A DNA stretch of 64,000 nt, from contig NZ_CP028129.1 in assembly GCF_004011095.1 (NCBI RefSeq), forward strand, positions 1,798,001 to 1,862,000, in the 5' to 3' direction. Below are positions 1 to 64,000 of the stretch, one piece after another (position 1 is the stretch's first letter; every line of letters begins with the position of its first letter). Made by a program: the position numbers and the translations under genes. The notes under the pieces were generated by a model. The model searched no databases. It worked only from the letters and a program-made list of their open reading frames with translations, and was not told the DNA's origin. The stretch comes from Rathayibacter rathayi. GTDB taxonomy: Bacteria > Actinomycetota > Actinomycetes > Actinomycetales > Microbacteriaceae.

Positions 1-912
1 GTCCGCCGCCGCTGAGCGCAGCGGGGCTTGGAGTCCGTCGAGCAGCATCCCGACCGCGGCGACCCGGTGGCGCACATCGGGGTCCTCGGCGAGTGGCCGC
101 CCGCCCGAGCGGAGGGAAGTCCGGCGCTGCACCGAGACGACGGCCACGTCGAGCGCCCGCTGCGCGACACCGAGATAGACCGAGGAGATCAGCAGCTCGA
201 ACGCCGCGAAGACCGCGAAGACGAAGGGGTCGGCGCTCGGTCCGACGGGCAGCGAGCGGATCATCCGCTCGGCCGGGACAACGACTCCGTCGAGCACTGT
301 CGTGCGACTCTGTGTCGCGCGCATGCCCAGCGTGTCCCAGTCGTCGTGAACCTCGAGTCCGGCGACGGGCGTCTCCGGGGTCTCCCGGTCGACGAAGCCA
401 TGCACGAGGCATGGTTGGGGGCCGCTGTCGTCGCGCCCGAAGACACCGAGCCGCGTCCACACGGGCGCGAGGGACGTGAAGACCTTCGTGCCGGTGAAGC
501 GGTAGCCGCCGTCGCCGACCGGCTCCGCACGGGTCAGCGAGTCCGAGAGCACCAGATCGTTTCCCGCCTCGCTGTTGCCGAAGGCGAAGACGTGACCCGC
601 CGCAGCCTCGACGAGCACCGAGCGGAGGGAGTCGTCGCCGCGGTCGAGCAGGAGGCGTGCGATCCCGGTCCAGACCAGGTGCATGTTAACGGCGAGCGCC
701 GTCGCCGGGGCCGCGGTCGCGAGGCGCGTCTGCTCAGCGGCCGCTTGTTCTAAGCCGACGCCCACACCGCCGAGGTCCTCGGGAACGAGCAGCGCGAGGT
801 AGCCGATCGCGCGCAACTCCTCCAGATCCTCGTAGCAGAACGCGTTGCGCTCGTCGTAGTCGGCCGCACGGCCGCGGAAGCGCTCGAGGAGCGCGTCGTC
901 GAGGATGCTCAC
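1..912 (-). CDS. Acyl-CoA dehydrogenase family protein (3' end cut by window edge)
   Basis: Read on the minus strand from a GTG at 912, the frame stays open for 304 codons to the window edge. It has the layout of FAD-dependent acyl-CoA dehydrogenases: an N-terminal helical part with YLALLVPEDLGGVGVG, a central beta region with GGYRFTGTKVFTS and DDWDTLGMRATQS, then the start of the C-terminal helical domain (YLGVAQRALDVAV). Family members are about 380 residues, so roughly 75 C-terminal residues lie outside. They oxidise acyl-CoA thioesters, or act as flavin monooxygenases in the DszC/HpaH-like branch. The substrate cannot be told from sequence. A second GTG six bases upstream (918) is an alternative start. 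Confidence 0.85.
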   Translation of the reverse strand, partial: MSILDDALLERFRGRAADYDERNAFCYEDLEELRAIGYLALLVPEDLGGVGVGLEQAAAEQTRLATAAPATALAVNMHLVWTGIARLLLDRGDDSLRSVLVEAAAGHVFAFGNSEAGNDLVLSDSLTRAEPVGDGGYRFTGTKVFTSLAPVWTRLGVFGRDDSGPQPCLVHGFVDRETPETPVAGLEVHDDWDTLGMRATQSRTTVLDGVVVPAERMIRSLPVGPSADPFVFAVFAAFELLISSVYLGVAQRALDVAVVSVQRRTSLRSGGRPLAEDPDVRHRVAAVGMLLDGLQAPLRSAAAD

Positions 913-1018
913 CCGCCCCACGCTACGCCCCGCGCCTGCGGCTCGCGGAACCGCCTCCGGCTCGCAGGAACCAGCGGATCCTCCGAGCCGGAAGCTCCCC
1001 GACGAGCCGAAAGCCCGC

Positions 1019-2401
1019 TCAGGCGAGTTCGTGCGACTCCAGCATCTCGGTGACCAGCGCCGCGATCGCCGAGCGCTCCGAGCGGGTCAGCGTGACGTGC
1101 GCGAACAGCGGGTGCCCCTTCAGCGTCTCGATCACGGAGGCGACTCCGTCGTGCCGCCCGACCCGAAGGTTGTCGCGCTGCGCCACGTCGTGAGTCAGCA
1201 CCACCCGGGAATTCTGGCCGACGCGCGAGAGCACCGTGAGCAGAACGTTGCGCTCCAGCGACTGCGCCTCATCCACGATCACGAACGCATCATGCAGCGA
1301 GCGTCCGCGAATGTGGGTGAGCGGCAGCACCTCGAGCATGCCCCGCTCGATCACCTCATCGAGCACGTTCTGCGAGACCAGCGCGCCGAGTGTGTCGAAA
1401 ACCGCCTGCGCCCAGGGATTCATCTTCTCGGCAGCGTCGCCGGGCAAGAAGCCAAGATCCTGACCGCCCACCGCGTAGAGCGGCCGGAAGACCATGATTT
1501 TCTTATGCTGGCGCTTCTCAAGCACGGCCTCCAGCCCCGCGCAGAGCGCGAGCGCCGACTTGCCGGTGCCGGCTCGGCCGCCGAGCGAGACGATCCCCAC
1601 CTCCTGATCCAGGAGCAGGTCGATCGCGAGCCGCTGCTCCGCCGAGCGCCCGTGCAGGCCGAACACGTCCTTATCGCCGCGTACTAGCGTGATCTGCCGC
1701 TTCCCGGTGACCCGGGCGAGGGCGGAGCCGCGGTCGGAGTGGACGACGAGTCCGGTATTGACCGGGATGTCGGCCACGACGTCGGTGAACAGGCGCTCGC
1801 GGTCGTACAGCTCGCTCATCGCGTCGCCGCCGAGCGTCACGTCGTCCATGCCGGTCCAGCCGGACTCGGGGGCCTGCTCGGCGAGGTACTCCTCAGCGGC
1901 GAGACCGATGGACGCAGCTTTCACGCGCATCGGCATGTCCTTGGACACGACGGTGACCGCGGCGCCCTCACTCTGCAGGTTGAGGGCGACGGCGAGGATC
2001 CGCGCATCGTTGTCGCCCATCTGCAGCCCGCTCGGCAGAACCGACATGTTCGAGTGGTTCAGCTCAACCCGGAGTGTGCCACCCCGGCCGACCGCGATCG
2101 GAAAGTCGAGCCGCTCGTGCTGCACCCGCAGCTCGTCGAGGTGGCGCAGAGCCTGCCGCGCGAAGTAGCCGATCTCGGGGTCGTTGCGCTTGCCCTCGAG
2201 TTCGCTGATGACGACGATCGGCAGCACCACCGCATGCTCGGCGAACCGGAACATCGAGGAGGGGTCCGACAGCAGGACCGAGGTGTCCAGGACGTACGTG
2301 CGCTGGAGCTGATCGGTCGGCTCCGCGGAGCCGTTCTGCGCGTGGCGGTGGAGACTCCCCTGCGCGCCGGTCTGCGGATTCATGCCCTGGGGAACTGTCA
2401 C
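1019..2401 (-). CDS. PhoH family ATPase with N-terminal PIN domain
   Basis: About 460 residues. The N-terminal third is a PIN nuclease-like domain ([36 protein letters not shown]). The C-terminal half is a PhoH P-loop ATPase with Walker [13 protein letters not shown] near residue 280 and a Walker B-like [11 protein letters not shown]. This PIN-PhoH (PhoH2/YlaK) architecture is associated with RNA unwinding and cleavage in actinobacteria. I prefer the GTG at 2401 because a GGAGAG lies six bases upstream; ATG at 2383 is also possible. A perfect hairpin at 2418-2436 stands just before the start. Confidence 0.9.
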
Positions 2402-2417
2402 GACGACTCTCCACACT

Positions 2418-2436
2418 CCGGGGGCCGAGCCCCCGG
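2418..2436. terminator. Perfect 8-bp GC hairpin upstream of the PIN-PhoH gene
   Basis: CCGGGGGC and GCCCCCGG form an 8-bp stem around a 3-base loop. There is no T-run. It could terminate whatever was transcribed from the decayed region to the right, or act in the leader of the PIN-PhoH mRNA. The role is inferred only from position. Confidence 0.4.
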
Positions 2437-2616
2437 CTCATGTCCTCGAGCCGGCCTCTTCGGTGTCTGACGTTCACCGCGCAGTATCCCTTCGGCGTCT
2501 GCGCGATGTCGAGCCCTACGTCTGCGGCCGTCTCGACCAGGCGCTGTACCTGATGACTTGAACCTAACCCGGCGAATGACATCCGTGTGTTTCCCACCGC
2601 GACGAATGTGTAACCA
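2437..2616 (-). other. Intergenic stretch with a weak HicA-like coding remnant
   Basis: On the minus strand a frame from ATG at 2582 reads MSFAGLGSSHQVQRLVETAA followed by DVGLDIAQTPKGYCAV, then runs without a stop into the hairpin and the next gene. The pattern, a short helix followed by a TxKG turn, recalls small HicA-type toxin folds. The match is weak and no complete gene is present. I treat it as a possible remnant in a region that also holds other toxin-antitoxin debris. Confidence 0.2.
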
Positions 2617-2956
2617 GTGTGTGAACGTGCGGAATCCGGCCTGATCGCCCAGGACTCGCACACCCGCGGGGCGTCCGACGTCGATCTCCTAGCACGCCTC
2701 GCACAGGAGGACTTCGACGGCATCATCACCCGCGACCGCAAGCAGCTCGTCCACGACGACGAACGCACTGCGCTCAGGCGCGCGGGACTGCACTGGGTGG
2801 GCGTGGACCGCGGCGCTGTCGACGTACAACTGTGCCCGGTACGCGAAGCGCGCCCTCGAGACCATCGAACGGCGAAGGGCCTCCGGAGTGCCCGCGAGTG
2901 TTCCCGCGTGGAGCGCAGATCCGTTCGACGACCTAACAGGCGCCCGAAGTGACTGA
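2617..2956 (+). pseudogene. PIN-like (VapC45-type) toxin pseudogene, 5' truncated and frameshifted
   Basis: The first frame, from 2617, reads SDVDLLARLAQEDFDGIITR then DRKQLVHDDERTALRRAGL. This matches the second half of PIN-like toxins, in which an acidic TRD segment precedes a helix. The expected first strand and N-terminal acidic residue are missing, and a TAA lies just upstream. Near 2820 the coding frame shifts by one: the continuation YAKRALETIERRRASG ... PFDDLTGARSD ends at TGA 2954-2956. Loss of the N-terminus plus a frameshift indicate a dead gene. It sits between a PIN-PhoH gene and a YoeB locus. Confidence 0.55.
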
Positions 2957-3094
2957 CGCGAGAGACAGCCGCACAGTAGCATCGGCTCGAGGGTGAATTC
3001 TTGCGTGGAGCGGAATCTGAGAGTGAGAGTGCAACGCGCTGGCTTCGGGTCCGCGAGTCTGGTGCACTTTGTGCCATCCCCACACCTGAGCCGA

Positions 3095-3100
3095 TACAAT
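3095..3100 (+). promoter_or_regulatory. Putative -10 (TACAAT) for the yefM/yoeB-like operon
   Basis: TACAAT is a good sigma-70 -10 hexamer in this GC-rich setting and lies 65 bases before the antitoxin-position ATG. No convincing -35 is present 16-18 bases upstream, so the call is tentative. Confidence 0.35.
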
Positions 3101-3123
3101 CGCGGCCTAACCCGACCACGCCC

Positions 3124-3140
3124 GTAGTCCTTCGGGCTAC
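3124..3140 (+). promoter_or_regulatory. Leader stem-loop before the antitoxin-position gene
   Basis: GTAGTCC and GGGCTAC pair over a TTC loop (7 bp in RNA with one G-U pair). It lies in the 5' leader just before the ribosome-binding site (GGAAGGAG, 3150-3158). YefM-YoeB operons are autoregulated at palindromes, but this one lacks the usual TGTACA core, so operator function is not supported by sequence. Confidence 0.35.
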
Positions 3141-3164
3141 AGCCGCTTTCGGAAGGAGCATCGC

Positions 3165-3386
3165 ATGACCACCATCACCCACCGTCACGGCTCCGACCGC
3201 AGCCGTCCCGGAGTGCTCGGGCAGGTCGCTCTTCTAGTGAGCGGACGCGGGCGCGTCGTTCGCCGAGGGCCGGCGCCCGGTCAGGACACCACGCAGTTTC
3301 TGCTCTCCAGCGGCAACCGCGAGCGTCTGTTGCGCAGCATCGACGAACTCAACGGCGGCGAGGGTCGCGAACACGATACTCGTTGA
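3165..3386 (+). CDS. YefM-like antitoxin, apparently degenerate in its N-terminal half
   Basis: This 73-residue frame starts at ATG 3165 with a strong AAGGAG site. Its last 25 residues (SSGNRERLLRSIDELNGGEG) are exactly the kind of toxin-binding C-terminus found in YefM/Phd antitoxins partnered with YoeB. The N-terminal part, which should be the DNA-binding Phd fold with an ISxxEAR start, is unrecognisable (RHGSDRSRPGVLGQVALL). No single frame restores it fully. Its end overlaps the toxin start by four bases, so translation is still coupled. It may be a damaged antitoxin that still neutralises the toxin but no longer represses. Confidence 0.6.
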   Translation: MTTITHRHGSDRSRPGVLGQVALLVSGRGRVVRRGPAPGQDTTQFLLSSGNRERLLRSIDELNGGEGREHDTR

Positions 3387-3646
3387 GGATCATCTGGTCC
3401 GCAGATGCGTGGGAGGAGTACCAGGAGTGGCTCGAACCTCAGCGTAAGAAGGACCTCAAGAAGCTCAACGGCTTTATCAAGGAGATTCGGCGCGGATCTT
3501 TCTACGAGGGCCTGGGCGATCCTGAGCCGCTCAAGTATGAGCTCGAGGGCTGGTATTCACGCCGCATCACCTTGGCCGACCGACTCGTGTACCGGGTTTC
3601 TGACGCCGGGGACCTCGAGATAGCGCAGTGCCGCGGCCACTACTGA
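3383..3646 (+). CDS. yoeB: YoeB family toxin (ribosome-dependent mRNA endonuclease)
   Basis: 87 residues, full length for Txe/YoeB. It begins RIIWSADAWEEYQEW and ends in the catalytic block: the Glu in YELEGWYSRRI, the Arg of SRRI, and the terminal RGHY holding the catalytic His and Tyr. YoeB binds the 70S ribosome and cleaves mRNA in the A site when its antitoxin is degraded. The start overlaps the upstream antitoxin-like gene by four bases. All key residues are present, so the toxin looks intact although its antitoxin is odd. Confidence 0.92.
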   Translation: MRIIWSADAWEEYQEWLEPQRKKDLKKLNGFIKEIRRGSFYEGLGDPEPLKYELEGWYSRRITLADRLVYRVSDAGDLEIAQCRGHY

Positions 3647-3655
3647 TCTGACCAG

Positions 3656-3988
3656 ATGAGCAGTCCCGCTCGGGTAATGCAGCTGCGGACCAGCGCTCTC
3701 GCGGTCCGACAGGGAATGCTTCACACGGCTCCGGCTCGACGACGACGATGCCCGCACGCTCGTGCTCGTCGCGGGAACCCACGACCGCCAGCCCGAACTC
3801 GTCGGCCAGATCCACGATCGCGCTGACCCGCTCCGCCACGAGCGCAACGTCGCCGAGAGTGGGCCCACGCGGCCGAAGTCGAGGTAGCCGGTCTCCTCGC
3901 CGAATCCGGCGAGGTAGTCCTCGGTCGTGGTGAGGCGGGTGGCCCGTTCGAACTCCTGCCTGCCCTTCCGGTCGGTGGTGCGGCAGGA
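3656..3988 (-). pseudogene. Class V aminotransferase / kynureninase-like remnant
   Basis: On the minus strand one frame reads TEDYLAGFGEETGYLDFGRV followed by GPLSATLRS, typical of the N-terminus of class V PLP aminotransferases. Immediately after, in another frame, comes VAERVSAIVDLADEFGLAVV then GSRDEHERAGIVVVEP, which resembles the C-terminal domain of the same family. About 300 central residues, including the PLP lysine region, are absent, and the two ends are out of frame. This is therefore a large internal deletion of an old gene. It sits directly downstream of uppS and meets yoeB tail to tail. Confidence 0.55.
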
Positions 3989-3997
3989 GCCGCGAGA

Positions 3998-4840
3998 TCA
4001 GCTACCGAAGCGGCGGTGGCGCCCGGCGTAGTCGCGGAGCGCACGGAGGAAATCGACCTCGCGGATGTCTGGACCCAACGCCTCCATGAAGTAGAACTCG
4101 CTGTGCGCGCTCTGCCAGAGCATGAAGTCCGAGAGCCGCTGCTCCCCCGAGGTCCGGATGACCAGGTCGGGGTCGGGCTGCCCACTCGTGTAGAGGTGCT
4201 CGCCGATCAGCTCCGGAGTCAGCAGGCCCGCGACGTCCTCGATCGAGGAGCCGCGCTTGCCGTGCTCCTCCAGGATGCTGCGCACGGCCTGCGCGATCTC
4301 GTGCCGGCCGCCGTAGCCGACCGCGAGGTTCACATGCAGGCCGGTGTGCGAGGCAGTGCGGGCTTCGGCCGTGTCGAGGGCGGTGACGAGCGAGGCGGGC
4401 AGGCCCTCGTCGGAGCCGACGTGCTGCACGCGCCAATCCGGCTGCTGCGAGACCTCCTCGGCGAGGTCGGCGATGATCGCAATCAGCTCGGTCAGCTCGC
4501 TGCTGTCCCGGCCGACGAGATTGTCCTGCGAGAGCAGGTACAGGGTGACGTGCCGCACGCCGAGCTCATCGCACCACTGCAGGAACTCGTGCACCTTCGC
4601 GGCGCCCGCCCGGTGGCCGTGCGCCGCCGTCTCGAGGGCCCGCTGCCGCGCCCAGCGCCGATTACCGTCGATGATCATCGCGACGTGGTTCGGCAAAGAG
4701 TCGGGGGGAAGACTCGAGCGCAGTCGCTTCTTGTAGACGCCGTAGAGAAGGTCCCTCCCTACAGGCAGTCTCGGGTTCGGCACAGTGACACGGTAGCCGA
4801 CCCGGAGCGGTCCTCGATGACGGTGGGCGCTCGGTGTCAT
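3998..4840 (-). CDS. uppS: Isoprenyl transferase (cis-prenyl pyrophosphate synthase, UppS family)
   Basis: It adds isopentenyl units in cis to an allylic diphosphate, making the polyprenyl carrier for cell wall precursors. Diagnostic blocks are HVAMIIDGNRRWAR (catalytic Asp and diphosphate-binding residues), GYGGRHEIAQA, and LVIRTSGEQRLSDFMLWQSA followed by HSEFYF. The body after the start is about 260 residues, normal for the family. ATG at 4840 is chosen; a GTG at 4783 would also leave every domain intact. It is divergent from the hemolysin III gene, with 28 bases between the starts. Confidence 0.93.
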   Translation of the reverse strand: MTPSAHRHRGPLRVGYRVTVPNPRLPVGRDLLYGVYKKRLRSSLPPDSLPNHVAMIIDGNRRWARQRALETAAHGHRAGAAKVHEFLQWCDELGVRHVTLYLLSQDNLVGRDSSELTELIAIIADLAEEVSQQPDWRVQHVGSDEGLPASLVTALDTAEARTASHTGLHVNLAVGYGGRHEIAQAVRSILEEHGKRGSSIEDVAGLLTPELIGEHLYTSGQPDPDLVIRTSGEQRLSDFMLWQSAHSEFYFMEALGPDIREVDFLRALRDYAGRHRRFGS

Positions 4841-4868
4841 ACCGGGATCGCGTCGTAGTCTGTCCGCC

Positions 4869-5624
4869 ATGAGCTCGCGGCCGACGCCTCCCCCGTCCGA
4901 TCCCTCCGCACACGCCGCCGACGCAGCGGACCTGTCTGCGCTCCCCCTGGTCGAGGATGCGATCGAGCAGGGCCCCGCAGCCGAGGTACGCCCGACGTGG
5001 CGCGGCTGGATCCATGCCGGGATCTTCCCGCTCGCGGCCGTCGCCGGAGTGGTGTTGGTCGTCCTTGCGGACGGAACCGCCGCGACAGGGGCGGCCGCGG
5101 TGTTCGCGACCACGTCACTCCTGCTCTTCGGCAACTCCGCTCTGTACCACCGCTTCGACTGGACGCCGCGGACGAAGATGATCCTGAAGCGGATCGACCA
5201 CGCGAACATCTTCCTGCTGATCGCCGGCACGTATACGCCGCTCGCCGTGCTCGCCCTACCGCCCGCGCAGGGCACGCTGCTCCTGGTCCTGGTCTGGGCG
5301 GGCGCGCTGCTCGGGATCGGCTTCCGTGTCTTCTGGATCGGCGCCCCGCGCTGGCTGTACGTGCCGCTGTACCTGCTGCTGGGTTGGGCGGCCGTGATGT
5401 ACCTGGGACCACTGTTCGAGGCCAGCGCGGCGATGATGGTGCTCGTCCTCGTCGGCGGGCTCTGCTACTCCGCGGGTGCCGTGATCTACGGCATCAAGAA
5501 ACCCAATCCTGTGCCGGGCGTCTTCGGCTTCCACGAGATCTTCCACGCGCTCACGGCCGTGGCGTTCCTCTGCCACTGGACGGCGGCGTTGATCGTCACG
5601 CTGCATCCGGCCTACAACGCTTAG
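4869..5624 (+). CDS. trhA: Hemolysin III / PAQR family membrane protein (TrhA-like)
   Basis: 251 residues with an acidic cytosolic N-terminus and seven predicted hydrophobic segments from about residue 48. Family signatures are ALYHRFDWTPRTKMILKRID, the HANIFLLIAGTYTP block, and the C-terminal FGFHEIFHALTAVA, which supplies metal-binding histidines. Bacterial members affect membrane energetics and lipid homeostasis. True haemolysis is not implied. Confidence 0.9.
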   Translation: MSSRPTPPPSDPSAHAADAADLSALPLVEDAIEQGPAAEVRPTWRGWIHAGIFPLAAVAGVVLVVLADGTAATGAAAVFATTSLLLFGNSALYHRFDWTPRTKMILKRIDHANIFLLIAGTYTPLAVLALPPAQGTLLLVLVWAGALLGIGFRVFWIGAPRWLYVPLYLLLGWAAVMYLGPLFEASAAMMVLVLVGGLCYSAGAVIYGIKKPNPVPGVFGFHEIFHALTAVAFLCHWTAALIVTLHPAYNA

Positions 5625-5630
5625 ACGGGC

Positions 5631-5888
5631 TCAGCCGTCGCTGCGCTCCGCCTCCTCGGCGTCGAGCCGCTCCTTCACCTGCGCGGTGTAGGTGGTGCGC
5701 CGTACACGGCGCACCATATCGAGCGCGAGCAGGACCGCGGCGAGGGCGATAACGAGCATCGTGACGAAGCCGAAGAGGCCGGGGGTGACCGTGTCCTCGT
5801 TGAAATCCGGACCCGGGGTCGGCACCGGGCTCGAGGGGGCGGCTAGAACGACGGCGCGCTGGGCGCTCTCGAGCAGCGCGGCGATCAC
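5631..5888 (-). CDS. Small membrane protein of unknown function linked to mca
   Basis: About 85 residues. It has a Pro-rich segment (APSSPVPTPGPDF), one strong membrane helix (FGFVTMLVIALAAVLLALDM) and a charged cytosolic tail (AQVKERLDAEEAERSDG). GTG at 5888 overlaps the mca stop as GTGA; GTG at 5894 is also in frame. The coupling suggests co-expression with mycothiol conjugate amidase. I recognise no family with a known role. Confidence 0.7.
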   Translation of the reverse strand: MIAALLESAQRAVVLAAPSSPVPTPGPDFNEDTVTPGLFGFVTMLVIALAAVLLALDMVRRVRRTTYTAQVKERLDAEEAERSDG

Positions 5889-6913
5889 GCGCACACCTCG
5901 TCGACGACGGCGATGCCGGATCCGTCGGGTTCCGGAGTCACCGGGGCGTCGTGCGAAACCTCGGAGTCGGGGGCGATCGGCGGGACGACGGCGGTCGGAC
6001 CCGGGGCGAGTTCCGCCAGACCGAGACCGGCGAAGAGGTCGGTCTCGGGGGTGGGCGCGTCGACGCGGCTGTCGACGAGCTGGAAGTCGTCGGTCGGCCA
6101 GGCGGCGTCGATCGCCTCGTGCGGAAGGAAGAAGAAGACGTTGTCCGGAGCGACCTGGCTGGCGTGGGCGAGCAAGGCCGCGTCGCGACGGTCGTGGAAG
6201 CCGGAGATCACGACCCGTGTGGTCGCGAGATACGGGGTGTCCTCGTTCCAGCGCTTCATCTCATCCAAGACCGACAAGCGCGGGTCCTCTGGGTCGATCG
6301 AGCGCAGGTGCTCGGCGATCGCCCGTAGCTTCTGGCCGCTGAAGACGCGGTCGTAATAGAGCTTCAACACCGACCAGGGAGCGCCCGTGCCGCGGTACTG
6401 CTCGGCGAGGCCGGCTGCGCGGTACGCCTCGACCGCGACCTGATGTGCCCGGATGTGGTCGGGATGCGGGTAGCCGCCGTTCTCGTCGTAACTGATGATG
6501 ACGTGCGGGCGGAACCGGCGGACCAGGCGCACGAGCGGCGCGGCCGCGGTCGCCAGCGGCCGGCCCGCGAAGGAGGCGCCGTCCACCTTCCCGTCCTCAG
6601 GCATCCCCGAGTCAACGAAGCCGAGCCAGGTGTGCTGGACACCCAGAGCATCACGAGCGGCGGCCATCTCGTGGCGGCGGAGGCCTCCGATGTCGCGCTC
6701 GGCGTGAGCACGGGCCTCGAGACCCTCGTTCAGTACCGAACCGGCCTCGCCCCCGGTGCAGGAGACCACCATGACCTCGGCGCCCCGCTCGGCATAAGCC
6801 GCCAGAGTCGCGGCACCCTTACTCGACTCATCATCCGGGTGGGCGTGCACGGCGAGGAGGCGCGGAGTGTCCTGCGCCTCCGAATCGACGGAGACCTCAT
6901 CGGCCTGGGACAC
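5885..6913 (-). CDS. mca: Mycothiol S-conjugate amidase
   Basis: Mca hydrolyses mycothiol S-conjugates of toxic electrophiles to release a mercapturic acid for export. The zinc-binding LmbE/MshB fold is clear: AVHAHPDDESSKGAA near the N-terminus and GGYPHPDHIRAHQVAVEA in the middle. Also present are VVSCTGGEAGSVL and VLKLYYDRVFSGQKL, the latter typical of Mca rather than MshB. The 342-residue length includes an acidic Pro-rich tail beyond the catalytic domain. It confirms a mycothiol-making actinobacterium and fits with SigR/RsrA further along. Confidence 0.93.
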   Translation of the reverse strand: MSQADEVSVDSEAQDTPRLLAVHAHPDDESSKGAATLAAYAERGAEVMVVSCTGGEAGSVLNEGLEARAHAERDIGGLRRHEMAAARDALGVQHTWLGFVDSGMPEDGKVDGASFAGRPLATAAAPLVRLVRRFRPHVIISYDENGGYPHPDHIRAHQVAVEAYRAAGLAEQYRGTGAPWSVLKLYYDRVFSGQKLRAIAEHLRSIDPEDPRLSVLDEMKRWNEDTPYLATTRVVISGFHDRRDAALLAHASQVAPDNVFFFLPHEAIDAAWPTDDFQLVDSRVDAPTPETDLFAGLGLAELAPGPTAVVPPIAPDSEVSHDAPVTPEPDGSGIAVVDEVCA

Positions 6914-7011
6914 GATCGCTCGATTCCTCGGGGTTTAATGGGATCGGCGCTCGTGTACCAGAGTGGACGCGCGCCGTCCGTCCAGAGTAGACGCATCATC
7001 CAGGGAGTTCA

Positions 7012-7476
7012 GTGGCCACCCGCACCTCCGAAAACGTCGAGGGCACTGCCGCGCCGGCACTCGATCCGGACGCGGTCCGCGCCGCCGGGCCCCTCGCCAC
7101 CCGCTACGGCCGCACGAGCAGCACCCGCCGCAACAACCGCTGGCTCTTCGGCGGCGTCGCGCTGACCTTCGTCGCCGTCTTCGCGGCCTGGGTGATCTGG
7201 GCAGGGCTCGACGGCGCCCGCGGTGGAGTGGACGTGCAGGACACCGCGCACCAGGTCGTCGACGACCGCACCGTGAGCGTCTCCTTCGACCTCACCGCGC
7301 CCGCCGGCCGCGAGGTCGCCTGCGCCGTCCAGGCTCTCAACGAGCAGTCCGCAGTCGTCGGCTGGCTGGTGGTGAAGTACCCCGCCTCGACCGAACGCTT
7401 CCACTCGCACACCGAAACCGTGCGCACCACCGAGCTCGCGAACACAGGTTTGATCTCCTCCTGCTGGCTCCCTTAG
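7012..7476 (+). CDS. DUF4307 family single-pass membrane protein
   Basis: 154 residues starting at GTG 7012 with AGGGAG a few bases upstream. One membrane helix (WLFGGVALTFVAVFAAWVIW) is followed by an extracytoplasmic beta-rich domain with VSVSFDLTAPAGREVACAVQ. This is the actinobacterial DUF4307 pattern, often located near mca and greA as here. Function is unknown. Confidence 0.85.
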   Translation: MATRTSENVEGTAAPALDPDAVRAAGPLATRYGRTSSTRRNNRWLFGGVALTFVAVFAAWVIWAGLDGARGGVDVQDTAHQVVDDRTVSVSFDLTAPAGREVACAVQALNEQSAVVGWLVVKYPASTERFHSHTETVRTTELANTGLISSCWLP

Positions 7477-7620
7477 GCTTGACTGAGGCCCTGACGGACT
7501 CGTCGGGGCGTCGCCATTCCCACCGCCGCCTGACGCCGGCCGTCCCGACCGCCGGACGCGGATACCTCCGCACAGTGCTGCCGGACGCTGCGAGCGCGGC
7601 CCTCAGAGCAGGAGCCCACC

Positions 7621-8112
7621 ATGACGGACCAGTCACAGGTGACCTGGATGACCCAGGAGTCGTACGACCGCCTCGAGGCGGAACTCACCGAGCTGTCCAC
7701 CGCCGGACGCGAGGAGATCGCCAAGCGCATCGAGGTCGCCCGCGAGGAGGGCGACCTGAAGGAGAACGGCGGCTACCACGCCGCGAAGGACGAGCAGGGC
7801 AAGATCGAGGCTCGCATCCGCCAGCTGACCTCGCTCCTGCGCGAAGCCGAGATCGGCACGCCCCCCGAGAGCCACGGAGTGGTCGAGGCCGGCACTATCA
7901 TCACCGCCGACATCGCAGGAGACGAGTCCCGCTTCCTCCTCGGCAACCGCGAGATGGCGGGCGAGAGCGACCTCGACATCTACAGCCCGCAGAGCCCCCT
8001 CGGCGCGGCGATCATGGGCCTGAAAGTCGGCGACACGACGCGCTTCACGGCACCGAACGGGCGGGAGATCGAGGTCCGCGTCGCCAACGTCGAAACCTGG
8101 TCGGGCCACTGA
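7621..8112 (+). CDS. greA: Transcription elongation factor GreA
   Basis: GreA enters the RNA polymerase secondary channel and stimulates cleavage of backtracked RNA. The N-terminal coiled coil is complete, with the acidic tip region EEGDLKENGGYHAAKDEQGK. The C-terminal FKBP-like domain ends SPLGAAIMGLKVGDTTRF and NGREIEVRVANVE. At 163 residues it is normal length. ATG 7621 follows a GGAG site. The stop codon coincides with the first bases of a long inverted repeat (8111-8210). Confidence 0.96.
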   Translation: MTDQSQVTWMTQESYDRLEAELTELSTAGREEIAKRIEVAREEGDLKENGGYHAAKDEQGKIEARIRQLTSLLREAEIGTPPESHGVVEAGTIITADIAGDESRFLLGNREMAGESDLDIYSPQSPLGAAIMGLKVGDTTRFTAPNGREIEVRVANVETWSGH

Positions 8113-8210
8113 TCGTGCGTCGCGGCGTCCTCCGCGGCGTTGTCGTCGGGCGCGATACCGCCGGTATCGCTTCCTCCTCCGCCTTGCGGAGAACACCGCG
8201 ACGCACGATC
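8111..8210. repeat. Long inverted repeat carrying a 56-bp dispersed element in its loop (locus 1)
   Basis: The left arm 8111-8135 and right arm 8186-8210 are 25 bases each and pair with two mismatches. The left arm begins inside the greA stop codon. The loop and inner arm edges hold a 56-bp segment (8133-8188) that recurs identically at 8247-8302 and, inverted, at 42834-42889. The segment contains the palindrome GCGATACCGCCGGTATCGC and the pyrimidine stretch TTCCTCCTC. Its position suggests a greA transcription terminator or 3' UTR structure. There is no T-run. Confidence 0.85.
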
Positions 8211-8349
8211 AGCCCACCCACGAACACGACGGGCGGCGGCGTCCTCCGCGGCGTTGTCGTCGGGCGCGATACCGCCGGTATCGCTTCCTCCTCCGCCTTG
8301 CGGAGAACACCGCGACGCACGATCAGCCCACCCACGAACACGACGGGTG
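8122..8349. repeat. Two tandem copies of a 114-bp unit between greA and ilvA
   Basis: Unit 1 (8122-8235) and unit 2 (8236-8349) differ visibly only at one base (8234 versus 8348, C/T). Each unit contains the 56-bp dispersed element and the right arm of the inverted repeat. Only unit 1 has the complete left arm; unit 2 keeps its inner 14 bases. The rest of the greA-ilvA gap up to 8451 is GC-rich with two short GCGGCG-TTCGCGCGCCT-like blocks and no gene. Confidence 0.9.
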
Positions 8350-8451
8350 GCGGCGCTTCGCGCGCCTACAGGACGGGCGGCGGCGGTTCGCGCGCCTCGG
8401 TGGGAGCGCGGTCGGACCGGCGGAGCGCCGCGACAGGAGCTCGCGCGGGGG

Positions 8452-9693
8452 TCAGTTGCGGGAGATGCGGGGCGAGTAGCCGGCGTCGGTGAGGACCTGG
8501 ATGACGCGGTCGGCGTGCTCAGGGCCGCGGGTCTCGACGCTGATCTCGATCTCGACCTCGCTGATCTGCAGGCCACGGCCGTGTCGGGTGTGCAATACCT
8601 CGACCACATTGGCGTTCGCCTCCGAGATGAGTCCCGCGATGCGCGACAGCTGGCCTGGTCGGTCCGGCAGGCCGATGCTCATCTTGAGGTAACGCTCCGA
8701 GGCGGCCAAGCCCCGGCTGATCACCCGCTCCATCATCAGCGGATCAATGTTCCCGCCGGAGAGGATCACCGCGGTCGCCCCTGCGTCGCGGATCTTCCCC
8801 GTCAGGATCGCCGCGATGCCCACGGCACCGGCAGGCTCCACCACGAGCTTCGCCCGCTCCAGCAACACCAACAGCGCCCGGGCGATGTCGTCGTCCTCGA
8901 CGGTGATGATCTCGTCCACCGTCTCGCGGATGATCGCGAAGTTCAGCTGGCCCGGCTTTGCCACCGCGATGCCGTCGGCGATGGTCGGAGAGATCGTGAT
9001 CGCGGTCGGCTCTCCGCTCGCGAGTGAGAGCGGATACGGAGCCGCGTTGGCGGCCTGAACGCCGATCACGCGGAGGGTGCGCCCCGCCCGAGCCGCCTTC
9101 TGCTTGGCGGCCGACGCGACTCCGGCGATCAGGCCGCCGCCGCCGATCGGCACCACGATCGTCTCCACAGAAGGTGCCTGCTCGAGGATCTCGAGGCCGA
9201 CCGTACCCTGCCCGGTGATGACGTCCGGGTGATCGTACGGCGGAACGAACACGGCGCCGGTGCGCTCGGCGAACTCGGCAGCCGCCGCGAGTGCCTCGTT
9301 GAAGATGTGACCGCTCAGCACGACGTCTGCTCCGTAGTCGCGGGTGGCCGCAAGCTTGGGCAGCGCGACGCCGATCGGCATGAAGATCGTGGCCTTGATC
9401 CCCAGCTCCCTCGCCGCGAAGGCGACCCCCTGGGCGTGGTTACCGGCCGACGCCGCAACGACGCCGCGGGCGCGTTCCTCCGCCGTGAGTCGCGACATCC
9501 GGAACACCGCTCCGCGGATCTTGTACGAGCCGGTGCGCTGGAGGTTCTCGCACTTCAGGAACACGGGCGAGCCGAGGACCTGCGCGAGGAATGTGCTCGT
9601 CTCCATCGGAGTGGCGGCGATAACGGGCGCGAGGACTGTGCGGGCCGCTTCATACTCGTGCAGCGCGGGTCCGACGACGTGGCTAGTCTGCAT
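8452..9693 (-). CDS. ilvA: Threonine ammonia-lyase (threonine dehydratase) with C-terminal ACT domain
   Basis: A PLP enzyme converting threonine to 2-oxobutanoate and ammonia, the first step of isoleucine synthesis. The PLP lysine is in RTGSYKIRGAVFRMS and the cofactor phosphate loop is VPIGGGGLIAGVASA. The C-terminal 80 residues (MSIGLPDRPGQLSRIAGLIS, LQISEVEIEISVETRGPEH) form an ACT domain, in which isoleucine or other amino acids bind. At about 413 residues it is the short form, so it could be biosynthetic or catabolic. ATG 9693 is preferred over an upstream TTG. It overlaps the 3' end of the AI-2E family gene, so they are probably co-transcribed. Confidence 0.93.
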   Translation of the reverse strand: MQTSHVVGPALHEYEAARTVLAPVIAATPMETSTFLAQVLGSPVFLKCENLQRTGSYKIRGAVFRMSRLTAEERARGVVAASAGNHAQGVAFAARELGIKATIFMPIGVALPKLAATRDYGADVVLSGHIFNEALAAAAEFAERTGAVFVPPYDHPDVITGQGTVGLEILEQAPSVETIVVPIGGGGLIAGVASAAKQKAARAGRTLRVIGVQAANAAPYPLSLASGEPTAITISPTIADGIAVAKPGQLNFAIIRETVDEIITVEDDDIARALLVLLERAKLVVEPAGAVGIAAILTGKIRDAGATAVILSGGNIDPLMMERVISRGLAASERYLKMSIGLPDRPGQLSRIAGLISEANANVVEVLHTRHGRGLQISEVEIEISVETRGPEHADRVIQVLTDAGYSPRISRN

Positions 9694-10864
9694 GCTCTGC
9701 GGCAACTCTCTCGGGGGTTCGGGTGGGCGAGCGCCAGGCTCCGCTCGCGACGTAGTTGACCATGACGTTGAGCGTGGCCACGAAGGGCACAGCGAAGAAC
9801 GCGCCCGCGATTCCGGCGACGATCGATCCTCCGGCCACGGCGAGCACGACGGCCAGCGGATGGACCTTGACCGCCGAGCCCATGATCAGCGGCTGCAGGA
9901 TGTGGCCCTCGAGCTGCTGCACGCCGAGCACGACAATCAGCAGGATGAGGGCGATCAGCGGGCCGTTGTAGACCAGCGCGATGAACACGGCGAGCGCCCC
10001 GGTCACCACAGCACCGATCACGGGTACGAAGGAGCCGAGGAAGACGAGCACGCCGATCGGGATCGCGAGCGGGACGCCGAGGAAGAAGGCTCCCAGGCCG
10101 ATGCCGACCGCATCGACGAACGCGACCAGGATCTGGACCTTCACGAAGTTGGTGAGAGTCACCCAGCCGGCACGCCCCGCACCATCGACGGCTCCGCGAG
10201 CACGATACGGGAAGAGGCGAACCACCCAGCTCCAGATGTTCGGGCCGTCGATCAGGATGAACAGGGTCGAGAACAGCGTGAGCAGGACCCCGGTCAGCAG
10301 GTGACCGACGGTGGAGCCGACGCTGAGCGCCCCGCTGACCAACATCCCCGAGTCCTGCTGGAGAGCGGTCAGGGCCTGCTGCGCGTACCCGTTGATGTCG
10401 GTCTCGGTGAGGTGGAGGGGCGACTCCAGGAGGAAGGCCGTGAAGTCGTCGTAGGACTGCACCGTCTGCCGACTGAGGTCGTCGAAGCCGGAAGAGACCT
10501 GGGTGACGACGAGGAAGAGCAGCCCGCCGATCACGAGCACGATCCCGAGCTCCGCGACCACGACGGCCACCCATTTGGGCCAGCTATGGCGCTGGAGGAA
10601 GCTGGAGAACGGGATCAGGAGCGCCGCGATCACAATGGCGACCAGCAGCGGAATGACGATCAGCCGGAGCTCGATCACCAGCAGCGCGAGCACCGCGAGC
10701 GCCGCGACCACGACCAGGACGCGCCACGCCCAGGCACCGGCGACGCGCATCCCATCGCTGACGAAGGCGGAGTCGGGGACCGGGGCCGGCCGGCTGGCCG
10801 CGACAGGCGCGACAGGCGCGACGGCGCGCGGGCCGGAAGTGCGGCGGGACCTGCCGAGTCTCAT
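9683..10864 (-). CDS. AI-2E family transporter (membrane permease)
   Basis: 393 residues with about eight membrane helices, e.g. VLVVVAALAVLALLVIEL and LIVIPLLVAIVIAALLIPF near the N-terminus. A periplasmic loop (FDDLSRQTVQSYDDFTAFLL) and the family block LGVQQLEGHILQPLIMGSAV in the C-terminal half complete the PF01594 pattern. The name comes from an autoinducer-2 exporter in E. coli, but family members transport diverse substrates including sodium. No quorum-sensing role is implied here. Confidence 0.9.
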   Translation of the reverse strand: MRLGRSRRTSGPRAVAPVAPVAASRPAPVPDSAFVSDGMRVAGAWAWRVLVVVAALAVLALLVIELRLIVIPLLVAIVIAALLIPFSSFLQRHSWPKWVAVVVAELGIVLVIGGLLFLVVTQVSSGFDDLSRQTVQSYDDFTAFLLESPLHLTETDINGYAQQALTALQQDSGMLVSGALSVGSTVGHLLTGVLLTLFSTLFILIDGPNIWSWVVRLFPYRARGAVDGAGRAGWVTLTNFVKVQILVAFVDAVGIGLGAFFLGVPLAIPIGVLVFLGSFVPVIGAVVTGALAVFIALVYNGPLIALILLIVVLGVQQLEGHILQPLIMGSAVKVHPLAVVLAVAGGSIVAGIAGAFFAVPFVATLNVMVNYVASGAWRSPTRTPERVAAEHAD

Positions 10865-10916
10865 CTGCCCAGACTAGGCCCCGGTGCATTCCCCGCGCGG
10901 TATCCCCGCCGCGTGC

Positions 10917-12002
10917 TCATCCGGTGACGGCCGACGGCATCTGGTCTCGGTGAGCGCGGACCGCGACCGGCCGGCGCGCGAGCAGCACGCCGACACGCTG
11001 CCCCGGTTCGAGCCGCTGCCCTGACGGATGCTGGACGACCACCTCCTCGCCCGTGGACAGCAACACTCTCGAGCGGCGAACCGGCCCGAGGAAGCTCGAG
11101 GCGAGGACCGCGCCGACCAGCGCGTCCGGGGCGCCCTCGGCGACGATCTCGAGATCCTCGGGGCGGAGGAAGACCGAGACCGCGCCGTTCGCGGCGGCCC
11201 TGTCGACCAGCGGCAGGCGGGTGCCCAGCGCGGTAACCGCTCCCTCGGCGACCACGCCTGCGACGACGTTCGAGAGGCCGACGAAATGGGCGACGAACGC
11301 CGTTGCCGGACGCGCATAGAGGTCTTCGGGAGCACCCAGCTGCTCAATGCGGCCCGCGCTCATTACCGCGACCCGATCGGCGACGGCGAGAGCCTCCTCC
11401 TGATCGTGGGTGACGAAGAAGGTGGTGATCCCGATCTCGGACTGGAGCCGCTTGATCTCGTCCCGCAGCTGCACCCGAACCTTCGCATCCAGCGCCGACA
11501 GTGGCTCGTCGAGCAGCAGCACCCGGGGCCGGGTGACCAGGGCGCGTGCGAGCGCCACGCGCTGCTGCTGTCCGCCGGAGAGCTCGTGCGCGTAGCGCTC
11601 GCCGAGCCCGCCGAGGCCGACGACGTCCAGCGCCTCCTGCGCGGCTGCGCGCCGCTCCCGTGCGGCCACTCCGCGGGTGCGCAGCCCGAACTCGACGTTC
11701 TCGCACGCCCGCAGGTGTGGGAAGAGCGAGTACGACTGGAAGACCATGCCCAGGTCGCGCTTGGCCGCAGGGACGTGCGCGACGTCCACCTCGTCGACGA
11801 GGATGCGGCCCGCGTCGATCCGCTCGAGACCGCTGAGGGCCCGCAGCGCCGTCGTCTTGCCGCAGCCGGACGGGCCGAGCAGGGCGATGAACTCCCCCGG
11901 TGCCACATCGAACGAGACGCCGTCCAGAGCGCGGGCTGAGCCGTAGTGCCGCTTCACGTCGACGAAGCGCACGCGGGCGCCGGGCAGGGTGGGAGCGGTC
12001 AC
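10917..12002 (-). CDS. ABC importer ATP-binding protein (Fe3+/polyamine/phosphonate type) with TOBE domain
   Basis: The nucleotide-binding subunit of the importer encoded just upstream. Walker A GPSGCGKTTALRAL, Q-loop GMVFQSYSLFPHL, signature LSGGQQQRVALARAL, Walker B VLLLDEPLSALD and H-loop FFVTHDQEEAL are all intact. The C-terminal 120 residues (VSVFLRPEDLEIV) are a TOBE-type regulatory domain typical of FbpC/PotA relatives. The GTG start at 12002 overlaps the upstream permease stop by four bases, so the subunits are translationally coupled. Confidence 0.93.
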   Translation of the reverse strand: MTAPTLPGARVRFVDVKRHYGSARALDGVSFDVAPGEFIALLGPSGCGKTTALRALSGLERIDAGRILVDEVDVAHVPAAKRDLGMVFQSYSLFPHLRACENVEFGLRTRGVAARERRAAAQEALDVVGLGGLGERYAHELSGGQQQRVALARALVTRPRVLLLDEPLSALDAKVRVQLRDEIKRLQSEIGITTFFVTHDQEEALAVADRVAVMSAGRIEQLGAPEDLYARPATAFVAHFVGLSNVVAGVVAEGAVTALGTRLPLVDRAAANGAVSVFLRPEDLEIVAEGAPDALVGAVLASSFLGPVRRSRVLLSTGEEVVVQHPSGQRLEPGQRVGVLLARRPVAVRAHRDQMPSAVTG

Positions 12003-12804
12003 GAGGAGCCTTTCGAGGAGCGCGCCGCACTCACCGGCAGACCAATTCGCGCGAGGCGACCGATTCCGAGCAGGAGAGCGAAGGCGAAGAGGAGGGAGAG
12101 CAGCGAGAAGATCACGGCGGCGTAGGCGTCCGACTTCGAGACCTGTACCAGTGCGGTCTGCAGGGTCGTGCGGCTGAGCAGCGAGGCGATCGTGTATTCG
12201 CCGAGGACTACCGCGACCGTGATCAGTGCGGCGGCGACCAGTCCGCGGCGCAGGTTGGGCAGGAGCACCCGCCCGAGCACGGCGAGCGGCCCGCGCCGAG
12301 CGAGCGCGCGGCCTCCGAGAGCGTCACAGCGTCGAGTCCGGCGAGATCGGCCGCCACGGCCCGGTAGGCGTAAGGCAGGACGAGCACGCCGTAGGCCAGC
12401 GCAAGCGTCCAGGGCGCAGAACCGGCGAGCCGAGTGACGACGGAGTAGACCGGCGCCAGCCCGACGACCAGCACGATCGCGGGCACCGTCAGCGGCAGCA
12501 GGCACACCAGCTCCAGGGCACGGCGCAGGCGCGGGAGCCGGAGCTCGACGAGCAGCATCGTCGGCACCAGCAGCACGAGGACGATCACGGCGGTGACGAC
12601 GGCGAGGATCAGCGAGTCGCCGATCCCCTGGAAGAGGGAGCGGTACGCCCGCTCGTGCCCGGGATCGAGGATCGCCGTCCAGTGCGAGAGGTCATAGCCG
12701 CCCGGGCCGCGCAGGGTGAACTCGGCCATCGCGACGAGCGGAGCCGCGAAGACGAGCCCGGTGACAGCGAGCACCGTCCGCGCGAGGAGCCGCGACGGCC
12801 TCAC
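11999..12804 (-). CDS. ABC importer permease 2, with an apparent single-base frameshift
   Basis: The coding sense starts at GTG 12804, overlapping the previous permease stop by four bases. It runs through membrane helices (VLAVTGLVFAAPLVAMAEF, LILAVVTAVIVLVLLVPTML) to the EAA loop LSEAARSLGAG. There the frame breaks and the rest of the loop (AVLGRVLLPNLRRGLVAAAL) and last helices continue in the -1 frame to TGA at 11999. One extra G in the run at about 12288-12296 would restore an ordinary 268-residue permease with no other lesion. As written the reading frame is broken inside the loop that contacts the ATPase. Confidence 0.8.
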
Positions 12805-13694
12805 CGCTGCCACCTCCGGGCCCGGCGCTGCAGCAGCGCGTACCCGGACATCAGCAGGACCATCACCGCGAGCATCCCGAGCGCGAGCGCGCCGGCGAGG
12901 TTCTCCCGGCCCAGCACCGTCTCGCTGACCAGCGACGCGCGGATCTGCAGCGGCACGATCTGCGCGCCCTGGCTGATCAGCGCCGCCGCCGTGGCGAAAG
13001 ACGAGAACGCGTTGGCGAACAGCAGCAGCACGCAGCCGAGGAACGAGGGGGCCAGCACCGGACCCGCGATGTGGAGCCAGTAGCCGAGCCGGCCGCCGCC
13101 GAGCACGGCGTTCGCCTCGGCCCACTCGGGGCGCAACCCCTCGAGCGCGGGAAGGAACGTGAGCACCATCAGCGGGACCTGGAAGTAGAGGTAGGGCAGC
13201 ATGAGCCCGGGGAGCTGATAGAGCCACATGCCGTCGGCGTACAGGTCAACGCCGGCTCCCGCGAGCAGGGTGGTCACCAGCCCCTGCGCGCCGATGGTCG
13301 CGATGAACGCGAACGCCAGCATTACGCCGCCGAACTGCGCGAGCACGCTCGCCGCCGCATCGACTACGGTGCGCAGCGGGCCGCGCGGATCCGCACCCAG
13401 CAGCGCCAGGCAGACGACGGCGCCCACTACCGCGCCCACCACGGCGGTGCCCGCCGAGAGCCCGAGCGACGCTCCGAAGGCGGAGAGCACGACGGGATCG
13501 CCGAGCGCCTGGAGGTTCGTGAGCGTGAAGCGGCCCTCGCCATCCGTGAATCCGGTCGTCACCACGAGGACGGTGGGCACGGCGAGGAACAGCAGGACGT
13601 AGAGCGCGAAGGGGGCGACACCCAGCACGGCCGGGGCGCTGCGCCGTCCCCGGATGATCGGCGCTGCGGGGACGTCGGCACGAGCGCTCGTCAC
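12801..13694 (-). CDS. ABC importer permease 1
   Basis: About 297 residues from GTG 13694, which overlaps the binding-protein stop by four bases. Six membrane helices are evident (LGVAPFALYVLLFLAVPTVL first, GALALGMLAVMVLLMSGYAL last). The cytoplasmic EAA-type loop is EWAEANAVLGGGRLGYWLHI. This is the PotB/FbpB-like half of the importer; the second half is permease 2. Confidence 0.9.
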   Translation of the reverse strand: MTSARADVPAAPIIRGRRSAPAVLGVAPFALYVLLFLAVPTVLVVTTGFTDGEGRFTLTNLQALGDPVVLSAFGASLGLSAGTAVVGAVVGAVVCLALLGADPRGPLRTVVDAAASVLAQFGGVMLAFAFIATIGAQGLVTTLLAGAGVDLYADGMWLYQLPGLMLPYLYFQVPLMVLTFLPALEGLRPEWAEANAVLGGGRLGYWLHIAGPVLAPSFLGCVLLLFANAFSSFATAAALISQGAQIVPLQIRASLVSETVLGRENLAGALALGMLAVMVLLMSGYALLQRRARRWQR

Positions 13695-14830
13695 TGGATC
13701 GCCGCAGCCCACTTCTCGGCCAGGAGCGACGAGGCGGCCTTGGTCTGCTCCACCGTGAACTGGATCAGGTCGGAGGGAGCAGCGCCGACAGCGGCGAGCG
13801 CGCCCTGGTCGAGCGTGCCGGCCTCGGTCATCGCGGCCAGGCGCACCGGGTAGGCGCCGGCAGCGAGGTAGAGGTTCTGCGCCGCGTCGGAGTAGAGGTA
13901 CTCCTGCCAGAGCCGGGCCGCCGCGGGGTGCGGGGCATCCGCGTTGATCGCCTGGCTGTAGTAGCTGCCGACGGCCGCGCCCGGAAGAACGGTCGTGTTC
14001 CAGTCGCGGCTACCCGCGTTCGCCGTCCCCGCGGCAAGATTGTTGTAGCTCCAGTCGAAGACCACCGGGGTCTCCCCGGAGGCGATCGTGGCGTCGGTCG
14101 GGTCCAGCGGCAGGAAGTTCCCGGCGTCGTTGAGCTTGTGGAAGAAGTCGATCCCCGGCTGGACGTCGTCGGCGGACCCGCCGGATTGGAGGGCCGCGAG
14201 CTGCACCGCTGCGGCGGCGGCGCCGGCCTGGGTCGGGTCACCGTTGATCGCAACGGAGCCGCGGTAGTCGGAGCCGAGGAGATCCTCGAGCGAGTTCGGT
14301 GCGGGCACGGCCCCCGCGTCGTAGCCGATCGACATCAGCCCGGTGTAGTCGTTGACCCAGAGGCCCGACTGCTCCTTGTTCTTCTCCGGGATGTCGTTCC
14401 ACGATTCGACCTTGTACGGCGCGAACATGTCCGTGTTGGCCAGCGCGACGGCCGGTCCCAGGTCGAACACGTCGGGAGCGGTGTCCTGACCGGCGAGGTT
14501 CTTCGCCGTGCTGATCTCCTCGGCCGAGGAGTCGTCAGGGGAGGCGGAATTCACGGTGATGCCGTACTTGTTTTCAAAGCCGCTGATCAGCTCGCCGTAG
14601 TTCGCCCAGGTGTCGGACAGGGCGATGACGCTGAGCTGCCCCTCGGCCTTCGCGGCCGCGACCAGGGAGTCGAGTCCACCCAGGTCCGCGGCGGAGGTGG
14701 CGGACGCGGCGGCCTCGCGGGAGCCTCCCGTGGAGGCGGTCGCGCCACCGGAGCAGGCGGAGAGCGCAAGGATGAGCGCGGTGCCGGCCGCGGTGACGGC
14801 GGCAGTGCGCGAGAGTCGCTGAATGGTCAA
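13691..14830 (-). CDS. ABC importer substrate-binding lipoprotein (family 1-type)
   Basis: Starts at TTG 14830 with GGAGG four to five bases upstream. A lipoprotein signal peptide ends at the lipobox LILALSACSGG. The mature protein (EGQLSVIALSDTWANYGELI, NKYGITVNSASPDDSSAEEI, SGETPVVFDWSYNNLA) has the two-lobe fold used for Fe3+, polyamines, thiamine or aminoethylphosphonate. The ligand is not deducible. At 379 residues it is normal length. It is the first gene of the four-gene operon, and its promoter should lie in the 159-bp gap shared with the divergent glycosylase gene. Confidence 0.9.
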   Translation of the reverse strand: MTIQRLSRTAAVTAAGTALILALSACSGGATASTGGSREAAASATSAADLGGLDSLVAAAKAEGQLSVIALSDTWANYGELISGFENKYGITVNSASPDDSSAEEISTAKNLAGQDTAPDVFDLGPAVALANTDMFAPYKVESWNDIPEKNKEQSGLWVNDYTGLMSIGYDAGAVPAPNSLEDLLGSDYRGSVAINGDPTQAGAAAAAVQLAALQSGGSADDVQPGIDFFHKLNDAGNFLPLDPTDATIASGETPVVFDWSYNNLAAGTANAGSRDWNTTVLPGAAVGSYYSQAINADAPHPAAARLWQEYLYSDAAQNLYLAAGAYPVRLAAMTEAGTLDQGALAAVGAAPSDLIQFTVEQTKAASSLLAEKWAAAIQ

Positions 14831-14989
14831 GGGTCCTCCAGAGTCGGCTGGGCCAGCCCGATGGGACGGCCTCGGGCACGATAGGCGCGGCGTGAGACGA
14901 CGAGGGTGCGCGCCGGTGAATGCCGGGCGAACGCCCGGCACCGAATCGGTGACAACGATGTCGGAGGCATTCGCTAGCGTAGGCAGACC

Positions 14990-16204
14990 ATGACCGAGCA
15001 GCTCCCGCCCGCGCTCGCGCGCCGGATCGCCCTGGTCGCGCAAGGCTTCGGCGCACCCCGGCCCCTGCGAGTGGGTGTGCGGCAAATCCACGCCGCCGTC
15101 GACCGCATCCGCCCGCTGCAGCTCGACTCGGTCACCGTTTTCGAGCGGAGCCACTATCTGCCTCTGTTCGCGCGCCTGGGCTCCTACGACCGCTCCCTCC
15201 TCGATGCGGCCGCTTTCTCACCCGCTGGTCAGTACCTTGAATACTGGGCGCACGAGGCGGCCCTCGTCCGCCGCGAAGACTTCCCGCTCTACCGCTGGCG
15301 GATGCAGCACTACCGCCGGGTCCGCCTCCCCGAGCACGAGGGCTGGGCCGCCGAGAACCGTGCGACCCTCGACTGGCTGCGGGCGGCACTCGTCGATGGC
15401 CCGCTGCGCGCCTCCGAGATCGAGCACGAGGCCAACGTCCGCACCGGACCCTGGTGGGGGTGGTCCGACATCAAGCGGGGCCTCGAGGTCCTGTTCCGCT
15501 GGGGCGAGGTGGTGACGGCCGGGCGGACGCGCTTCGAGCGCTCCTACGGCCTGGCCTCGCAGCTCCTTCCGCGCGAGGTGCTGGAGGCCGAGGTCGCCCT
15601 CCCGGACGCCGTCCGTGAACTCGTGCGGCGGGCCGCCCGGGCGCACGGCATCGCGACCCTCGGCGACCTGGCCGACTACCACCGGTTGCTCCGGGCACCC
15701 ACCCGCGTCGCGGTCGACGAGCTGGTCGAAGCGGGCGAACTGGAGCGCGTCGAGGTTCGCGGCTGGGAACGCGGCGGACGCCCGATCCCGCTGTGGCGGC
15801 ACGTCGACGCCCGCCGCCCCCGCTCGCTCCGGGCGGACGCGCTGCTCTCGCCGTTCGACCCCGTCGTCTGGCATCGTCCGCGCGCCGAGCTGTTCTTCGG
15901 GTTCCGCTACCGGATCGAGATCTACACGCCCGCCGAGCAGCGCGTGCACGGCTATTACGTCCTCCCGGTCCTGCTCGACGACGTGATCGCCGCCCGAGTC
16001 GACCTCAAGAGCGATCGGCGGCGTCGGGTCCTGCTCGTGCAGGCGGCGTGGCGGGAGCCGGGGGCGCCGGCCGACACTGCCGAGCGGCTCGCCGTGCTCC
16101 TCGCCGAGGCCGCCGCCTGGCAGGAGCTCGACGCCGTCGAGGTCGTCGGGCGGGGCGACCTCGCCGCCGCCCTCGCCGTCGCGCTGAGGGGGAGGGCGTC
16201 CTAG
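14990..16204 (+). CDS. Winged-helix DNA glycosylase, AlkZ/YcaQ family
   Basis: 404 residues. The catalytic QxD motif of this family is present as LQLDSVTVFERSHYLPLFAR, followed by the conserved GSYDRSLLDAA and YLEYWAHEAAL. Further blocks YRWRMQHYRR, WGWSDIKRGLEVLFRWGEV and LLSPFDPVVWHRPRAELFFG fit the three winged-helix repeat layout. Characterised members (AlkZ, YcaQ) remove alkylated bases and unhook interstrand crosslinks. AlkZ itself sits in an antibiotic cluster; this gene has no such context. Confidence 0.88.
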   Translation: MTEQLPPALARRIALVAQGFGAPRPLRVGVRQIHAAVDRIRPLQLDSVTVFERSHYLPLFARLGSYDRSLLDAAAFSPAGQYLEYWAHEAALVRREDFPLYRWRMQHYRRVRLPEHEGWAAENRATLDWLRAALVDGPLRASEIEHEANVRTGPWWGWSDIKRGLEVLFRWGEVVTAGRTRFERSYGLASQLLPREVLEAEVALPDAVRELVRRAARAHGIATLGDLADYHRLLRAPTRVAVDELVEAGELERVEVRGWERGGRPIPLWRHVDARRPRSLRADALLSPFDPVVWHRPRAELFFGFRYRIEIYTPAEQRVHGYYVLPVLLDDVIAARVDLKSDRRRRVLLVQAAWREPGAPADTAERLAVLLAEAAAWQELDAVEVVGRGDLAAALAVALRGRAS

Positions 16205-16249
16205 CGCTCTGCGGTGCACTGGCTCGACTCCTCCATCCCCAGCCGCTGT

Positions 16250-16573
16250 TCAACCGAACGCCTCTCCGCTCGTCCAGCCGCCGTCGTCCGCCGCGACGTG
16301 GAACGTGACCGTGTCGGAGTCGTCGATCGACCGGGTACCGCTGCTCCATGCGGCCCGCGGCGGAATGCTTCGCGCCTTCCCCGGTCAAAGGACAAGGACG
16401 CTCTCAGCGTCCGCTCTCTCCGGTACGGCTGAGGTGCTCAGTGGATCCGGCCGGGTCAGTATCACATTCACGGCTCCGCTCCTGATCGTCCCTCGGTGAT
16501 CAGCGGCGACGTCAGGGGCGCTGAGGCCACCGGTTTCACCTGATTTCGGGGGCAGGGACCATTCATCTGCCAC
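16250..16573 (-). pseudogene. Possible minus-strand gene remnant interrupted by one in-frame TGA
   Basis: From ATG 16573 a frame reads MADEWSLPPKSGETGG ... VNVILTRPDPLSTSAVPE to TGA 16385-16387. The same frame continues with AWSSGTRSIDDSDTVTFHVA followed by ADDGGWTSGEAFG and a second stop at 16250. The residue composition on both sides of the first stop is protein-like. I recognise no family. The remaining bases from 16574 to 16720 hold no supported feature. Confidence 0.3.
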
Positions 16574-16720
16574 ACTGGGTCACTTCCGCCCGTGACCCCG
16601 GCAAGTCCGCTGAGACGAGAGGTCCTGGGATGGGCGTTCTGCACGACGACCAACGCTCGTTCGACTCCGACGACCGGCTTCGCACTCACGTCCAGGCGGT
16701 GGGCCTGATACGCCGCCGTT

Positions 16721-16786
16721 CCGATGACCGGCCCTGCGTACGCCCCGCGCCGATGACCGGCCCTGCGTACGCCCCGCGCCGATGAC
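16721..16786. repeat. 29-bp tandem repeat (2.3 copies) upstream of the GAF-ANTAR gene
   Basis: CCGATGACCGGCCCTGCGTA plus nine further bases occurs at 16721-16749 and 16750-16778, with a partial third copy CCGATGAC from 16779. The array ends ten bases before the GTG start of the regulator, so it forms the leader or promoter-proximal region. Copy number could change its expression. Confidence 0.85.
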
Positions 16787-16795
16787 GCGGCTGCA

Positions 16796-17446
16796 GTGAA
16801 CGACACCGAGGATCTCGCGGTGCTGTTGGCCTCGCTGGTCACGGTGCTTCCCTTCGAGGAGGCCGCCGCGTCCTCTCTCGGCGCCCCGTTCGATGTGGAA
16901 ACGCTCGCGTCGAGCAGTGTCCGCGCCGCGTCACTGGACGAGGCGCAGCTCGACCTCGGCGAAGGACCGGCGTGGGACGCTTTCCACACCCGCAGGCCGG
17001 TCCGCGCCTCTGTCGCCGATAGTGGGAGGGAGCCCGAGTGGCCCTTCCTCGCGTCCTCGTTCGGTCGTGCCGGCGTGTGCTCGGTGCTCGCGTTACCCCT
17101 GGCCTTCGGGCCGCTGCACATCGGCGCCGTCACGCTCTTCGCCCTTGAGGCGGAACCTGCTGATGACGCAGCAGTGAAAATGGCGCAGAGCATCGTGACG
17201 CTGGTGGGACGTACAGTGACTTTCCGCGCTCTCGCCGAGACGCAGTCCGGCATAGCGGAACGGGACGCGTCGCTTTCACGCCGTGAGGTACACCAGGCGA
17301 CCGGCATGGTCCTGAGTCAGACAGGAACCACCCCCGACGATGCGCTCCTCATCCTGCGCGCATACGCCTACAGCCACTCCCGAACCCTTCGCGACGTCGC
17401 TGCCGAGGTCGTCGCGCGCCGCCTCGACCTTTACCCCGACCACTGA
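16796..17446 (+). CDS. GAF-ANTAR regulatory protein
   Basis: 216 residues from GTG 16796. The N-terminal ~150 residues match a GAF sensor domain (LDLGEGPAWDAFHTRRPV, VLALPLAFGPLHIGAVTLFA). The C-terminal 55 residues (VHQATGMVLSQTGTTPDDAL then LILRAYAYSHSRTLRDVAAE) are an ANTAR domain, which binds paired hairpins in nascent RNA to block termination. The N-terminus lacks the short leader helix common in relatives, so the 29-bp tandem repeats just upstream may have displaced the original start. Confidence 0.85.
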   Translation: MNDTEDLAVLLASLVTVLPFEEAAASSLGAPFDVETLASSSVRAASLDEAQLDLGEGPAWDAFHTRRPVRASVADSGREPEWPFLASSFGRAGVCSVLALPLAFGPLHIGAVTLFALEAEPADDAAVKMAQSIVTLVGRTVTFRALAETQSGIAERDASLSRREVHQATGMVLSQTGTTPDDALLILRAYAYSHSRTLRDVAAEVVARRLDLYPDH

Positions 17447-17450
17447 AAGT

Positions 17451-17530
17451 GGGCGGTTGCGCCAGAACACCATCGGCTCGCTCAACGTCTTTAAAGACCC
17501 GCCCCGCGGGCGAGATCGTCCTCTGAGCTT
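17451..17530 (+). pseudogene. Fragment of a second GAF(-ANTAR) gene
   Basis: Directly after the GAF-ANTAR stop a frame reads GRLRQNTIGSLNVFKDPP. This is the standard strand-turn-strand of a GAF domain (compare RLRGEVIGTLNLF in relatives). The expected following helix degenerates within about 15 codons and no ANTAR part is recognisable before 17740. The bases from 17531 to 17741 show no convincing gene. Confidence 0.35.
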
Positions 17531-17741
17531 CGCTAAACTCTGCCCTCACGCGATCGACCACCCGTAGTCGGCGTCCGGCCCGCCCAGAACAGACGGCACT
17601 CAGTCCCGAGGATTCCGCCTGGGGCCGCGCCGCGTCCGGCGACCCTGGCGCCGTTGGACAGATCCTCCGTCGCCGCGCGCACTCCCGGACCAGCGCGGCG
17701 GAGGTTTTTCCCGATGACGCGGTCTGCTTGAGGTAGTCGTC

Positions 17742-18104
17742 GAGGACCCGGTGCTCGTCCTGGCCGCCGTGTCGGGCGCCGTTGCAGGGCTGTGGAGGTG
17801 GAAGCGGTGGGGCTCGGAGTATCCGCCGCTGGTGACGACGTCGTGACAGCTGCTGGCGGGAGGGCTGCCGCTGGCGGCGCTGAGCGCTGTGTTCGAGCCG
17901 CTGCCGGACGCCGGCCTCACGCTCGTGAACGTCGTCGGGTACATCCACCTGACACCGATGGGCACGGCGCTGGCGTACTTCTTGTGATTCCAGGGAGTGC
18001 GAGCACTCCCTGCACACGTCCCGGCGTTTCTCAAGCTGCCCAGCCCGGTCATCGCGGGCACGATCGGTGTGAGCTGGGCGGGCGAGGTCCGGTCCGGGTC
18101 CTAG
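17742..18104 (+). pseudogene. EamA/DMT-family transporter pseudogene (C-terminal half, two in-frame TGA)
   Basis: In a single frame the translation is VLAAVSGAVAGLWRWKRWGS ... PPLVTTS(stop)QLLAGGLPLA ... YIHLTPMGTALAYFL(stop)FQGVRALPAH ... SPVIAGTIG. This matches the second EamA repeat of drug/metabolite transporters. Both stops are TGA at positions where the family normally has Trp (TSWQL and LWFxGxRAL), i.e. TGG to TGA. The first half of the transporter is missing. The gene ends at TAG 18102-18104, 20 bases from the htpX stop. Confidence 0.75.
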
Positions 18105-18124
18105 ATCGTGGGAGGAGGCACCTC

Positions 18125-19006
18125 CTAGAAGCGCGAGCCCATCTCGGAGAGGCGGGCGACGCGGTCCGCGATCGGCGGGTGGGTCGCGAAGAGGCGTGCG
18201 ACGACGCCCGGCTTCGACGGATCGGCGATCCAGAGGTGGGCCATCGAGCTGTTCTGGCGCTGCATCGGCCGCCCCGCGGACTCTAGCTTGAGCAGGGCGC
18301 GGGCGAGAGCATCGGGATGGCGGGTGGTCAGAGCACTGGTCGCATCGGCGAGGTATTCGCGCTGACGCGAGATGGAGAGCTGCACCGCCGTCGCAACGAT
18401 CGGCGCGAGGACCATCGACACCAGTCCGACGATCAGGAGCGCCGGGTTGCCTCCGCCGTTGTTGGTGCCGCCGCGACCGACGAACGCGAGACGCAGGAAC
18501 GCGTCCGAGAGGAAGCCGACCGCCACGACGAGCCCGAAGACGATCATCGAGACGCGGATGTCGTAGTTGCGGACGTGACCGAGTTCATGCGCCATCACGC
18601 CCTCCAGCTCGGCGTCGTCCATGATCGCGAGGAGACCGGTCGTTGCAGCGACCACGGCGTGCTCCGGATCACGACCGGTCGCGAAGGCGTTGGGCGCAGG
18701 GTCGTCGATCAGGTAGACCTTCGGCATCGGTGTGCCGGTCGCGATCGAGAGGTTCTCGACGATGCGGTACAGCCGCGGCTCGTCCGCCTTCTCGACGCTC
18801 ACGCCCCCGCTCAAGGCGACCGCCTGACCGGCGGCGAAGAAGTACTGGAACAGCGCGTAAGCGGCGGCGACGACGAGCACCACCACCACGACCGCCGCGC
18901 TGCGGTAGACCGCGGAGGCAAGGGCGCCAAGGCCACCGATGATCGCCAAGAACAGGACAAGGATCAGGACGGTGTTGCGCTTGTTGCGGGCGATGGCGCG
19001 GTACAC
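18125..19006 (-). CDS. htpX: Membrane zinc metalloprotease HtpX (M48 family)
   Basis: 293 residues. Two N-terminal membrane helices (VLILVLFLAIIGGLGALAS and VVVVVLVVAAAYALFQYFF) precede the active site GVMAHELGHVRNYDIRV with the HExxH zinc motif. Two more helices follow, and REYLADATSA supplies the downstream acidic zinc ligand. HtpX degrades misfolded membrane proteins. The GTG start at 19006 is nine bases after the lemA stop, an htpX-lemA pairing seen in many bacteria. Confidence 0.94.
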   Translation of the reverse strand: MYRAIARNKRNTVLILVLFLAIIGGLGALASAVYRSAAVVVVVLVVAAAYALFQYFFAAGQAVALSGGVSVEKADEPRLYRIVENLSIATGTPMPKVYLIDDPAPNAFATGRDPEHAVVAATTGLLAIMDDAELEGVMAHELGHVRNYDIRVSMIVFGLVVAVGFLSDAFLRLAFVGRGGTNNGGGNPALLIVGLVSMVLAPIVATAVQLSISRQREYLADATSALTTRHPDALARALLKLESAGRPMQRQNSSMAHLWIADPSKPGVVARLFATHPPIADRVARLSEMGSRF

Positions 19007-19015
19007 GAGACGCGC

Positions 19016-19582
19016 CTAGAACTGAACGCGCGGGGGCTCCGAGATCGCGGCGAGATCGCCGACCTCGAAGAATTCGCGCTCCGAGAAGCCGAGCCGACGC
19101 GAGAAGAGGGTGTTCGGGAACACCTTCACCTTGGTGTTCATCTCGCGCACTCCGCCGTTGTAGAAGCGACGGGCCGACTGGATCTTGTCCTCGGTGTCGA
19201 CGAGCTCGCCCTGCAGCTGGAGGAAGTTCTGGCTCGCCTGGAGCTGCGGGTACGCCTCCGCGACCGCAAAGATCGACTTCAGCGCGCTCTGCATGTGGTC
19301 CTCGGCTACCGAGGCCTCCGCCGGACCCTGCGCCTGGAGCGTCTCGGCGCGCGCCTGTGTCACCGACTCGAAGACCTGCCGCTCGTGCGTGGCGTAGCCC
19401 TTCACCGAGTCGATCACGTTGGGGATGAGGTCGGCGCGCCGCTTCAGCTGGACGGTGATGTCGCTCCACGCCTCGTCTACTCGGACGTTGAGGGTGACCA
19501 GCGAGTTGTACGTCGCCCAGAGGTAGACCCCGAGGATGACGACGAGCGCGACGACGACGATGAGCGGGACGAGCCATTCCAT
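19016..19582 (-). CDS. lemA: LemA family protein
   Basis: 188 residues. A single N-terminal membrane helix (WLVPLIVVVALVVILGVYLW) is followed by YNSLVTLNVRVDEAWSDITV, LKRRADLIPNVIDSVKGYA and a coiled-coil segment to LQLQGELVDTEDKIQSARRF, all standard for LemA. The function is poorly defined; it is commonly co-transcribed with M48 peptidases, as here. Confidence 0.93.
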   Translation of the reverse strand: MEWLVPLIVVVALVVILGVYLWATYNSLVTLNVRVDEAWSDITVQLKRRADLIPNVIDSVKGYATHERQVFESVTQARAETLQAQGPAEASVAEDHMQSALKSIFAVAEAYPQLQASQNFLQLQGELVDTEDKIQSARRFYNGGVREMNTKVKVFPNTLFSRRLGFSEREFFEVGDLAAISEPPRVQF

Positions 19583-19654
19583 GCGCTCCAGTGTAGGGAG
19601 CGCGCGGTGCCCGCCACCTGTCGATGAGGCGCATTCGCAGGGGCGGGGTCTGCC

Positions 19655-20233
19655 CTACTTGAGCGTTTTCTGCAGCAGCACCGTGCTGAGCCAGCGCTCG
19701 AACTTGAAGCCGACTCGACCCATCCGGCCGACCTCGACGAAACCGAACTGTGCGTGCATTGCGAGCGACGCCTCCGCCCCCTTGTCGGCGATGACGGCCA
19801 TGATCTGCCGAATGCCGACCGCCTTGGCCCGCTCGAGCAGCTCGGTCATCAGCGCCCTGCCGAGACCCTTGCCCGTCGATGCCGCGCGCAGGTAGATCGA
19901 GTTCTCGACAGTGAAGCGGTAGGCGCGCTTGGACGACCACGGTGAGACCATCGCGTAGCCGAGGATCTGACCCGACGGCGAGACGGCGACGATGAAGGGC
20001 AACCCGAGCTTGTGATTGCGCGCGAACTTGGTGCGCCACTCCTTCAGCGTCGAGTCGTCCTCGTCGAAAGTGACCACCGTATTGCGGACGTAGTGGTTGT
20101 AGATCTCGCGGATGTCTGGCAGGTCGGCGTCCCGTGCCTCGCGGATCTCGAACGAGAAGCCCGGCTCGGGCGGGGGCGCCTTCCGCAGGTGCGGCGGCAA
20201 GACGCGCCTGCGCTCGTACTCTTCCTCAAGCAT
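19655..20233 (-). CDS. GNAT family N-acetyltransferase (phosphinothricin acetyltransferase-like)
   Basis: 192 residues. The core begins at about residue 27 (FEIREARDADLPDIREIYNH YVRNT, written in two parts). It has the acetyl-CoA loop ASTGKGLGRALMTELLERAK and HAQFGFVEVGRMGRVGFKF at the end, resembling PAT/Bar-type acetyltransferases. The substrate is unknown. An additional charged N-terminus (LEEEYERRRVLPPHLRK) is unusual for this family. Confidence 0.85.
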   Translation of the reverse strand: MLEEEYERRRVLPPHLRKAPPPEPGFSFEIREARDADLPDIREIYNHYVRNTVVTFDEDDSTLKEWRTKFARNHKLGLPFIVAVSPSGQILGYAMVSPWSSKRAYRFTVENSIYLRAASTGKGLGRALMTELLERAKAVGIRQIMAVIADKGAEASLAMHAQFGFVEVGRMGRVGFKFERWLSTVLLQKTLK

Positions 20234-20299
20234 CCGTGTCCCCTTCGGCTCCGCCCAGTGATCCGAGCCAGCGTAGCGGCCCCGTCGCGGCCGAGCGGC

Positions 20300-20986
20300 T
20301 CATGTGAGAGCGCCCCACTCGACAGGCTCCGCGCCGCGCTCCACGAGCAACGCGTTCGCACGACTGAAGGGCCGCGAACCGAAAAAGCCGCGCGACGCCG
20401 ACAGCGGGCTTGGATGCGCGCTCTCGATCACCCCGGCCTCTCCCAGGATCGGTCGCAGCGACGCAGCGTCGCGACCCCAGAGGATCGCGACGAGCGGCGT
20501 CTCCCGCGCGGCGAGGGTGCGGATGGCGTGTTCGGTGACCGCCTCCCAGCCCTTGCCGCGATGCGAGGCGGGAGCTCCGGGAGCGACGGTGAGCACGCGG
20601 TTGAGCAGCATCACTCCGCTCGAGGTCCAGCCGCTGAGGTCGCCGTGCGGAGGCGGTGTGACGCCGAGGTCGTCGCGTAGCTCGCGGTAGATGTTCTGCA
20701 GGCTTCTCGGCAGCGGGCGCACATGGCGCTCGACGGCGAAGGAGAGGCCGATCGGATGCCCCGGCGTGGGATACGGGTCCTGCCCGACGATCAGGACGCG
20801 CACGTCGGCGAGCGGCGCGGCGAAGGCGCGGAGGACGTCCCTACCCGCGGGGAGATAGGGCCGGCCGGCCGCGACCTCGGCGCGGAGGATGTCACCCATC
20901 GCGGCGATCTTCCCGGCGACGGGGGCGAGCGCGTCGGCCCAGCCCTCGTCGATCAGTCCCGCGGCGGCGAGTTCCTTCAGGTCCAT
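20300..20986 (-). CDS. ung: Uracil-DNA glycosylase
   Basis: Excises uracil from DNA. The water-activating motif is [20 protein letters not shown] and the DNA-intercalating loop is [20 protein letters not shown]; both are intact. About 228 residues from ATG 20986, which is preferred over an upstream TTG at 21004. It lies at the end of a three-gene run with the S51-like and phosphoribosyltransferase genes. Confidence 0.95.
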
Positions 20987-20990
20987 CGAG

Positions 20991-21716
20991 TCAGCCCGCC
21001 GCAAGCGTCGCGACGACGACTCCGGCGTCGCTCCCGGTCACGCGCCACACCGATCCTGCGCCGCCCACCCGCAGTGTGCCGGTGCCCACGATCAGCACAG
21101 TGGACTCATCGAGCGCGACGCCACCGTCGACCAGGCCCGCCTCGACAGCGGCAACCAGGCGCCCGAGGGTGCCCCACTGCGCGGCGTGCACGTCGACCGA
21201 GACGTCGATCAAGCCGATGCCCTCGAGCACGGTCACCTCGTCGAGTTCCTCCGCCGCCGCCTCCGGGGCCACCGCGACTGCGCCGATCCGGTGCCCGCCG
21301 ACGATCGCACGGTCCGCCGCGACCGCCGCTCCCGCCGAGCAGCCGGCATAGGGCACTCCAGAGGAGACGAGATCGCGCAGGCGCGGGAAGCAGTCTTCGA
21401 GCGCATCGCGGTAGGCGGGGGTGAGCCCTGCGCCGATGAAAATCCCGTCGACATCGTCGAGGACCGAGGGGTCGATCCGGTCGCCCTCGAGCTTCATGAC
21501 GGCGAACGGGTCGAGCGGACCGACCGTCGCGAGCAGCGCCGCGTACCCCGAGTAGGCCTCCGGGCCGAGGCCGTCGTGGACGACGACGATGGCGATGCGC
21601 GGGCCCTCGATGCGACCGGCATCGACCGCGTGCGCGCGCGCCTCCGCCAGGAACGCTCCGTACAACTGCTGGTCGTGCTCGGCGCCGCCTCCGCCGCCGA
21701 TCAGGTGGACGCTCAC
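20991..21716 (-). CDS. Peptidase S51 / class I glutamine amidotransferase-like protein
   Basis: 241 residues. [16 protein letters not shown] and the nucleophile elbow [20 protein letters not shown] are the hallmarks of the S51 (dipeptidase E/cyanophycinase) fold, with the Ser nucleophile in GCSAGA. The C-terminal region ([20 protein letters not shown]) carries the expected His. Cyanophycinase or peptidase E activity is possible but not established. The GTG start overlaps the phosphoribosyltransferase stop by four bases. Confidence 0.82.
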
Positions 21717-22243
21717 TCGTCGTCCTCGGCAAAGGCTCCGTCCACCGGAGGCAGAGCCGACCAGGGGAAGACGATCCAGCGCGGGGTGCGGCGCCAGAAG
21801 AAGTCGGGCTCGAGAACCGTGCGCGGCTTCGTGTATAGGGTGACGGTGCGCACCTCGGCGCCCATCGCACGAATGAGCTTCACCGAGAGGGCAAGGGTGT
21901 GGCCGGAGTCGGAGACGTCGTCAACCAGGAGGATGCGCTTGCCGTGCACCGACGCCTCATCCAGCACCGGCGGCAGCACCACGGGCTCCGTCAAACGCGC
22001 CTCGACACCGGTGTAGAACTCGACGTTCAGCGCCCCGCAACTCTTGATCCCGAGCGCATACGCCACGGCGCCCGCGAGCAGGAGTCCGCCGCGGGCGATG
22101 GCGACGACCAGCTCCGGGCGGTAGGCCGATGCCACCACGTCGTCGGCCAAGTGCCGTGCTGCATCACCGAACTCGAGCCAGCCGAGCACCTCCTTCTGCG
22201 TGGCGGCGAGGAGGGCGGCGGAGTCGTCGGCGTCGGAAACCAT
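21713..22243 (-). CDS. Phosphoribosyltransferase domain protein
   Basis: 176 residues with the PRPP-binding motif RILLVDDVSDSGHTLALSVK and an N-terminal PELVVAIARGGLLLAGAVAY. The hood and end (TLYTKPRTVLEPDFFWRRT) resemble Gpt-like xanthine/hypoxanthine phosphoribosyltransferases, so purine salvage is plausible. First gene of the run with the S51-like and ung genes. Confidence 0.87.
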   Translation of the reverse strand: MVSDADDSAALLAATQKEVLGWLEFGDAARHLADDVVASAYRPELVVAIARGGLLLAGAVAYALGIKSCGALNVEFYTGVEARLTEPVVLPPVLDEASVHGKRILLVDDVSDSGHTLALSVKLIRAMGAEVRTVTLYTKPRTVLEPDFFWRRTPRWIVFPWSALPPVDGAFAEDDE

Positions 22244-22285
22244 GAGCGATAGGCTAAGCCGTCGCGGGGCCTCGCGTCACATCGG

Positions 22286-23062
22286 TCAGGCGCGCGGTGC
22301 CAGGGGTCTCCTCGTCACCTTGTGCGCGGCCGCCTGGGCGACCGGCTTGATGGTCACCAGGTCGAGGTTGACGTGGGCGGGCAGTTCGACGGCGGAGACG
22401 ATCGCGGCGGCGACGTCGGCGGCGACAAGGGGATCCGTCACGCCCGCGTAGACGGCATCGGCAAGCTCGCGGTCGCCGCGGAAGCGCAGCAGCGCGAACT
22501 CGTCGGTGGCGACCATCCCGGGAGCGATCTCGATCACACGGATCGGCTCCCCAGCCAGCTCGAGCCGCAGCACGCCGACGAGCGCGTGCGCGGCGAACTT
22601 GGAGGCGTTGTAGCCGCCTCCGCCCTCGTAGGGGGTGTGCCCGGCGATCGAGGTGACGGTCACGATGTCGGCGGAGGAGCCGCCCTCCTCGATCCCCGCG
22701 CGCAGCAGCGGGAGCAGCGCGCTGATGACCAGCTTGACCGCGAGCACGTTGATCTCGAACATGCGACGCCAGTCCTCGGGGTCAGCCGTCTCGATCGGAT
22801 CGAGTCCGAGCGCGATGCCCGCGTTGTTCACCAGGGCGTGCACGGGCCCTGACGCGGCGAGATGGTCGCGCAGCGCGTCGACCTGGGCAGCGTCGGTGAG
22901 GTCGGCGACAAAGAACCCGGCGCCGGTCTCGGCGGCGAGCGCCTCCAGACGGTTGCGACGGCGCGCGACAGCGACAACCTCCCAGCCGTGCTGCCGGAAC
23001 AGGCGAACCGTCGCCGCTCCGATCCCTGAACTCGCTCCTGTTACCACAACGCGTCGACCCAC
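22286..23062 (-). CDS. Short-chain dehydrogenase/reductase (SDR)
   Basis: 258 residues. The NAD(P)-binding TGASSGIGAAT motif is at the N-terminus, NNAG at LVNNAGIALGLDPI, catalytic Ser in VTVTSIAGHTPYEGGGGYNA and the YxxxK as YNASKFAAHAL. It belongs to the classical SDR group close to YdfG/serine-3-dehydrogenase types. The substrate is unassigned. GTG start at 23062; it diverges from the broken acyltransferase gene with 70 bases between starts. Confidence 0.92.
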   Translation of the reverse strand: MGRRVVVTGASSGIGAATVRLFRQHGWEVVAVARRRNRLEALAAETGAGFFVADLTDAAQVDALRDHLAASGPVHALVNNAGIALGLDPIETADPEDWRRMFEINVLAVKLVISALLPLLRAGIEEGGSSADIVTVTSIAGHTPYEGGGGYNASKFAAHALVGVLRLELAGEPIRVIEIAPGMVATDEFALLRFRGDRELADAVYAGVTDPLVAADVAAAIVSAVELPAHVNLDLVTIKPVAQAAAHKVTRRPLAPRA

Positions 23063-23132
23063 GCCCGTTTCCTTCCGTCACGCCTCGGACACCGTCGACC
23101 CTGTCGTCGCACCCCCACGCTAGTCTGGCCGC

Positions 23133-24290
23133 GTGCCGCCCGCCGACTCGGCTCCCGCGACCGCCGGGACAGCCGTTGCCCCCCAGCGCCGCGTGCCCCT
23201 CTGGGACAATGCGCGCTTTCTCTGCGTGACCCTCGTCGTCGTCGGCCACGGAATCCAACGGCTGACGGCCCACTCGGACACCTCGCTGATCGTCTACTTG
23301 ACGATCTACGCCTTCCACATGCCGGCGTTCGCGATCATCTCTGGCTACTTCTCCCAGGGCGGCGCGCCGAGCGCGCGGGTCATGCGCCGGGTGCTGACGG
23401 ACATCCTGCTGCCCTACCTGATCATGGAGACGATCTGGACGCTCGTGCAGTTCCTGGTCGAGGGCAAGCAGGAGTTCAATCCGACCACGCCGAGCTAGAC
23501 ACTGTGGTTCCTGCTCGCTCTGGGCATCTTCCGCCTGGTCCTCCCCTCTCTGGCGCTGCTGCGCTGGCCGCTACTGATCAGCGTGGTGCTCGCTGTCGGG
23601 GTCAGCTAGTACGACAACAGTGATTCGACCTTCTCGCTCGCGCGCGCGATCGGGATCCTGCCGTTCTTCGTCTTCGGCTGGCGGATACGCGGATTCGCGC
23701 TCGGCGGCCGCTGCGTCGTCGAGCGGTGGCTGGCACAGCCGCCCGCGCGCGTGCTCGGAACCCGCATCGCCGCTGTCCTCCTCTTCGCGGTCGCCGCGGT
23801 CGTGATGACCATTAACATCGAGGCGTTCCGCGCGGCCGACCTACGGTTCTGGTTCTTCTACGACCGCCCCTACGACGCTCTCGGCGAGACGCAGTGGTGG
23901 GCCGGCCTCGTGCGCCTGACGCTCATGGCGGCCGCCGTTGTACTCTCGCTCGCGCTGTTCGCCCTCGTTCCGCGCCGACGCACGCCGCTCACTGCGTGGG
24001 GCCAGTCAACGATGTACGTCTATCTTCTGCACAGCTTCGTGCTTTATCCGCTGCGCGAGTCGGGGGTCCTGTCCCACACCGAGAGCACGCTCGCGCTGGT
24101 GCTGATGGTCCTGTTCTGCATCGGCGTCTCGATCGCCCTCTCGCTGGGCTGGACGCGCAGCGTCTTCCACCGGTTGGTCCAACCCCGCGCGGCGTGGCTG
24201 TTCGCTCCGGACGCCGACGCGCAGCCACCGCGACCGAACCGCGCCGACCCCACCGAAGCCAAACGCGACCGGCAGCCCGAGCGACGCTGA
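23133..24290 (+). pseudogene. Acyltransferase family 3 membrane protein interrupted by two in-frame TAG codons
   Basis: A single frame from GTG 23133 to TGA 24290 encodes 385 codons of acyltransferase-3-like membrane protein. It reads VPLWDNARFLCVTLVVVGHG, FHMPAFAIISGYFSQG, then TAG at 23496-23498 before TLWFLLALGIFRL, and TAG at 23607-23609 before YDNSDSTFSLARAIGILPFF. Further helices follow to the end. The catalytic His of VVGHGI is present. At the first TAG relatives usually have Trp or an aromatic residue. No frameshift exists. It is either a very young pseudogene, a sequencing artefact, or subject to readthrough. The family O-acylates surface sugars or membrane molecules. Confidence 0.85.
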
Positions 24291-24403
24291 CCAGCGTTAC
24301 CCCGTGTTTCGGGGACCCTGGCCGCCGTGCAAGGGCGCGCGTACGCTCATCGCGACGGAGAACGGCCCCGTCCTTCACCCCCGACGATCCGATGGGAAGA
24401 ATC

Positions 24404-25732
24404 ATGACCGACTCCGAAAAGTGGCAGTTCGAGACCAAGCAGATCCACTCGGGAGCCGCACCGGACCCGGTGACCAGGGCCCGCGCGACACCGATCTACC
24501 AGACCACCTCCTACGTCTTCGACAGTGCCGAGCATGCGCAGAACCTGTTCGCGCTGGCCGAGTTCGGCAACATCTACACGCGCATCCAGAACCCGACCCA
24601 GGCGGTCGTGGAGGAGCGCCTCACGGCTCTTGAGGGCGGCTCGGGTGCCCTGCTGCTCGCGTCGGGCCAGGCGGCCGAGACCGCAGCCGTGCTGAACATC
24701 GCGCAGGCCGGTGACCACATCGTCTCGTCGTCCTCGATCTACGGCGGCACCTACAACCTCTTCAAATACACCCTCGCCAAGCTCGGCATCGAGACGACCT
24801 TCGTCGAGAACCAGGACGACCGGGAGGAGTGGCGGCGCGCCGTCCGGCCGAACACCAAGCTGTTCTTCGCCGAGACCGTCGGCAACCCCACGATCAATAT
24901 CCTCGACATCCGCACCGTCGCCGATGTCGCGCACGACGCCGGCGTCCCCCTGATCGTGGACAACACCATCGCGACGCCGTATCTGATCCGCCCCTTCGAG
25001 CACGGCGCGGACATCATCGTGCACTCGGCGACGAAGTTCCTCGGCGGGCACGGGACGGTCATCGGCGGCGCGATCGTCGACGGCGGCCGCTTCTCGTGGA
25101 GCGGGAACGCCGAGCGCTTCCCCGGGCTGACCACTCCGGACGAGTCGTACCACGGTGCCATCTACACCGCGGCGGTCGGCGACTCCCTGGCCTACATCAT
25201 CAAGGCCCGCGTACAGCTGCTCCGCGATTTCGGCGCCTCGATCGCCCCGGCTAGCGCCTGGCAGCTCATTCAGGGGATCGAGACCCTTTCGCTCCGGATC
25301 GAGCGCCATGTGCAGAACGCGCAGGAGATCGCGGAGCACCTCGAGAACCACTCGGACATCGCCTCGGTGAACTACTCGGGCCTGCCGACCTCGCCCTGGT
25401 ACGCCGCGGCGAACCGCTACGCACCCAAGGGCGTCGGCGCGGTGCTCTCGTTCGAGCTCAAGGGCGGAGTGGACGCCGGTCGCGTCTTCGTCGACTCGCT
25501 GAAGCTGTTCTCGCACCTCGCGAACATCGGCGATGTCCGCTCGCTGGTCATCCACCCCGCGTCGACCACGCACTCGCAGCTCTCGCCGGAGCAGCAGCTC
25601 ACGGCCGGCGTGACGCCGGGCCTGGTGCGGCTGTCGGTCGGCCTCGAGAACGTCGACGACCTCCGCGCCGACCTCGACCAGGCCCTCCGCGCCGCGCGCG
25701 CCGTCGTGGACGCCTCGCGCGCAAACGCCTGA
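24404..25732 (+). CDS. metY: O-acetylhomoserine aminocarboxypropyltransferase (sulfhydrylase)
   Basis: A PLP enzyme making homocysteine from O-acetylhomoserine and sulfide. Of 442 residues, the start ETKQIHSGAAPDPVTRARAT and RIQNPTQAVVEERLTALEGG, the PLP lysine block DIIVHSATKFLGGHG and the late motif LVIHPASTTHSQLSPEQQL are all MetY-type. The Cys/Met-metabolism fold is complete. ATG 24404 has GGGAAG just upstream. The next gene, metX, makes its substrate. A strong hairpin separates the two. Confidence 0.95.
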   Translation: MTDSEKWQFETKQIHSGAAPDPVTRARATPIYQTTSYVFDSAEHAQNLFALAEFGNIYTRIQNPTQAVVEERLTALEGGSGALLLASGQAAETAAVLNIAQAGDHIVSSSSIYGGTYNLFKYTLAKLGIETTFVENQDDREEWRRAVRPNTKLFFAETVGNPTINILDIRTVADVAHDAGVPLIVDNTIATPYLIRPFEHGADIIVHSATKFLGGHGTVIGGAIVDGGRFSWSGNAERFPGLTTPDESYHGAIYTAAVGDSLAYIIKARVQLLRDFGASIAPASAWQLIQGIETLSLRIERHVQNAQEIAEHLENHSDIASVNYSGLPTSPWYAAANRYAPKGVGAVLSFELKGGVDAGRVFVDSLKLFSHLANIGDVRSLVIHPASTTHSQLSPEQQLTAGVTPGLVRLSVGLENVDDLRADLDQALRAARAVVDASRANA

Positions 25733-25744
25733 GTATCCGCCGAT

Positions 25745-25777
25745 GCGGTGGATCCCCCCTGCCCGGGGATCCACCGC
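25745..25777. terminator. 13-bp perfect hairpin between metY and metX
   Basis: GCGGTGGATCCCC and GGGGATCCACCGC form a perfect 13-bp stem with a 7-base loop, starting 12 bases after the metY stop. There is no T-run, which is common in GC-rich actinobacterial terminators. It probably reduces read-through from metY into metX. Confidence 0.7.
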
Positions 25778-25838
25778 GCACCGGACCCGAAGGAGGGGAG
25801 TAGGCGTACGGGCAGGGCGTGACACGATGGGCAGCGGT

Positions 25839-27067
25839 ATGGACTGGCAGCAGACACTCGAGGACACGGTCCCATCGGCCTTCATCACCGAGCATCAGCT
25901 CCTCTCGGTGATCGGCAAACCGCCCGCCACCGGCGCGTGGCGCGCGGCGACCACCCGGGTGGCCGCCGCTTCGTCGATGTCGGCCCGTTCGACTTCGAGG
26001 CCGGCGGTCACCTCCCCCACGCCCGCATCGCGTACGAGAGCTGGGGAGAGCTGAACGCGGAGCACGACAACGCGATTCTCGTCCTGCACGCGCTGACCGG
26101 CGACTCCCACCTACTCGGCCGCGGCGAGCCGGGGCACGCCACTGATGGCTGGTGGTCCGGACTCGTCGGACCAGGGCTTGCGATCGACACCGACCGCTTC
26201 TTCGTGGTCGCCCCGAACATGCTCGGTGGCTGCCAGGGCTCCACCGGCCCCGCGTCCCTCGCTCCCGACGGGCACGAATGGGGCGCACGCTTCCCGTACA
26301 CGAGCATCCGCGACCAGGTGCGGGCACAGGTGCGATTCAGCGAGCTGATCGGCGTCGAGCGCTGGCATACGGTCATCGGCGGCTCGATGGGCGGGATGCA
26401 GGCTCTGGAGTGGGGCATCGACCACGCCGAGCGCGTCGCCCGCCTCGCGGTCCTCGCCGCTCCCCCGCGCGCGACCGCCGATCAGATCGCGCTCAACTTC
26501 GTGCAGCTGGAGGCGATCCGCAACGATGCGGCCTTCGCGGGCGGTGCCTACTACGACGCGGGCGACGGACAGGGGCCGTACCACGGCCTCGCGCTCGCCC
26601 GCAGAATGGCGCTGCTCAACTACCGCAGCCCCTCCGAACTCAACGACCGTTTCGAGCGCAGCTGGCAGTCGGGCCTGAGCCCACTCGGCGGCGGCGGCCG
26701 ATTCGCCGTCGAGTCGTACCTCGACTTCCACGGCAACAAGTTCACCCGTCGCTTCGACGCGAACAGCTACATCACGCTGGTCGAGGCGATGAATTCGCAC
26801 GACGTCGGTCGCGGCCGCGGCGGCGAGGCGGCGGCCCTCTCGCGGATCACCAGTCCCACCCTCGTGCTCGGCATCGACAGTGACCGTCTCTTCCCGGTCG
26901 AGGGGCAGCGGATCATCGCCGCGCACGCTCCCGGCGCCCTCGACGACGGAACGGTCGCGGTGATCACGTCGCCGTTCGGCCACGACGGCTTCCTGATCGA
27001 GGACGATGCTGTGGGCGCCCACCTCGCCCGGCTGCTCGCGCACTGCGGCGACAGGCTCTCCCGTTGA
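25839..27067 (+). CDS. metX: Homoserine O-acetyltransferase, with an apparent single-base frameshift near the N-terminus
   Basis: Acetylates homoserine, giving the MetY substrate. The expected N-terminus is in one frame from ATG 25839 (MDWQQTLEDTVPSAF, LLSVIGKPPATGAWR). The rest is in another frame from about 25945: GRRFVDVGPFDFEAGGHLPH, the nucleophile elbow IGGSMGGMQALEW, and the late Asp/His (LGIDSDRLFPV, FGHDGFL). One missing base in CGCGCGGCG at about 25939-25950 explains the break. A GTG at 25937 could alternatively start a 376-residue protein lacking only the first 33 residues. Confidence 0.88.
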
Positions 27068-27114
27068 TTCCGGCGCACGTCGACGATCCGCTCCGATCGG
27101 CCCGGCCAGTGGCT

Positions 27115-27145
27115 ATCGTGTGACGGGGGGCAGCCCCGCCACGAT
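27115..27145 (+). promoter_or_regulatory. Leader stem-loop before the sensor kinase gene
   Basis: ATCGT (27115-27119) pairs with ACGAT (27141-27145), enclosing an inner stem CGGGG/CCCCG around GGCAG. It lies just before the GGAGG ribosome-binding site of the kinase gene and could be a leader hairpin or part of an operator. No function is proven. Confidence 0.35.
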
Positions 27146-27161
27146 CGGAGGGAGCTAGAGC

Positions 27162-28325
27162 GTGCCGATGATCCGCAGTGCTCGCGAGCGCGACCGGCTA
27201 CTGCGCTACTCCGCCTGCGGAATCGGCCTACTCACCGACGCGGGGGCGCTGGGCATGGCACTCATTCCCGGGACTCTGCAGCCCGCCGCTGTCCCCTTCG
27301 CCGTCACCCTCCTCCTGGGAATGATGGCCGCTCACGTCGAACTCGCGCGAACAGGGCGCCGCAGCCGAGTGATCGCCGTGGCGGTCGGCGGTGTGCTCTT
27401 GGTGTGGGGCCTCGCGCTGGGACTTGAACCCGGCGCGGACTTCGCCGGGTTCGTCCTGGTCAATACCGCGAACGCCGTGACCGCGAGCATCGCCGTGGTG
27501 GTGACGACGTCGCCGCGCCGCCTGGTCATCGTACTGCCGGTGCTGATCCCGAGCGTGATCGCCTCGATGGTCGTCTCCAGCGGCACCATGATTCCCGCCG
27601 TCGTCTTCCAGTCGCTGCTGCCCTGGGGCACGCTGTGCGGCTTCGCGCTCTGGATCAGCACGGCGGTCCCGCGGGTCGTGCGGCGCATCGACAGCATCGG
27701 CAACGCACACCGCGTCGAGCGCCAGGCCAGCGAGACTGAGGCGCAGCGCCGACAGGGTGCTCGCCTCCTGCACGACACCGTCCTGGCCACGCTTACCCTC
27801 CTCGCGCACTCGGGCCGCGGAGTGTCGGTCGACGCACTCCGGCAGCAGGCCGCCCAGGACGCGCAGCTCCTGCGCCAGTTGCGGCTCGGCGGGACACCGA
27901 CGCCCAGCGCCTCCGGCTCCTACCAGCTGACCAGCGTGACCACCGCTCCCGCAGCCAACACGCTCGAAACCGTCCGCCACCGCTTCGGCCGGATGGGTCT
28001 CGACGTGATCTGGCACGGCTCCGGCCAGGTGGCGCTCACAGGGGTCGCGCTCGACTCCTTCGTGCTCGCCCTCGCGGAATGCCTCGAGAACGTGCGCCGC
28101 CACTCCGGGGTCGCCTCGGCCGACGTGACGATCACCGAGGACGAGACGACCGTCCGCGCGATGGTCACCGACGCCGGTGCCGGCTTCGACATCGCGACCG
28201 TCCCGGACTCCAAGCTCGGCTTGAAAGAATCCGTGATCGCGCGAGTCGGCGATGTCGGCGGGCGCACCCGGTTGTTCAGCGCGCCGGGATCCGGGACCAC
28301 GGTGGTGCTGGAAGTGCCCAAGTGA
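27162..28325 (+). CDS. Sensor histidine kinase, LiaS/DesK-type
   Basis: 387 residues from GTG 27162. About five or six membrane helices occupy the first 170 residues (GLLTDAGALGMALIPG, VTLLLGMMAAHVELA, VIALSFVL-like segments). The phosphoacceptor block is RLLHDTVLATLTLLAHSG, followed by a HATPase with LAECLENVRRHSGVASADV (N-box) and MVTDAGAGFDI (G-box). It should phosphorylate the response regulator two genes downstream. The signal is unknown; with so little outside the membrane, it may sense the envelope. Confidence 0.88.
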   Translation: MPMIRSARERDRLLRYSACGIGLLTDAGALGMALIPGTLQPAAVPFAVTLLLGMMAAHVELARTGRRSRVIAVAVGGVLLVWGLALGLEPGADFAGFVLVNTANAVTASIAVVVTTSPRRLVIVLPVLIPSVIASMVVSSGTMIPAVVFQSLLPWGTLCGFALWISTAVPRVVRRIDSIGNAHRVERQASETEAQRRQGARLLHDTVLATLTLLAHSGRGVSVDALRQQAAQDAQLLRQLRLGGTPTPSASGSYQLTSVTTAPAANTLETVRHRFGRMGLDVIWHGSGQVALTGVALDSFVLALAECLENVRRHSGVASADVTITEDETTVRAMVTDAGAGFDIATVPDSKLGLKESVIARVGDVGGRTRLFSAPGSGTTVVLEVPK

Positions 28326-29569
28326 GCGCGGAACCCCGAACGCCCGCACCGCTGCTCAGCGGAGGCGGGGCCGGGCCGCCGGTGGACGGCTCCGCGCGGG
28401 CGAGACGCTCGACCCGGTCGGCGCGCCGTCAGCAGGAGGGATTGGGCACCAATTACCTCGGCAGCGGCCTGAACGGCATCGCCGCCGCGATCCTGGCCTA
28501 CGAGCTGCTGATCTTCCTCTCGACCTCGGCCCGCTACAGCGCCGTCGCACCGGCCGCGGTCGCCTGGATCCTCGTGATCCTCGCTTTCGGCTCCACCGTG
28601 CTCGCGATCCGCGTGAGCGGCCGACGCCTTCCCTTCGCCGTCTACCTCTGCTTCCTCCTCACGATCGGCGTCGCCGTCGGACTCGATCTGATGGCGGTGG
28701 CCGGCTCCGGTTCCGCGCGCACCGTCCCCACTGCCGCCGTCGCTGCGGCCGTTGCCCACGCCGCGTTGATCGTCCACCGGCGCGGAGCCGAGGTCCTCGT
28801 CGTGGGCGTGCTCGTCTCGATCGCCGAGGTCGTGGTGTTCCTCTCGATGGAATCCGGCGGAGCCGGTGTGCTCTCGGTGCGAATCAGCGCGCTCATCGTC
28901 ACGATCGCCCCGGCTGTCGTCTTCGTCGTGATGATGCGCGGATTCCGCAGAATGGTGCAGTTTGAAACCGACCGCGCGCTCGTTCAGAGCACCACCCTCG
29001 GCCCCCGCTACGCGGTCGGGATGCTCGCCTCCGAAGAGCTGGCACGGCTCGACCTGGCCGCCGAGCGTCTCCTCACCGAGGTCGGCGACGGCTCGGTGCG
29101 CCTCCCCCTCGACTCGCCGCGCGCCGCGCACGCGACCTCACTTGCCACGCAGCTCCGTCTCCACCTGATCGAGGGACGCCGCGAGACGTGGCTGCACCAC
29201 GCCGTCCTCGAATCGGAGCTACTCTCGCCCCTCGTCGACCTCGACGACCCGGACGGAACCGCCGGACTCCTCGGCCACCACCAGCGCGACGGGCTTCTCT
29301 CAGCGATCTGGCTGATTGCCGACAGCGCGACCGGATTCGCCGTCGTTCTGCACGTCGAATCGGGCAGGCCCCGTGATTCGGGAGCCGAAACGACGACCCA
29401 TAGCCTCCTCGTTCCGATCATTCTTCACTCCTCAGGCGCGCCCTTGCGTGTAGTCGATCCTGCGACGTGGGAAGCTATCGCTCAGGTCGGCGTCTTCCGC
29501 GACACCTCGCGTGACGGGGAACTCAGGATCGAAATCGACTGCCTGGTCGACAACCCTGCCGACCGATGA
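28322..29569 (+). CDS. Membrane protein of unknown function inside a two-component operon
   Basis: 415 residues starting at GTG 28322, overlapping the kinase stop by four bases. After a Pro/Arg-rich start, six or so hydrophobic segments fill residues 45-220 (GIAAAILAYELLIFLS, VAWILVILAFGSTVLAI, AALIVHRRGAEVLVVGVLVS). The soluble second half (GPRYAVGMLASEELARLDLA, ESELLSPLVDLDDPDGTAGL) has no His-phosphoacceptor or ATP-binding motif. The arrangement parallels a kinase that lost catalysis. It may be a sensing partner of the kinase; this is inference from position and topology. Confidence 0.8.
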   Translation: MSAEPRTPAPLLSGGGAGPPVDGSARARRSTRSARRQQEGLGTNYLGSGLNGIAAAILAYELLIFLSTSARYSAVAPAAVAWILVILAFGSTVLAIRVSGRRLPFAVYLCFLLTIGVAVGLDLMAVAGSGSARTVPTAAVAAAVAHAALIVHRRGAEVLVVGVLVSIAEVVVFLSMESGGAGVLSVRISALIVTIAPAVVFVVMMRGFRRMVQFETDRALVQSTTLGPRYAVGMLASEELARLDLAAERLLTEVGDGSVRLPLDSPRAAHATSLATQLRLHLIEGRRETWLHHAVLESELLSPLVDLDDPDGTAGLLGHHQRDGLLSAIWLIADSATGFAVVLHVESGRPRDSGAETTTHSLLVPIILHSSGAPLRVVDPATWEAIAQVGVFRDTSRDGELRIEIDCLVDNPADR

Positions 29570-29589
29570 GCAGCCGCCGGAAGGCCGTA

Positions 29590-29610
29590 GACGACCGACG
29601 ACCGACGACC
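29590..29610. repeat. Three tandem GACGACC heptamers in the response-regulator leader
   Basis: GACGACC is repeated three times without interruption, ending two bases before the GAAGGA ribosome-binding site of the response regulator. Slipped-strand changes here would alter spacing in the leader, not the reading frame. Confidence 0.85.
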
Positions 29611-29621
29611 GAAGGACACCG

Positions 29622-30281
29622 ATGACACCCACCGCTGAATCGAAGATCACGCTCGCAGTCGTGGACGACCACAAGATGCTCCTCGGGGCGCTGACGGAGT
29701 GGATCCGCGGAGCCGCGTCCGACATCCAGCTGGTCGCCGCAGTCGCCTCCTGGCCCGAGCTGCTCACGCACCCCGAGTTCCCCGTCGACGTCGTCCTCCT
29801 CGACCTCGACCTGAAGGACAACATCCCGATCTCGGTGAAGCTCTCGACACTCAAAACCACCGGCGTGAAAACCGTCCTGATGAGCACCTACTCCGAGCCT
29901 GCCGTGGTGCGCGAAGCACTCGCCTCCGGCGCGCTCGGCTACCTGGTGAAGACCGAGGACGCCGACATGATCGTCGAAGCGATCCGCGCGGCCAAGGATG
30001 GCCACTCCTACATCTCCCACGAGCTCGACATGGCGCTCTCCACTGGCGACTCCGACGGAGCCCCTAAGCTCAGTGCTCAGGAACGGCGCGTGATGGCCCT
30101 CTACGGCGGCGGCGAACCGGTGAAGTCGGTCGCGTTCGAGCTGGGCATCTCGGAGGAGACGGCGAAGTCTTACCTCAAGCGGATCCGCGAGAAGTACCGC
30201 GTCGTCGGCATCGACGTGGGCACCAAGGTCGCGCTGCGCAAGCGCGCCATCCACGATGGGATCCTGATCGAGACGGATTGA
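29622..30281 (+). CDS. NarL/LuxR-type response regulator
   Basis: 219 residues. The receiver domain has the acidic pair LAVVDDHKMLL, phosphoacceptor Asp in VDVVLLDLDLKDN and conserved Lys in LGYLVKTEDADMI. The C-terminal helix-turn-helix (LSAQERRVMALYGGGEPVKS, GISEETAKSYLKRIREKY) binds DNA. It follows the kinase and membrane protein genes on the same strand with a 52-bp gap, so it is almost certainly the cognate regulator. Confidence 0.92.
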   Translation: MTPTAESKITLAVVDDHKMLLGALTEWIRGAASDIQLVAAVASWPELLTHPEFPVDVVLLDLDLKDNIPISVKLSTLKTTGVKTVLMSTYSEPAVVREALASGALGYLVKTEDADMIVEAIRAAKDGHSYISHELDMALSTGDSDGAPKLSAQERRVMALYGGGEPVKSVAFELGISEETAKSYLKRIREKYRVVGIDVGTKVALRKRAIHDGILIETD

Positions 30282-30364
30282 GTCCGATTCCGCGGCGGAC
30301 CCCGCCCGCCGCGGCGCAGTCGGCGTCTCGACGTGATGCGGCTCTCGAACTGCCGGCTGGCCCT

Positions 30365-30427
30365 CCGCGAGATGCCTCTTATGACGGGCCTCGTCGGCGT
30401 GTCGGCGTCATAAGTGGCATCTCGCGG
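30365..30427. repeat. 22-bp inverted repeat between convergent genes
   Basis: Arms 30365-30386 and 30406-30427 pair over 22 bases with a single T/T mismatch in the middle (core CTTATGACG / CGTCATAAG). The 19-base spacer is GC-rich. It lies between the response regulator and the convergent alcohol dehydrogenase, so a bidirectional terminator is the simplest reading. The unusually long arms and AT-richer core could also mark a miniature mobile element. The rest of 30282-30526 has no gene. Confidence 0.8.
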
Positions 30428-30526
30428 CGGGTATCGGTACGGAGCGTTCGGGCGGGCGAAGAGCTCCTCAACTCACGAGCACCTTGCTCAGCCACCGGGC
30501 AGGAACGGCAGGCTCCGGAGCGCGCC

Positions 30527-31564
30527 TCAGGGGGTGAGGACAGCGACCGTCATGCCGGGGGTGGTGGCGGAAGCATCCATCGCGGCGAGGGCGGCGGGCA
30601 GATCCTCGAAGGCGATCGTGCGGCCGACGGAGTCGGCGGGGCGCAGGCGGCCGGCGACGATGTCGTCGAGGAGGGCGGTATAGCCGCCGCGGGCGATTCC
30701 GTGGCTGCCGAGCAGCTCGAGTTCCAGGGCGATGACGCGGCCGAGCGGAATCGCCGGCGCCGCCTCGGGCCCGAGCAGCAGACCGACCTGCACATGCCGG
30801 CCACGCGGACGCAGCACGGCGATCGACGCCTCCGCCGTGACCCTGCTACCCACGGCGTCGATCGCGAGATGCGCCCCTCCTCCCGTCGCCGCCCGGACCG
30901 CGTCGACAGCTCCTGAACCGCCCGCGACGACGACCGCACCGAGCGCTCGAGCGGCCTCGAGCGCCGCCACCGAAACGTCCGACGCCACCACCCGGGCCCC
31001 GGCCGCCAGCGCGACGATCACCGCGGACAGCCCCACCCCGCCGCAGCCGAACACCGCCACCCACTCCCCCGGCGCGACCCGCCCGCGCACATGCAGCGCG
31101 TGGTAGGCAGTCCCAAAACGGCAGCCGAGCCCGGCCGCTTCGATGAAGCCGACGGCGTCCGGCAGACGCACCAGGTTGAGGTCCGCGTTTGGCACGACCA
31201 GCGCCTCAGCGTACGACCCATCGAGAGTGAAGCCCGGCTGCTCCTGGCGGAGGCACACCTGCGTCGCGCCCTCGCGGCACTGCTCGCACTCACCGCAGGC
31301 GAACACGAACGCAGCGGTGACCCGGTCGCCGACCGCGACACGGGTGACGGCGGACCCGACCTCCGACACCGTCCCCGCGAACTCGTGGCCGGGGATCTGC
31401 GGCAGCACGACGGAGTCGTCGTGCCCCTTCCACGCGTGCCAATCGCTCCGGCAGACCCCGGTCGCGGCGACCCGGACCACGGCCCCCTCGACGGGACAGA
31501 CCGGATCAGGGACCTCGATGATCTCGGGGAGGGCATCGAAGGAGGAGTAACTGATGGCGCGCAT
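30527..31564 (-). CDS. Zinc-dependent alcohol dehydrogenase family protein
   Basis: 345 residues, MDR superfamily. Catalytic zinc ligands are in TGVCRSDWHAWKG and LPQIPGHEFAGTVSEVG. The structural zinc Cys set is CGECEQCREGATQVC. The Rossmann nucleotide loop is WVAVFGCGGVGLSAVIVALA. It should oxidise a primary or secondary alcohol or polyol with NAD(P). ATG 31564 is the first convincing start; anything upstream is non-coding on this strand. It follows the peptide/ABC operon in the same direction, 122 bp away. Confidence 0.9.
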   Translation of the reverse strand: MRAISYSSFDALPEIIEVPDPVCPVEGAVVRVAATGVCRSDWHAWKGHDDSVVLPQIPGHEFAGTVSEVGSAVTRVAVGDRVTAAFVFACGECEQCREGATQVCLRQEQPGFTLDGSYAEALVVPNADLNLVRLPDAVGFIEAAGLGCRFGTAYHALHVRGRVAPGEWVAVFGCGGVGLSAVIVALAAGARVVASDVSVAALEAARALGAVVVAGGSGAVDAVRAATGGGAHLAIDAVGSRVTAEASIAVLRPRGRHVQVGLLLGPEAAPAIPLGRVIALELELLGSHGIARGGYTALLDDIVAGRLRPADSVGRTIAFEDLPAALAAMDASATTPGMTVAVLTP

Positions 31565-31686
31565 GACGCCAGTGTTCCAGAGCACCAGGAACAGTCCTCG
31601 GATTCTGGCGCGCCCTGGCCGTGTGAGCAGCGCTCTGACGCTATCGCCGATGACCGCAGCCAGGGCCGGCCGCAGCCAGTGCCGAC

Positions 31687-32787
31687 CTAAGGGACTCGCA
31701 GTTCTTTCACCGGTTCTCTTCGTGCCGCCACGGTCGCCGGAACGAGGGCGGCGACAGTGCTCGCCGCGATGGCGAGAACAGCGACTGCGACGCAGAATTC
31801 CGCATCGGGCAGCGGATCGCCGGACGCCACAAGACTGAGCAGTGCGGCGGCACTTCCCACACAGACGCCGATCACACTCAGAAGGGCCACCTGCGTCGTC
31901 ACGAGACCGGCGATGAGCGAGCGAGATGCGCCGAGCGCACGGCGGCGCCCGAAGTCCTTCCTCTTCATCATGACGAAGGCGTAAAGGACCGCGGTCTCGA
32001 GGACAGCAGAGAGCAGGAAGACTCCTGCGACCAGCCCACCACCGAAATCCCCTAGTCGCCCGTCCACTACTCCACGCAGCCGCGCTAGTGTCTCGCTTGT
32101 CGATACCGTCACGGCGCTCGGGTCGTCGGCGGCGAGGAGCGACTGTGCCGCGGCTGAGACGGCAGCGACCGACTGGGGCTCTCCCGCGATCACCACGAGT
32201 CGACTGACAGCGTCGCGCCCCTGCGACGCCTCGTGCGGAAGAACGACAAGCGGCTCCAAGTCGCTCAGATAATCCGGCACGGACAGCCGCCCGACCACCG
32301 CATGACCATCGCCGTCCGCTGCGACGATGCCACCACTCGGCAGGCGCATTCCGAGCGTCGCGAGCGCGCGCGGAGAAGCCCAAGCATCCTCATCGGGCGG
32401 TGTCCCGGCGCGGCTGATCCCTAACGATTGCGCGTCGTTCGTCCAGAGCCGGCGAACAGGAACCTTCGCCCCGCCGGCTATCGCAACGTTCGTGACATCG
32501 GTCGCGCTACTGAAAGCGCCTACCCACTCCACATCTTCGACCGATGCGATTCGATCGACCACATCCGGCGTGAGACCGGCATTCGGCTCCGCGTGGATCA
32601 CGATCGCACGCGTACCGATCGCATCGACTGATTGCACGACCGAGCGCTGCGCACCGACCGTGCGACCCGTCGTCAGCAGAACAGTCGCGCACAGCCCACC
32701 CACCACGATCATCGTGATGAGTGAGGGAAGAAGCTGTGCGCGGGCGATCGCAACGGCTTCGCGGACAATGGAGAGGGCGTGGGTCAT
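31687..32787 (-). CDS. ABC transporter permease (FtsX/MacB-like) of the peptide operon
   Basis: 366 residues. An N-terminal membrane helix (LLPSLITMIVVGGLCATVLL) precedes a large extracytoplasmic domain, then three C-terminal helices (GGGLVAGVFLLSAVLETAVL, RSLIAGLVTTQVALLSVIGV, FCVAVAVLAIAASTVAALVP) with the FtsX loop KRKDFGRRRALGASRS. This is the four-helix MacB-type layout used to move peptides or lipoproteins mechanically rather than classical import. Its ATG overlaps the ATPase stop by four bases. Confidence 0.88.
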   Translation of the reverse strand: MTHALSIVREAVAIARAQLLPSLITMIVVGGLCATVLLTTGRTVGAQRSVVQSVDAIGTRAIVIHAEPNAGLTPDVVDRIASVEDVEWVGAFSSATDVTNVAIAGGAKVPVRRLWTNDAQSLGISRAGTPPDEDAWASPRALATLGMRLPSGGIVAADGDGHAVVGRLSVPDYLSDLEPLVVLPHEASQGRDAVSRLVVIAGEPQSVAAVSAAAQSLLAADDPSAVTVSTSETLARLRGVVDGRLGDFGGGLVAGVFLLSAVLETAVLYAFVMMKRKDFGRRRALGASRSLIAGLVTTQVALLSVIGVCVGSAAALLSLVASGDPLPDAEFCVAVAVLAIAASTVAALVPATVAARREPVKELRVP

Positions 32788-33422
32788 AGCATCACGTTTC
32801 GCGAACAGCGAGCAACGAGTTCCGGATCGTGCGTCACGACGATGACCGTCGCGCCGGTTCGTGCATGTTCATGGAATGCAGTGACCACCGCTCTCGCCGT
32901 CACAGGGTCGAGATTACCGGTCGGTTCGTCCGCCAAGAGTATCTTCGGGCGGTTCAGTAGTGCCCGACAGAGGGCTATTCTCTGTGCCTGTCCGCCCGAA
33001 ACACGTCCGGGCGTGGCGCTCGCACGAAGATCGACGCCGAATCGAGTCAAGAGTTCCCTCGCCCGAGGGATCGCCTCGGCCCGGCGCTCGTGTCGATAAA
33101 GGGTGGTTTCCAGGACGTTGTCGAGCACGGTTCTCGTCGGGTCTAGAGCAGCGTCTTGGAACACGAAACCGAAGACCTCGGCTCTCAGACGCGATCGGAG
33201 GGCATCGTTCATTCCCGCCACACTCACTCCGCCCACGAGTACAGAGCCGGATTGCGGCCGGAGCATCAGCCCGAGAAGATATAGCAAGGTCGACTTGCCC
33301 CGACCGGACGCTCCCGTGATAGCGACCACTTCCCCGGGGTCGAAGCGACCACTCCAGTTCGTCAGGATCGGCGTTCTCGAGTCGTACGAGAAGTCGACTC
33401 CCTGCGCCGAGAGCACGCTCAC
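32784..33422 (-). CDS. ABC transporter ATP-binding protein (LolD/lactococcin-972-export-like)
   Basis: 212 residues. Walker A ITGASGRGKSTLLYLLG, Q-loop FGFVFQDAALDPTRTVLDNV, signature GRVSGGQAQRIALCRALL, Walker B ILLADEPTGNLD and the H-loop VIVVTHDPELV are intact. It drives the adjacent FtsX-like permease. Similar ATPases sit in bacteriocin export and immunity clusters of Gram-positive bacteria. The GTG start overlaps the adaptor stop by four bases. Confidence 0.92.
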   Translation of the reverse strand: MSVLSAQGVDFSYDSRTPILTNWSGRFDPGEVVAITGASGRGKSTLLYLLGLMLRPQSGSVLVGGVSVAGMNDALRSRLRAEVFGFVFQDAALDPTRTVLDNVLETTLYRHERRAEAIPRARELLTRFGVDLRASATPGRVSGGQAQRIALCRALLNRPKILLADEPTGNLDPVTARAVVTAFHEHARTGATVIVVTHDPELVARCSRNVML

Positions 33423-34567
33423 TGTCCCTGCGCAGGTACTCGCACCGGCAGCCCCTCGGTAACGCCGTCGACCACCGACATTCCTCGTGCGCTCGCCGTG
33501 ACGGTCACAGCATGCTCGAGTCCCTGGTCGTCGGTGACCGCGATAGACCCGTCAGCGTCCGTCAGGAGTGCCGCCGTCGGAACGGTGATCCCCGTCACCG
33601 ACTCGACGGTGATGAGCCGTGAGGAGAGGAGCGCCGAGCCCGTGACGGGGACCGACGCGCAGTCGTTACCGCAGATCGGCGCTCCCTCGGCGCCCGACAG
33701 AGTGATGCGGACATTCCCGTCCGACGTCTCCCCACGCCGATCAGAGGTGAAGCCCTGCCACTGGTGACCCACAGGACCTCCTATCTCGACTCGAGTATCT
33801 CGTGGGGTCGTCTGCGCCTGAGCCGGAGTCATCACGATCGTGAATTCTGGACTCTCCGGGAGACTCTGGACCAGTTCTTCCCCGCCGACCAGCGAAGCGC
33901 CACGTTTCACTCTGTCGGTGTCGAGCGAGAGACGCGCGGGCAGGGTCGGCAGGTAAAGGATGTCGCCGGCCTTGACGATCCCGTCGGTATCGATTCTCTC
34001 CGACCTCTGCCATGCCTGGACAGCATTCTTCGTGCTCACGCCGAATACCCCGTCGTTTGGGGAATCGTAGAAGTCGAGTGCCGCCAGCATCGCCTGCAAC
34101 TGCTGCACATCAGCGCCGACGGATCCGACAGTCACATCGCGAAACGCGGGGATCTCGCCCTGCGCAATGACAACGGGTCGGAGGTCGACCGAGTAGATCT
34201 CGGCGCCGTCCGTCACTTCTTCTCCAGCCTCGATCTCGACTGTTGTGACCGTTCCCACCGCCCGGTTGGTGCCGGCGGGGCTCGAATTCCATTGGGCGGT
34301 CGCCGTAACGGATAGTGCCTGTCCGACCTGCCCCGTGGACGCGGCAACGAAGGTGAACGGCGCGATATCCAGTGCGGTAGGCGGTTCCGGCGCCAGTACC
34401 CTCGCAGCGGACCACCCGACTCCGGCTCCAACGAGAAGGATCAGTAGGACCCCGCCGATCACCGGCGCGATTCTTCGTCGACTACTCCTTTCTCGAAGCA
34501 GGACCGTGAAGTCGAGAGCATCTGTCAGGGGGGAGATCTCGTCGGTCGTCATCGAGGGGCGGCTCAC
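33419..34567 (-). CDS. Membrane-anchored adaptor with peptidoglycan-binding domain (HlyD-like)
   Basis: 382 residues from GTG 34567. One membrane helix near residue 40 (IAPVIGGVLLILLVGAGVGW) is followed by an adaptor-type beta domain. Next comes a PF01471 peptidoglycan-binding repeat (VGSVGADVQQLQAMLAALDF, DGVFGVSTKNAVQAWQRSE), then more beta structure to the C-terminus. It resembles periplasmic adaptor subunits of tripartite efflux pumps adapted to a cell wall without outer membrane. It presumably links the FtsX-like permease to the wall. Confidence 0.85.
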   Translation of the reverse strand: MSRPSMTTDEISPLTDALDFTVLLRERSSRRRIAPVIGGVLLILLVGAGVGWSAARVLAPEPPTALDIAPFTFVAASTGQVGQALSVTATAQWNSSPAGTNRAVGTVTTVEIEAGEEVTDGAEIYSVDLRPVVIAQGEIPAFRDVTVGSVGADVQQLQAMLAALDFYDSPNDGVFGVSTKNAVQAWQRSERIDTDGIVKAGDILYLPTLPARLSLDTDRVKRGASLVGGEELVQSLPESPEFTIVMTPAQAQTTPRDTRVEIGGPVGHQWQGFTSDRRGETSDGNVRITLSGAEGAPICGNDCASVPVTGSALLSSRLITVESVTGITVPTAALLTDADGSIAVTDDQGLEHAVTVTASARGMSVVDGVTEGLPVRVPAQGQ

Positions 34568-35220
34568 GATCCGTACAGCGAATCAGGCGTTTGAGGGCAC
34601 TCGTCGTACACCTGCGCAGCGTCGGATTCGGGGATGGAGAGTCCCTTGTACGGAGACCAGACTCCACCGCTGTCGACGAAGACCGTCTTGCTCGGTGCCT
34701 CTGAGGCGGAGCCGAATCCTCGGTCTGCAAGACATCGCACCAACTCGCCGGATCTGTAGTCGTAGAGCTGTTCGAGCGCTGCTGTGGAGAGTGGCTCCAT
34801 GTACTTCCGCTGCGTCGGATACTCGAGTTCGCAGACGTAGACAGCGCGATCGAAGGCCTGCTGAAGGCCCTCGTCGTCGATTTTCGGATAAACCAGGCCT
34901 TGGCCGTCCGCCGTGAGCGTCACGTCGAATCCGGCGTCGGTCAGACACGTCAGTTGCGTGTCGGCGTACTCGTTCAGCGTGATCAACCGCACCGGCGTCA
35001 CCGGCGGAGGGTCGACGATTCCGAGCTGGGCGGCTAACGCAGCAGAGGTCTCCTCGAGATACGCCTGTGTCGCTTCGTCGATGTCACCGTCACGGGTCTC
35101 TGTCGAGGTTGGTGCAAGCTCTGGAGTGGGCTTGGGAAGTGCCGAGGTGCAGGCCACCGCCGTCAGCGCGACTGCACCGATGATGAGAGCCTGCATCACA
35201 GCACTCGCGACACGACTCAC
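34564..35220 (-). CDS. Lipoprotein of unknown function in the peptide/ABC operon
   Basis: 218 residues from GTG 35220, overlapping the peptide gene stop by four bases. The signal peptide ends in a lipobox (GAVALTAVACTSALPKP). The mature part has four Cys (TCLTDAGF, VYVCELEY, VRCLADRG, YDECPQTP), probably two disulfides. I see no named domain. In this operon it might be an immunity or receptor protein for the small secreted product; that role is inference from gene order only. Confidence 0.78.
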   Translation of the reverse strand: MSRVASAVMQALIIGAVALTAVACTSALPKPTPELAPTSTETRDGDIDEATQAYLEETSAALAAQLGIVDPPPVTPVRLITLNEYADTQLTCLTDAGFDVTLTADGQGLVYPKIDDEGLQQAFDRAVYVCELEYPTQRKYMEPLSTAALEQLYDYRSGELVRCLADRGFGSASEAPSKTVFVDSGGVWSPYKGLSIPESDAAQVYDECPQTPDSLYGS

Positions 35221-35540
35221 GAATGGCAGACCGCGTTGGCGTACGAGATGTCTCCGCCCGAGCCCGTCAGAAACACCCGCCAGTAAGCAGACGTGTAGTC
35301 GGTCGCCGAGTAACGGTCCGTGTAGGTGCTTCCATTGTTCCAGTGCCCAACGGTCCCGCCGCCCGCTTCGTGATTGATCCGCCCCTTCGACGTTGAATTG
35401 ATCTGCACGTAGGGAGTTGGTGATGAGCAACTCTTATTACCCGAGACCGGGCCCGAGTCGGCGGATGCTGACGTCGCCGGGACGACGACGCCGCCGATCG
35501 CCAGTGTCATCATCGCTAGTGCCACAGTTCTTCTCTTCAT
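35217..35540 (-). CDS. Small secreted two-Cys protein, possible bacteriocin-like effector
   Basis: 107 residues. A classical signal peptide (MKRRTVALAMMTLAIGGVVV, then PATSASA cleavage) leads to a mature ~80-residue protein with exactly two Cys (NKSCSS near its start, AVCHS at the very end) and Gly/Tyr/Trp-rich middle (TVGHWNNGSTYTDRY, YTSAYWRVFLTGSGG). GGAGGAGGAC precedes the two adjacent ATGs (35543 and 35540). It opens a five-gene coupled operon with lipoprotein, wall-binding adaptor and ABC exporter, a layout like lactococcin 972-type clusters. The sequence itself does not match lactococcin 972. Confidence 0.75.
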   Translation of the reverse strand: MKRRTVALAMMTLAIGGVVVPATSASADSGPVSGNKSCSSPTPYVQINSTSKGRINHEAGGGTVGHWNNGSTYTDRYSATDYTSAYWRVFLTGSGGDISYANAVCHS

Positions 35541-35582
35541 CATGTCCTCCTCCGGATCGGCCGCGCGGTGCGGACGCGCTCC

Positions 35583-35611
35583 ACCGTACTGGCTCTCCGA
35601 GGATTCGTCAC
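35583..35611 (-). promoter_or_regulatory. Putative promoter of the secreted-peptide operon
   Basis: On the minus strand GTGACG and TACGGT are separated by 17 bases, a fair sigma-70-like pair for a GC-rich genome. The predicted transcript start leaves a leader of about 35 bases before the ATG at 35540. No operator is evident. Confidence 0.4.
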
Positions 35612-35726
35612 GATAGAGAGTCGATCGGTCCATCCCCCAGAGAGGGTGCGGCCCAGAGGAGGGTCGGCGGAGAGCGCGGTCCACGGAGCGCGCCATCGCG
35701 CACCGCAGCGCAGCGCAGCAGACGCC

Positions 35727-36989
35727 CTACAGCGCGTCGACGGGCATACCGTCGGTGCTTGGAGCAGGCGCCTCGCGGTGCACCGGATACACAGTCCCGC
35801 GGACACGATCAATGGCGATGCTGGTCAGCGCGAGCGCAATGCCCGCCGCGGTGAGGCCCACGCCGACCCAGATCGACGAGAGATAGCCCAGGCCGACCGC
35901 GATCGTCAGGCCGCCGAGCGCTGCTCCGATCGAATTGCCGATGTTCAGGGCGGAGTGGTTCAGTGCCGCCGCGATGGTCTGGCTGTCGCGCGCGACATCC
36001 ATCAACCGAGTCTGGATCGCCGGTGACGCGGCCGCCGAGAAGCCCGCCGCGAGGAACGCGAACACCACCAGGCCGACCACGGACGACGCCGAGAGCGCAA
36101 GCCCGATCAGCGAGACACCGACACCCGCGTAGAACACCACGAGCGCGCGGCGCACGTCGCGGTCGGCCGCCCAACCGCCGACGAGGTTGCCCACCGTCAT
36201 TCCAAGGCCGATGACGACCAGGATCCACGGCACCGCCCCCAGCGGAAGTCCGGTCACCTCGGTGGCGAGCGGCGAGATGTAGCTGTACATCGCGAAGAGA
36301 CCGCCGAAGCCGATGGCGCCTACCAGCAGCGTCATCCAGACCTGTAGGCGGCCAAAGGCGCGCAACTCGTTGCGGACGGTCGCGGCGGGATTTCCGGGCT
36401 GGGCGGGCACGAGCAGCTGCACGGCCACGACAGTGAGCGCGAAAAGCGCGGCGACCACGAGGTAAGCGCTACGCCAGCCCGCCGCCTGGCCCACCCAGGT
36501 GATAGCCGGCACGCCGAGCACATTGGCGATCGTGAGGCCGGAGAGAACGAAAGCGACGCCCTTGCCGCGGTTGCCCGGCCCCATCAGATCGGCGGCGACC
36601 AGAGAGGCGATACCGAAATAGGCGCCGTGCGGAAGAGCAGCGACGAAACGCGCCGCGAGGACCAGGGGGAAACTCGGCAACAGCGCCGATCCGATCGTGC
36701 CGACCGTAAAGGCGACCAGGAGAATCAGGAGGAGGCGCTTGCGCGGCCAGCGCGCCGCTGCGGCCGCGATGGTCGGCGCCCCGACCACCACTCCGAGTGC
36801 GTAGGCCGAAATCAGCATCCCGGCCTGCGAGACGGCCTGCTCCTGACTCGCCGCGGAGACCTCGGGCAGGAGGTCGGCGGCCAGCTGCGGGAGCAGCCCC
36901 ATCGCCACGAACTCGGTCGAGCCGATACCGAAGCCCCCCATCGCGAGGGCGAGCAGGGCGAGCCGGGTCCGAGCGGGCGAGAGTGTCAC
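35727..36989 (-). CDS. MFS transporter (DHA1/AraJ-like)
   Basis: 420 residues and twelve predicted membrane helices. The N-terminal block GFGIGSTEFVAMGLLPQLAA and the helix 4-5 segment RFVAALPHGAYFGIASLVAA match AraJ/YdhP-like sugar or drug exporters. The loop between halves and the C-terminal helices (ALNHSALNIGNSIGAALGGL) are complete. The substrate is unknown. GTG start at 36989. Confidence 0.9.
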   Translation of the reverse strand: MTLSPARTRLALLALAMGGFGIGSTEFVAMGLLPQLAADLLPEVSAASQEQAVSQAGMLISAYALGVVVGAPTIAAAAARWPRKRLLLILLVAFTVGTIGSALLPSFPLVLAARFVAALPHGAYFGIASLVAADLMGPGNRGKGVAFVLSGLTIANVLGVPAITWVGQAAGWRSAYLVVAALFALTVVAVQLLVPAQPGNPAATVRNELRAFGRLQVWMTLLVGAIGFGGLFAMYSYISPLATEVTGLPLGAVPWILVVIGLGMTVGNLVGGWAADRDVRRALVVFYAGVGVSLIGLALSASSVVGLVVFAFLAAGFSAAASPAIQTRLMDVARDSQTIAAALNHSALNIGNSIGAALGGLTIAVGLGYLSSIWVGVGLTAAGIALALTSIAIDRVRGTVYPVHREAPAPSTDGMPVDAL

Positions 36990-37079
36990 CGGACAAGGCT
37001 ACCGAGGGATCGTCAGAATGACGATTTAATTCGAGCCTGAAGGCGCCGCACGCGCGACGGGGCGCCCGGCGCTGCGCCG

Positions 37080-37382
37080 CTACTCCCCGAGCGCCTCGTT
37101 CAGCCGAGCGATCTTGCCGTCAATCTCACCCGAGTACCCAGGGCGAATGTCGGCCTTCAGCACCAGCGAGACCCGGGTCCCGAACGCGCCCACCGCCTCC
37201 GTCGCGCGCCTGATCACGTCGAAGACCTCGTCCCACTCCCCCTCGATCTCGGTGAACATCGACGTCGTGCGGGAGGGCAGCCCGCTCTCGCGGACGATGC
37301 GGACGGCAGCGGCGACCGCGTCGTGGACGGACGCGTCGGGCGCTTCGCCCCCGGACGGTGCGACCGAGAATGCGACGAGCAT
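37080..37382 (-). CDS. Thiamine-binding (MTH1187/DUF77) family protein
   Basis: 100 residues from ATG 37382 with GGGAGG upstream. The ferredoxin-like fold signature is AFSVAPSGGEAPDASVHDAV, SGLPSRTTSMFTEIEGEWDE and RVSLVLKADIRPGYSGEI. Family members bind thiamine precursors as tetramers. The partner is unknown; neighbours give no thiamine context. Confidence 0.87.
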   Translation of the reverse strand: MLVAFSVAPSGGEAPDASVHDAVAAAVRIVRESGLPSRTTSMFTEIEGEWDEVFDVIRRATEAVGAFGTRVSLVLKADIRPGYSGEIDGKIARLNEALGE

Positions 37383-37432
37383 GGGAGCCTCCCTGACTGC
37401 GCCGCCGCGAGTCGGCCGCGCTCCGTCCGAGC

Positions 37433-38734
37433 CTACGAGCTCTGGGCCGCGAGGCGCGTCTCTCCGGTCAGCGCCGGCTCCGACAGCGTCACGACGCGCG
37501 CCGAACCGATCCGCCACAGCTCGCGCAGCAGCCAGCCGAGCAGCACCACCAGCAGGACGTTCCGAACGCTCAACACGAGCACCATCGACCAGTGCGACCA
37601 GAGCAGGAAGAGATAGAGGTACGGGTACACCACCTGGGTCAGCGCCGCCGTGAGCATCGTCAGCTTCGCCGGTCGGTCGAAGGAGCCGTCGCGACAGGCG
37701 ATTAACCCCGCGATCACCGGCGGCGCGAGCCACACGATGTATTGCGGCGAGAGCACCTTATTGGTGTCGATGAAGACGACCACGAAGGTCAGCGCGAGCA
37801 GCGGGAACAACCGTATAGCGTCCGCTCGCCGCGCGAGGGCCCGCGCTCCGAGCAAAGCCACGCCCAGCATCGCCAGGGCGAGCAGCGGAGTCATCAGGCT
37901 CGCCGCAAATTCGGTGCCGGGGCCGTGCATCTCGAAGGTGTTGATGTCGGCCGCGTAATAGACGTAGCTGCCGGTGCCCGGGACGACCGACAGCCACATC
38001 CACGGCGTGCTGACGACGGCCTCGATCTGAAGGCCACGGTCGGTCTGGTCGGTGACGAAGCTGAAGACCTGGTCGCCGCCGCCGACCAGGACGACCGCGA
38101 GCACAAGGAGCACAGAGATGACCGCCGGCACGAGGATCATCCGTACGCGGCCGCGCAGCACCAGGACAGCGGCGGCGAGGATCGCGGCGGGCCACACCTT
38201 GATCCAGGTGGCGATCGTCAACAGCGCCGCGGCCACGCCCGGCCGGGTCGCGGCCCACAGCATCCCGGCGATCGCGGGAGGCGTGGTAAACGCGTCGATC
38301 CGCCCGACCGCGATCGGCCCGAGCAGGACAAGGAACAGCAGCCACCAGCGCGCCGCAGCCAGGCGCGGGGCCGATCGGCGCCGCAGCAGGAGGGCGAACA
38401 CGGCGGCGTCGGCGAGGGCGACGAGGACGAGCCACACCAGGTCGTAGCCTGCCGCGCCGAAGAGCCACGAGGCGGCGATCGGGCCCCAGGCGAGGATCGG
38501 GTAGACCCAGCCCATGTCGATTCCCGCGATGCCGCCGCCGTCGACGGCGGTCCTCATCCACTCCCGGTAGACGATGCTGACGTCGCCCATCGGCCGGCCC
38601 GGCGCGAACAGCGCCAGGAGCGAGAGCAACACATGCACGAGCGCGAAGCCACCCCAGAGCACGGCGACGCGATCGCGGTTCTCGCGCAGCCGGGCGAGGG
38701 GCCGAGAGAACGCTAGAGGAGGGGAGGACAGCAC
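37433..38734 (-). CDS. GT87-like (DUF2029) polyprenol-dependent glycosyltransferase
   Basis: 434 codons from GTG 38734 with about ten to eleven membrane helices. The acidic MGDVSIVYREWMRTAVDGGG after the first helix is the position of the catalytic Asp in GT-C enzymes. Later blocks LLTIATWIKVWPAAILAAAV and DTNKVLSPQYIVWLAPPVIA match the PimE/GT87 group, which transfers mannose or arabinose from polyprenyl-phosphate donors to envelope glycolipids. The acceptor is unknown. A TACAAT ending seven bases before the GTG suggests a leaderless transcript. Confidence 0.82.
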   Translation of the reverse strand: MLSSPPLAFSRPLARLRENRDRVAVLWGGFALVHVLLSLLALFAPGRPMGDVSIVYREWMRTAVDGGGIAGIDMGWVYPILAWGPIAASWLFGAAGYDLVWLVLVALADAAVFALLLRRRSAPRLAAARWWLLFLVLLGPIAVGRIDAFTTPPAIAGMLWAATRPGVAAALLTIATWIKVWPAAILAAAVLVLRGRVRMILVPAVISVLLVLAVVLVGGGDQVFSFVTDQTDRGLQIEAVVSTPWMWLSVVPGTGSYVYYAADINTFEMHGPGTEFAASLMTPLLALAMLGVALLGARALARRADAIRLFPLLALTFVVVFIDTNKVLSPQYIVWLAPPVIAGLIACRDGSFDRPAKLTMLTAALTQVVYPYLYLFLLWSHWSMVLVLSVRNVLLVVLLGWLLRELWRIGSARVVTLSEPALTGETRLAAQSS

Positions 38735-38740
38735 CGCGTC

Positions 38741-38746
38741 ATTGTA
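38741..38746 (-). promoter_or_regulatory. -10 element for a probable leaderless transcript of the GT87 gene
   Basis: TACAAT on the minus strand is followed by six bases and then the GTG start codon, so transcription would begin at or next to the start codon. Leaderless mRNAs are common in actinobacteria. The -35 is weak. Confidence 0.45.
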
Positions 38747-38810
38747 GAGGGGCCGTTGCTCGGGACGCTGGCAGCAGCACTGCACGCGCGGGAAGCGGCG
38801 CTTCCTGGAC

Positions 38811-38848
38811 ACCTCAGTAGCCGGGGAACACCTCAGTAGCCGGGGAAC
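38811..38848. repeat. 19-bp tandem duplication covering the 3' end of the membrane-FNR gene
   Basis: ACCTCAGTAGCCGGGGAAC occurs at 38811-38829 and again at 38830-38848. The second copy is the real end of the gene (codons for FPGY and TGA); the first lies downstream and repeats the same codons. It is a recent slip or duplication with no visible effect on the protein. Confidence 0.9.
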
Positions 38849-40335
38849 GCGTCGGTGCGGATCCGCTTCGCCCCCGCACCCCGCAGCGCACCGCGGACCG
38901 AGTCGACGAACGACGGCGATCCGGAGACGTAGCCAACCCGTCGGCCCGCGTCCGGTACGGCGTCGGCGAGCAGTTCGGCGCTCAGGCGTCCGGACACATG
39001 CGACCAGCCGGTGGGCAGACCGGCCGGGACCTCCTTCGAGCAGAGCACGACCCGCGCACCCGACTCCTTCAGCAGCTCGCGGTAGGCGACATCCGCGAGG
39101 CTCGGCGCAGCGACGACGACGACGACGTCCCGCTCCGGGCCGCCCGCGAGCGAGCGCAGCTGGCTGGCGAACGGGGTGATCCCGATTCCGCCGGCGACCA
39201 GCAGCAGCGGCACGGAGGGGTCGACCGGCAGGACGAAGTCCCCGCCGACGCTCGTCGCGCGCACCGAGTCACCGGGCTCCAGGGCGGCGAGCGCCCGTTT
39301 GAAGCTGCTCGCCTTCTCGGGCATCCGCAGGGCGATCGCGATCTCGCCGTCCGCAGGGGCGGAGGAGACGGAGAACGTGCGCCGGCTCCCCCGGCTGTCG
39401 GCGCGGTGCGGGAGGTCGAGCTCGAGCCACTGACCCGGCTCGAACGGGAGCGGCGAGCGGGAGCGGAAACGGTACTCCGCGATGCCCGGGGCGAGCACGC
39501 GGGTGGAGGCCAGCTCGAGCGTGTGCCTGCGGCGCTGGCGGTACGCGACAGCGAAGGCGAGCACGTTGCCGACGACGAGGCCCAGCTCCGGAGTGGCGGA
39601 GATCACGCCGATGTGGAAGGGCACGCTCGCCAGGAGCGCAGCGACGACTGCGATTATCAGCTGCTGCGAGCGGCGGGGTGCGAGCGTGAGCGGCTCCGTC
39701 AGCATGAAGGCGCCGGCGAAGACGAAGGGGTAGGCGGTCAGGACCAGGGCAGCCGCGGCGCCGAGGTCCTGACCGTTCAGCACGGCCTGCTGCACCGAGA
39801 CTCCGCCCGCCACGAGCACGAAGGCGGCGAAGACAGCCCAGCGGCGCACCCGCGCAACGACCAGGAGAGAGCCCAGGACGACGAACGGCCACATCGCGCC
39901 ACTGGCGATCCACCAGGCTCCGGCGTTAAGCCCGGTGAAGCCGATGATCAGCACGGCGACCGCGGCCGGATTGAAGAGGTGCCGACCGCGCCAGGCGAGG
40001 ACGTACTTGGAGGCGGCGGCGATCGCTCCGACGAGAGCGATCACCGCTAGCCCGCGCGGATCCGCCGTCGGGAAGAGGATGCAGGCGATCAGCAGGCCTG
40101 TGACAAGGGAGGACTCGAGGTGCGCGCGGCTGCGGAAGAGCCTCGCGAGGACCGCGCTCACGAGGGTGGTCGAGGCGACCGCGACCAGAGTGCTGCCGAG
40201 GATCTCGAGCGGAGTCGAGAAGATCAGGCCGGCGGAGGCGTAGCCGACGGCGAGGAGCAGGAGCGTGACGAGCGTCACCCAGACCAGCCGGTAGGTGGTG
40301 ACGCGGCCAAGGGCGCGGTCGAATGTGCCGATCAT
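38833..40335 (-). CDS. Fusion of NqrB/RnfD-like membrane domain and ferredoxin reductase (FNR) domain
   Basis: 500 residues. The first ~270 residues form nine or ten helices including RGRHLFNPAAVAVLIIGFTG, the NqrB/RnfD-type membrane flavin-binding region. The second half is a soluble FAD/NAD(P)H reductase: PFEPGQWLELDLPHR, GSRRTFSVSSAPADGEI (FAD), VPLLLVAGGIGITPFASQLR (nucleotide) and RRVGYVSGSPSFVDSVRGAL. It would pass electrons from cytosolic NAD(P)H across the membrane to the flavinylated lipoprotein encoded two genes upstream. Start ATGA overlaps the ApbE stop. Confidence 0.88.
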   Translation of the reverse strand: MIGTFDRALGRVTTYRLVWVTLVTLLLLAVGYASAGLIFSTPLEILGSTLVAVASTTLVSAVLARLFRSRAHLESSLVTGLLIACILFPTADPRGLAVIALVGAIAAASKYVLAWRGRHLFNPAAVAVLIIGFTGLNAGAWWIASGAMWPFVVLGSLLVVARVRRWAVFAAFVLVAGGVSVQQAVLNGQDLGAAAALVLTAYPFVFAGAFMLTEPLTLAPRRSQQLIIAVVAALLASVPFHIGVISATPELGLVVGNVLAFAVAYRQRRRHTLELASTRVLAPGIAEYRFRSRSPLPFEPGQWLELDLPHRADSRGSRRTFSVSSAPADGEIAIALRMPEKASSFKRALAALEPGDSVRATSVGGDFVLPVDPSVPLLLVAGGIGITPFASQLRSLAGGPERDVVVVVAAPSLADVAYRELLKESGARVVLCSKEVPAGLPTGWSHVSGRLSAELLADAVPDAGRRVGYVSGSPSFVDSVRGALRGAGAKRIRTDAFPGY

Positions 40336-41207
40336 CGGAAGACCTCTCCGGGGAAGGAAGGCGAGTAGTGGAGGGTGCCGTCGCTACGGACGCGGACGAA
40401 CTCGAAGTCGAAGCGCTCGGCGAGGGTCTCGGGCGGGCAGACGAACAGCGCGGTCGCGAGCCCGTCAGCGATGAGGGCTGTGTCGGCCACCGCCCAGGTG
40501 GCGACGATGCTCTCGACCGGAGCACCGGTCCGCCCGTCAAGGACGTGGTGCAGGCCGCTGCCCCAGGCGCGGCGATTGCTCGCGGAGCCGCAGAGCGCGC
40601 GATCTCCGGGCAGCGCCACGCCGAGCGCGCTGCTGGCGTCCCACGGGTGCTCGAGGCCGACCCGGTAGTCTCCAGCGCCCGTGCCGCGGAGGTCGCCGCT
40701 GGCGTCGACGAGGGCGGGCCCAACTCCGGAGATCTCGTCGAGCACGAGGTCGACGAGCTGCCCTTTGCCGGCCGCGCCGATGTCGATGACGGTGCCCGGC
40801 TCGATCCGGAGTCCTGCCGCGCCGTAGCGGGCTGCTGCCCAAGCCGGGGCCGGGGCCGCCGGACCGCGGGGCACGAGGGTGTAGGCGGGGTCGTAGCCGA
40901 GCTGTTCGAGCGGGCCGCCGACGAACGGGGTCACGGCGCCGCCGGTCAGCTCGTCGAGCACGTCGTAGAGGGCGAAGAGCTCATCGGCCTCGGCGGTGAA
41001 GACGTGCTCGCCCCCCTGCCGCAGCTGCGAGACGGCGGAGTCATCGCGAAAGCGCGACCAGGTGCCGTCGTAATCCTCGATGCACGCCGTCACCCGGGCG
41101 CGCCGGGACGCGCCAAGCGGCTCGGCGGTGTCGATCTGCCAGGTGGTGCCGATCGCGTCGAATCGCCACTCGTGGCCGAGGGCGGGCGCCGGATCAGGCC
41201 GTGGCAT
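40332..41207 (-). CDS. apbE: FAD:protein FMN transferase
   Basis: 291 residues. ApbE attaches FMN covalently to Ser/Thr of target proteins. Key blocks are RFDAIGTTWQIDTAEP, TWSRFRDDSAVSQLRQGG, GTVIDIGAAGKGQLVDLVLD (substrate loop), LVDASGDLRGTGAGDYRV and WAVADTALIADGLATALFVC with the metal-binding region. It sits between its probable target (FMN-binding lipoprotein) and the membrane-FNR fusion. It overlaps the lipoprotein gene by 14 bases and the fusion gene by 4. Confidence 0.93.
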   Translation of the reverse strand: MPRPDPAPALGHEWRFDAIGTTWQIDTAEPLGASRRARVTACIEDYDGTWSRFRDDSAVSQLRQGGEHVFTAEADELFALYDVLDELTGGAVTPFVGGPLEQLGYDPAYTLVPRGPAAPAPAWAAARYGAAGLRIEPGTVIDIGAAGKGQLVDLVLDEISGVGPALVDASGDLRGTGAGDYRVGLEHPWDASSALGVALPGDRALCGSASNRRAWGSGLHHVLDGRTGAPVESIVATWAVADTALIADGLATALFVCPPETLAERFDFEFVRVRSDGTLHYSPSFPGEVFR

Positions 41208-41676
41208 CGGCCTTGATGGTCTCGACGGCGTCGTTGAAGCCGCCGGAGGTGAGGGAGGATCCCGACACCTTCGAGACCTTCAGGTCATCGAGCGGCTTGC
41301 CGACGACCTCGCCCGAGATACCGCTGGCGAAGCGCCCCTGGTACTGCTGGCCGGTCGGGTTCTCCGACTCCGGGGTCACGGTCACGTCGGTGACCACTCC
41401 GCCCGCGAGAGTCAGCGACACGCCGACCTTCTCGTTGCCACCGGGCGAGGTGTAGGAACCTTCGGCCTGGTAGGTGCCGTCGGTGTAGCTGCTGCCGCTC
41501 GCTGCGGCAGCGTCGCCGGTCGACTCGGGGGCGGTGGTCGGAGACGTGGCGGTCGCCGCGTCGGCATCGTTCCCGGTCGCGGTGGGGCTGGAGCAGGCGG
41601 CGAGGGCGGCGAGCGTGCCGGCTCCGGCGAGGAGGGTCAGGGCGTAACGGGCGGGAGTCATGGTCTTCGCGGTCAT
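41194..41676 (-). CDS. FMN-binding domain lipoprotein (flavinylation target)
   Basis: 160 residues from ATG 41676 with AGGAG seven bases upstream. The lipobox is GTLAALAACSSPTA. After a Ser/Thr-rich linker comes an FMN-bind domain (DGTYQAEGSYTSPGGNEKVG, VVTDVTVTPESENPTGQQY), ending SKVSGSSLTSGGFNDAV. The SGSSLTSG segment is where ApbE flavinylation normally occurs in NqrC/RnfG-like domains. It would be a membrane-tethered extracytoplasmic one-electron carrier. Confidence 0.9.
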   Translation of the reverse strand: MTAKTMTPARYALTLLAGAGTLAALAACSSPTATGNDADAATATSPTTAPESTGDAAAASGSSYTDGTYQAEGSYTSPGGNEKVGVSLTLAGGVVTDVTVTPESENPTGQQYQGRFASGISGEVVGKPLDDLKVSKVSGSSLTSGGFNDAVETIKADATA

Positions 41677-41872
41677 GTCTGTTCTCCTGGTCAAGGCGGA
41701 CGCGGCGGATCCGACAGTAGGGGCACTCACTTCGAGCATGTGATGAGGCGGCGGTGCGGACCCGGTGAGCCGGATCGCGGGCGTCGCTTCCCCCAGGACA
41801 ACGGTGGCGGTTCCGCTTCGGTTCAGTGTTCGCTCACTTCGGTTTCGGTTCGGTGCTCGCCGGTGAGGTGTT

Positions 41873-42712
41873 TCAGCCCAGGACCGCCGCGACGACTCCA
41901 GGCAGGTGCTCGGCGATGTCCAGGGCCGCGATCGGCCCGCCCGCGGAGGCGGCGCGGCCCGCCTCGGCGTGGAGCACCGCGGCGGCGGCGGCGAGCGGAG
42001 CGAGGTCCTCGGCCCTCAGCGTCGTGCCTGCTGCTTCGGCGTCGGCGGCGCGGCCGGCGGCGAGCGCGCCGAGCACACCACCGAGGACGTCGCCGCTACC
42101 CGCTGTCGCGAGCCAGGGCGTGGATCCGGTCACCTCGAACTCCGTACCGCCGGCGACGATGTGGGTGGTGCTGCCCTTGAGCAGCACGCACGCACCGAGG
42201 CGGTCGGCCGCGCGGCGCGCCCACTCCCCCGGGGCGGCCGCGATCGTGGCGGCGTCCACGTCCAGGCCCGTCCGGCTGAGAACTCCTGCGAGTTCGCGGT
42301 AGTGCGGCGTGATGACGACCGCTCCGGCGACCTCGTCGATCAGGTCGAGGGCACCTGCGTCGAGCACCACCGGGACTCCCGAGTGCAGCTGCTCGATCAG
42401 CGTGCGCCGCTGGTCGTCGTCGCGGTCGTCCGCGCTGGTTCCGGAGCCGACCAGCCAGGCCTGCACGCGTCCCACTGCGGTCACCACCTCCGGTCGCCGC
42501 GCGAGCACAAGCCCCGAGGGTCGCTCCGGCCCGAGGTACCGAACCATGCCGATCCCCGTCCGCACCGCCGCTTCAACACCTAGCACCGCCGCTCCCGGGT
42601 ACCGCTGCGACCCCGTCGCGACCCCCAGCACCCCCCGCCTGTACTTGTCGTCATCCTCTCGAGGCACCCGAACGCTCCGCGCCGCCTCCGCCATCCCGAC
42701 CCGCTCACCCAT
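41873..42712 (-). CDS. nnrD: ADP-dependent (S)-NAD(P)H-hydrate dehydratase
   Basis: 279 residues of the ribokinase-like YjeF C-terminal domain. It repairs hydrated NAD(P)H. Blocks RRGVLGVATGSQRYPGAAVL, WLVGSGTSADD, VPVVLDAGALDLIDEVAGAV, VITPHYRELAGVL, LGACVLLKGSTTHIV and the catalytic TPWLATAGSGDVLGGVLGAL are all present. Only the dehydratase is encoded; the epimerase domain is not attached. Confidence 0.93.
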   Translation of the reverse strand: MGERVGMAEAARSVRVPREDDDKYRRGVLGVATGSQRYPGAAVLGVEAAVRTGIGMVRYLGPERPSGLVLARRPEVVTAVGRVQAWLVGSGTSADDRDDDQRRTLIEQLHSGVPVVLDAGALDLIDEVAGAVVITPHYRELAGVLSRTGLDVDAATIAAAPGEWARRAADRLGACVLLKGSTTHIVAGGTEFEVTGSTPWLATAGSGDVLGGVLGALAAGRAADAEAAGTTLRAEDLAPLAAAAAVLHAEAGRAASAGGPIAALDIAEHLPGVVAAVLG

Positions 42713-42740
42713 CCCGCCACCCTACGTGCGCCCCCGCCCC

Positions 42741-42800
42741 GTGCCGGCGCAGCCGCGCCCCCCCTCTCACCGTGCCGGCGCAGCCGCACCCCCCCCTCCC
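42741..42800. repeat. Short direct repeats upstream of nnrD
   Basis: GTGCCGGCGCAGCCGC followed by a C-run occurs at 42741 and again at 42772 (31-base spacing, one A/G difference after the core). They lie immediately upstream of the nnrD start and next to the 42.8-kb inverted repeat. No function is evident. Confidence 0.7.
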
Positions 42801-42809
42801 TCCAGGGGT

Positions 42810-42913
42810 GGCGCGGGTGCTGGAGGGGGCAGTCGCAAGGCGGAGGAGGAAGCGATACCGGCGGTATCGCGCCCGACGACAACGCCGCGAATGCCCCCTC
42901 CAGCGCCCGCGCC
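42810..42913. repeat. Second locus of the 56-bp element inside a different inverted repeat
   Basis: Arms 42810-42831 and 42892-42913 pair over 22 bases with one mismatch. The arm at the right ends on the last base of the CNNM gene stop codon (42913). Between them, 42834-42889 is the reverse complement of the 56-bp segment at 8133-8188 with no mismatch. Arm sequences are unrelated to those at locus 1. Read in the direction of the upstream CNNM gene, the element has the same orientation as behind greA. Confidence 0.88.
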
Positions 42914-43959
42914 TAGCGACGGGTGGCGTCGTCGACTTCGCCGACAATCTCCTCAATGATGTCCTCCAAGAACAGCACTCCTGTGGCGCGGCCCTCCTCG
43001 TCGAACGCGCGCGCGAGGTGGGCTCCCGTGCGTCGCATGATCGCGAGGGCGTCTTCGAGGTCGGTGGCTTCGAAGATCGAGGCGAGTTGGCGGATCCGTT
43101 TGGCGGGGACGGGGAGGCGGAACTTCGCGCCTTCAGTGTCGCCGTCGAGGTCGAGGACGTCCTTGAGGTGGATGTAGCCCTCGGGGGTGCCGTCGGCGCC
43201 GAGGATCACGTAGCGCGAGAAGCCGTGTTTGGCGACGGCGCGTTCCACGTCGGCGGGGGTCGCTCCGCTGGGCAGGCTGACGATGCCGTCGAGGGGCAGG
43301 GCGACGTCGTGGACCTTCTTCTCGGTGAATTCGAACGCGGCGAGGAGGGTGCCGGTCGAGTCGCGGAGGGTGCCCTCGCGGGTGGACTGGTCGACGATCG
43401 TCTGCACCTCCTCGAGCGTGAATGTGCTGTTCGCCTCGTCCTTCGGTTCCACCTTGACGAGGCGGAGTACGCCGTTCGAGGTCGCGTTGAGCGCGACGAT
43501 GATCGGCCGGAGTACTCGGGCGATGGCGACCAGCGGCGGCGCCAGGAGCAGCACGGCGCGGTCGGGCATCGAGAACGAGATGTTCTTGGGCACCATCTCG
43601 CCGAGCACCACATGCAGGAACGACACGATCAGCAGGGTGATCACGAAGGCGACGGTGCCGGAGAACTCGTCGGGGATGCCGACGGCGTGCAGCGGCACTT
43701 CGAGCAGGTGGTGGATCGCCGGCTCGCTGACGTTGAGGATCAACAGCGAGCACACCGTGATACCCAGCTGCGTGGTCGCGAGCATGAGGGTGGCGTGCTC
43801 CATCGCAGCGAGCGCGGTGACGGCGCTGCGGCGCCCGCTCTCGGCAAGGGGTTCGATCTGGGAGCGGCGCGCGGAGATGACCGCGAATTCCGCTCCGACG
43901 AAGAAGGCGTTCGCGGCGAGGAGCACCACGAGCCAGGCGATTCCGGCCCAGTCACTCAT
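42913..43959 (-). CDS. CNNM/CBS-domain membrane protein (CorC/HlyC-like) 1
   Basis: 348 residues: a DUF21 membrane region (AWLVVLLAANAFFVGAEFAV, GEMVPKNISFSMPDRAVLLL) and a CBS pair (VALPLDGIVSLPSGATPADV, HGFSRYVILGADGTPEGYIH, GRATGVLFLEDIIEEIVGEV). It lacks the C-terminal transporter-associated CorC domain, so it is the short type. Such proteins are linked to Mg2+/Co2+ extrusion. Its start overlaps the end of the second CNNM gene by eight bases, forming a pair. Its stop coincides with the 42.8-kb inverted repeat. Confidence 0.9.
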   Translation of the reverse strand: MSDWAGIAWLVVLLAANAFFVGAEFAVISARRSQIEPLAESGRRSAVTALAAMEHATLMLATTQLGITVCSLLILNVSEPAIHHLLEVPLHAVGIPDEFSGTVAFVITLLIVSFLHVVLGEMVPKNISFSMPDRAVLLLAPPLVAIARVLRPIIVALNATSNGVLRLVKVEPKDEANSTFTLEEVQTIVDQSTREGTLRDSTGTLLAAFEFTEKKVHDVALPLDGIVSLPSGATPADVERAVAKHGFSRYVILGADGTPEGYIHLKDVLDLDGDTEGAKFRLPVPAKRIRQLASIFEATDLEDALAIMRRTGAHLARAFDEEGRATGVLFLEDIIEEIVGEVDDATRR

Positions 43960-45328
43960 CGGCGGTCTCCTTCCGACCGCGGTGTCCGCGGCCGACGTCG
44001 GCGAGCGGGTCGGGGCTGCCCTCGGGCTCCGCCTCGGGGTCGGGGGTGAAGCGGAGGCGGTCGATGCGGCGGCCGTCGAGCCGCTCGACGCGGAGGGAGC
44101 CGCCCTCGACGTCGACCTGGTCGCCGACGGCGGGGAGTCGGCCGAGCTCGCTCATCACGAAGCCGGCGACCGTCTCGTAGGGGCCCTCCTCGGGGATGTG
44201 CACGCCGGCGCGGTCGAGGATCTCGTCGGGGCGGAGCATGCCGGGGAAGGTGGTGGAGCCGGGGAGCTTCACGACGTCGGCGCGCGAGCGGTCGTGCTCG
44301 TCGGCGACCTCGCCGACCAGCTCCTCGACCAGGTCCTCGAGCGTCGCGACGCCCGCCGTTCCGCCGTACTCGTCGACGACGACCGCGAGCTGGAAGCCCC
44401 GCCCGCGCAGCTCCGTGAGCAGCACGTCGAGCTTCATCGTCTCGGGGACGCGCAGCGGCTCCGAGCGCAGCGCTGTGACCGGCACGTCCGAGCGTTTTCC
44501 GCGGGGCACGGCGACGGCCTGCTTGACGTGCACGACTCCGACGATGTCGTCGATGTCATCGTCGGTGATCGGGAACCGCGAGAACCCGGTGGTCCGGGCG
44601 AGGTCGAGCACATCCTGGGCCGTGCTCGCGCGCTCGACCGTCGACAGGCGCAGGCGCGGGGTCATCACGTCGCCCGCGGTCAGAGCGGAGAAGCGGAGGG
44701 TGCGCCCGAGCAGGTCGGCCGTGTCCTCCTCGAGCAGTCCCGCGCTGGCGGAGTGGCGCACGAGGCTCGAGAGCTCCTCGGCGCTGCGGGCGCCAGAGAG
44801 CTCCTCCTTCGGCTCGATGCCGACCAGGCGCAGTAGGGCGTTCGCGCTGCCGTTCAGCAGGGCGACGGCCGGGCGGAACACCGTCGTGAATGCGGTCTGG
44901 AGCGGTACGACGAGCTTCGCGGTCGCTCGCGGCAGCGCGAGGGCGAAGTTCTTCGGCACCAGCTCGCCGAAGATCATCGACAGCAGCGTCGCGATGACGA
45001 TCGCGATGACCGTCATCACCGGCGCGAGCGCCTCCTCCGGGATGCCGAGTCCGCTGAACGGCTCCTGGAGCAGCGTCGAGAGCGCCGGCTCCATCGTGTA
45101 GCCGGTCAGCAGCGTCGTGAGCGTGATTCCCAGCTGCGCGCTCGAGAGATGCGTGGAGGTGACGCGCAGCGCCGCGATCGTCAGCCCGAGGCGGGTCTCG
45201 CCGCGGTCGCGTCGGGCCTCGAGGTCGGCGCGGTCGAGGTTGACCAGCGCGAACTCGCTGGCCACGAAGACGCCGGTGCCCAGCGTCAGCAGCAGACCTA
45301 TTCCGAGAAGGAGCCACTCAGTTCCCAC
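43952..45328 (-). CDS. CNNM/CBS-domain membrane protein (CorC/HlyC-like) 2
   Basis: 458 residues from GTG 45328: DUF21 membrane domain (LGIGLLLTLGTGVFVASEFA, GELVPKNFALALPRATAKLV), CBS pair (DVMTPRLRLSTVERASTAQD, DDIVGVVHVKQAVAVPRGK, AVVVDEYGGTAGVATLEDLV) and a C-terminal CorC_HlyC domain (GMLRPDEILDRAGVHIPEEG, YETVAGFVMSELGRLPAVGD). This is the full-length form. It heads a two-gene operon with the shorter paralogue; CorA lies just upstream. Confidence 0.92.
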   Translation of the reverse strand: MGTEWLLLGIGLLLTLGTGVFVASEFALVNLDRADLEARRDRGETRLGLTIAALRVTSTHLSSAQLGITLTTLLTGYTMEPALSTLLQEPFSGLGIPEEALAPVMTVIAIVIATLLSMIFGELVPKNFALALPRATAKLVVPLQTAFTTVFRPAVALLNGSANALLRLVGIEPKEELSGARSAEELSSLVRHSASAGLLEEDTADLLGRTLRFSALTAGDVMTPRLRLSTVERASTAQDVLDLARTTGFSRFPITDDDIDDIVGVVHVKQAVAVPRGKRSDVPVTALRSEPLRVPETMKLDVLLTELRGRGFQLAVVVDEYGGTAGVATLEDLVEELVGEVADEHDRSRADVVKLPGSTTFPGMLRPDEILDRAGVHIPEEGPYETVAGFVMSELGRLPAVGDQVDVEGGSLRVERLDGRRIDRLRFTPDPEAEPEGSPDPLADVGRGHRGRKETADE

Positions 45329-45380
45329 GATGGTCGCTCCCGGTCACGAGAGGGAGGTGCGAGCCGTACCGGATGAGCCG

Positions 45381-45416
45381 GACGAGAAAAGCGGGAGCGA
45401 CGAGAAAAGCGGGAGC
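45381..45416. repeat. 18-bp tandem duplication upstream of the CNNM operon
   Basis: GACGAGAAAAGCGGGAGC occurs twice without a gap, 53 bases before the GTG of the second CNNM gene. It falls in the presumed promoter or leader between corA and the CNNM pair. The remaining gap 45329-45521 has no gene. Confidence 0.88.
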
Positions 45417-45521
45417 ACAGGAGAAGTCAACACAGGGCGGATGCGCAGAGGGAGGGGCGTCCATTGTGGCGTCGAGTCTACCGGGCGGGGGCGAGGGACG
45501 GGACTGCTCCGCTGTGCCCGG

Positions 45522-46544
45522 TCAGAGCCATTTCTTTCGCTTGAACACCGCATACAGCACGAATCCGAACAGCACCATCAGACCCAGCGCCCAGGGGTAG
45601 CCGAGCCGCCAGTGCAGCTCCGGCATGTCGTCGAAGTTCATCCCGTAGATGCCGGCCACGAGCGTCGGAGCGAACAGGATCGCCGCCCACGAGGAGATCG
45701 TGCGGATGACGTCGTTCTGGGCGAGCCCGGCCTCGGTCTGGCGGCGCGAGACGAGCGTCGAGTGCACGGTGAGCGCCTTGTCCAGGATCGCGCGGAGGGA
45801 GTCAACCGCCTCCGTGACGCGGATCGTGTGATCGAGCACGTCGCGCAGCGAGCGACGCAGCTCGATCCGCTCCGGCGAGGGCGAGGGCTCGCCCTCCGCG
45901 GGCGTGGAGTCCTGCAGCAGCTCGTGCACCAGCGCGGTCAGCGGCTGTACCGAGCGCTGGAAGTGGATGACCTCGCGCGAGAGCCGGTAGATGCGCTCCG
46001 ACAGCCCGTCGTCGGAGTCGTCGCCGAAGAGCTGATCTTCGATCTCGTCCACGTCGCCCTGCACGCCGAGAACCACGGGGGCGTACTCGTCGACGACCTG
46101 GTCGAGAATCGCGTAGAGCACAGCCTCCGGTCCGCGGGCCAGCAGCGCCGGGTCCTCTTCCAGCCGCCGCCGCACGCGGGCGAGGTCCGGCGAGTCGGCG
46201 TGCCGGATCGTCACCACGAAGTCCGGGCCCACGAAGACGTGCAACTCGCCAAAGACCACGGTCTCGGCGGCGTCCGCATAGCGCGCGGGCCGCAGGACCA
46301 CGAAGAGCCCGTCGTCGTAGCGCTCGAGCTTGGCCCGCTGGTGCCCGCTGAGCGCGTCCTCCACGGCGAGCGGATGCAGGCCGAACTCCTCGGCGACCGC
46401 CTCGACCTCCTCGCGGGTCGGCCGGTACAGCCCGATCCAGGCCATCCCCCGCTCGTCCCGCATCAGCTCGAAGGTGTCCTCGAGCGAGTCGGGGTTGCGG
46501 ATGCGGCGGCCGTCGACGTACACGGCGTTGTCGACGATGGTCAT
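45522..46544 (-). CDS. corA: Magnesium/cobalt transporter CorA
   Basis: 340 residues from ATG 46544. The long soluble N-terminal domain (WIGLYRPTREEVEAVAEEF, HPLAVEDALSGHQRAKLERY) is followed by the pore helix with the selectivity motif VAGIYGMNFDDMPELHW and a second helix ending in a Lys-rich tail (FKRKKWL). All CorA features are present. It neighbours two CNNM/CorC-type proteins, suggesting a divalent cation group. Confidence 0.94.
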   Translation of the reverse strand: MTIVDNAVYVDGRRIRNPDSLEDTFELMRDERGMAWIGLYRPTREEVEAVAEEFGLHPLAVEDALSGHQRAKLERYDDGLFVVLRPARYADAAETVVFGELHVFVGPDFVVTIRHADSPDLARVRRRLEEDPALLARGPEAVLYAILDQVVDEYAPVVLGVQGDVDEIEDQLFGDDSDDGLSERIYRLSREVIHFQRSVQPLTALVHELLQDSTPAEGEPSPSPERIELRRSLRDVLDHTIRVTEAVDSLRAILDKALTVHSTLVSRRQTEAGLAQNDVIRTISSWAAILFAPTLVAGIYGMNFDDMPELHWRLGYPWALGLMVLFGFVLYAVFKRKKWL

Positions 46545-46572
46545 GGGCTCGGTTCTAGCACGCGGCGCACGC

Positions 46573-48012
46573 TCACCAGCTGACCGGCAGCGCCTTGCCC
46601 TCCTCGTAGCCCGCCGCCGACTGCAGGCCGACGTGGGCGCGCTCGTGGAAATCGGCCACACTCCGGGCGCCGGCGTAGGCGAAGGAGGAACGCACGCCCG
46701 AGGTGATCATGTCGAGCAGATCCTCGACCGAGGGGCGCAGCGGGTCGAGGTAGATGGTGGAGGAGGAGATGCCTTCGGCGAAGAGGCGCTTGCGGGCCAG
46801 CTCGTAGGCGTCGAGGCGGTCGAACCGCTCCTGCACCGCCTTGGCCGACGCCATGCCCCAGCTCTCCTTGTAGACCCGGCCAGCCGCGTCGCTGCGCAGC
46901 TCCCCCGGCGCCTCGATCGTGCCCGCGAACCAGGAGCCGATCATCACGGAGGCGGCGCCCGCGGCCAGAGCGAGGGCGACGTCGCGCGGATAGCGCACTC
47001 CGCCGTCCGCCCAGACGTGGGCGCCCAGCTCCTGCGCGCGCTCCGCCGTCTCGAGGACCGCCGAGAACTGCGGGCGGCCGACCGCGGTCATCATCCGGGT
47101 CGTGCACATCGCGCCGGGGCCGACACCGACCTTGAGGATGTCTGCCCCGGCGTCGACGAGATCGTGCACCGCGTCCGCAGTGACGACGTTGCCCGCTGCG
47201 ATCGGCACCCCGAGATCGAGCGCCGAGACCGTCCGCAGCGCCCGCAGCATCCCCTCCTGATGGCCATGCGCGGTGTCGAGGACCAGGACGTCGACGCCCG
47301 CCGCGACGAGCGCGCGCGCCTTCGCCACGACGTCGCCGTTGATGCCGACCGCAGCCGCGACGCGCAGCCGCCCGTCGGCGTCGAGGGCCGGGTCGTAGAT
47401 CGTGGAGCGGAGCGCGCCGGTGCGCGAGAGCGTGCCGACCAGCGCGCCGTGGTGCAGTACCGGGGCGAAGTCGAGGTCGGCGGCCACCATGAGGTCGAAG
47501 GCGGCGCGCGCGGTGGGCACGTCGTCGGCGTCGATGGAGGCAGTGGCGCTGTGCACGAGGTCGCCCAGCCGCGCATCCGGCAGGGCGGTCGCCAGACGCG
47601 AGGCGGGGACGCAGCCCACGATCGCGCCGCCCTCCTCCTGCACCACGAAACCGTGGCCGGCAACGGCCGGCAGGATGCGCAGCGCCTCCTCCACAGTGGT
47701 GGCCGCCGAGGCGGTGAGGGCACCGGAGAAGGCGACCGGCTGGCGCTTCACCCAGCGGATCGCGGCGTCCAGGGCCTGCAGGGGCATGTCCTGCGGCAGG
47801 ACGCCGAGGCCGCCGCGGCGAGCCAGCGTCGCCGCCAGACGCTGACCCGTGACCGAGTTCATGTTCGAGGAGACGATCGGGATCGTCGCCCCCGTGCCGT
47901 CGCCCGGAGCGAGCGACACGTCCAGGCGGCTCGTCACAGATGAGCGGCCGGGGACGAGGAAGACGTCCGAGTAGGTGAGGTCGCCTGAGGGTGTGCCGCC
48001 GGAGAAACGCAT
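46573..48012 (-). CDS. guaB1: GuaB1 family IMP dehydrogenase-related protein
   Basis: 479 residues. It has the catalytic loop VGVGPGAMCTTRMMTAVG, the phosphate-binding VWADGGVRYPRDVALALAAG, a central CBS pair (GHGFVVQEEGGAIVGCVPAS) and YKESWGMASAKAVQERF. Sequence places it in the actinobacterial GuaB1 clade, members of which act as GMP reductase in purine salvage rather than in GMP synthesis. It is 28 bases upstream of corA, on the same strand. Confidence 0.9.
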   Translation of the reverse strand: MRFSGGTPSGDLTYSDVFLVPGRSSVTSRLDVSLAPGDGTGATIPIVSSNMNSVTGQRLAATLARRGGLGVLPQDMPLQALDAAIRWVKRQPVAFSGALTASAATTVEEALRILPAVAGHGFVVQEEGGAIVGCVPASRLATALPDARLGDLVHSATASIDADDVPTARAAFDLMVAADLDFAPVLHHGALVGTLSRTGALRSTIYDPALDADGRLRVAAAVGINGDVVAKARALVAAGVDVLVLDTAHGHQEGMLRALRTVSALDLGVPIAAGNVVTADAVHDLVDAGADILKVGVGPGAMCTTRMMTAVGRPQFSAVLETAERAQELGAHVWADGGVRYPRDVALALAAGAASVMIGSWFAGTIEAPGELRSDAAGRVYKESWGMASAKAVQERFDRLDAYELARKRLFAEGISSSTIYLDPLRPSVEDLLDMITSGVRSSFAYAGARSVADFHERAHVGLQSAAGYEEGKALPVSW

Positions 48013-48236
48013 GGGGAAACGCTACTGCGGCGCGGCCCCGGGTCGGCCGTGCAGGGAACGGGGTTGGGCGCGGAGGGAACGGGGCTAGGCTTGCTGATCG
48101 GGACGGGACCAGGCGACGGCACCGGTTCCCGTGGTGCGAGGACGACCTCCTCCGCTGCGGTAGCAGGCGCCGAGGGATGCGACGGGCCCGTCCGGATGAT
48201 CAATGATGAATCAACGGAGAGAGTGGGCGATCGGCT

Positions 48237-51200
48237 GTGTCGAGCCAGTTGACCGGAGCAGGAACAGAGCAGGGCGCGGAGGACTTCGGAGCCAACGAGT
48301 GGCTCGTGGAGGAGCTGTACGAGCAGTACAGCGCCGACCGCGCCTCGGTGGACGAGTCCTGGTGGCCCATCCTGGAGCGCTACGGCGCCCAGCTCGCGAA
48401 CTCCGGCAAGACCGCGCCGGCGCCCGCCCCGCCGCGGCACAGCAGGCACCGGTCGCCGAGCGGATCTCCTCGAGCGGCGGAGGTGCCGTGACCCATCCCG
48501 CCCCCACGTCCTCCGAGCAGGCCCCCGCATCCCGCACGACGTCCAAGCAGCCCAAAGCCCAGCCGATCCCGGCCGACGCGCCGGTGAGCAAGCCTGCTGA
48601 GGAGGACTCCACGCCGAACGAGGACGTCGTCACTCCGCTGCGCGGCATGGCGAAGAGCCTCGCGACAAACATGGACGCCAGCCTCAGCATCCCCACCGCC
48701 ACGAGCGTCCGAACGATCCCGGCGAAGCTGATGATCGACAACCGCATCGTGATCAACAACCACCTGCGCCGCACCCGCGGCGGCAAGGTCTCGTTCACCC
48801 ACGTCATCGGCTGGGCGCTCATCCGCGCGCTCAAGGACTTCCCGAGCCAGAACGTCTTCTACGACGAGGTCGACGGCAAGCCGGCGGTCGTCGCTCCCGC
48901 GCACGTCAACCTGGGCATCGCGATCGACATGCCCAAGCCCGACGGCACCCGCGCCCTGCTCGTCCCGAGCATCAAGCGCGCGGACACACTCAGCTTCACC
49001 GCCTACCTCTCGGCCTACGAGGACCTAGTCAAGCGGGCCCGCGGCAACAAGCTCGTCGCCGGCGACTTCGCGGGCACCACGCTCTCGCTGACGAACCCCG
49101 GCGGCATCGGCACGGTCCACTCGGTCCCGCGCCTGATGAAGGGCCAGGGCTGCATCATCGGCGCCGGTGCCCTCGAGTACCCGGCCGAGTTCCAGGGCGC
49201 GTCCGAGAAGACGCTGGTCGAGCTGGGCATCGGCAAGACCATCACCCTGACCTCGACCTACGACCACCGCGTCATCCAGGGCGCCGGCTCGGGCGAGTTC
49301 CTGGGGATCGTGCACGAGCTGCTGCTCGGCGGTCGCGACTTCTACGAGGACATCTTCGCCGCTCTACGCATCCCCTACGACCCGATCCACTGGTCGACCG
49401 ACATCGCCGTCGACCTGGCCGAGCGCGTCTCCAAGACCGCCCGCGTCCAGGAGCTCATCAATTCGTTCCGCGTCCGCGGGCACCTGATGGCCGACGTCGA
49501 TCCGCTGGAGTACGTGCAGCGCTCGCACCCCGACCTCGCCATCGAGAGCCACGGACTCACCTTCTGGGACCTCGACCGCGAATTCGTCACGGACGGTTTC
49601 GGCGGCAAACGCCAGCTCAAGCTCCGCGACATCCTCGGCATCCTCCGCGACTCCTATTGCCGCACGGTCGGCGTCGAGTACATGCACATCCAGGACCCAG
49701 AGCAGCGCGCGTGGATGCAGCACAAGCTCGAGCGCGGCTACGAGAAGCCGGGCCACGACGAGCAGCTGCGCATCCTCGGCAAGCTCAACGAGGCCGAAGC
49801 CTTCGAGACCTTTCTGCAGACCAAGTACGTGGGCCAGAAGCGCTTCTCGCTCGAGGGCGGGGAGTCGCTGATCGCCCTCTTGGACGCTGTGCTGCAGGGC
49901 GCGGCCGACGAGCAGCTCGACGAGGTCGCGATCGGGATGGCCCACCGCGGTCGCCTGAACGTCCTGACCAACATCGCCGGCAAGACCTACGGTCAGATCT
50001 TCCGCGAGTTCGAGGGCACGCAGGACCCGCGCACGGTCCAGGGCTCCGGAGACGTGAAGTATCACCTCGGCACCGAGGGCACCTTCCGCGGTGCGGCCGG
50101 CGAGGAGATCCCCGTGTACCTCGCGGCGAATCCCTCCCACCTCGAGGCCGTCAACGGTGTGCTCGAGGGCATCGTCCGCGCCAAGCAGGACCGCAAGCCC
50201 ATCGGCACCTTCACCACGCTGCCGATCCTCGTTCACGGTGACGCGGCGATGGCGGGTCAGGGCGTGGTCGTCGAGACCCTGCAGATGTCGCAGTTGCGCG
50301 CGTACCGCACCGGCGGCACGATCCACATCAACATCAACAACCAGGTCGGATTCACGACTCCGCCGCACGAGGCGCGCACCTCGATCTACTCGACCGACGG
50401 CGCCAAGTCGATCCAGGCACCGATCTTCCATGTGAACGGCGATGACCCGGAGGCCGTCGTGCACGTCGGCCAGCTCGCGTTCGAATACCGCCAGCGCTTC
50501 CACCGCGACGTGGTCATCGACCTGATCTGCTACCGCCGCCGCGGGCACAACGAGGGCGACGACCCCTCGATGACCCAGCCGCTGATGTACAGCCTGATCG
50601 AGGCGAAGCGCTCGGTGCGCAAGCTCTACACCGAGGCGCTCGTGGGTCGCGGCGACATCACCGAGCAGGAGTACGACCACGCGCACCAGGACTTCCAGAA
50701 CCGCCTGGAGCGCGCCTTCGCCGAGACCCACGCCGCGCAGACCGGCGCGATCCCCGTGATCACCGCCAACGGTGACTCCGTGGCCGACCTTGAACTGCCC
50801 GACGCGCAGCAGGGCGAGGACTATCCGGGCGAGCCCGAGGTGACCGGAGTGAAGAACGAGGTCATCACCCGCATCGGCGACGCCTTTACCACTCCGCCCG
50901 AGGGCTTCACCGTGCACCCGAAGCTCCAGCAGCTCCTCACCAAGCGCAAAGAGATGAGCCGCTCCGGCTCGATCGACTGGGCGTTCGGCGAACTGCTCGC
51001 GCTCGGCTCGCTCCTGCTCGAGGACACCCCGGTGCGCCTGGTCGGCCAGGACACCCGCCGCGGCACCTTCGTCCAGCGCCACGCCGTGCTGCACGACCGC
51101 GAGAACGGTCAGGAGTGGCTGCCGCTGATGAACCTGTCCGAGCAGCAGGCGCGGCTCTGGATCTACGACTCGCTGCTCTCGGAATACGCGGCGATGGCGT

Positions 51201-51991
51201 TCGAGTACGGCTACTCGGTCGAGCGGCCCGACTCGCTCGTGCTGTGGGAGGCGCAGTTCGGCGACTTCGCGAACGGCGCCCAGATCGTGATCGACGAGTT
51301 CATCTCGTCGGCCGAGCAGAAGTGGGGACAGCGTTCCTCGCTCGTGCTCCTGCTCCCGCACGGCTATGAAGGCCAGGGGCCCGACCACTCGTCGGCCCGG
51401 ATCGAGCGCTACCTGCAGATGTGCGCCGAGCGGAACATGACCGTCGCACGCCCGTCGACGCCAGCGTCATACTTCCACCTGCTGCGCCGCCAGGCCTACT
51501 CGCGTCCGCGCCGCCCGCTCGTCGTCTTTACTCCGAAGGCGATGCTGCGCCTGCGCGGAGCATCGAGCCCCGTGGAGGACTTCACCTCGGGACGCTTCGA
51601 ACCGGTGATCGACGACGCGCGGATCCAGGACGCCTCGGCCGTGCAGCGCGTGCTGTTGCACGCCGGCAAGGTCCACTACGACCTCAAGGCCGAGCTGGAG
51701 AAAAAGCCGGACGACGCCATCGCGCTAGTCCGGGTCGAGCAGTACTACCCGGCACCGATCGACGAGTTGCGCGGCATCGCCGAGCGCTACCCCGACGCGG
51801 AGTTCGTCTGGGTGCAGGACGAGCCCGAGAACCAGGGCGCCTGGCCGTTCATCGCCCTCGAGGTGGCTCCGAAGCTGGGCCGCGCGATCCGCGTGGTCTC
51901 GCGTCCGGCGGCGGCCTCGCCCGCGGCCGGTTCGGCCAAGCGGCACGCCTCCGAGCAGGCCGACTTGCTGTCGCGGGCGCTCACCCGCTGA
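48237..51991 (+). CDS. kgd: Multifunctional 2-oxoglutarate metabolism enzyme (E1 plus E2-like domain), with an apparent frameshift near the N-terminus
   Basis: About 1250 residues. The N-terminus is in one frame from GTG 48237 (FGANEWLVEELYEQYSADRA, SVDESWWPILERYGAQL). The rest is in the next frame from about 48430 (PAAAQQAPVAERISSSGGG onward), so one base is missing in the C-rich run 48421-48435. An E2-like acyltransferase domain follows (VRTIPAKLMIDNRIVINNHL, TSTYDHRVIQGAGSGEFLG), then the thiamine-dependent E1 (IGMAHRGRLNVLTNIAGKTY, GDDPSMTQPLMYSLIEAKR, VLLLPHGYEGQGPDHSSARI). It decarboxylates 2-oxoglutarate in the TCA cycle. It should not be interpreted as non-functional on this sequence alone. 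Confidence 0.92.
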
Positions 51992-51995
51992 CCAG

Positions 51996-52064
51996 GGCTC
52001 GCGACATCCCGTTCGGCTCGTCGGAACCTCACGGTCCGGCGGGCCGAACCTGTTCTCGCGAGCC
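51996..52064. terminator. Nested inverted repeat between kgd and rsrA (bidirectional terminator)
   Basis: Outer arms GGCTCGCGA (51996-52004) and TCGCGAGCC (52056-52064) and inner arms GTTCGGC (52011-52017) and GCCGAAC (52043-52049) pair perfectly around unpaired stretches. It starts five bases after the kgd stop and precedes the convergent rsrA end, so it can serve both genes. Confidence 0.65.
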
Positions 52065-52086
52065 GGCGGTGCTCCGAGCGGCTCGA

Positions 52087-52350
52087 CTAGAGGCGCGCAG
52101 AAGCGGACGAGTGCGCAGCGTGCTCGTCACGGAGCATCCCGAGCACCTGGGCGCGCAGGTCCTCCGGTGCGGTCTCCTTGCAGGCGCGCTGCACCGCGAC
52201 GGTCAGGACAACGCCGACCTTCGCCTCGTCGGCGCAGTCGACGCACCCGGCCATGTGCTCGCGGATGTCGGCGGCGTCCTCCTTGCACAGCTCGTTGTGG
52301 AGGTACTCCTCGAGCTCGGCCTTCGCCTTCGTGCAGCCGCTGTCGGTCAT
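52087..52350 (-). CDS. rsrA: Mycothiol-system anti-sigma factor RsrA-like (zinc-binding)
   Basis: 87 residues. The zinc anti-sigma motif [11 protein letters not shown] (HxxxCxxC) with the preceding [19 protein letters not shown] is diagnostic. RsrA binds SigR until oxidation forms a disulfide and releases it. ATG 52350 overlaps the sigR stop by four bases. This pair controls thiol-oxidative stress genes in actinobacteria, consistent with the mycothiol enzymes here. Confidence 0.92.
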
Positions 52351-53048
52351 TTCGTGCTCCCGGAAGTGAATGCGGCGCGGAATCCGCGCTCGCGTGCGTA
52401 GTCGGTGAGTCGTTCGCGCAGCATGCGCCGGCCGCGGTGCAACCGGCTCATGACGGTCCCGACGGGGGTCTTCATGATGTCCGCGATCTCCTGGTAGGAG
52501 AAGCCCTCGACGTCCGCGAAGTAGACGGCGAGCCGGAAGTCCTCCGGGATCGCCTGGAGCGCCTCCTTCACCGCGGTATCGGGGAGGTGGTCGATCGCCT
52601 CCGCCTCGGCCGAGCGGCTCGAGGTAGCCGTGGTCGACTCGGCGCCGCCCAACTGCCAGTCCTCGAGCTCGTCGATCGCGCTCTGGTAGGGCTCGCGCTG
52701 CTTCTTGCGGTACGAGTTGATGAACGTATTGGTGAGGATGCGGTACAGCCAGGCTTTGAGGTTCGTGCCCTGCTCGAACTGGCGGAACGCGCCGAAGGCC
52801 TTCGCGAACGTTTCCTGCACGAGGTCCTGCGCGTCCGAGGGGTTCTTCGTCATCCGCAGACCGGCCGCGTAAAGCTGGTCGATGAAAGGCAGCGCCTGCT
52901 GCTCGAAGAGGGAGCGGAGATCGACGGGAGCCTGGACCGGGGCGTCGTCCAGCGACTCCTCGACGGTCTCCACAATCGTCTGCTCCGCGTCGGCGGGCGC
53001 GGGAGCCTCGTCGGCGGGGGTGGTGCGGGGTTCGTCGTCGCGAGTCAT
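52347..53048 (-). CDS. sigR: ECF sigma factor SigR/SigH-like
   Basis: 233 residues from ATG 53048. Acidic/Pro-rich N-terminus, then region 2 ([40 protein letters not shown]) and region 4 ([20 protein letters not shown]). It is followed by rsrA with an ATGA overlap. I looked for the typical SigR autoregulatory promoter (GGAAT with GTT spaced 18) in the sequence upstream and did not find one. Possible start codons farther upstream give no recognisable domain. Confidence 0.93.
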
Positions 53049-53190
53049 CACGAGCGATTCTAGAGCGGCGGCGCGGCGGAGGACCGGGGTTGCGGGTCGC
53101 GGACGCCTGCGGGTGGCGGGTCGGAGAGTCGCGGGTGCTGCCGTCATGCTCCGCCTCCGTCACGCTCCTGCCGACGCCCTGCGCGCCGAC

Positions 53191-53196
53191 TATCCT
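53191..53196 (+). promoter_or_regulatory. -10 element for a probable leaderless aroA transcript
   Basis: TATCCT ends eight bases before the aroA ATG at 53205, and CTGCCG lies 17 bases upstream of it (53168-53173). A transcript would start at or within a base of the ATG. Tentative. Confidence 0.4.
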
Positions 53197-53204
53197 GACA
53201 ACCG

Positions 53205-54560
53205 ATGGTCTTCTCGCGTTATTCCGCTCCCGAGTTCGATCCGTACGGCGACGCCCGTGCGCTCCCCGGCGACGACGCCTGGCCCGCACCGCTCGCGGCC
53301 GGGGCGCTCGACGCGGAGGTTGGTCTCCCCGGATCCAAGTCGCTGACCAACCGCGAACTCGTCCTCTCGGCCCTGGCCGACGGGCCCTCGACCCTTCGGG
53401 CGCCGCTGCACTCCCGCGACAGCGCCCTGATGATCGAGGCGCTGCGCTCGCTCGGCACGACGATCCGCGAAGCGGGCACGACCGGTGACTTCGGTCCCGA
53501 CCTCGTCGTCGAGCCGGCCGAGGAGCTGCTCGGTTCGACCACGATCGACTGCGGCCTCGCCGGCACGGTGATGCGCTTCGTCCCGCCGCTGGCCGGCCTA
53601 GCGCTCGGCCCGACGACGTTCGACGGTGACCCGTACGCCGCGAAGCGGCCGATGGGGGCCACGATCTCCTCCCTCCGCTCGCTCGGCGTCGACGTGGCCG
53701 ACGACGGACGAGGCGCGCTCCCCTTCACCGTGCACGGCTCCGGATCCGTCCGGGGCGGCGACATCGTCGTCGACGCCTCCCGATCGAGCCAGTTCGTCTC
53801 GGCCCTGCTGCTGGCCGGCGCGCGCTTCGAGGAGGGGCTGCACCTGCGCCACGAGGGCAGCACGGTGCCCTCGCGTCCACACATCGACATGACGATCGCG
53901 GCTCTGGCGGCACGCGGAGTCGAGATCGGCACCCCGGCCGACGGCGAGTGGACGCTCGCGCCGCAGCGGATCGCGGGCGCCGACGTCCTGATCGAGCCCG
54001 ACCTCTCGAACGCGGCGCCGTTCCTCGCCGCAGCCCTCGTCACGCGCGGCCGGGTCCGCCTGCGGCACTGGCCGACCGCCACGACGCAGGTCGGGGCCCA
54101 CCTCGAGCGGATCCTGCCGCTGTTCGGCGCCCTCGTCGAGCGCGACGGGGACGACCTGGTGGTCACCGGCGGCAACGAGATCCTCGGCGTCGACCTCGAC
54201 CTCTCCGAGGGCGGCGAGCTCGCCCCCGCCCTGGCGGCACTCGCGGCGCTCGCCTCCACCCCCAGCACGCTCACCGGCATCGGCCACATCCGCCACCACG
54301 AGACCGACCGGCTCGCCGCTCTGGCCGCCGAGATCACCGGCCTCGGCGGCACGGTCACCGAGCTCGAGGACGGCCTGCGGATCGAGCCCGCCGACCTGCA
54401 CGGCGGTCGCTGGCGCACCTACTCCGACCACCGCATGGCGCACGCCGGCGCGCTGATCGGGCTGGTCGTCCCCGGCGTCGTGATCGAGAACATCGCCACG
54501 ACCGCGAAGACCCTCCCCCAGTTCCCGGAGCTGTGGACGACCCTCGCCGGATCGGTCTGA
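53205..54560 (+). CDS. aroA: 3-phosphoshikimate 1-carboxyvinyltransferase (EPSP synthase)
   Basis: 451 residues, shikimate pathway. Substrate-binding residues are in VGLPGSKSLTNRELVLSALA, the phosphoenolpyruvate region GLAGTVMRFVPPLAGLALG and the C-terminal WRTYSDHRMAHAGALIGLVV, with the final TAKTLPQFPELW. Domain repeats are complete. It is followed on the same strand by rsgA, three bases after its stop, and bcp, so the three may be co-transcribed. Confidence 0.95.
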   Translation: MVFSRYSAPEFDPYGDARALPGDDAWPAPLAAGALDAEVGLPGSKSLTNRELVLSALADGPSTLRAPLHSRDSALMIEALRSLGTTIREAGTTGDFGPDLVVEPAEELLGSTTIDCGLAGTVMRFVPPLAGLALGPTTFDGDPYAAKRPMGATISSLRSLGVDVADDGRGALPFTVHGSGSVRGGDIVVDASRSSQFVSALLLAGARFEEGLHLRHEGSTVPSRPHIDMTIAALAARGVEIGTPADGEWTLAPQRIAGADVLIEPDLSNAAPFLAAALVTRGRVRLRHWPTATTQVGAHLERILPLFGALVERDGDDLVVTGGNEILGVDLDLSEGGELAPALAALAALASTPSTLTGIGHIRHHETDRLAALAAEITGLGGTVTELEDGLRIEPADLHGGRWRTYSDHRMAHAGALIGLVVPGVVIENIATTAKTLPQFPELWTTLAGSV

Positions 54561-54563
54561 CCC

Positions 54564-55640
54564 GTGTCGTGGTGGACGGACAGCGGCCTCGACGCGGACG
54601 GCGCTCTCGACGACTTCGACGGCTACGACGAGTCGGACGCGCGGGTGCGGCCGAACCCGAAGGGCACCAAGCCGCGCACCAAGAACCGTCCCGCCTACGA
54701 GGACGCCGAGAGCGCGATGGTGCTCGGAGTCGACCGCGGCCGCTACACGGTGATGATCGGCGACGGGACGCCGGAGGAGCACGAGTTCACAGCAGCTCGG
54801 GCCCGCGAGCTGCGGCGTCAGGCGATCGTCGCCGGCGATCGTGTCGACGTGGTCGGCGACTCCAGCGGGGACGAGGGGACCCTTGCGCGAATAGTCCGCA
54901 TCCGTGAGCGCTCCACGCTCCTGCGCCGCAGCGCCGACGACACCGACGCGATCGAGCGCGTGATCGTCGCCAACGCCGACCAGATGCTCTGCGTGGTGGC
55001 CGCTGCCGACCCCGAGCCGCGGACCCGGCTGGTCGACCGCTACCTCGTCGCGGCCTTCGACGCCGGGATCACTCCGATGCTCTGCATCACCAAGACCGAC
55101 CTCGCGGATCCGGCCCCGTTCCTGCGCAACTTCGAGGGGCTCGAGCTGCGCGTGTTCCTCTCGAGCCAGGACGAGCCGCCCGTCGATGAGATCGCCGAGG
55201 CCCTGCTGGGCCACGAGAGCGTCGTCGTCGGGCACTCCGGAGTCGGCAAGTCGACCCTCGTGAACAAGCTCGTGCCGGACGCGCACCGCGCCACCGGGCA
55301 CGTCAATACGGTGACGGGTCGCGGCCGGCACACGTCCTCCTCCACCGTCTCACTGCGCGTGCAACGCGGCGACCGCCACGGCTGGGTGATCGACACCCCC
55401 GGCGTCCGCTCGTTCGGGCTTGGCCATGTGAACACCGACAACATCCTCGGCGCCTTCACGACCCTCGCGGTGATCGCGGAGAACTGCCCGCGCGGCTGCA
55501 CGCACCTGCCAGACTCCCCCGACTGCGCGATCATCGAGACAGTCGAGGACGGCCTGCTGGGCGCCAGCGGACCGGAGCGCCTCGACTCGCTCCAGCGCCT
55601 CCTGACCACCTTCGCCACGACCGACGGAAGCAGACGATGA
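54564..55640 (+). CDS. rsgA: Ribosome small subunit-dependent GTPase A
   Basis: 358 residues from GTG 54564. The circularly permuted GTPase order is G4 (TKTDLA), then G1 VVVGHSGVGKSTLVNKLV, G3 WVIDTPGVRSFGLGHV. The C-terminal zinc knuckle is ENCPRGCTHLPDSPDC. An extra acidic/basic N-terminal ~60 residues (DDFDGYDESDARVRPNPKGT) precedes the OB-fold. It helps late 30S maturation. Confidence 0.93.
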   Translation: MSWWTDSGLDADGALDDFDGYDESDARVRPNPKGTKPRTKNRPAYEDAESAMVLGVDRGRYTVMIGDGTPEEHEFTAARARELRRQAIVAGDRVDVVGDSSGDEGTLARIVRIRERSTLLRRSADDTDAIERVIVANADQMLCVVAAADPEPRTRLVDRYLVAAFDAGITPMLCITKTDLADPAPFLRNFEGLELRVFLSSQDEPPVDEIAEALLGHESVVVGHSGVGKSTLVNKLVPDAHRATGHVNTVTGRGRHTSSSTVSLRVQRGDRHGWVIDTPGVRSFGLGHVNTDNILGAFTTLAVIAENCPRGCTHLPDSPDCAIIETVEDGLLGASGPERLDSLQRLLTTFATTDGSRR

Positions 55641-56131
55641 CCGACCTCTCCCCCCTCCCGACCGAGGCGCGCCTCGCCGCCGGCGACACCGCTCCCGCCT
55701 TCACGCTGCCGAACCAGGACGGGGAGCCCGTCTCGCTCGCGGAGCACCGCGGGCGCCGCGTCATCCTCTTCTTCTACCCCGAGGCGGACACCCCCGGCTG
55801 CACCACGGAGGCGTGCGACTTCCGCGACAACGCGGCCTCGCTGCGCGACTCCGGCTATGAGGTGCTCGGGCTCTCGCGCGACACCCCAGAGGCCTTGCGT
55901 CGGTGGGCGGACGCGCAGGGCATCACCTACCCGCTGCTGAGCGACCCCGACATGACGGTCCATCGTGCCTACGCGGTCTGGGGCGAGAAGAAGCTCTACG
56001 GCAAGACGGTCGTCGGCGTGCTGCGCTCGACTTTCGTGGTCGGGGCCGAGGGCGCGCTCGAGTTCGCTCAGTACGGGGTCCGGGCGACCGGGCATGTGCA
56101 GGCACTGCGGAAGAAGCTGAAGCTGATCTGA
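55637..56131 (+). CDS. bcp: Thioredoxin-dependent thiol peroxidase (BCP/PrxQ)
   Basis: 164 residues. The peroxidatic Cys and resolving Cys are in DTPGCTTEACDFRDN, five residues apart, with LGLSRDTPEALRRWADAQGI and LLSDPDMTVHRAYAVWGEKK downstream. It reduces hydroperoxides. ATG 55637 overlaps the rsgA stop by four bases. Confidence 0.94.
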   Translation: MTDLSPLPTEARLAAGDTAPAFTLPNQDGEPVSLAEHRGRRVILFFYPEADTPGCTTEACDFRDNAASLRDSGYEVLGLSRDTPEALRRWADAQGITYPLLSDPDMTVHRAYAVWGEKKLYGKTVVGVLRSTFVVGAEGALEFAQYGVRATGHVQALRKKLKLI

Positions 56132-56254
56132 CCCTGGCGCGCGGTGCCGGTCAGCGCGCGCCAAACGCCTCCTGTACCCGTCGTCTCTGCGAGCATCGCT
56201 CATGTCGATGAGAGCGGCGCCGTCGGTGCCCCGTCGAGACGAGGGGTAGACAGG

Positions 56255-59005
56255 GTGCGCACGAGGATTCGCAGGACGCTCGTCGGAGCCGCGATCGCGG
56301 CCGTGACCGGACTGCTGGCGGGCTGCACACCACCGGCGCCGCCGCCGCTCACCGCGTCGCGGGTGCTGCAATCGGTGAGCGTGTCCGCTTCGACCGACGG
56401 AGGCGTGCGGGCGATCGAAGGAACGGCCCTCGGCGTCGGCGACGACCCATCCGACGCCACCGTCACGACCACCGCCTACGACCCCCACGCCGTCGCTGCC
56501 GACCTCCCGGTGCGCATCCGCGCCTCCTGGCGCACCGCCGACGCCTCGGGTACCGATCTGGCCGAGCTCGCAGGCCGCTCCGGTCGGGTCGAGATCTCGC
56601 TCGCGATCGAGAATTTGACGGTGCACGCTGAGGAGGTCGGATTCGACGTGGCCGGGCGCGCGGCGAGCCGCTCGGCGCTCGTGGGGGCTCCCTTGACGAT
56701 CGTCGCCTCGACGGTCCTGCCGGGCGTCTCACCGAGCCGCGTGGTCACCACGAGTGAGTCGGGCGCCGTCACGAACGGCGTCTTGAGCAGCGACGACCGA
56801 GGCGACGCCGTCGTGCAGTGGGCGTCCCTCCTCGCGCCGCCCGGCGGAGGCGCGACCGCCACGTTGACACTCGTGGCGGACGTCGCGGACTTCTCCGTCC
56901 CGGCGTTCGACCTGGCGGTGCAGCCGGGATTGAGCACCGATCCGACGATCGCGGGTGCCCTCGACGCGGCCTTCGATACCGGAGCCGCCTCGCCGCTCGC
57001 GCTCGAGCGTCGCACGATCGAGGTGATCACCTCGGTCGACGACCTGCTCACCCAGGCGGGCACGACCGTCGCCGAAGTACGGACCTCGCTCGACGCGACC
57101 TCCGAGACGCTCGGCGTCCGCACGGCAGAGGAGCTGCGCACCAGCAGCGCCTCGACGGCGGCCTCGATGCAGGGCCTCTCCGGGCAGCTCACCACGCTGA
57201 AGTCCCAGCTGTCGGAGACAGTCTCGGGCACCGAGTCCGGCCTGCTGCAGCAGCTCTCCCAGGCGATCGACGCGGTCGATGCGATGCTCGGCGACACGTC
57301 CGCGGCGGTGCCGACGCCAAAGCTCTCGGGCAGCGGCTGCGCCGTAGCGGTCGAGCGCGGCGGCGGCAGCAGCTCCGGCTCGATCCACTCGGAGCTGCTG
57401 CGGCTGACGAGCGAACTCGACGCCTACGGGACGGCCACCGGATCCTGTCGGGACGAGGTCGTCACCGCGCTTCGCAGCGCCGTCGGGCCGGAGGCGCCCT
57501 CCGCCGAAACCTGCACCACTCCCTCGATGACCTGCTCGCTCGCCGCCTCCGGCGCTGCCGTTGACGCGGTGCTGGTCGGGCTCCTCACTCGCGGGCAGGA
57601 GCTCGTGGACTCGCTGAAGCCCGAGCTGATGGCCGGAGTACAAGCCGAGTACGCCGCGCTCTCGAGCCGAGTTGATGCGACCTCGAGCGCAATCGGCGCT
57701 CTCGCGGATCCGAACGGATCCGTCGCGGAGGCCCTCGCGGGGCTGTCGTCGACCCTCGACGGGCTGGACACCGGCACCGGTGAACTCGAGAAGGCGGTCA
57801 CCTCTGTCGGCAAGGCCGCGACGACCGCGCTCGACGAGCTCGGCACGCCGAGTACCGCGGGCTCGCTGTCGGCGCAGAACCAGGACCTGGCCGATCGGCT
57901 CTGCGAGCTGCTGCCCGCCACTCCAAACGCGACGACTCCGACACCGTCGCCGACCCCGCGCCCGACGAGCGCTTCCACCGGAATCTCGCGCAGCTCCGTC
58001 GAGGAGCTTCGGGCCTATCTCACCGCGACTCCCTGCTCCGGCAAGGGGCACCTCGACACCCCCAAGGGCTACTCCGCCCCCGTGGCCGACCGGCTGAAGG
58101 AGCAGGTTGAGGCGTGGACCTCGGTCGCGTCGACCGTCGGCGACACGGGCGCCGGCGCCGACCTCACCACGCTGCGGACTGCGCTCGCCACGCTCCGCAG
58201 CGACGTGGCCGCAGCCGGTGCGACCGCCGGCTCCGACGATGCGCGCCTCACGGGGCTGCTCGCTGCGCTTCGCACCGATGCCGCTGCGCTGACCGCCCGA
58301 CGCGAGGCACTCGGTGTGCGCGTCGATGCTCTCAGCGCTCAGCAGGACGCCCTCGCTCCGGCGATCGAGCAGGCGTTCGCCGAGGCCGACGCGGCCGCCT
58401 CCTCCGCGGTCAGCGCGCTCCTCGACGAGCAGGTGCGGCAGGTGTCGACCCAGTCGGAGGTCGACGCCGAGGCGGTCACCGCGATGTTCGGCCGGTCGGT
58501 ATCAGGACTGCACGGGGCAGCGGCCGGCATTCGCACGGACGCGGCGGCGACCGTCGATGCCGAGCACCAGGCACTCAGCACCGCTGAGGCCCGCATCGGG
58601 GAGGCTGTCTCCGAGCGCACCCGCGATTCGCTCGCGAGGATCGCTACGACCATCGACGCCTCCACCCGCGACACCGACGCAGCCTCCGCTCTGCTCGCCG
58701 CCGATCTGCACAAAGTGCTCCTCGACCTGGGCGATCGGAGCGTCGGCGGTTCCGGTCTGCTCGGGTCGATGACGACGAGCGCCGCCAAGGTCGGCACGGC
58801 GGACGTGCAGCTCGCCCTCGCCTCGCAGAGCGCTCAGGGCTACGCCGCGGTACGCTCCGAAAACGTCTCCGGAATCCTCCTCACCCAGGCGCAGGAGCGG
58901 GCCTCGATTCAGGCCGGGGACGCGCTGCCGGCGTTCCACCTCGAGCTCCCCGACGGCACACGGACGCAGACCGTCTACTCCTTCCGGATCGGGGAGGAGC
59001 GATGA
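56255..59005 (+). CDS. Large lipoprotein with beta-rich N-terminal and long helical/coiled-coil domains (secretion-locus associated)
   Basis: 916 residues from GTG 56255, preceded by GAGGGG. A signal peptide ends at a lipobox (AAIAAVTGLLAGCTPPAP). Residues ~30-270 look beta-rich (VRIRASWRTADASGTDLAEL, LAPPGGGATATLTLVADVAD). The remainder is mostly Ala/Ser/Thr-rich helix with repeated heptad-like stretches (LRTDAAALTARREALGVRVD, ALSAQQDALAPAIEQAFAEA). The overall plan recalls the extracellular part of YhgE/Pip (EsaA-like) proteins of type VIIb systems, but the C-terminal membrane helices are absent. It is coupled by ATGA to the next gene. Function is inference from the downstream FtsK-type ATPase. 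Confidence 0.75.
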   Translation: MRTRIRRTLVGAAIAAVTGLLAGCTPPAPPPLTASRVLQSVSVSASTDGGVRAIEGTALGVGDDPSDATVTTTAYDPHAVAADLPVRIRASWRTADASGTDLAELAGRSGRVEISLAIENLTVHAEEVGFDVAGRAASRSALVGAPLTIVASTVLPGVSPSRVVTTSESGAVTNGVLSSDDRGDAVVQWASLLAPPGGGATATLTLVADVADFSVPAFDLAVQPGLSTDPTIAGALDAAFDTGAASPLALERRTIEVITSVDDLLTQAGTTVAEVRTSLDATSETLGVRTAEELRTSSASTAASMQGLSGQLTTLKSQLSETVSGTESGLLQQLSQAIDAVDAMLGDTSAAVPTPKLSGSGCAVAVERGGGSSSGSIHSELLRLTSELDAYGTATGSCRDEVVTALRSAVGPEAPSAETCTTPSMTCSLAASGAAVDAVLVGLLTRGQELVDSLKPELMAGVQAEYAALSSRVDATSSAIGALADPNGSVAEALAGLSSTLDGLDTGTGELEKAVTSVGKAATTALDELGTPSTAGSLSAQNQDLADRLCELLPATPNATTPTPSPTPRPTSASTGISRSSVEELRAYLTATPCSGKGHLDTPKGYSAPVADRLKEQVEAWTSVASTVGDTGAGADLTTLRTALATLRSDVAAAGATAGSDDARLTGLLAALRTDAAALTARREALGVRVDALSAQQDALAPAIEQAFAEADAAASSAVSALLDEQVRQVSTQSEVDAEAVTAMFGRSVSGLHGAAAGIRTDAAATVDAEHQALSTAEARIGEAVSERTRDSLARIATTIDASTRDTDAASALLAADLHKVLLDLGDRSVGGSGLLGSMTTSAAKVGTADVQLALASQSAQGYAAVRSENVSGILLTQAQERASIQAGDALPAFHLELPDGTRTQTVYSFRIGEER

Positions 59006-60306
59006 CCCGCCCCGCGCGCCGTGCCGCGCCGCGTGCCCGACCCAACCGACGAACGATCCTGCTGATCAGCGCGGTGGTCTGCGCACTACTGGCCCTCGGC
59101 GGGGTACTTGTCTCGCTCCTCCCCCCGCGATCGGCGCCGACGACCTCGGTCGCCGCGCTCCCCGTCGGCTTCTCCTGCGCCCGGGTGCCCGAGCAACTGA
59201 AGCTCGGAGTCGTCGTCTCCCTGAGCGCGGCTCCGGGTGAGGGCGCGGAGTGGAAGGATGCGGCGAACGGAGCCGTCGTTGCCGCGCGCCGGTTCGAGAT
59301 GGGCGGGTGCGAGGTCGGTCTTGTCGCCGCCGACGATCACGGCACACCCGAGGGAGCGCGTGCCGCGATCGAGCAGCTGGCAGGCGAGCAGGTGTCGGGG
59401 ATCGTGCTTGCGACCCGCGGAGGGCACACCGGCGCCGCGCTGGAGGCCGCCCGCGCCGCGGGGATCGCCCTCGTCCTCCCCTACGGCGGCGACCCGGCCG
59501 GGTCCGGTGACGGTGCCTGGCTGACCGCGCCGGACACCGCGGCGGCGGACGCGGCGCTCGTGGAGGCGGCCGGCGCCGACGCCCGAGTGCTCCTCGTCGA
59601 TGCCGGTGGTGGCACCCCACACGGTCTCTCGCCCGCTGCGACGGTGACCGCCGATCCGGGGGCCACCGCTGACGCCCTGATCGCTGCCGCGCGGCCTCAC
59701 CTTGAGGGCACGCAGACGGTGGACCGCGTGGTCGTGTCCGGGCCCGCCGCCGCTCAAGCGGTCGCGGTCGCTGCTCTACAGGCCGCCGGGTCGACCGCGC
59801 CCGTCCTCCTCACGCCCGATGCACTCAGCCCCGCTTTCGCCCCCGCGCTCATCGCCGCCGGAGGCACTCTCTCGGGAGATCTCACCACCGTCGGTGCGGA
59901 CTCGGGTGATGCAGTCGCCCTGCGCGGCGATGAGCGCGGCCGCGCGGCCTCCGCGTTCCTGGGCGCCGTGCGGATGACCGCCGACGACTCCGCGGGGATG
60001 ACCCTCCTCGGCGATCGTGAGTTCGACGATGTCGCCGCAGTCGCCGATGCATCCAGCCACGACGCGGTGGTTGCGCTGGTAAGAGCCGCGGCCGCAGCGG
60101 GCAGCAGCACGCCCTCCGCGGTCACCGCCGCTCTCGCCGGATCCACGGTTGGGCCGGCCGACGGCCTCGTCGGGCCGACGCTCGACTTTGGTGCGGCGAG
60201 CGTGCTCACCAGCGCGGTCGTTCCCCTGCACGCGTCGCCGCAGGACCTCGGCCTCCGGCCCACCGACCCGCCACTGCTCTGGTTCGCCGGGCAGACCCGA
60301 ACCTGA
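59002..60306 (+). CDS. Membrane-anchored periplasmic-binding-like protein
   Basis: 434 residues. A basic N-terminus and one membrane helix (TILLISAVVCALLALGGVLV) lead into a type I periplasmic-binding fold like branched-chain amino-acid receptors (LKLGVVVSLSAAPGEGAEWK, AANGAVVAARRFEMGGCEVG, VSGIVLATRGGHTGAALEAA). A binding protein permanently tethered beside an FHA-FtsK ATPase is unusual; it may sense a ligand for the secretion system or serve as a structural scaffold. Overlaps the previous stop by four bases. Confidence 0.78.
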   Translation: MTRPARRAAPRARPNRRTILLISAVVCALLALGGVLVSLLPPRSAPTTSVAALPVGFSCARVPEQLKLGVVVSLSAAPGEGAEWKDAANGAVVAARRFEMGGCEVGLVAADDHGTPEGARAAIEQLAGEQVSGIVLATRGGHTGAALEAARAAGIALVLPYGGDPAGSGDGAWLTAPDTAAADAALVEAAGADARVLLVDAGGGTPHGLSPAATVTADPGATADALIAAARPHLEGTQTVDRVVVSGPAAAQAVAVAALQAAGSTAPVLLTPDALSPAFAPALIAAGGTLSGDLTTVGADSGDAVALRGDERGRAASAFLGAVRMTADDSAGMTLLGDREFDDVAAVADASSHDAVVALVRAAAAAGSSTPSAVTAALAGSTVGPADGLVGPTLDFGAASVLTSAVVPLHASPQDLGLRPTDPPLLWFAGQTRT

Positions 60307-60314
60307 GAGCCCCG

Positions 60315-63300
60315 ATGCGACTCCTTCTCGACCTCGACGACGCCCGCACCGACATCGACCTCGGGCGCTACCGCAGCTCGGCGACCCTCGGCGATCTCGT
60401 CGGTGCCGTCACCGGGCATCGTCCGCCGACCGGAACGACGCTCGCCGTCGACTCCGCCCTGCACCCGATCGACACCAAGCTGGTCGACCTGCTTCTGCTC
60501 GAGGGAACCCGGATCGCCCGCTCTCCCGAGCCGCGGCCCTCGGCGGTCCGCGGCTGGACCGCCACACTCTCCGGCGGGCTCGGCGCCGGACCCGTGATCG
60601 AGATCCCGCGGAGCAGATCGCTCACCGTCGGCCGATCCCCGCACGCCGATATCGTCCTGGACACGGCGAGCGCATCCTGGGAACACTTCTCCGTGACCCG
60701 CGAGGGCGATGCCCTGCGCGTTCGGGATACGGACAGCACGAACGGCACGCTGGTCGACGGCGTCCCCGCGAGCGGCGAGGGCGTCCTCGTCACCGACGCC
60801 GCAGTCGTGATCGCCGGAGGCGCGGCGCTGATGCTCCGCGCCGCGCCGCGCGAGCCCCTCGCCCCCGAACCGGGGAGCCTGAACAACGTGACCGCGAATG
60901 CGACCGTGCCTTTCAACCGGCCGCCGCGGCCAGGGCGACCAGCCACCGCCGAAGCGGTCGTCCCACCCGGCCGCGTCGAGGTCGCGTCCGCCACGAAGTT
61001 TAGTGTGATCACCGTCGCGGCGCCGCTGGTCCTCGCCTTCGCGATGGTCCTGATCATGGGCGACGCCCGTTACGCCCTGTTCGCCGCGCTCAGTCCGGTC
61101 GCCGGAGTGGGCATGTGGTTCGAGCAGAAGCACCGGCACACCCGAGCGATCCGAACCGAGGAGCAGCGCTTCGGCGAGGCGCTGCAAACGCTCCGTGACG
61201 ACGTCGCCCGCGCGGCACGTCTCGAGCGGGCCCGCCTCGAGGAGGATGCGCCCGATCCGGCGACGACGATCCGTCGCGCAGCGCTACCCGCCACCTCGCT
61301 GTGGCAGCGGCGCGCGACCTCCCCGGACGTGCTCAGCCTGCACATCGGCGTCGGCGATGTCCCGTGGTCTCCCCCACTCGACCAGCGCGGAGTGTCACGG
61401 CTCGAGGAGCAGGTGCGCGCGATCCTCGCGGAGAGCATCGTCCCGAGCGCACCCGTGTCGATCAATCTCGCGGACGGAGGTGTCGTCGGCATCGTCGGCG
61501 ACCGCGAGGGCAGCCTCGCCCTGGCACGGAGCCTGCTCTGCCAAGCAGCCGTCCACTGCGGGCCGGCCGACCTCGCCGTCGGTGTGTTCTGCGATCGGGG
61601 ACGCGACTCCGACTGGAGCTGGGCCTCCTGGCTCCCCCACACCCGGCTCGTCGGCGGCGAGCGCCGTCTCTCCGACCGGCGCGAGCGCAGCACCGAACTC
61701 CTCCGTGGTCTTCGCAATGACCGCGCGCCGCGGGTACTTCTGGTGCTGGACTCGGACGTGCTGACCGAGGGCCGCGACGCTCCCGCACGCGAACTCCTCG
61801 GGCTCGGACGCGGTGAGCGCGAGCCCGCGACCCGCATCTCCGGTCTTGTCCTCGCGGCATCGGAGGAGCAGCTCCCCGCCTCCTGCACGGTCGTCGTGCG
61901 CGTCGGGGCGGACGCGTCGGCGGTCCTCTCGCGTCCCGACGAGCGGACCACCGTCGAGGATGTGGTGCTCGCCGGACTCACCACCGCCACTGCCGAGCGC
62001 TGCGCGCGGGACCTGGCACGCTTCGAGGACCCCGAACTCGTCACCGCCGGCGCGGCTCTGCCCGTGCTCGTGCGGCTCCCGCCGCTCCTGGGAACCGATC
62101 ATCCGACGGCCGCCGATGTCCGGACGTGGTGGTCGAGCGCCCGAGGTGTCCGTGCGCCCGTCGGAGCCGGGGAGCTCGGTCCCCTCGTGCTCGACCTCGT
62201 CGCTGACGGCCCACACGGCCTGGTCGGAGGCACCACCGGCTCGGGGAAGAGCGAGTTCCTCCGCTCCTTCGTCGCCGGCCTGGCCGCCTGGAACGATCCA
62301 ACGCGTCTCAACTTCGTGCTGATCGACTTCAAGGGCGGAGCGGCGTTCGCGGCCTGCGAGCGGCTGCCGCACACGATCGGCACGATCAGCAACCTCGACG
62401 CCCAGCTCGCCGACCGTGCCCTGCGCGCCCTCGAGGCCGAGATGAAGCGGCGTCAGCGGATCTTCGCCGCCGCGGGCGAGGGCATCGACAATCTCGACGC
62501 CTACTGGGCCACGTCGCCGGCGGAGCCGATGCCACGACTCCTGCTCGTCGTGGACGAGTTCGCCATGTTGGCGAAGGAGCATCCCGACGTCCTGACCTCG
62601 CTGGTCAGCGTTGCGGCCGTCGGCCGGACACTCGGGGTCCACATGATCCTCGCGACCCAGCGACCCGCGGGCGTGGTCAACGATGACATCCTCGCGAACA
62701 CCAACCTCCGCGTCGCTCTCCGAGTGCAGAGCCGCGACGACTCCGCCAACGTGATCGGAGTCTCGAGCGCTGCCGAGATCTCCCGCTCGCAAACAGGTCG
62801 GGCCTACGTGAAGCTCGGCCAGAACGACATCTCCCCGGTGCAGACCGCGCTGGTCACCGGGCGCGCGGAGGCGGCGGCGGTCGAAGCGATCGAGGTTCGG
62901 CTGGTCGGATTCACGGGGGTGCCGCTCGAGGAATCCGCTCTGGTCACGGCCGACGAGACGACCCCGACCGATCTCGACCTCCTGATCGACGCGGTGGTGG
63001 CCGCGAACGCCGATGCCGCCTTCGCGCCGCCTCGTCCGATCTGGCCGGCGCCACTTGGCGACACTGTGCCCTTCGGCGGATTCGGTGCGGAGGAGTCCGA
63101 TCTCGGCCGCGTCGTCGACGACGTCCTGCAGTTCGCTCTCTCGGACGACCCGGACCGCCAGCGCCAGGTCGCGACCGGCTGGGACCTCGGCGAGGGGAAT
63201 CTGCTCCTGCTCGGCATCCCCGGCAGCGGCACGAGCACGGCTCTCGCCTCGATCGCTCTCACCGCGACCCGCCAGTTCTCCCCGAACGACCTCGACCTGT

Positions 63301-64000
63301 ACGTCCTCGATGCCGGCTCCCGCGACGGCGCCCCGCTCGCGCGCCTCCCGCACACCGTCTCCTACGTCGGCGCAGGTGCCGGTGCCCACGAGAAACAAAC
63401 CCGTTTCCTCCGTCACCTCCGCGACGAGGTGCGCAGGCGCCGGGCGTCACCCGGTGAGCATCGTCGAGCGCTGGTGCTCATCGACGGGCTCGCGACGTTG
63501 AAGGACGAGTTCGGCGACTGGGAGGGCCTGGCCCTGATGGAAGCGTTCTCTCGCGCCTACGCCGATGGGCCGGAGCTCGGCCTGCATTTCGCGGTGACGA
63601 CCAGCCGCGCGAAGGCGATCCCCTCCGTGATGGAGGAGGTGACGACGCAGAAGTGGCTGTTCCGCCTCGCGGATCCGCAGGACTACTCCGTCTCGGGCGT
63701 GAAGCCAACGTATGCGCCCGCTCCGGTACCGGGTCGCTGCGTCCTGGTCGCGTCGCTCCTGCAGACCCACGTCGCGACCGCAGCGGTCGGTCTCGACCGG
63801 GCGATCGCCGAGGTGGTGGCCCGGTGGCCGGACGCTGGGAGCAAGACGAGCGCGGTCGGCACGCTACCCGAGCGGGTCGCAGTGAGCGCGCTCGGGCTCA
63901 ACGCCCGCTTCGACCAAGAACCGTGGCTGCTTCCGATCGGTCTGGGCGAATCGGACCTCGCCCCACTGGCCTTCCAGGTGTTCGAGGGTGAGCACATCAC
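60315..64000 (+). CDS. FHA-FtsK/SpoIIIE ATPase, EssC/EccC-like (3' end beyond window)
   Basis: The frame stays open from ATG 60315 for 1228 codons to the edge. Residues ~95-175 form an FHA domain (LTVGRSPHADIVLD, RVRDTDSTNGTLVDG). Two membrane helices follow (ITVAAPLVLAFAMVLIMG, YALFAALSPVAGVGMWF). The first FtsK domain has Walker A GLVGGTTGSGKSEFLRSF (near residue 640), Walker B RLLLVVDEFAMLAKEHP and LATQRPAGVVNDDI. A second FtsK-like domain (from about residue 900) has GIPGSGTSTALAS in place of the Walker A lysine and LVLIDGLATL in place of the Walker B acid. This FHA-TM-FtsK order is that of EssC, the motor of type VII secretion. No Esx substrate is visible in the window. Confidence 0.9.
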   Translation, partial: MRLLLDLDDARTDIDLGRYRSSATLGDLVGAVTGHRPPTGTTLAVDSALHPIDTKLVDLLLLEGTRIARSPEPRPSAVRGWTATLSGGLGAGPVIEIPRSRSLTVGRSPHADIVLDTASASWEHFSVTREGDALRVRDTDSTNGTLVDGVPASGEGVLVTDAAVVIAGGAALMLRAAPREPLAPEPGSLNNVTANATVPFNRPPRPGRPATAEAVVPPGRVEVASATKFSVITVAAPLVLAFAMVLIMGDARYALFAALSPVAGVGMWFEQKHRHTRAIRTEEQRFGEALQTLRDDVARAARLERARLEEDAPDPATTIRRAALPATSLWQRRATSPDVLSLHIGVGDVPWSPPLDQRGVSRLEEQVRAILAESIVPSAPVSINLADGGVVGIVGDREGSLALARSLLCQAAVHCGPADLAVGVFCDRGRDSDWSWASWLPHTRLVGGERRLSDRRERSTELLRGLRNDRAPRVLLVLDSDVLTEGRDAPARELLGLGRGEREPATRISGLVLAASEEQLPASCTVVVRVGADASAVLSRPDERTTVEDVVLAGLTTATAERCARDLARFEDPELVTAGAALPVLVRLPPLLGTDHPTAADVRTWWSSARGVRAPVGAGELGPLVLDLVADGPHGLVGGTTGSGKSEFLRSFVAGLAAWNDPTRLNFVLIDFKGGAAFAACERLPHTIGTISNLDAQLADRALRALEAEMKRRQRIFAAAGEGIDNLDAYWATSPAEPMPRLLLVVDEFAMLAKEHPDVLTSLVSVAAVGRTLGVHMILATQRPAGVVNDDILANTNLRVALRVQSRDDSANVIGVSSAAEISRSQTGRAYVKLGQNDISPVQTALVTGRAEAAAVEAIEVRLVGFTGVPLEESALVTADETTPTDLDLLIDAVVAANADAAFAPPRPIWPAPLGDTVPFGGFGAEESDLGRVVDDVLQFALSDDPDRQRQVATGWDLGEGNLLLLGIPGSGTSTALASIALTATRQFSPNDLDLYVLDAGSRDGAPLARLPHTVSYVGAGAGAHEKQTRFLRHLRDEVRRRRASPGEHRRALVLIDGLATLKDEFGDWEGLALMEAFSRAYADGPELGLHFAVTTSRAKAIPSVMEEVTTQKWLFRLADPQDYSVSGVKPTYAPAPVPGRCVLVASLLQTHVATAAVGLDRAIAEVVARWPDAGSKTSAVGTLPERVAVSALGLNARFDQEPWLLPIGLGESDLAPLAFQVFEGEHI

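Follow-up and report, generated by a model that had tools for sequence, protein, structure and literature searches.

A structured hairpin element abutting stop codons in Rathayibacter rathayi, and its relatives among mobile repeats of other bacteria

The window analysed here, a stretch of 64,000 nucleotides from Rathayibacter rathayi, carries on its minus strand a gene for a 348-aa CorC/HlyC-like protein with CNNM and CBS domains (42913..43959), whose TAG stop codon, read as CTA at 42913-42915 on the plus strand, is abutted by a palindromic element. The folding strand of the element is the plus strand, on which a locus-specific left (5') arm (42810..42834) is followed by a conserved core of 54 nt, GCAAGGCGGAG ... 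GACAACGCCGC (42835..42888), containing a central hairpin (42852-42870), and then by a right (3') arm (42889..42913). As the original prediction had stated, pairing between 42810-42831 and 42892-42913 extends over 22 positions, the single non-Watson-Crick pair being a T.G wobble on the plus strand, and the element lies on a stop codon, the last base of the right arm being the last base of the TAG. Scanning the window for 22-nt arms with at least 21 of 22 positions matching around a 60-nt loop returned 42810-42913 as the sole match. The plus strand of this segment folds at -85.2 kcal/mol, compared with -47.6 ± 3.6 kcal/mol for shuffled sequences, and the minus strand at -78.9 kcal/mol. GC-rich short tandem repeats (GTGCCGGCGCAGCCGC and similar) lie beside the element at 42731-42792, and such repeats are more numerous behind corC in related species (L182, L186, L187).

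The same core is found behind greA (7621..8112, plus strand). A first copy at 8110..8211, with its folding strand on the minus strand, consists of arms 8110-8133 and 8188-8211 around a core at 8134-8187; it abuts the greA stop codon, and the TGA is contained in the left arm of the palindrome. A second unit on the same strand (8236..8349, core 8248-8301) is part of a 114-bp tandem duplication of 99% identity, and its gene-side arm pairs in the inner part only. The core identity noted at the outset was reproduced: the 54-nt core is identical in both greA-side copies at 8.13-8.30 kb and 56 nt match at 100%, while a 52-nt stretch of the window core has three matches in a search where none is expected. 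All three window copies also agree in their orientation relative to the gene, again as described. The second locus proposed from the sequence is thus real, but its scope was too narrow, since a search of the whole 3.10-Mb genome gave not two loci but at least nine copies, one of which has degenerate tandem copies next to it. With a covariance model (R1) built from eight copies of this genome, the element was found in 15/15 genomes of the genus and in 5/104 other relatives (20/119 in total); two members of the family outside the genus gave one weak match each. The arms had been called unrelated between loci, which holds by eye for corC against greA and fails for the family as a whole, because an arm family, CGCGGGTCTCCGCGCGGT and its variants, is common to many Rathayibacter copies.

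In the consensus fold, the third pair outward from the core is mismatched, mostly as G.A, and the core itself contains a 4-bp GGCG/CGCC helix, with AA bulged out on the 5' side; its asymmetric loop, GAG/GACAA, leaves GACAA unpaired on the 3' side of that helix, and its apical hairpin is variable. Among eight of the ten copies of the genome (one identical and one degenerate copy being excluded), 99.6% of 224 cells are paired, with a covariation of 0.542 against 0.161 ± 0.029 after shuffling. An alignment of 74 distinct sequences from many genera, fitted to the model, gave 95.8% of 2043 cells paired and a covariation of 0.771 against 0.200 for shuffles; the number of pairs changed on both sides in this set (22) shows no excess, as 180 of 500 shuffles reach it. 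The invariance of the core in this alignment is by construction, because the sequences were mostly found by exact core pattern. Among 57 loci found by the model, a wider motif, GCAAGGCG...CAACGCC, is present with at most four changes in 37 (11 of them exact), and 20 fall outside it. The stem stays paired while its sequence changes, in agreement with the earlier suggestion of a core presented on a stem, and core and stem of about 22 bp form one unit whose pairing is kept through two-sided changes. Protein coding by the core was considered and rejected: its length varies between 52 and 59 nt among copies, so no reading frame is kept. In several Streptomyces copies (L090, L122, L134, L157, L177, L438), a G-rich stretch, for example TGGGGGTCCCCC...GGGGGAG, follows GACAACGCCGC after 0-2 bases, which gives the impression of a further repeat inserted where core and arm meet.

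A conserved core inside varying arms had raised the idea that the core alone inserts into the loops of pre-existing terminator hairpins. Both the variation of the arms between loci around an identical core and two corC genomes (L180 and L189) with nearly identical arms around different core variants would fit such insertion; the latter pair points to exchange between copies. Comparison with orthologous sites lacking the core had been named beforehand as the test able to overturn the idea, and it was made behind greA and corC. Of the greA orthologues, 5/15 carry the element, 1/15 a remnant and 9/15 are empty; for corC, 10/14 evaluable orthologues carry it and 4/14 are empty, one more being cut by a contig end. 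By eye, wherever the core is missing the arms are missing too, and these sites show other hairpins or none, so that insertion into ready-made terminator loops is unsupported. In addition, tandem units of about 84-114 bp duplicate arms and core together, and the 181-bp units described below transpose whole. Counted from the core, moreover, the stem has a fixed length, a fixed mismatch at pair 3 and fixed wobble positions, features that unrelated terminators would not have in common. We regard loop insertion as very improbable. Across species the corC arms are partly alike and differ by paired changes. At the greA 3' site of five genomes in which the element is absent (L202 and L208-L211), a second hairpin is seen, CGCGAGATGCCACTTG...CAAGTGGCATCTCGCG and variants; a related GAGACGCCACCTG hairpin occupies this site in L203 and L204 and adjoins the element in L205. 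The repeat TGGTCGAGTAGCCCGCAGGGCGTATCGAGACC and its inverse are seen at sites without a whole element (L190, L191, L206).

The imperfections of the stem reveal which strand is kept foldable. Stem pairs 1-22 were scored in copies with gap-free pairing at 13 or more of the 22 positions, a filter that removed 13 copies in Rathayibacter. On the strand that reads GCAAGG, G.T outnumbers A.C by 289:28 in Rathayibacter (122/135 copies), 145:6 in genomes named as Streptomyces (34/41 copies), 76:4 in Streptomyces sp. SirexAA-E (14/14 distinct copies), 54:1 in genomes G119-G121 (12/22 copies) and 121:10 in the remaining genomes (36/70 copies). Other mismatches number 173, 55, 16, 27 and 90 in these five sets, respectively, and 106 of the 173 in Rathayibacter fall at pair 3. 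The GCAAGG strand is the more stable one in 121/122 Rathayibacter copies and in every scored copy of the other sets (34/34, 14/14, 12/12 and 36/36). The Rathayibacter bias persists when arms are made unique (250:25, 105 copies), amounts to 20:0 in the genome of the window taken alone (9 copies), and holds out to about pair 22 in a gap-tolerant count of 151 copies. Since a G.T on the GCAAGG strand is an A.C on its complement, only the GCAAGG strand keeps its pairing through these changes: the fold is kept on that strand only. The Rathayibacter wobbles are concentrated at pairs 6, 9-10 and 17, and the fixed positions may partly reflect shared ancestry. We read the bias as selection acting on a single-stranded fold of the GCAAGG strand, which could be either RNA or single-stranded DNA.

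Position relative to genes is equally one-sided in Rathayibacter. With genes called by a purpose-written GC3-based script, 134 of 135 copies (a count that includes orthologues and tandem copies) have a gene on the 3'-arm side, and in 123 of these that gene lies in the direction opposite to the GCAAGG strand. In 90 copies the stop codon of this gene is 8-45 nt away from the core, against four copies in which a gene is placed in this way on the left; after reduction to unique arms, the figures are 79 and 4 of 118 copies. Stops within 27 nt of the core read, on the GCAAGG strand, TCA in 48 cases, CTA in 23 and TTA in 3. The expectation that copies sit at 3' gene ends is thus borne out, in one orientation, for this genus. 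The G.T bias is indifferent to the gene on the left, being 93:3 when that gene runs away and 89:9 when it converges. Altogether, the Rathayibacter copies, which have no outer end repeats, abut stop codons, almost always oriented so that the folding strand is antisense to the gene, and recur at orthologous sites. Compact copies in Pseudomonadota (L082, L121, L163, L176) show the same arrangement, behind an IscS-like gene (L176) or an ABC-transporter gene (L082, L121); that of L163, behind an IscS-like gene, lies between this Aminotran_5 gene and a NifU_N (IscU-like) gene, with perfect 24-bp arms that include the TGA stop.

Such placement, directly behind the stop and in one orientation, would suit an RNA acting purely in cis on the sense mRNA, as a terminator or a 3'-stabilising hairpin, the more so as a fold averaging -61.4 kcal/mol is still available to the sense strand. 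It is on the opposite strand, however, that pairing is conserved (289:28), related copies are mobile, and inspection of the window and greA copies showed no T-run after either end of the hairpin, hence no U-tract and no match to an intrinsic terminator. This makes the sense-mRNA reading rather improbable.

Beyond the genus, the core was also found in Streptomyces and other Actinomycetota, in Pseudomonadota and in Lachnospiraceae. Scanning for the core pattern in one genome per species returned at least 119 stretches, and R1 matched 79 of the 80 loci supplied to it. A further model, R2, used with strict filters and at most 11 candidates scored per genome, found the element in 32/396 genomes of the phylum of the window and in 26/397 of the phylum of Thiomonas; Bacillota were covered by pattern matches and one genome. 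No match was obtained by the R2 survey in the other genomes of the window's family (8 listed). The element was present in none of the phage records, in one plasmid record (Streptomyces) and, by exact pattern, in one viral contig. Its spread across bacteria is patchy.

Longer inverted repeats, often ending in CTAG, enclose the hairpin in most of the Streptomyces copies inspected, in many others including those of Lachnospiraceae, and in some Pseudomonadota. Streptomyces sp. SirexAA-E holds 18 copies in 17 stretches, near-identical except for two or three; the six elements measured are 181 bp long, with ends CTAGGGCTTGTTTCGAAAGT or close to it. In 18 longer stretches of this genome, with genes called by the GC3-based script, the TAG at one end is the stop codon of the neighbouring gene in 11 of 20 copies, split 7:4 between the two sides, which apparently reflects a target-site effect without clear orientation. 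At the one SirexAA-E insertion examined, the left and right flanks, separated by a gap, overlap by 4 bases. The same junction is covered by one match across nearly the whole query in 34 of 60 other genomes, the others matching in parts; among 30 loci fetched, seven match the junction probe, namely SirexAA-E with the core and six without it, of which three have CTAG and three CTGA at the stop codon. These copies thus show inverted ends, a target duplication, multiple copies and, for one copy, an empty site, as a MITE of the IS5 type would. The unit between inverted ends therefore jumps, in this one Streptomyces genome, into CTAG, often a stop codon. Elsewhere in the genome lies an insertion sequence that encodes a transposase of the IS4/5 family (PF13340, PF01609) and has CTAGGCCGTGTGTCGAAAGT ends (3 mismatches), and we infer that this CTAGGCCGTGTGTCGAAAGT-ended insertion sequence probably mobilises the SirexAA-E element.

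A transposase near other copies had also been anticipated. The putative IS5-family partner of the Streptomyces class answers to this for that class only, and no transposase was prominent among neighbours elsewhere: none stood out in the largest clusters of shared neighbour frames inspected (loci L060-L179), and the same clustering, used in the search for a shared neighbour gene, gave among the inspected clusters mostly overlapping frames or common genes. Streptomyces G119 has 95 occurrences of an end repeat, allowing at most 3 mismatches; its element is 166 bp long, and several palindromes of 52-92 bp that lack the core resemble internally deleted versions of it. On visual inspection, the motif seems to recur in inverted form (as GTTGC...GCCTTGC or similar) ahead of the right end repeat at five betaproteobacterial loci (L063, L081, L089, L096, L130). 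The window copy, by eye, has no outer terminal inverted repeats, its palindrome ending at the stop codon, so its membership among MITEs is not established; nor do compact copies show, by eye and with no close filled/empty pair to compare, repeats beyond the stem or a consistent direct repeat in their flanks.

Because the strand bias is equally present in the Streptomyces class, where no clear orientation to genes is seen, a role at gene ends cannot by itself be the cause of the strand selection. The selected form might instead be a single-stranded DNA hairpin, bound as a folded strand by a protein during replication or transposition, with orientation following the replication fork. The presence of the bias in mobile copies agrees with this, as does the distribution of strands along chromosomes: the element strand splits by chromosome half in 15/15 listed copies (of 18) in G002 and in 13/14 in G004, and in Streptomyces G119 14 of 15 copies split by strand about mid-chromosome. 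Genes in G002 are co-directional by halves to about 63% (sampled, with a crude gene caller), below the split of the element. These counts are, however, inflated by orthologues and tandem copies, and the halves are not based on located origins; Streptomyces G122 shows, by eye, no such split, gene orientation is by itself a strong correlate (90:4), and no Y1 transposase of the IS200/IS605 type occurs in 15 genomes of the genus. A DNA hairpin as the selected form appears unlikely to us, if a little less so than the sense-mRNA reading.

We consider it somewhat better than an even bet, judging from comparative sequence evidence, that the element belongs to a superfamily of MITE-like repeats with a structured core shared across phyla, whose compact Rathayibacter copies have been domesticated as RNA hairpins that stop antisense transcription at 3' gene ends. 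The compact copies would descend from mobile elements and have become domesticated behind genes afterwards. Most likely, an antisense RNA entering the gene from downstream would fold the GCAAGG-strand hairpin, and the folded RNA would either end antisense transcription at the stop codon or expose the transcript to cleavage, so that the 3' end of the gene would be shielded from antisense transcription. A strong 3' hairpin, though with poorer pairing, would be added to the sense mRNA as well. Antisense stopping is consistent with the orientation of the copies, with their placement directly at the stop codon and with the fact that the left gene makes no difference. Against it stand the missing U-tract after the hairpin and the SirexAA-E copies, whose orientation to genes is not clearly biased (7:4) and whose strand bias is nevertheless the same. 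This equal bias in the mobile class is not explained by antisense stopping, so that a function of the element itself, or a role as DNA, may also be involved.

Bacterial MITEs are usually regarded as local derivatives of a single insertion sequence. Here, a core kept across Actinomycetota, Pseudomonadota and Lachnospiraceae, with differing ends and with pairing kept on one strand, implies that something in the core is selected, and suggests that the element is an unrecognised working part common to many mobile repeats. More tentatively, and with the odds against it, the core could be a portable structured module whose RNA or single-stranded DNA form is recognised by a machine conserved across phyla, that rides on many unrelated short transposons, and that serves in Rathayibacter as a 3' boundary blocking antisense transcription. 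The many natural core variants among the copies offer a resource for finding the recognising factor, and the near-fixed orientation of the hairpin in Rathayibacter makes a role in antisense transcription at 3' ends testable.

Among catalogued RNA families, Rfam 15 gave no match in the window at gathering score and only tRNA in 10 relative loci; below threshold, the window site matched only four microRNA-precursor families. The skipping-rope motif, a further candidate, was not among the Rfam outputs, and the literature matches listed for it hold nothing relevant. Searches of the open-access PMC literature returned no description of the element; subscription papers lie mostly outside it, and an earlier description may exist. 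Integron attC sites are imperfect hairpins with bulges of which one strand folds. The element resembles them in being an imperfect, bulged hairpin with one folding strand and, unlike them, has locus-specific stem ends and no invariant boxes.

The GTAG and CGTC classes of REP sequences are likewise extragenic palindromes at gene ends, and a repeat of the REP/BIME kind moved by a RAYT (Y1) transposase would account for a short palindrome at 3' gene ends, the more so as GTAG REPs can supply stop codons too, according to PMC3733652. The stems given there are of 5-13 bp for GTAG and 8-9 bp for CGTC (PMC3733652), whereas the element has a stem of about 22 bp and lacks the combination of a 5-13 bp stem with a GTAG or CGTC tag described there. 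Y1_Tnp was detected in 0/15 genomes of the genus, with a control positive in 5/14, and the mobile class has CTAG ends. A RAYT-driven repeat is, on these grounds, the least probable of the readings weighed here and extremely unlikely.

IS5-family MITEs are matched closely by the SirexAA-E copies, through inverted ends, CTAG termini, many similar copies and a similarly ended insertion sequence in the genome; the element differs from them in that the core-bearing hairpin is kept under different ends and in different phyla, and in that the window copy is without such ends. Finally, Correia elements (CREE, or nemis, of Neisseria) and ERIC elements are small palindromic non-autonomous repeats near genes, as the element is. 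According to the review PMC10969869, RNase III cleaves transcripts that contain Correia elements, and ERIC copies located at the 3' ends of genes change the decay of the mRNA. Going by descriptions rather than compared sequences, the element is set apart from both by an internal structured core found across phyla under differing ends, and by a compact class without repeats beyond the stem. With Correia and ERIC elements and REPs as its nearest kinds in the literature, we file the element as a variant of the small palindromic mobile repeats.
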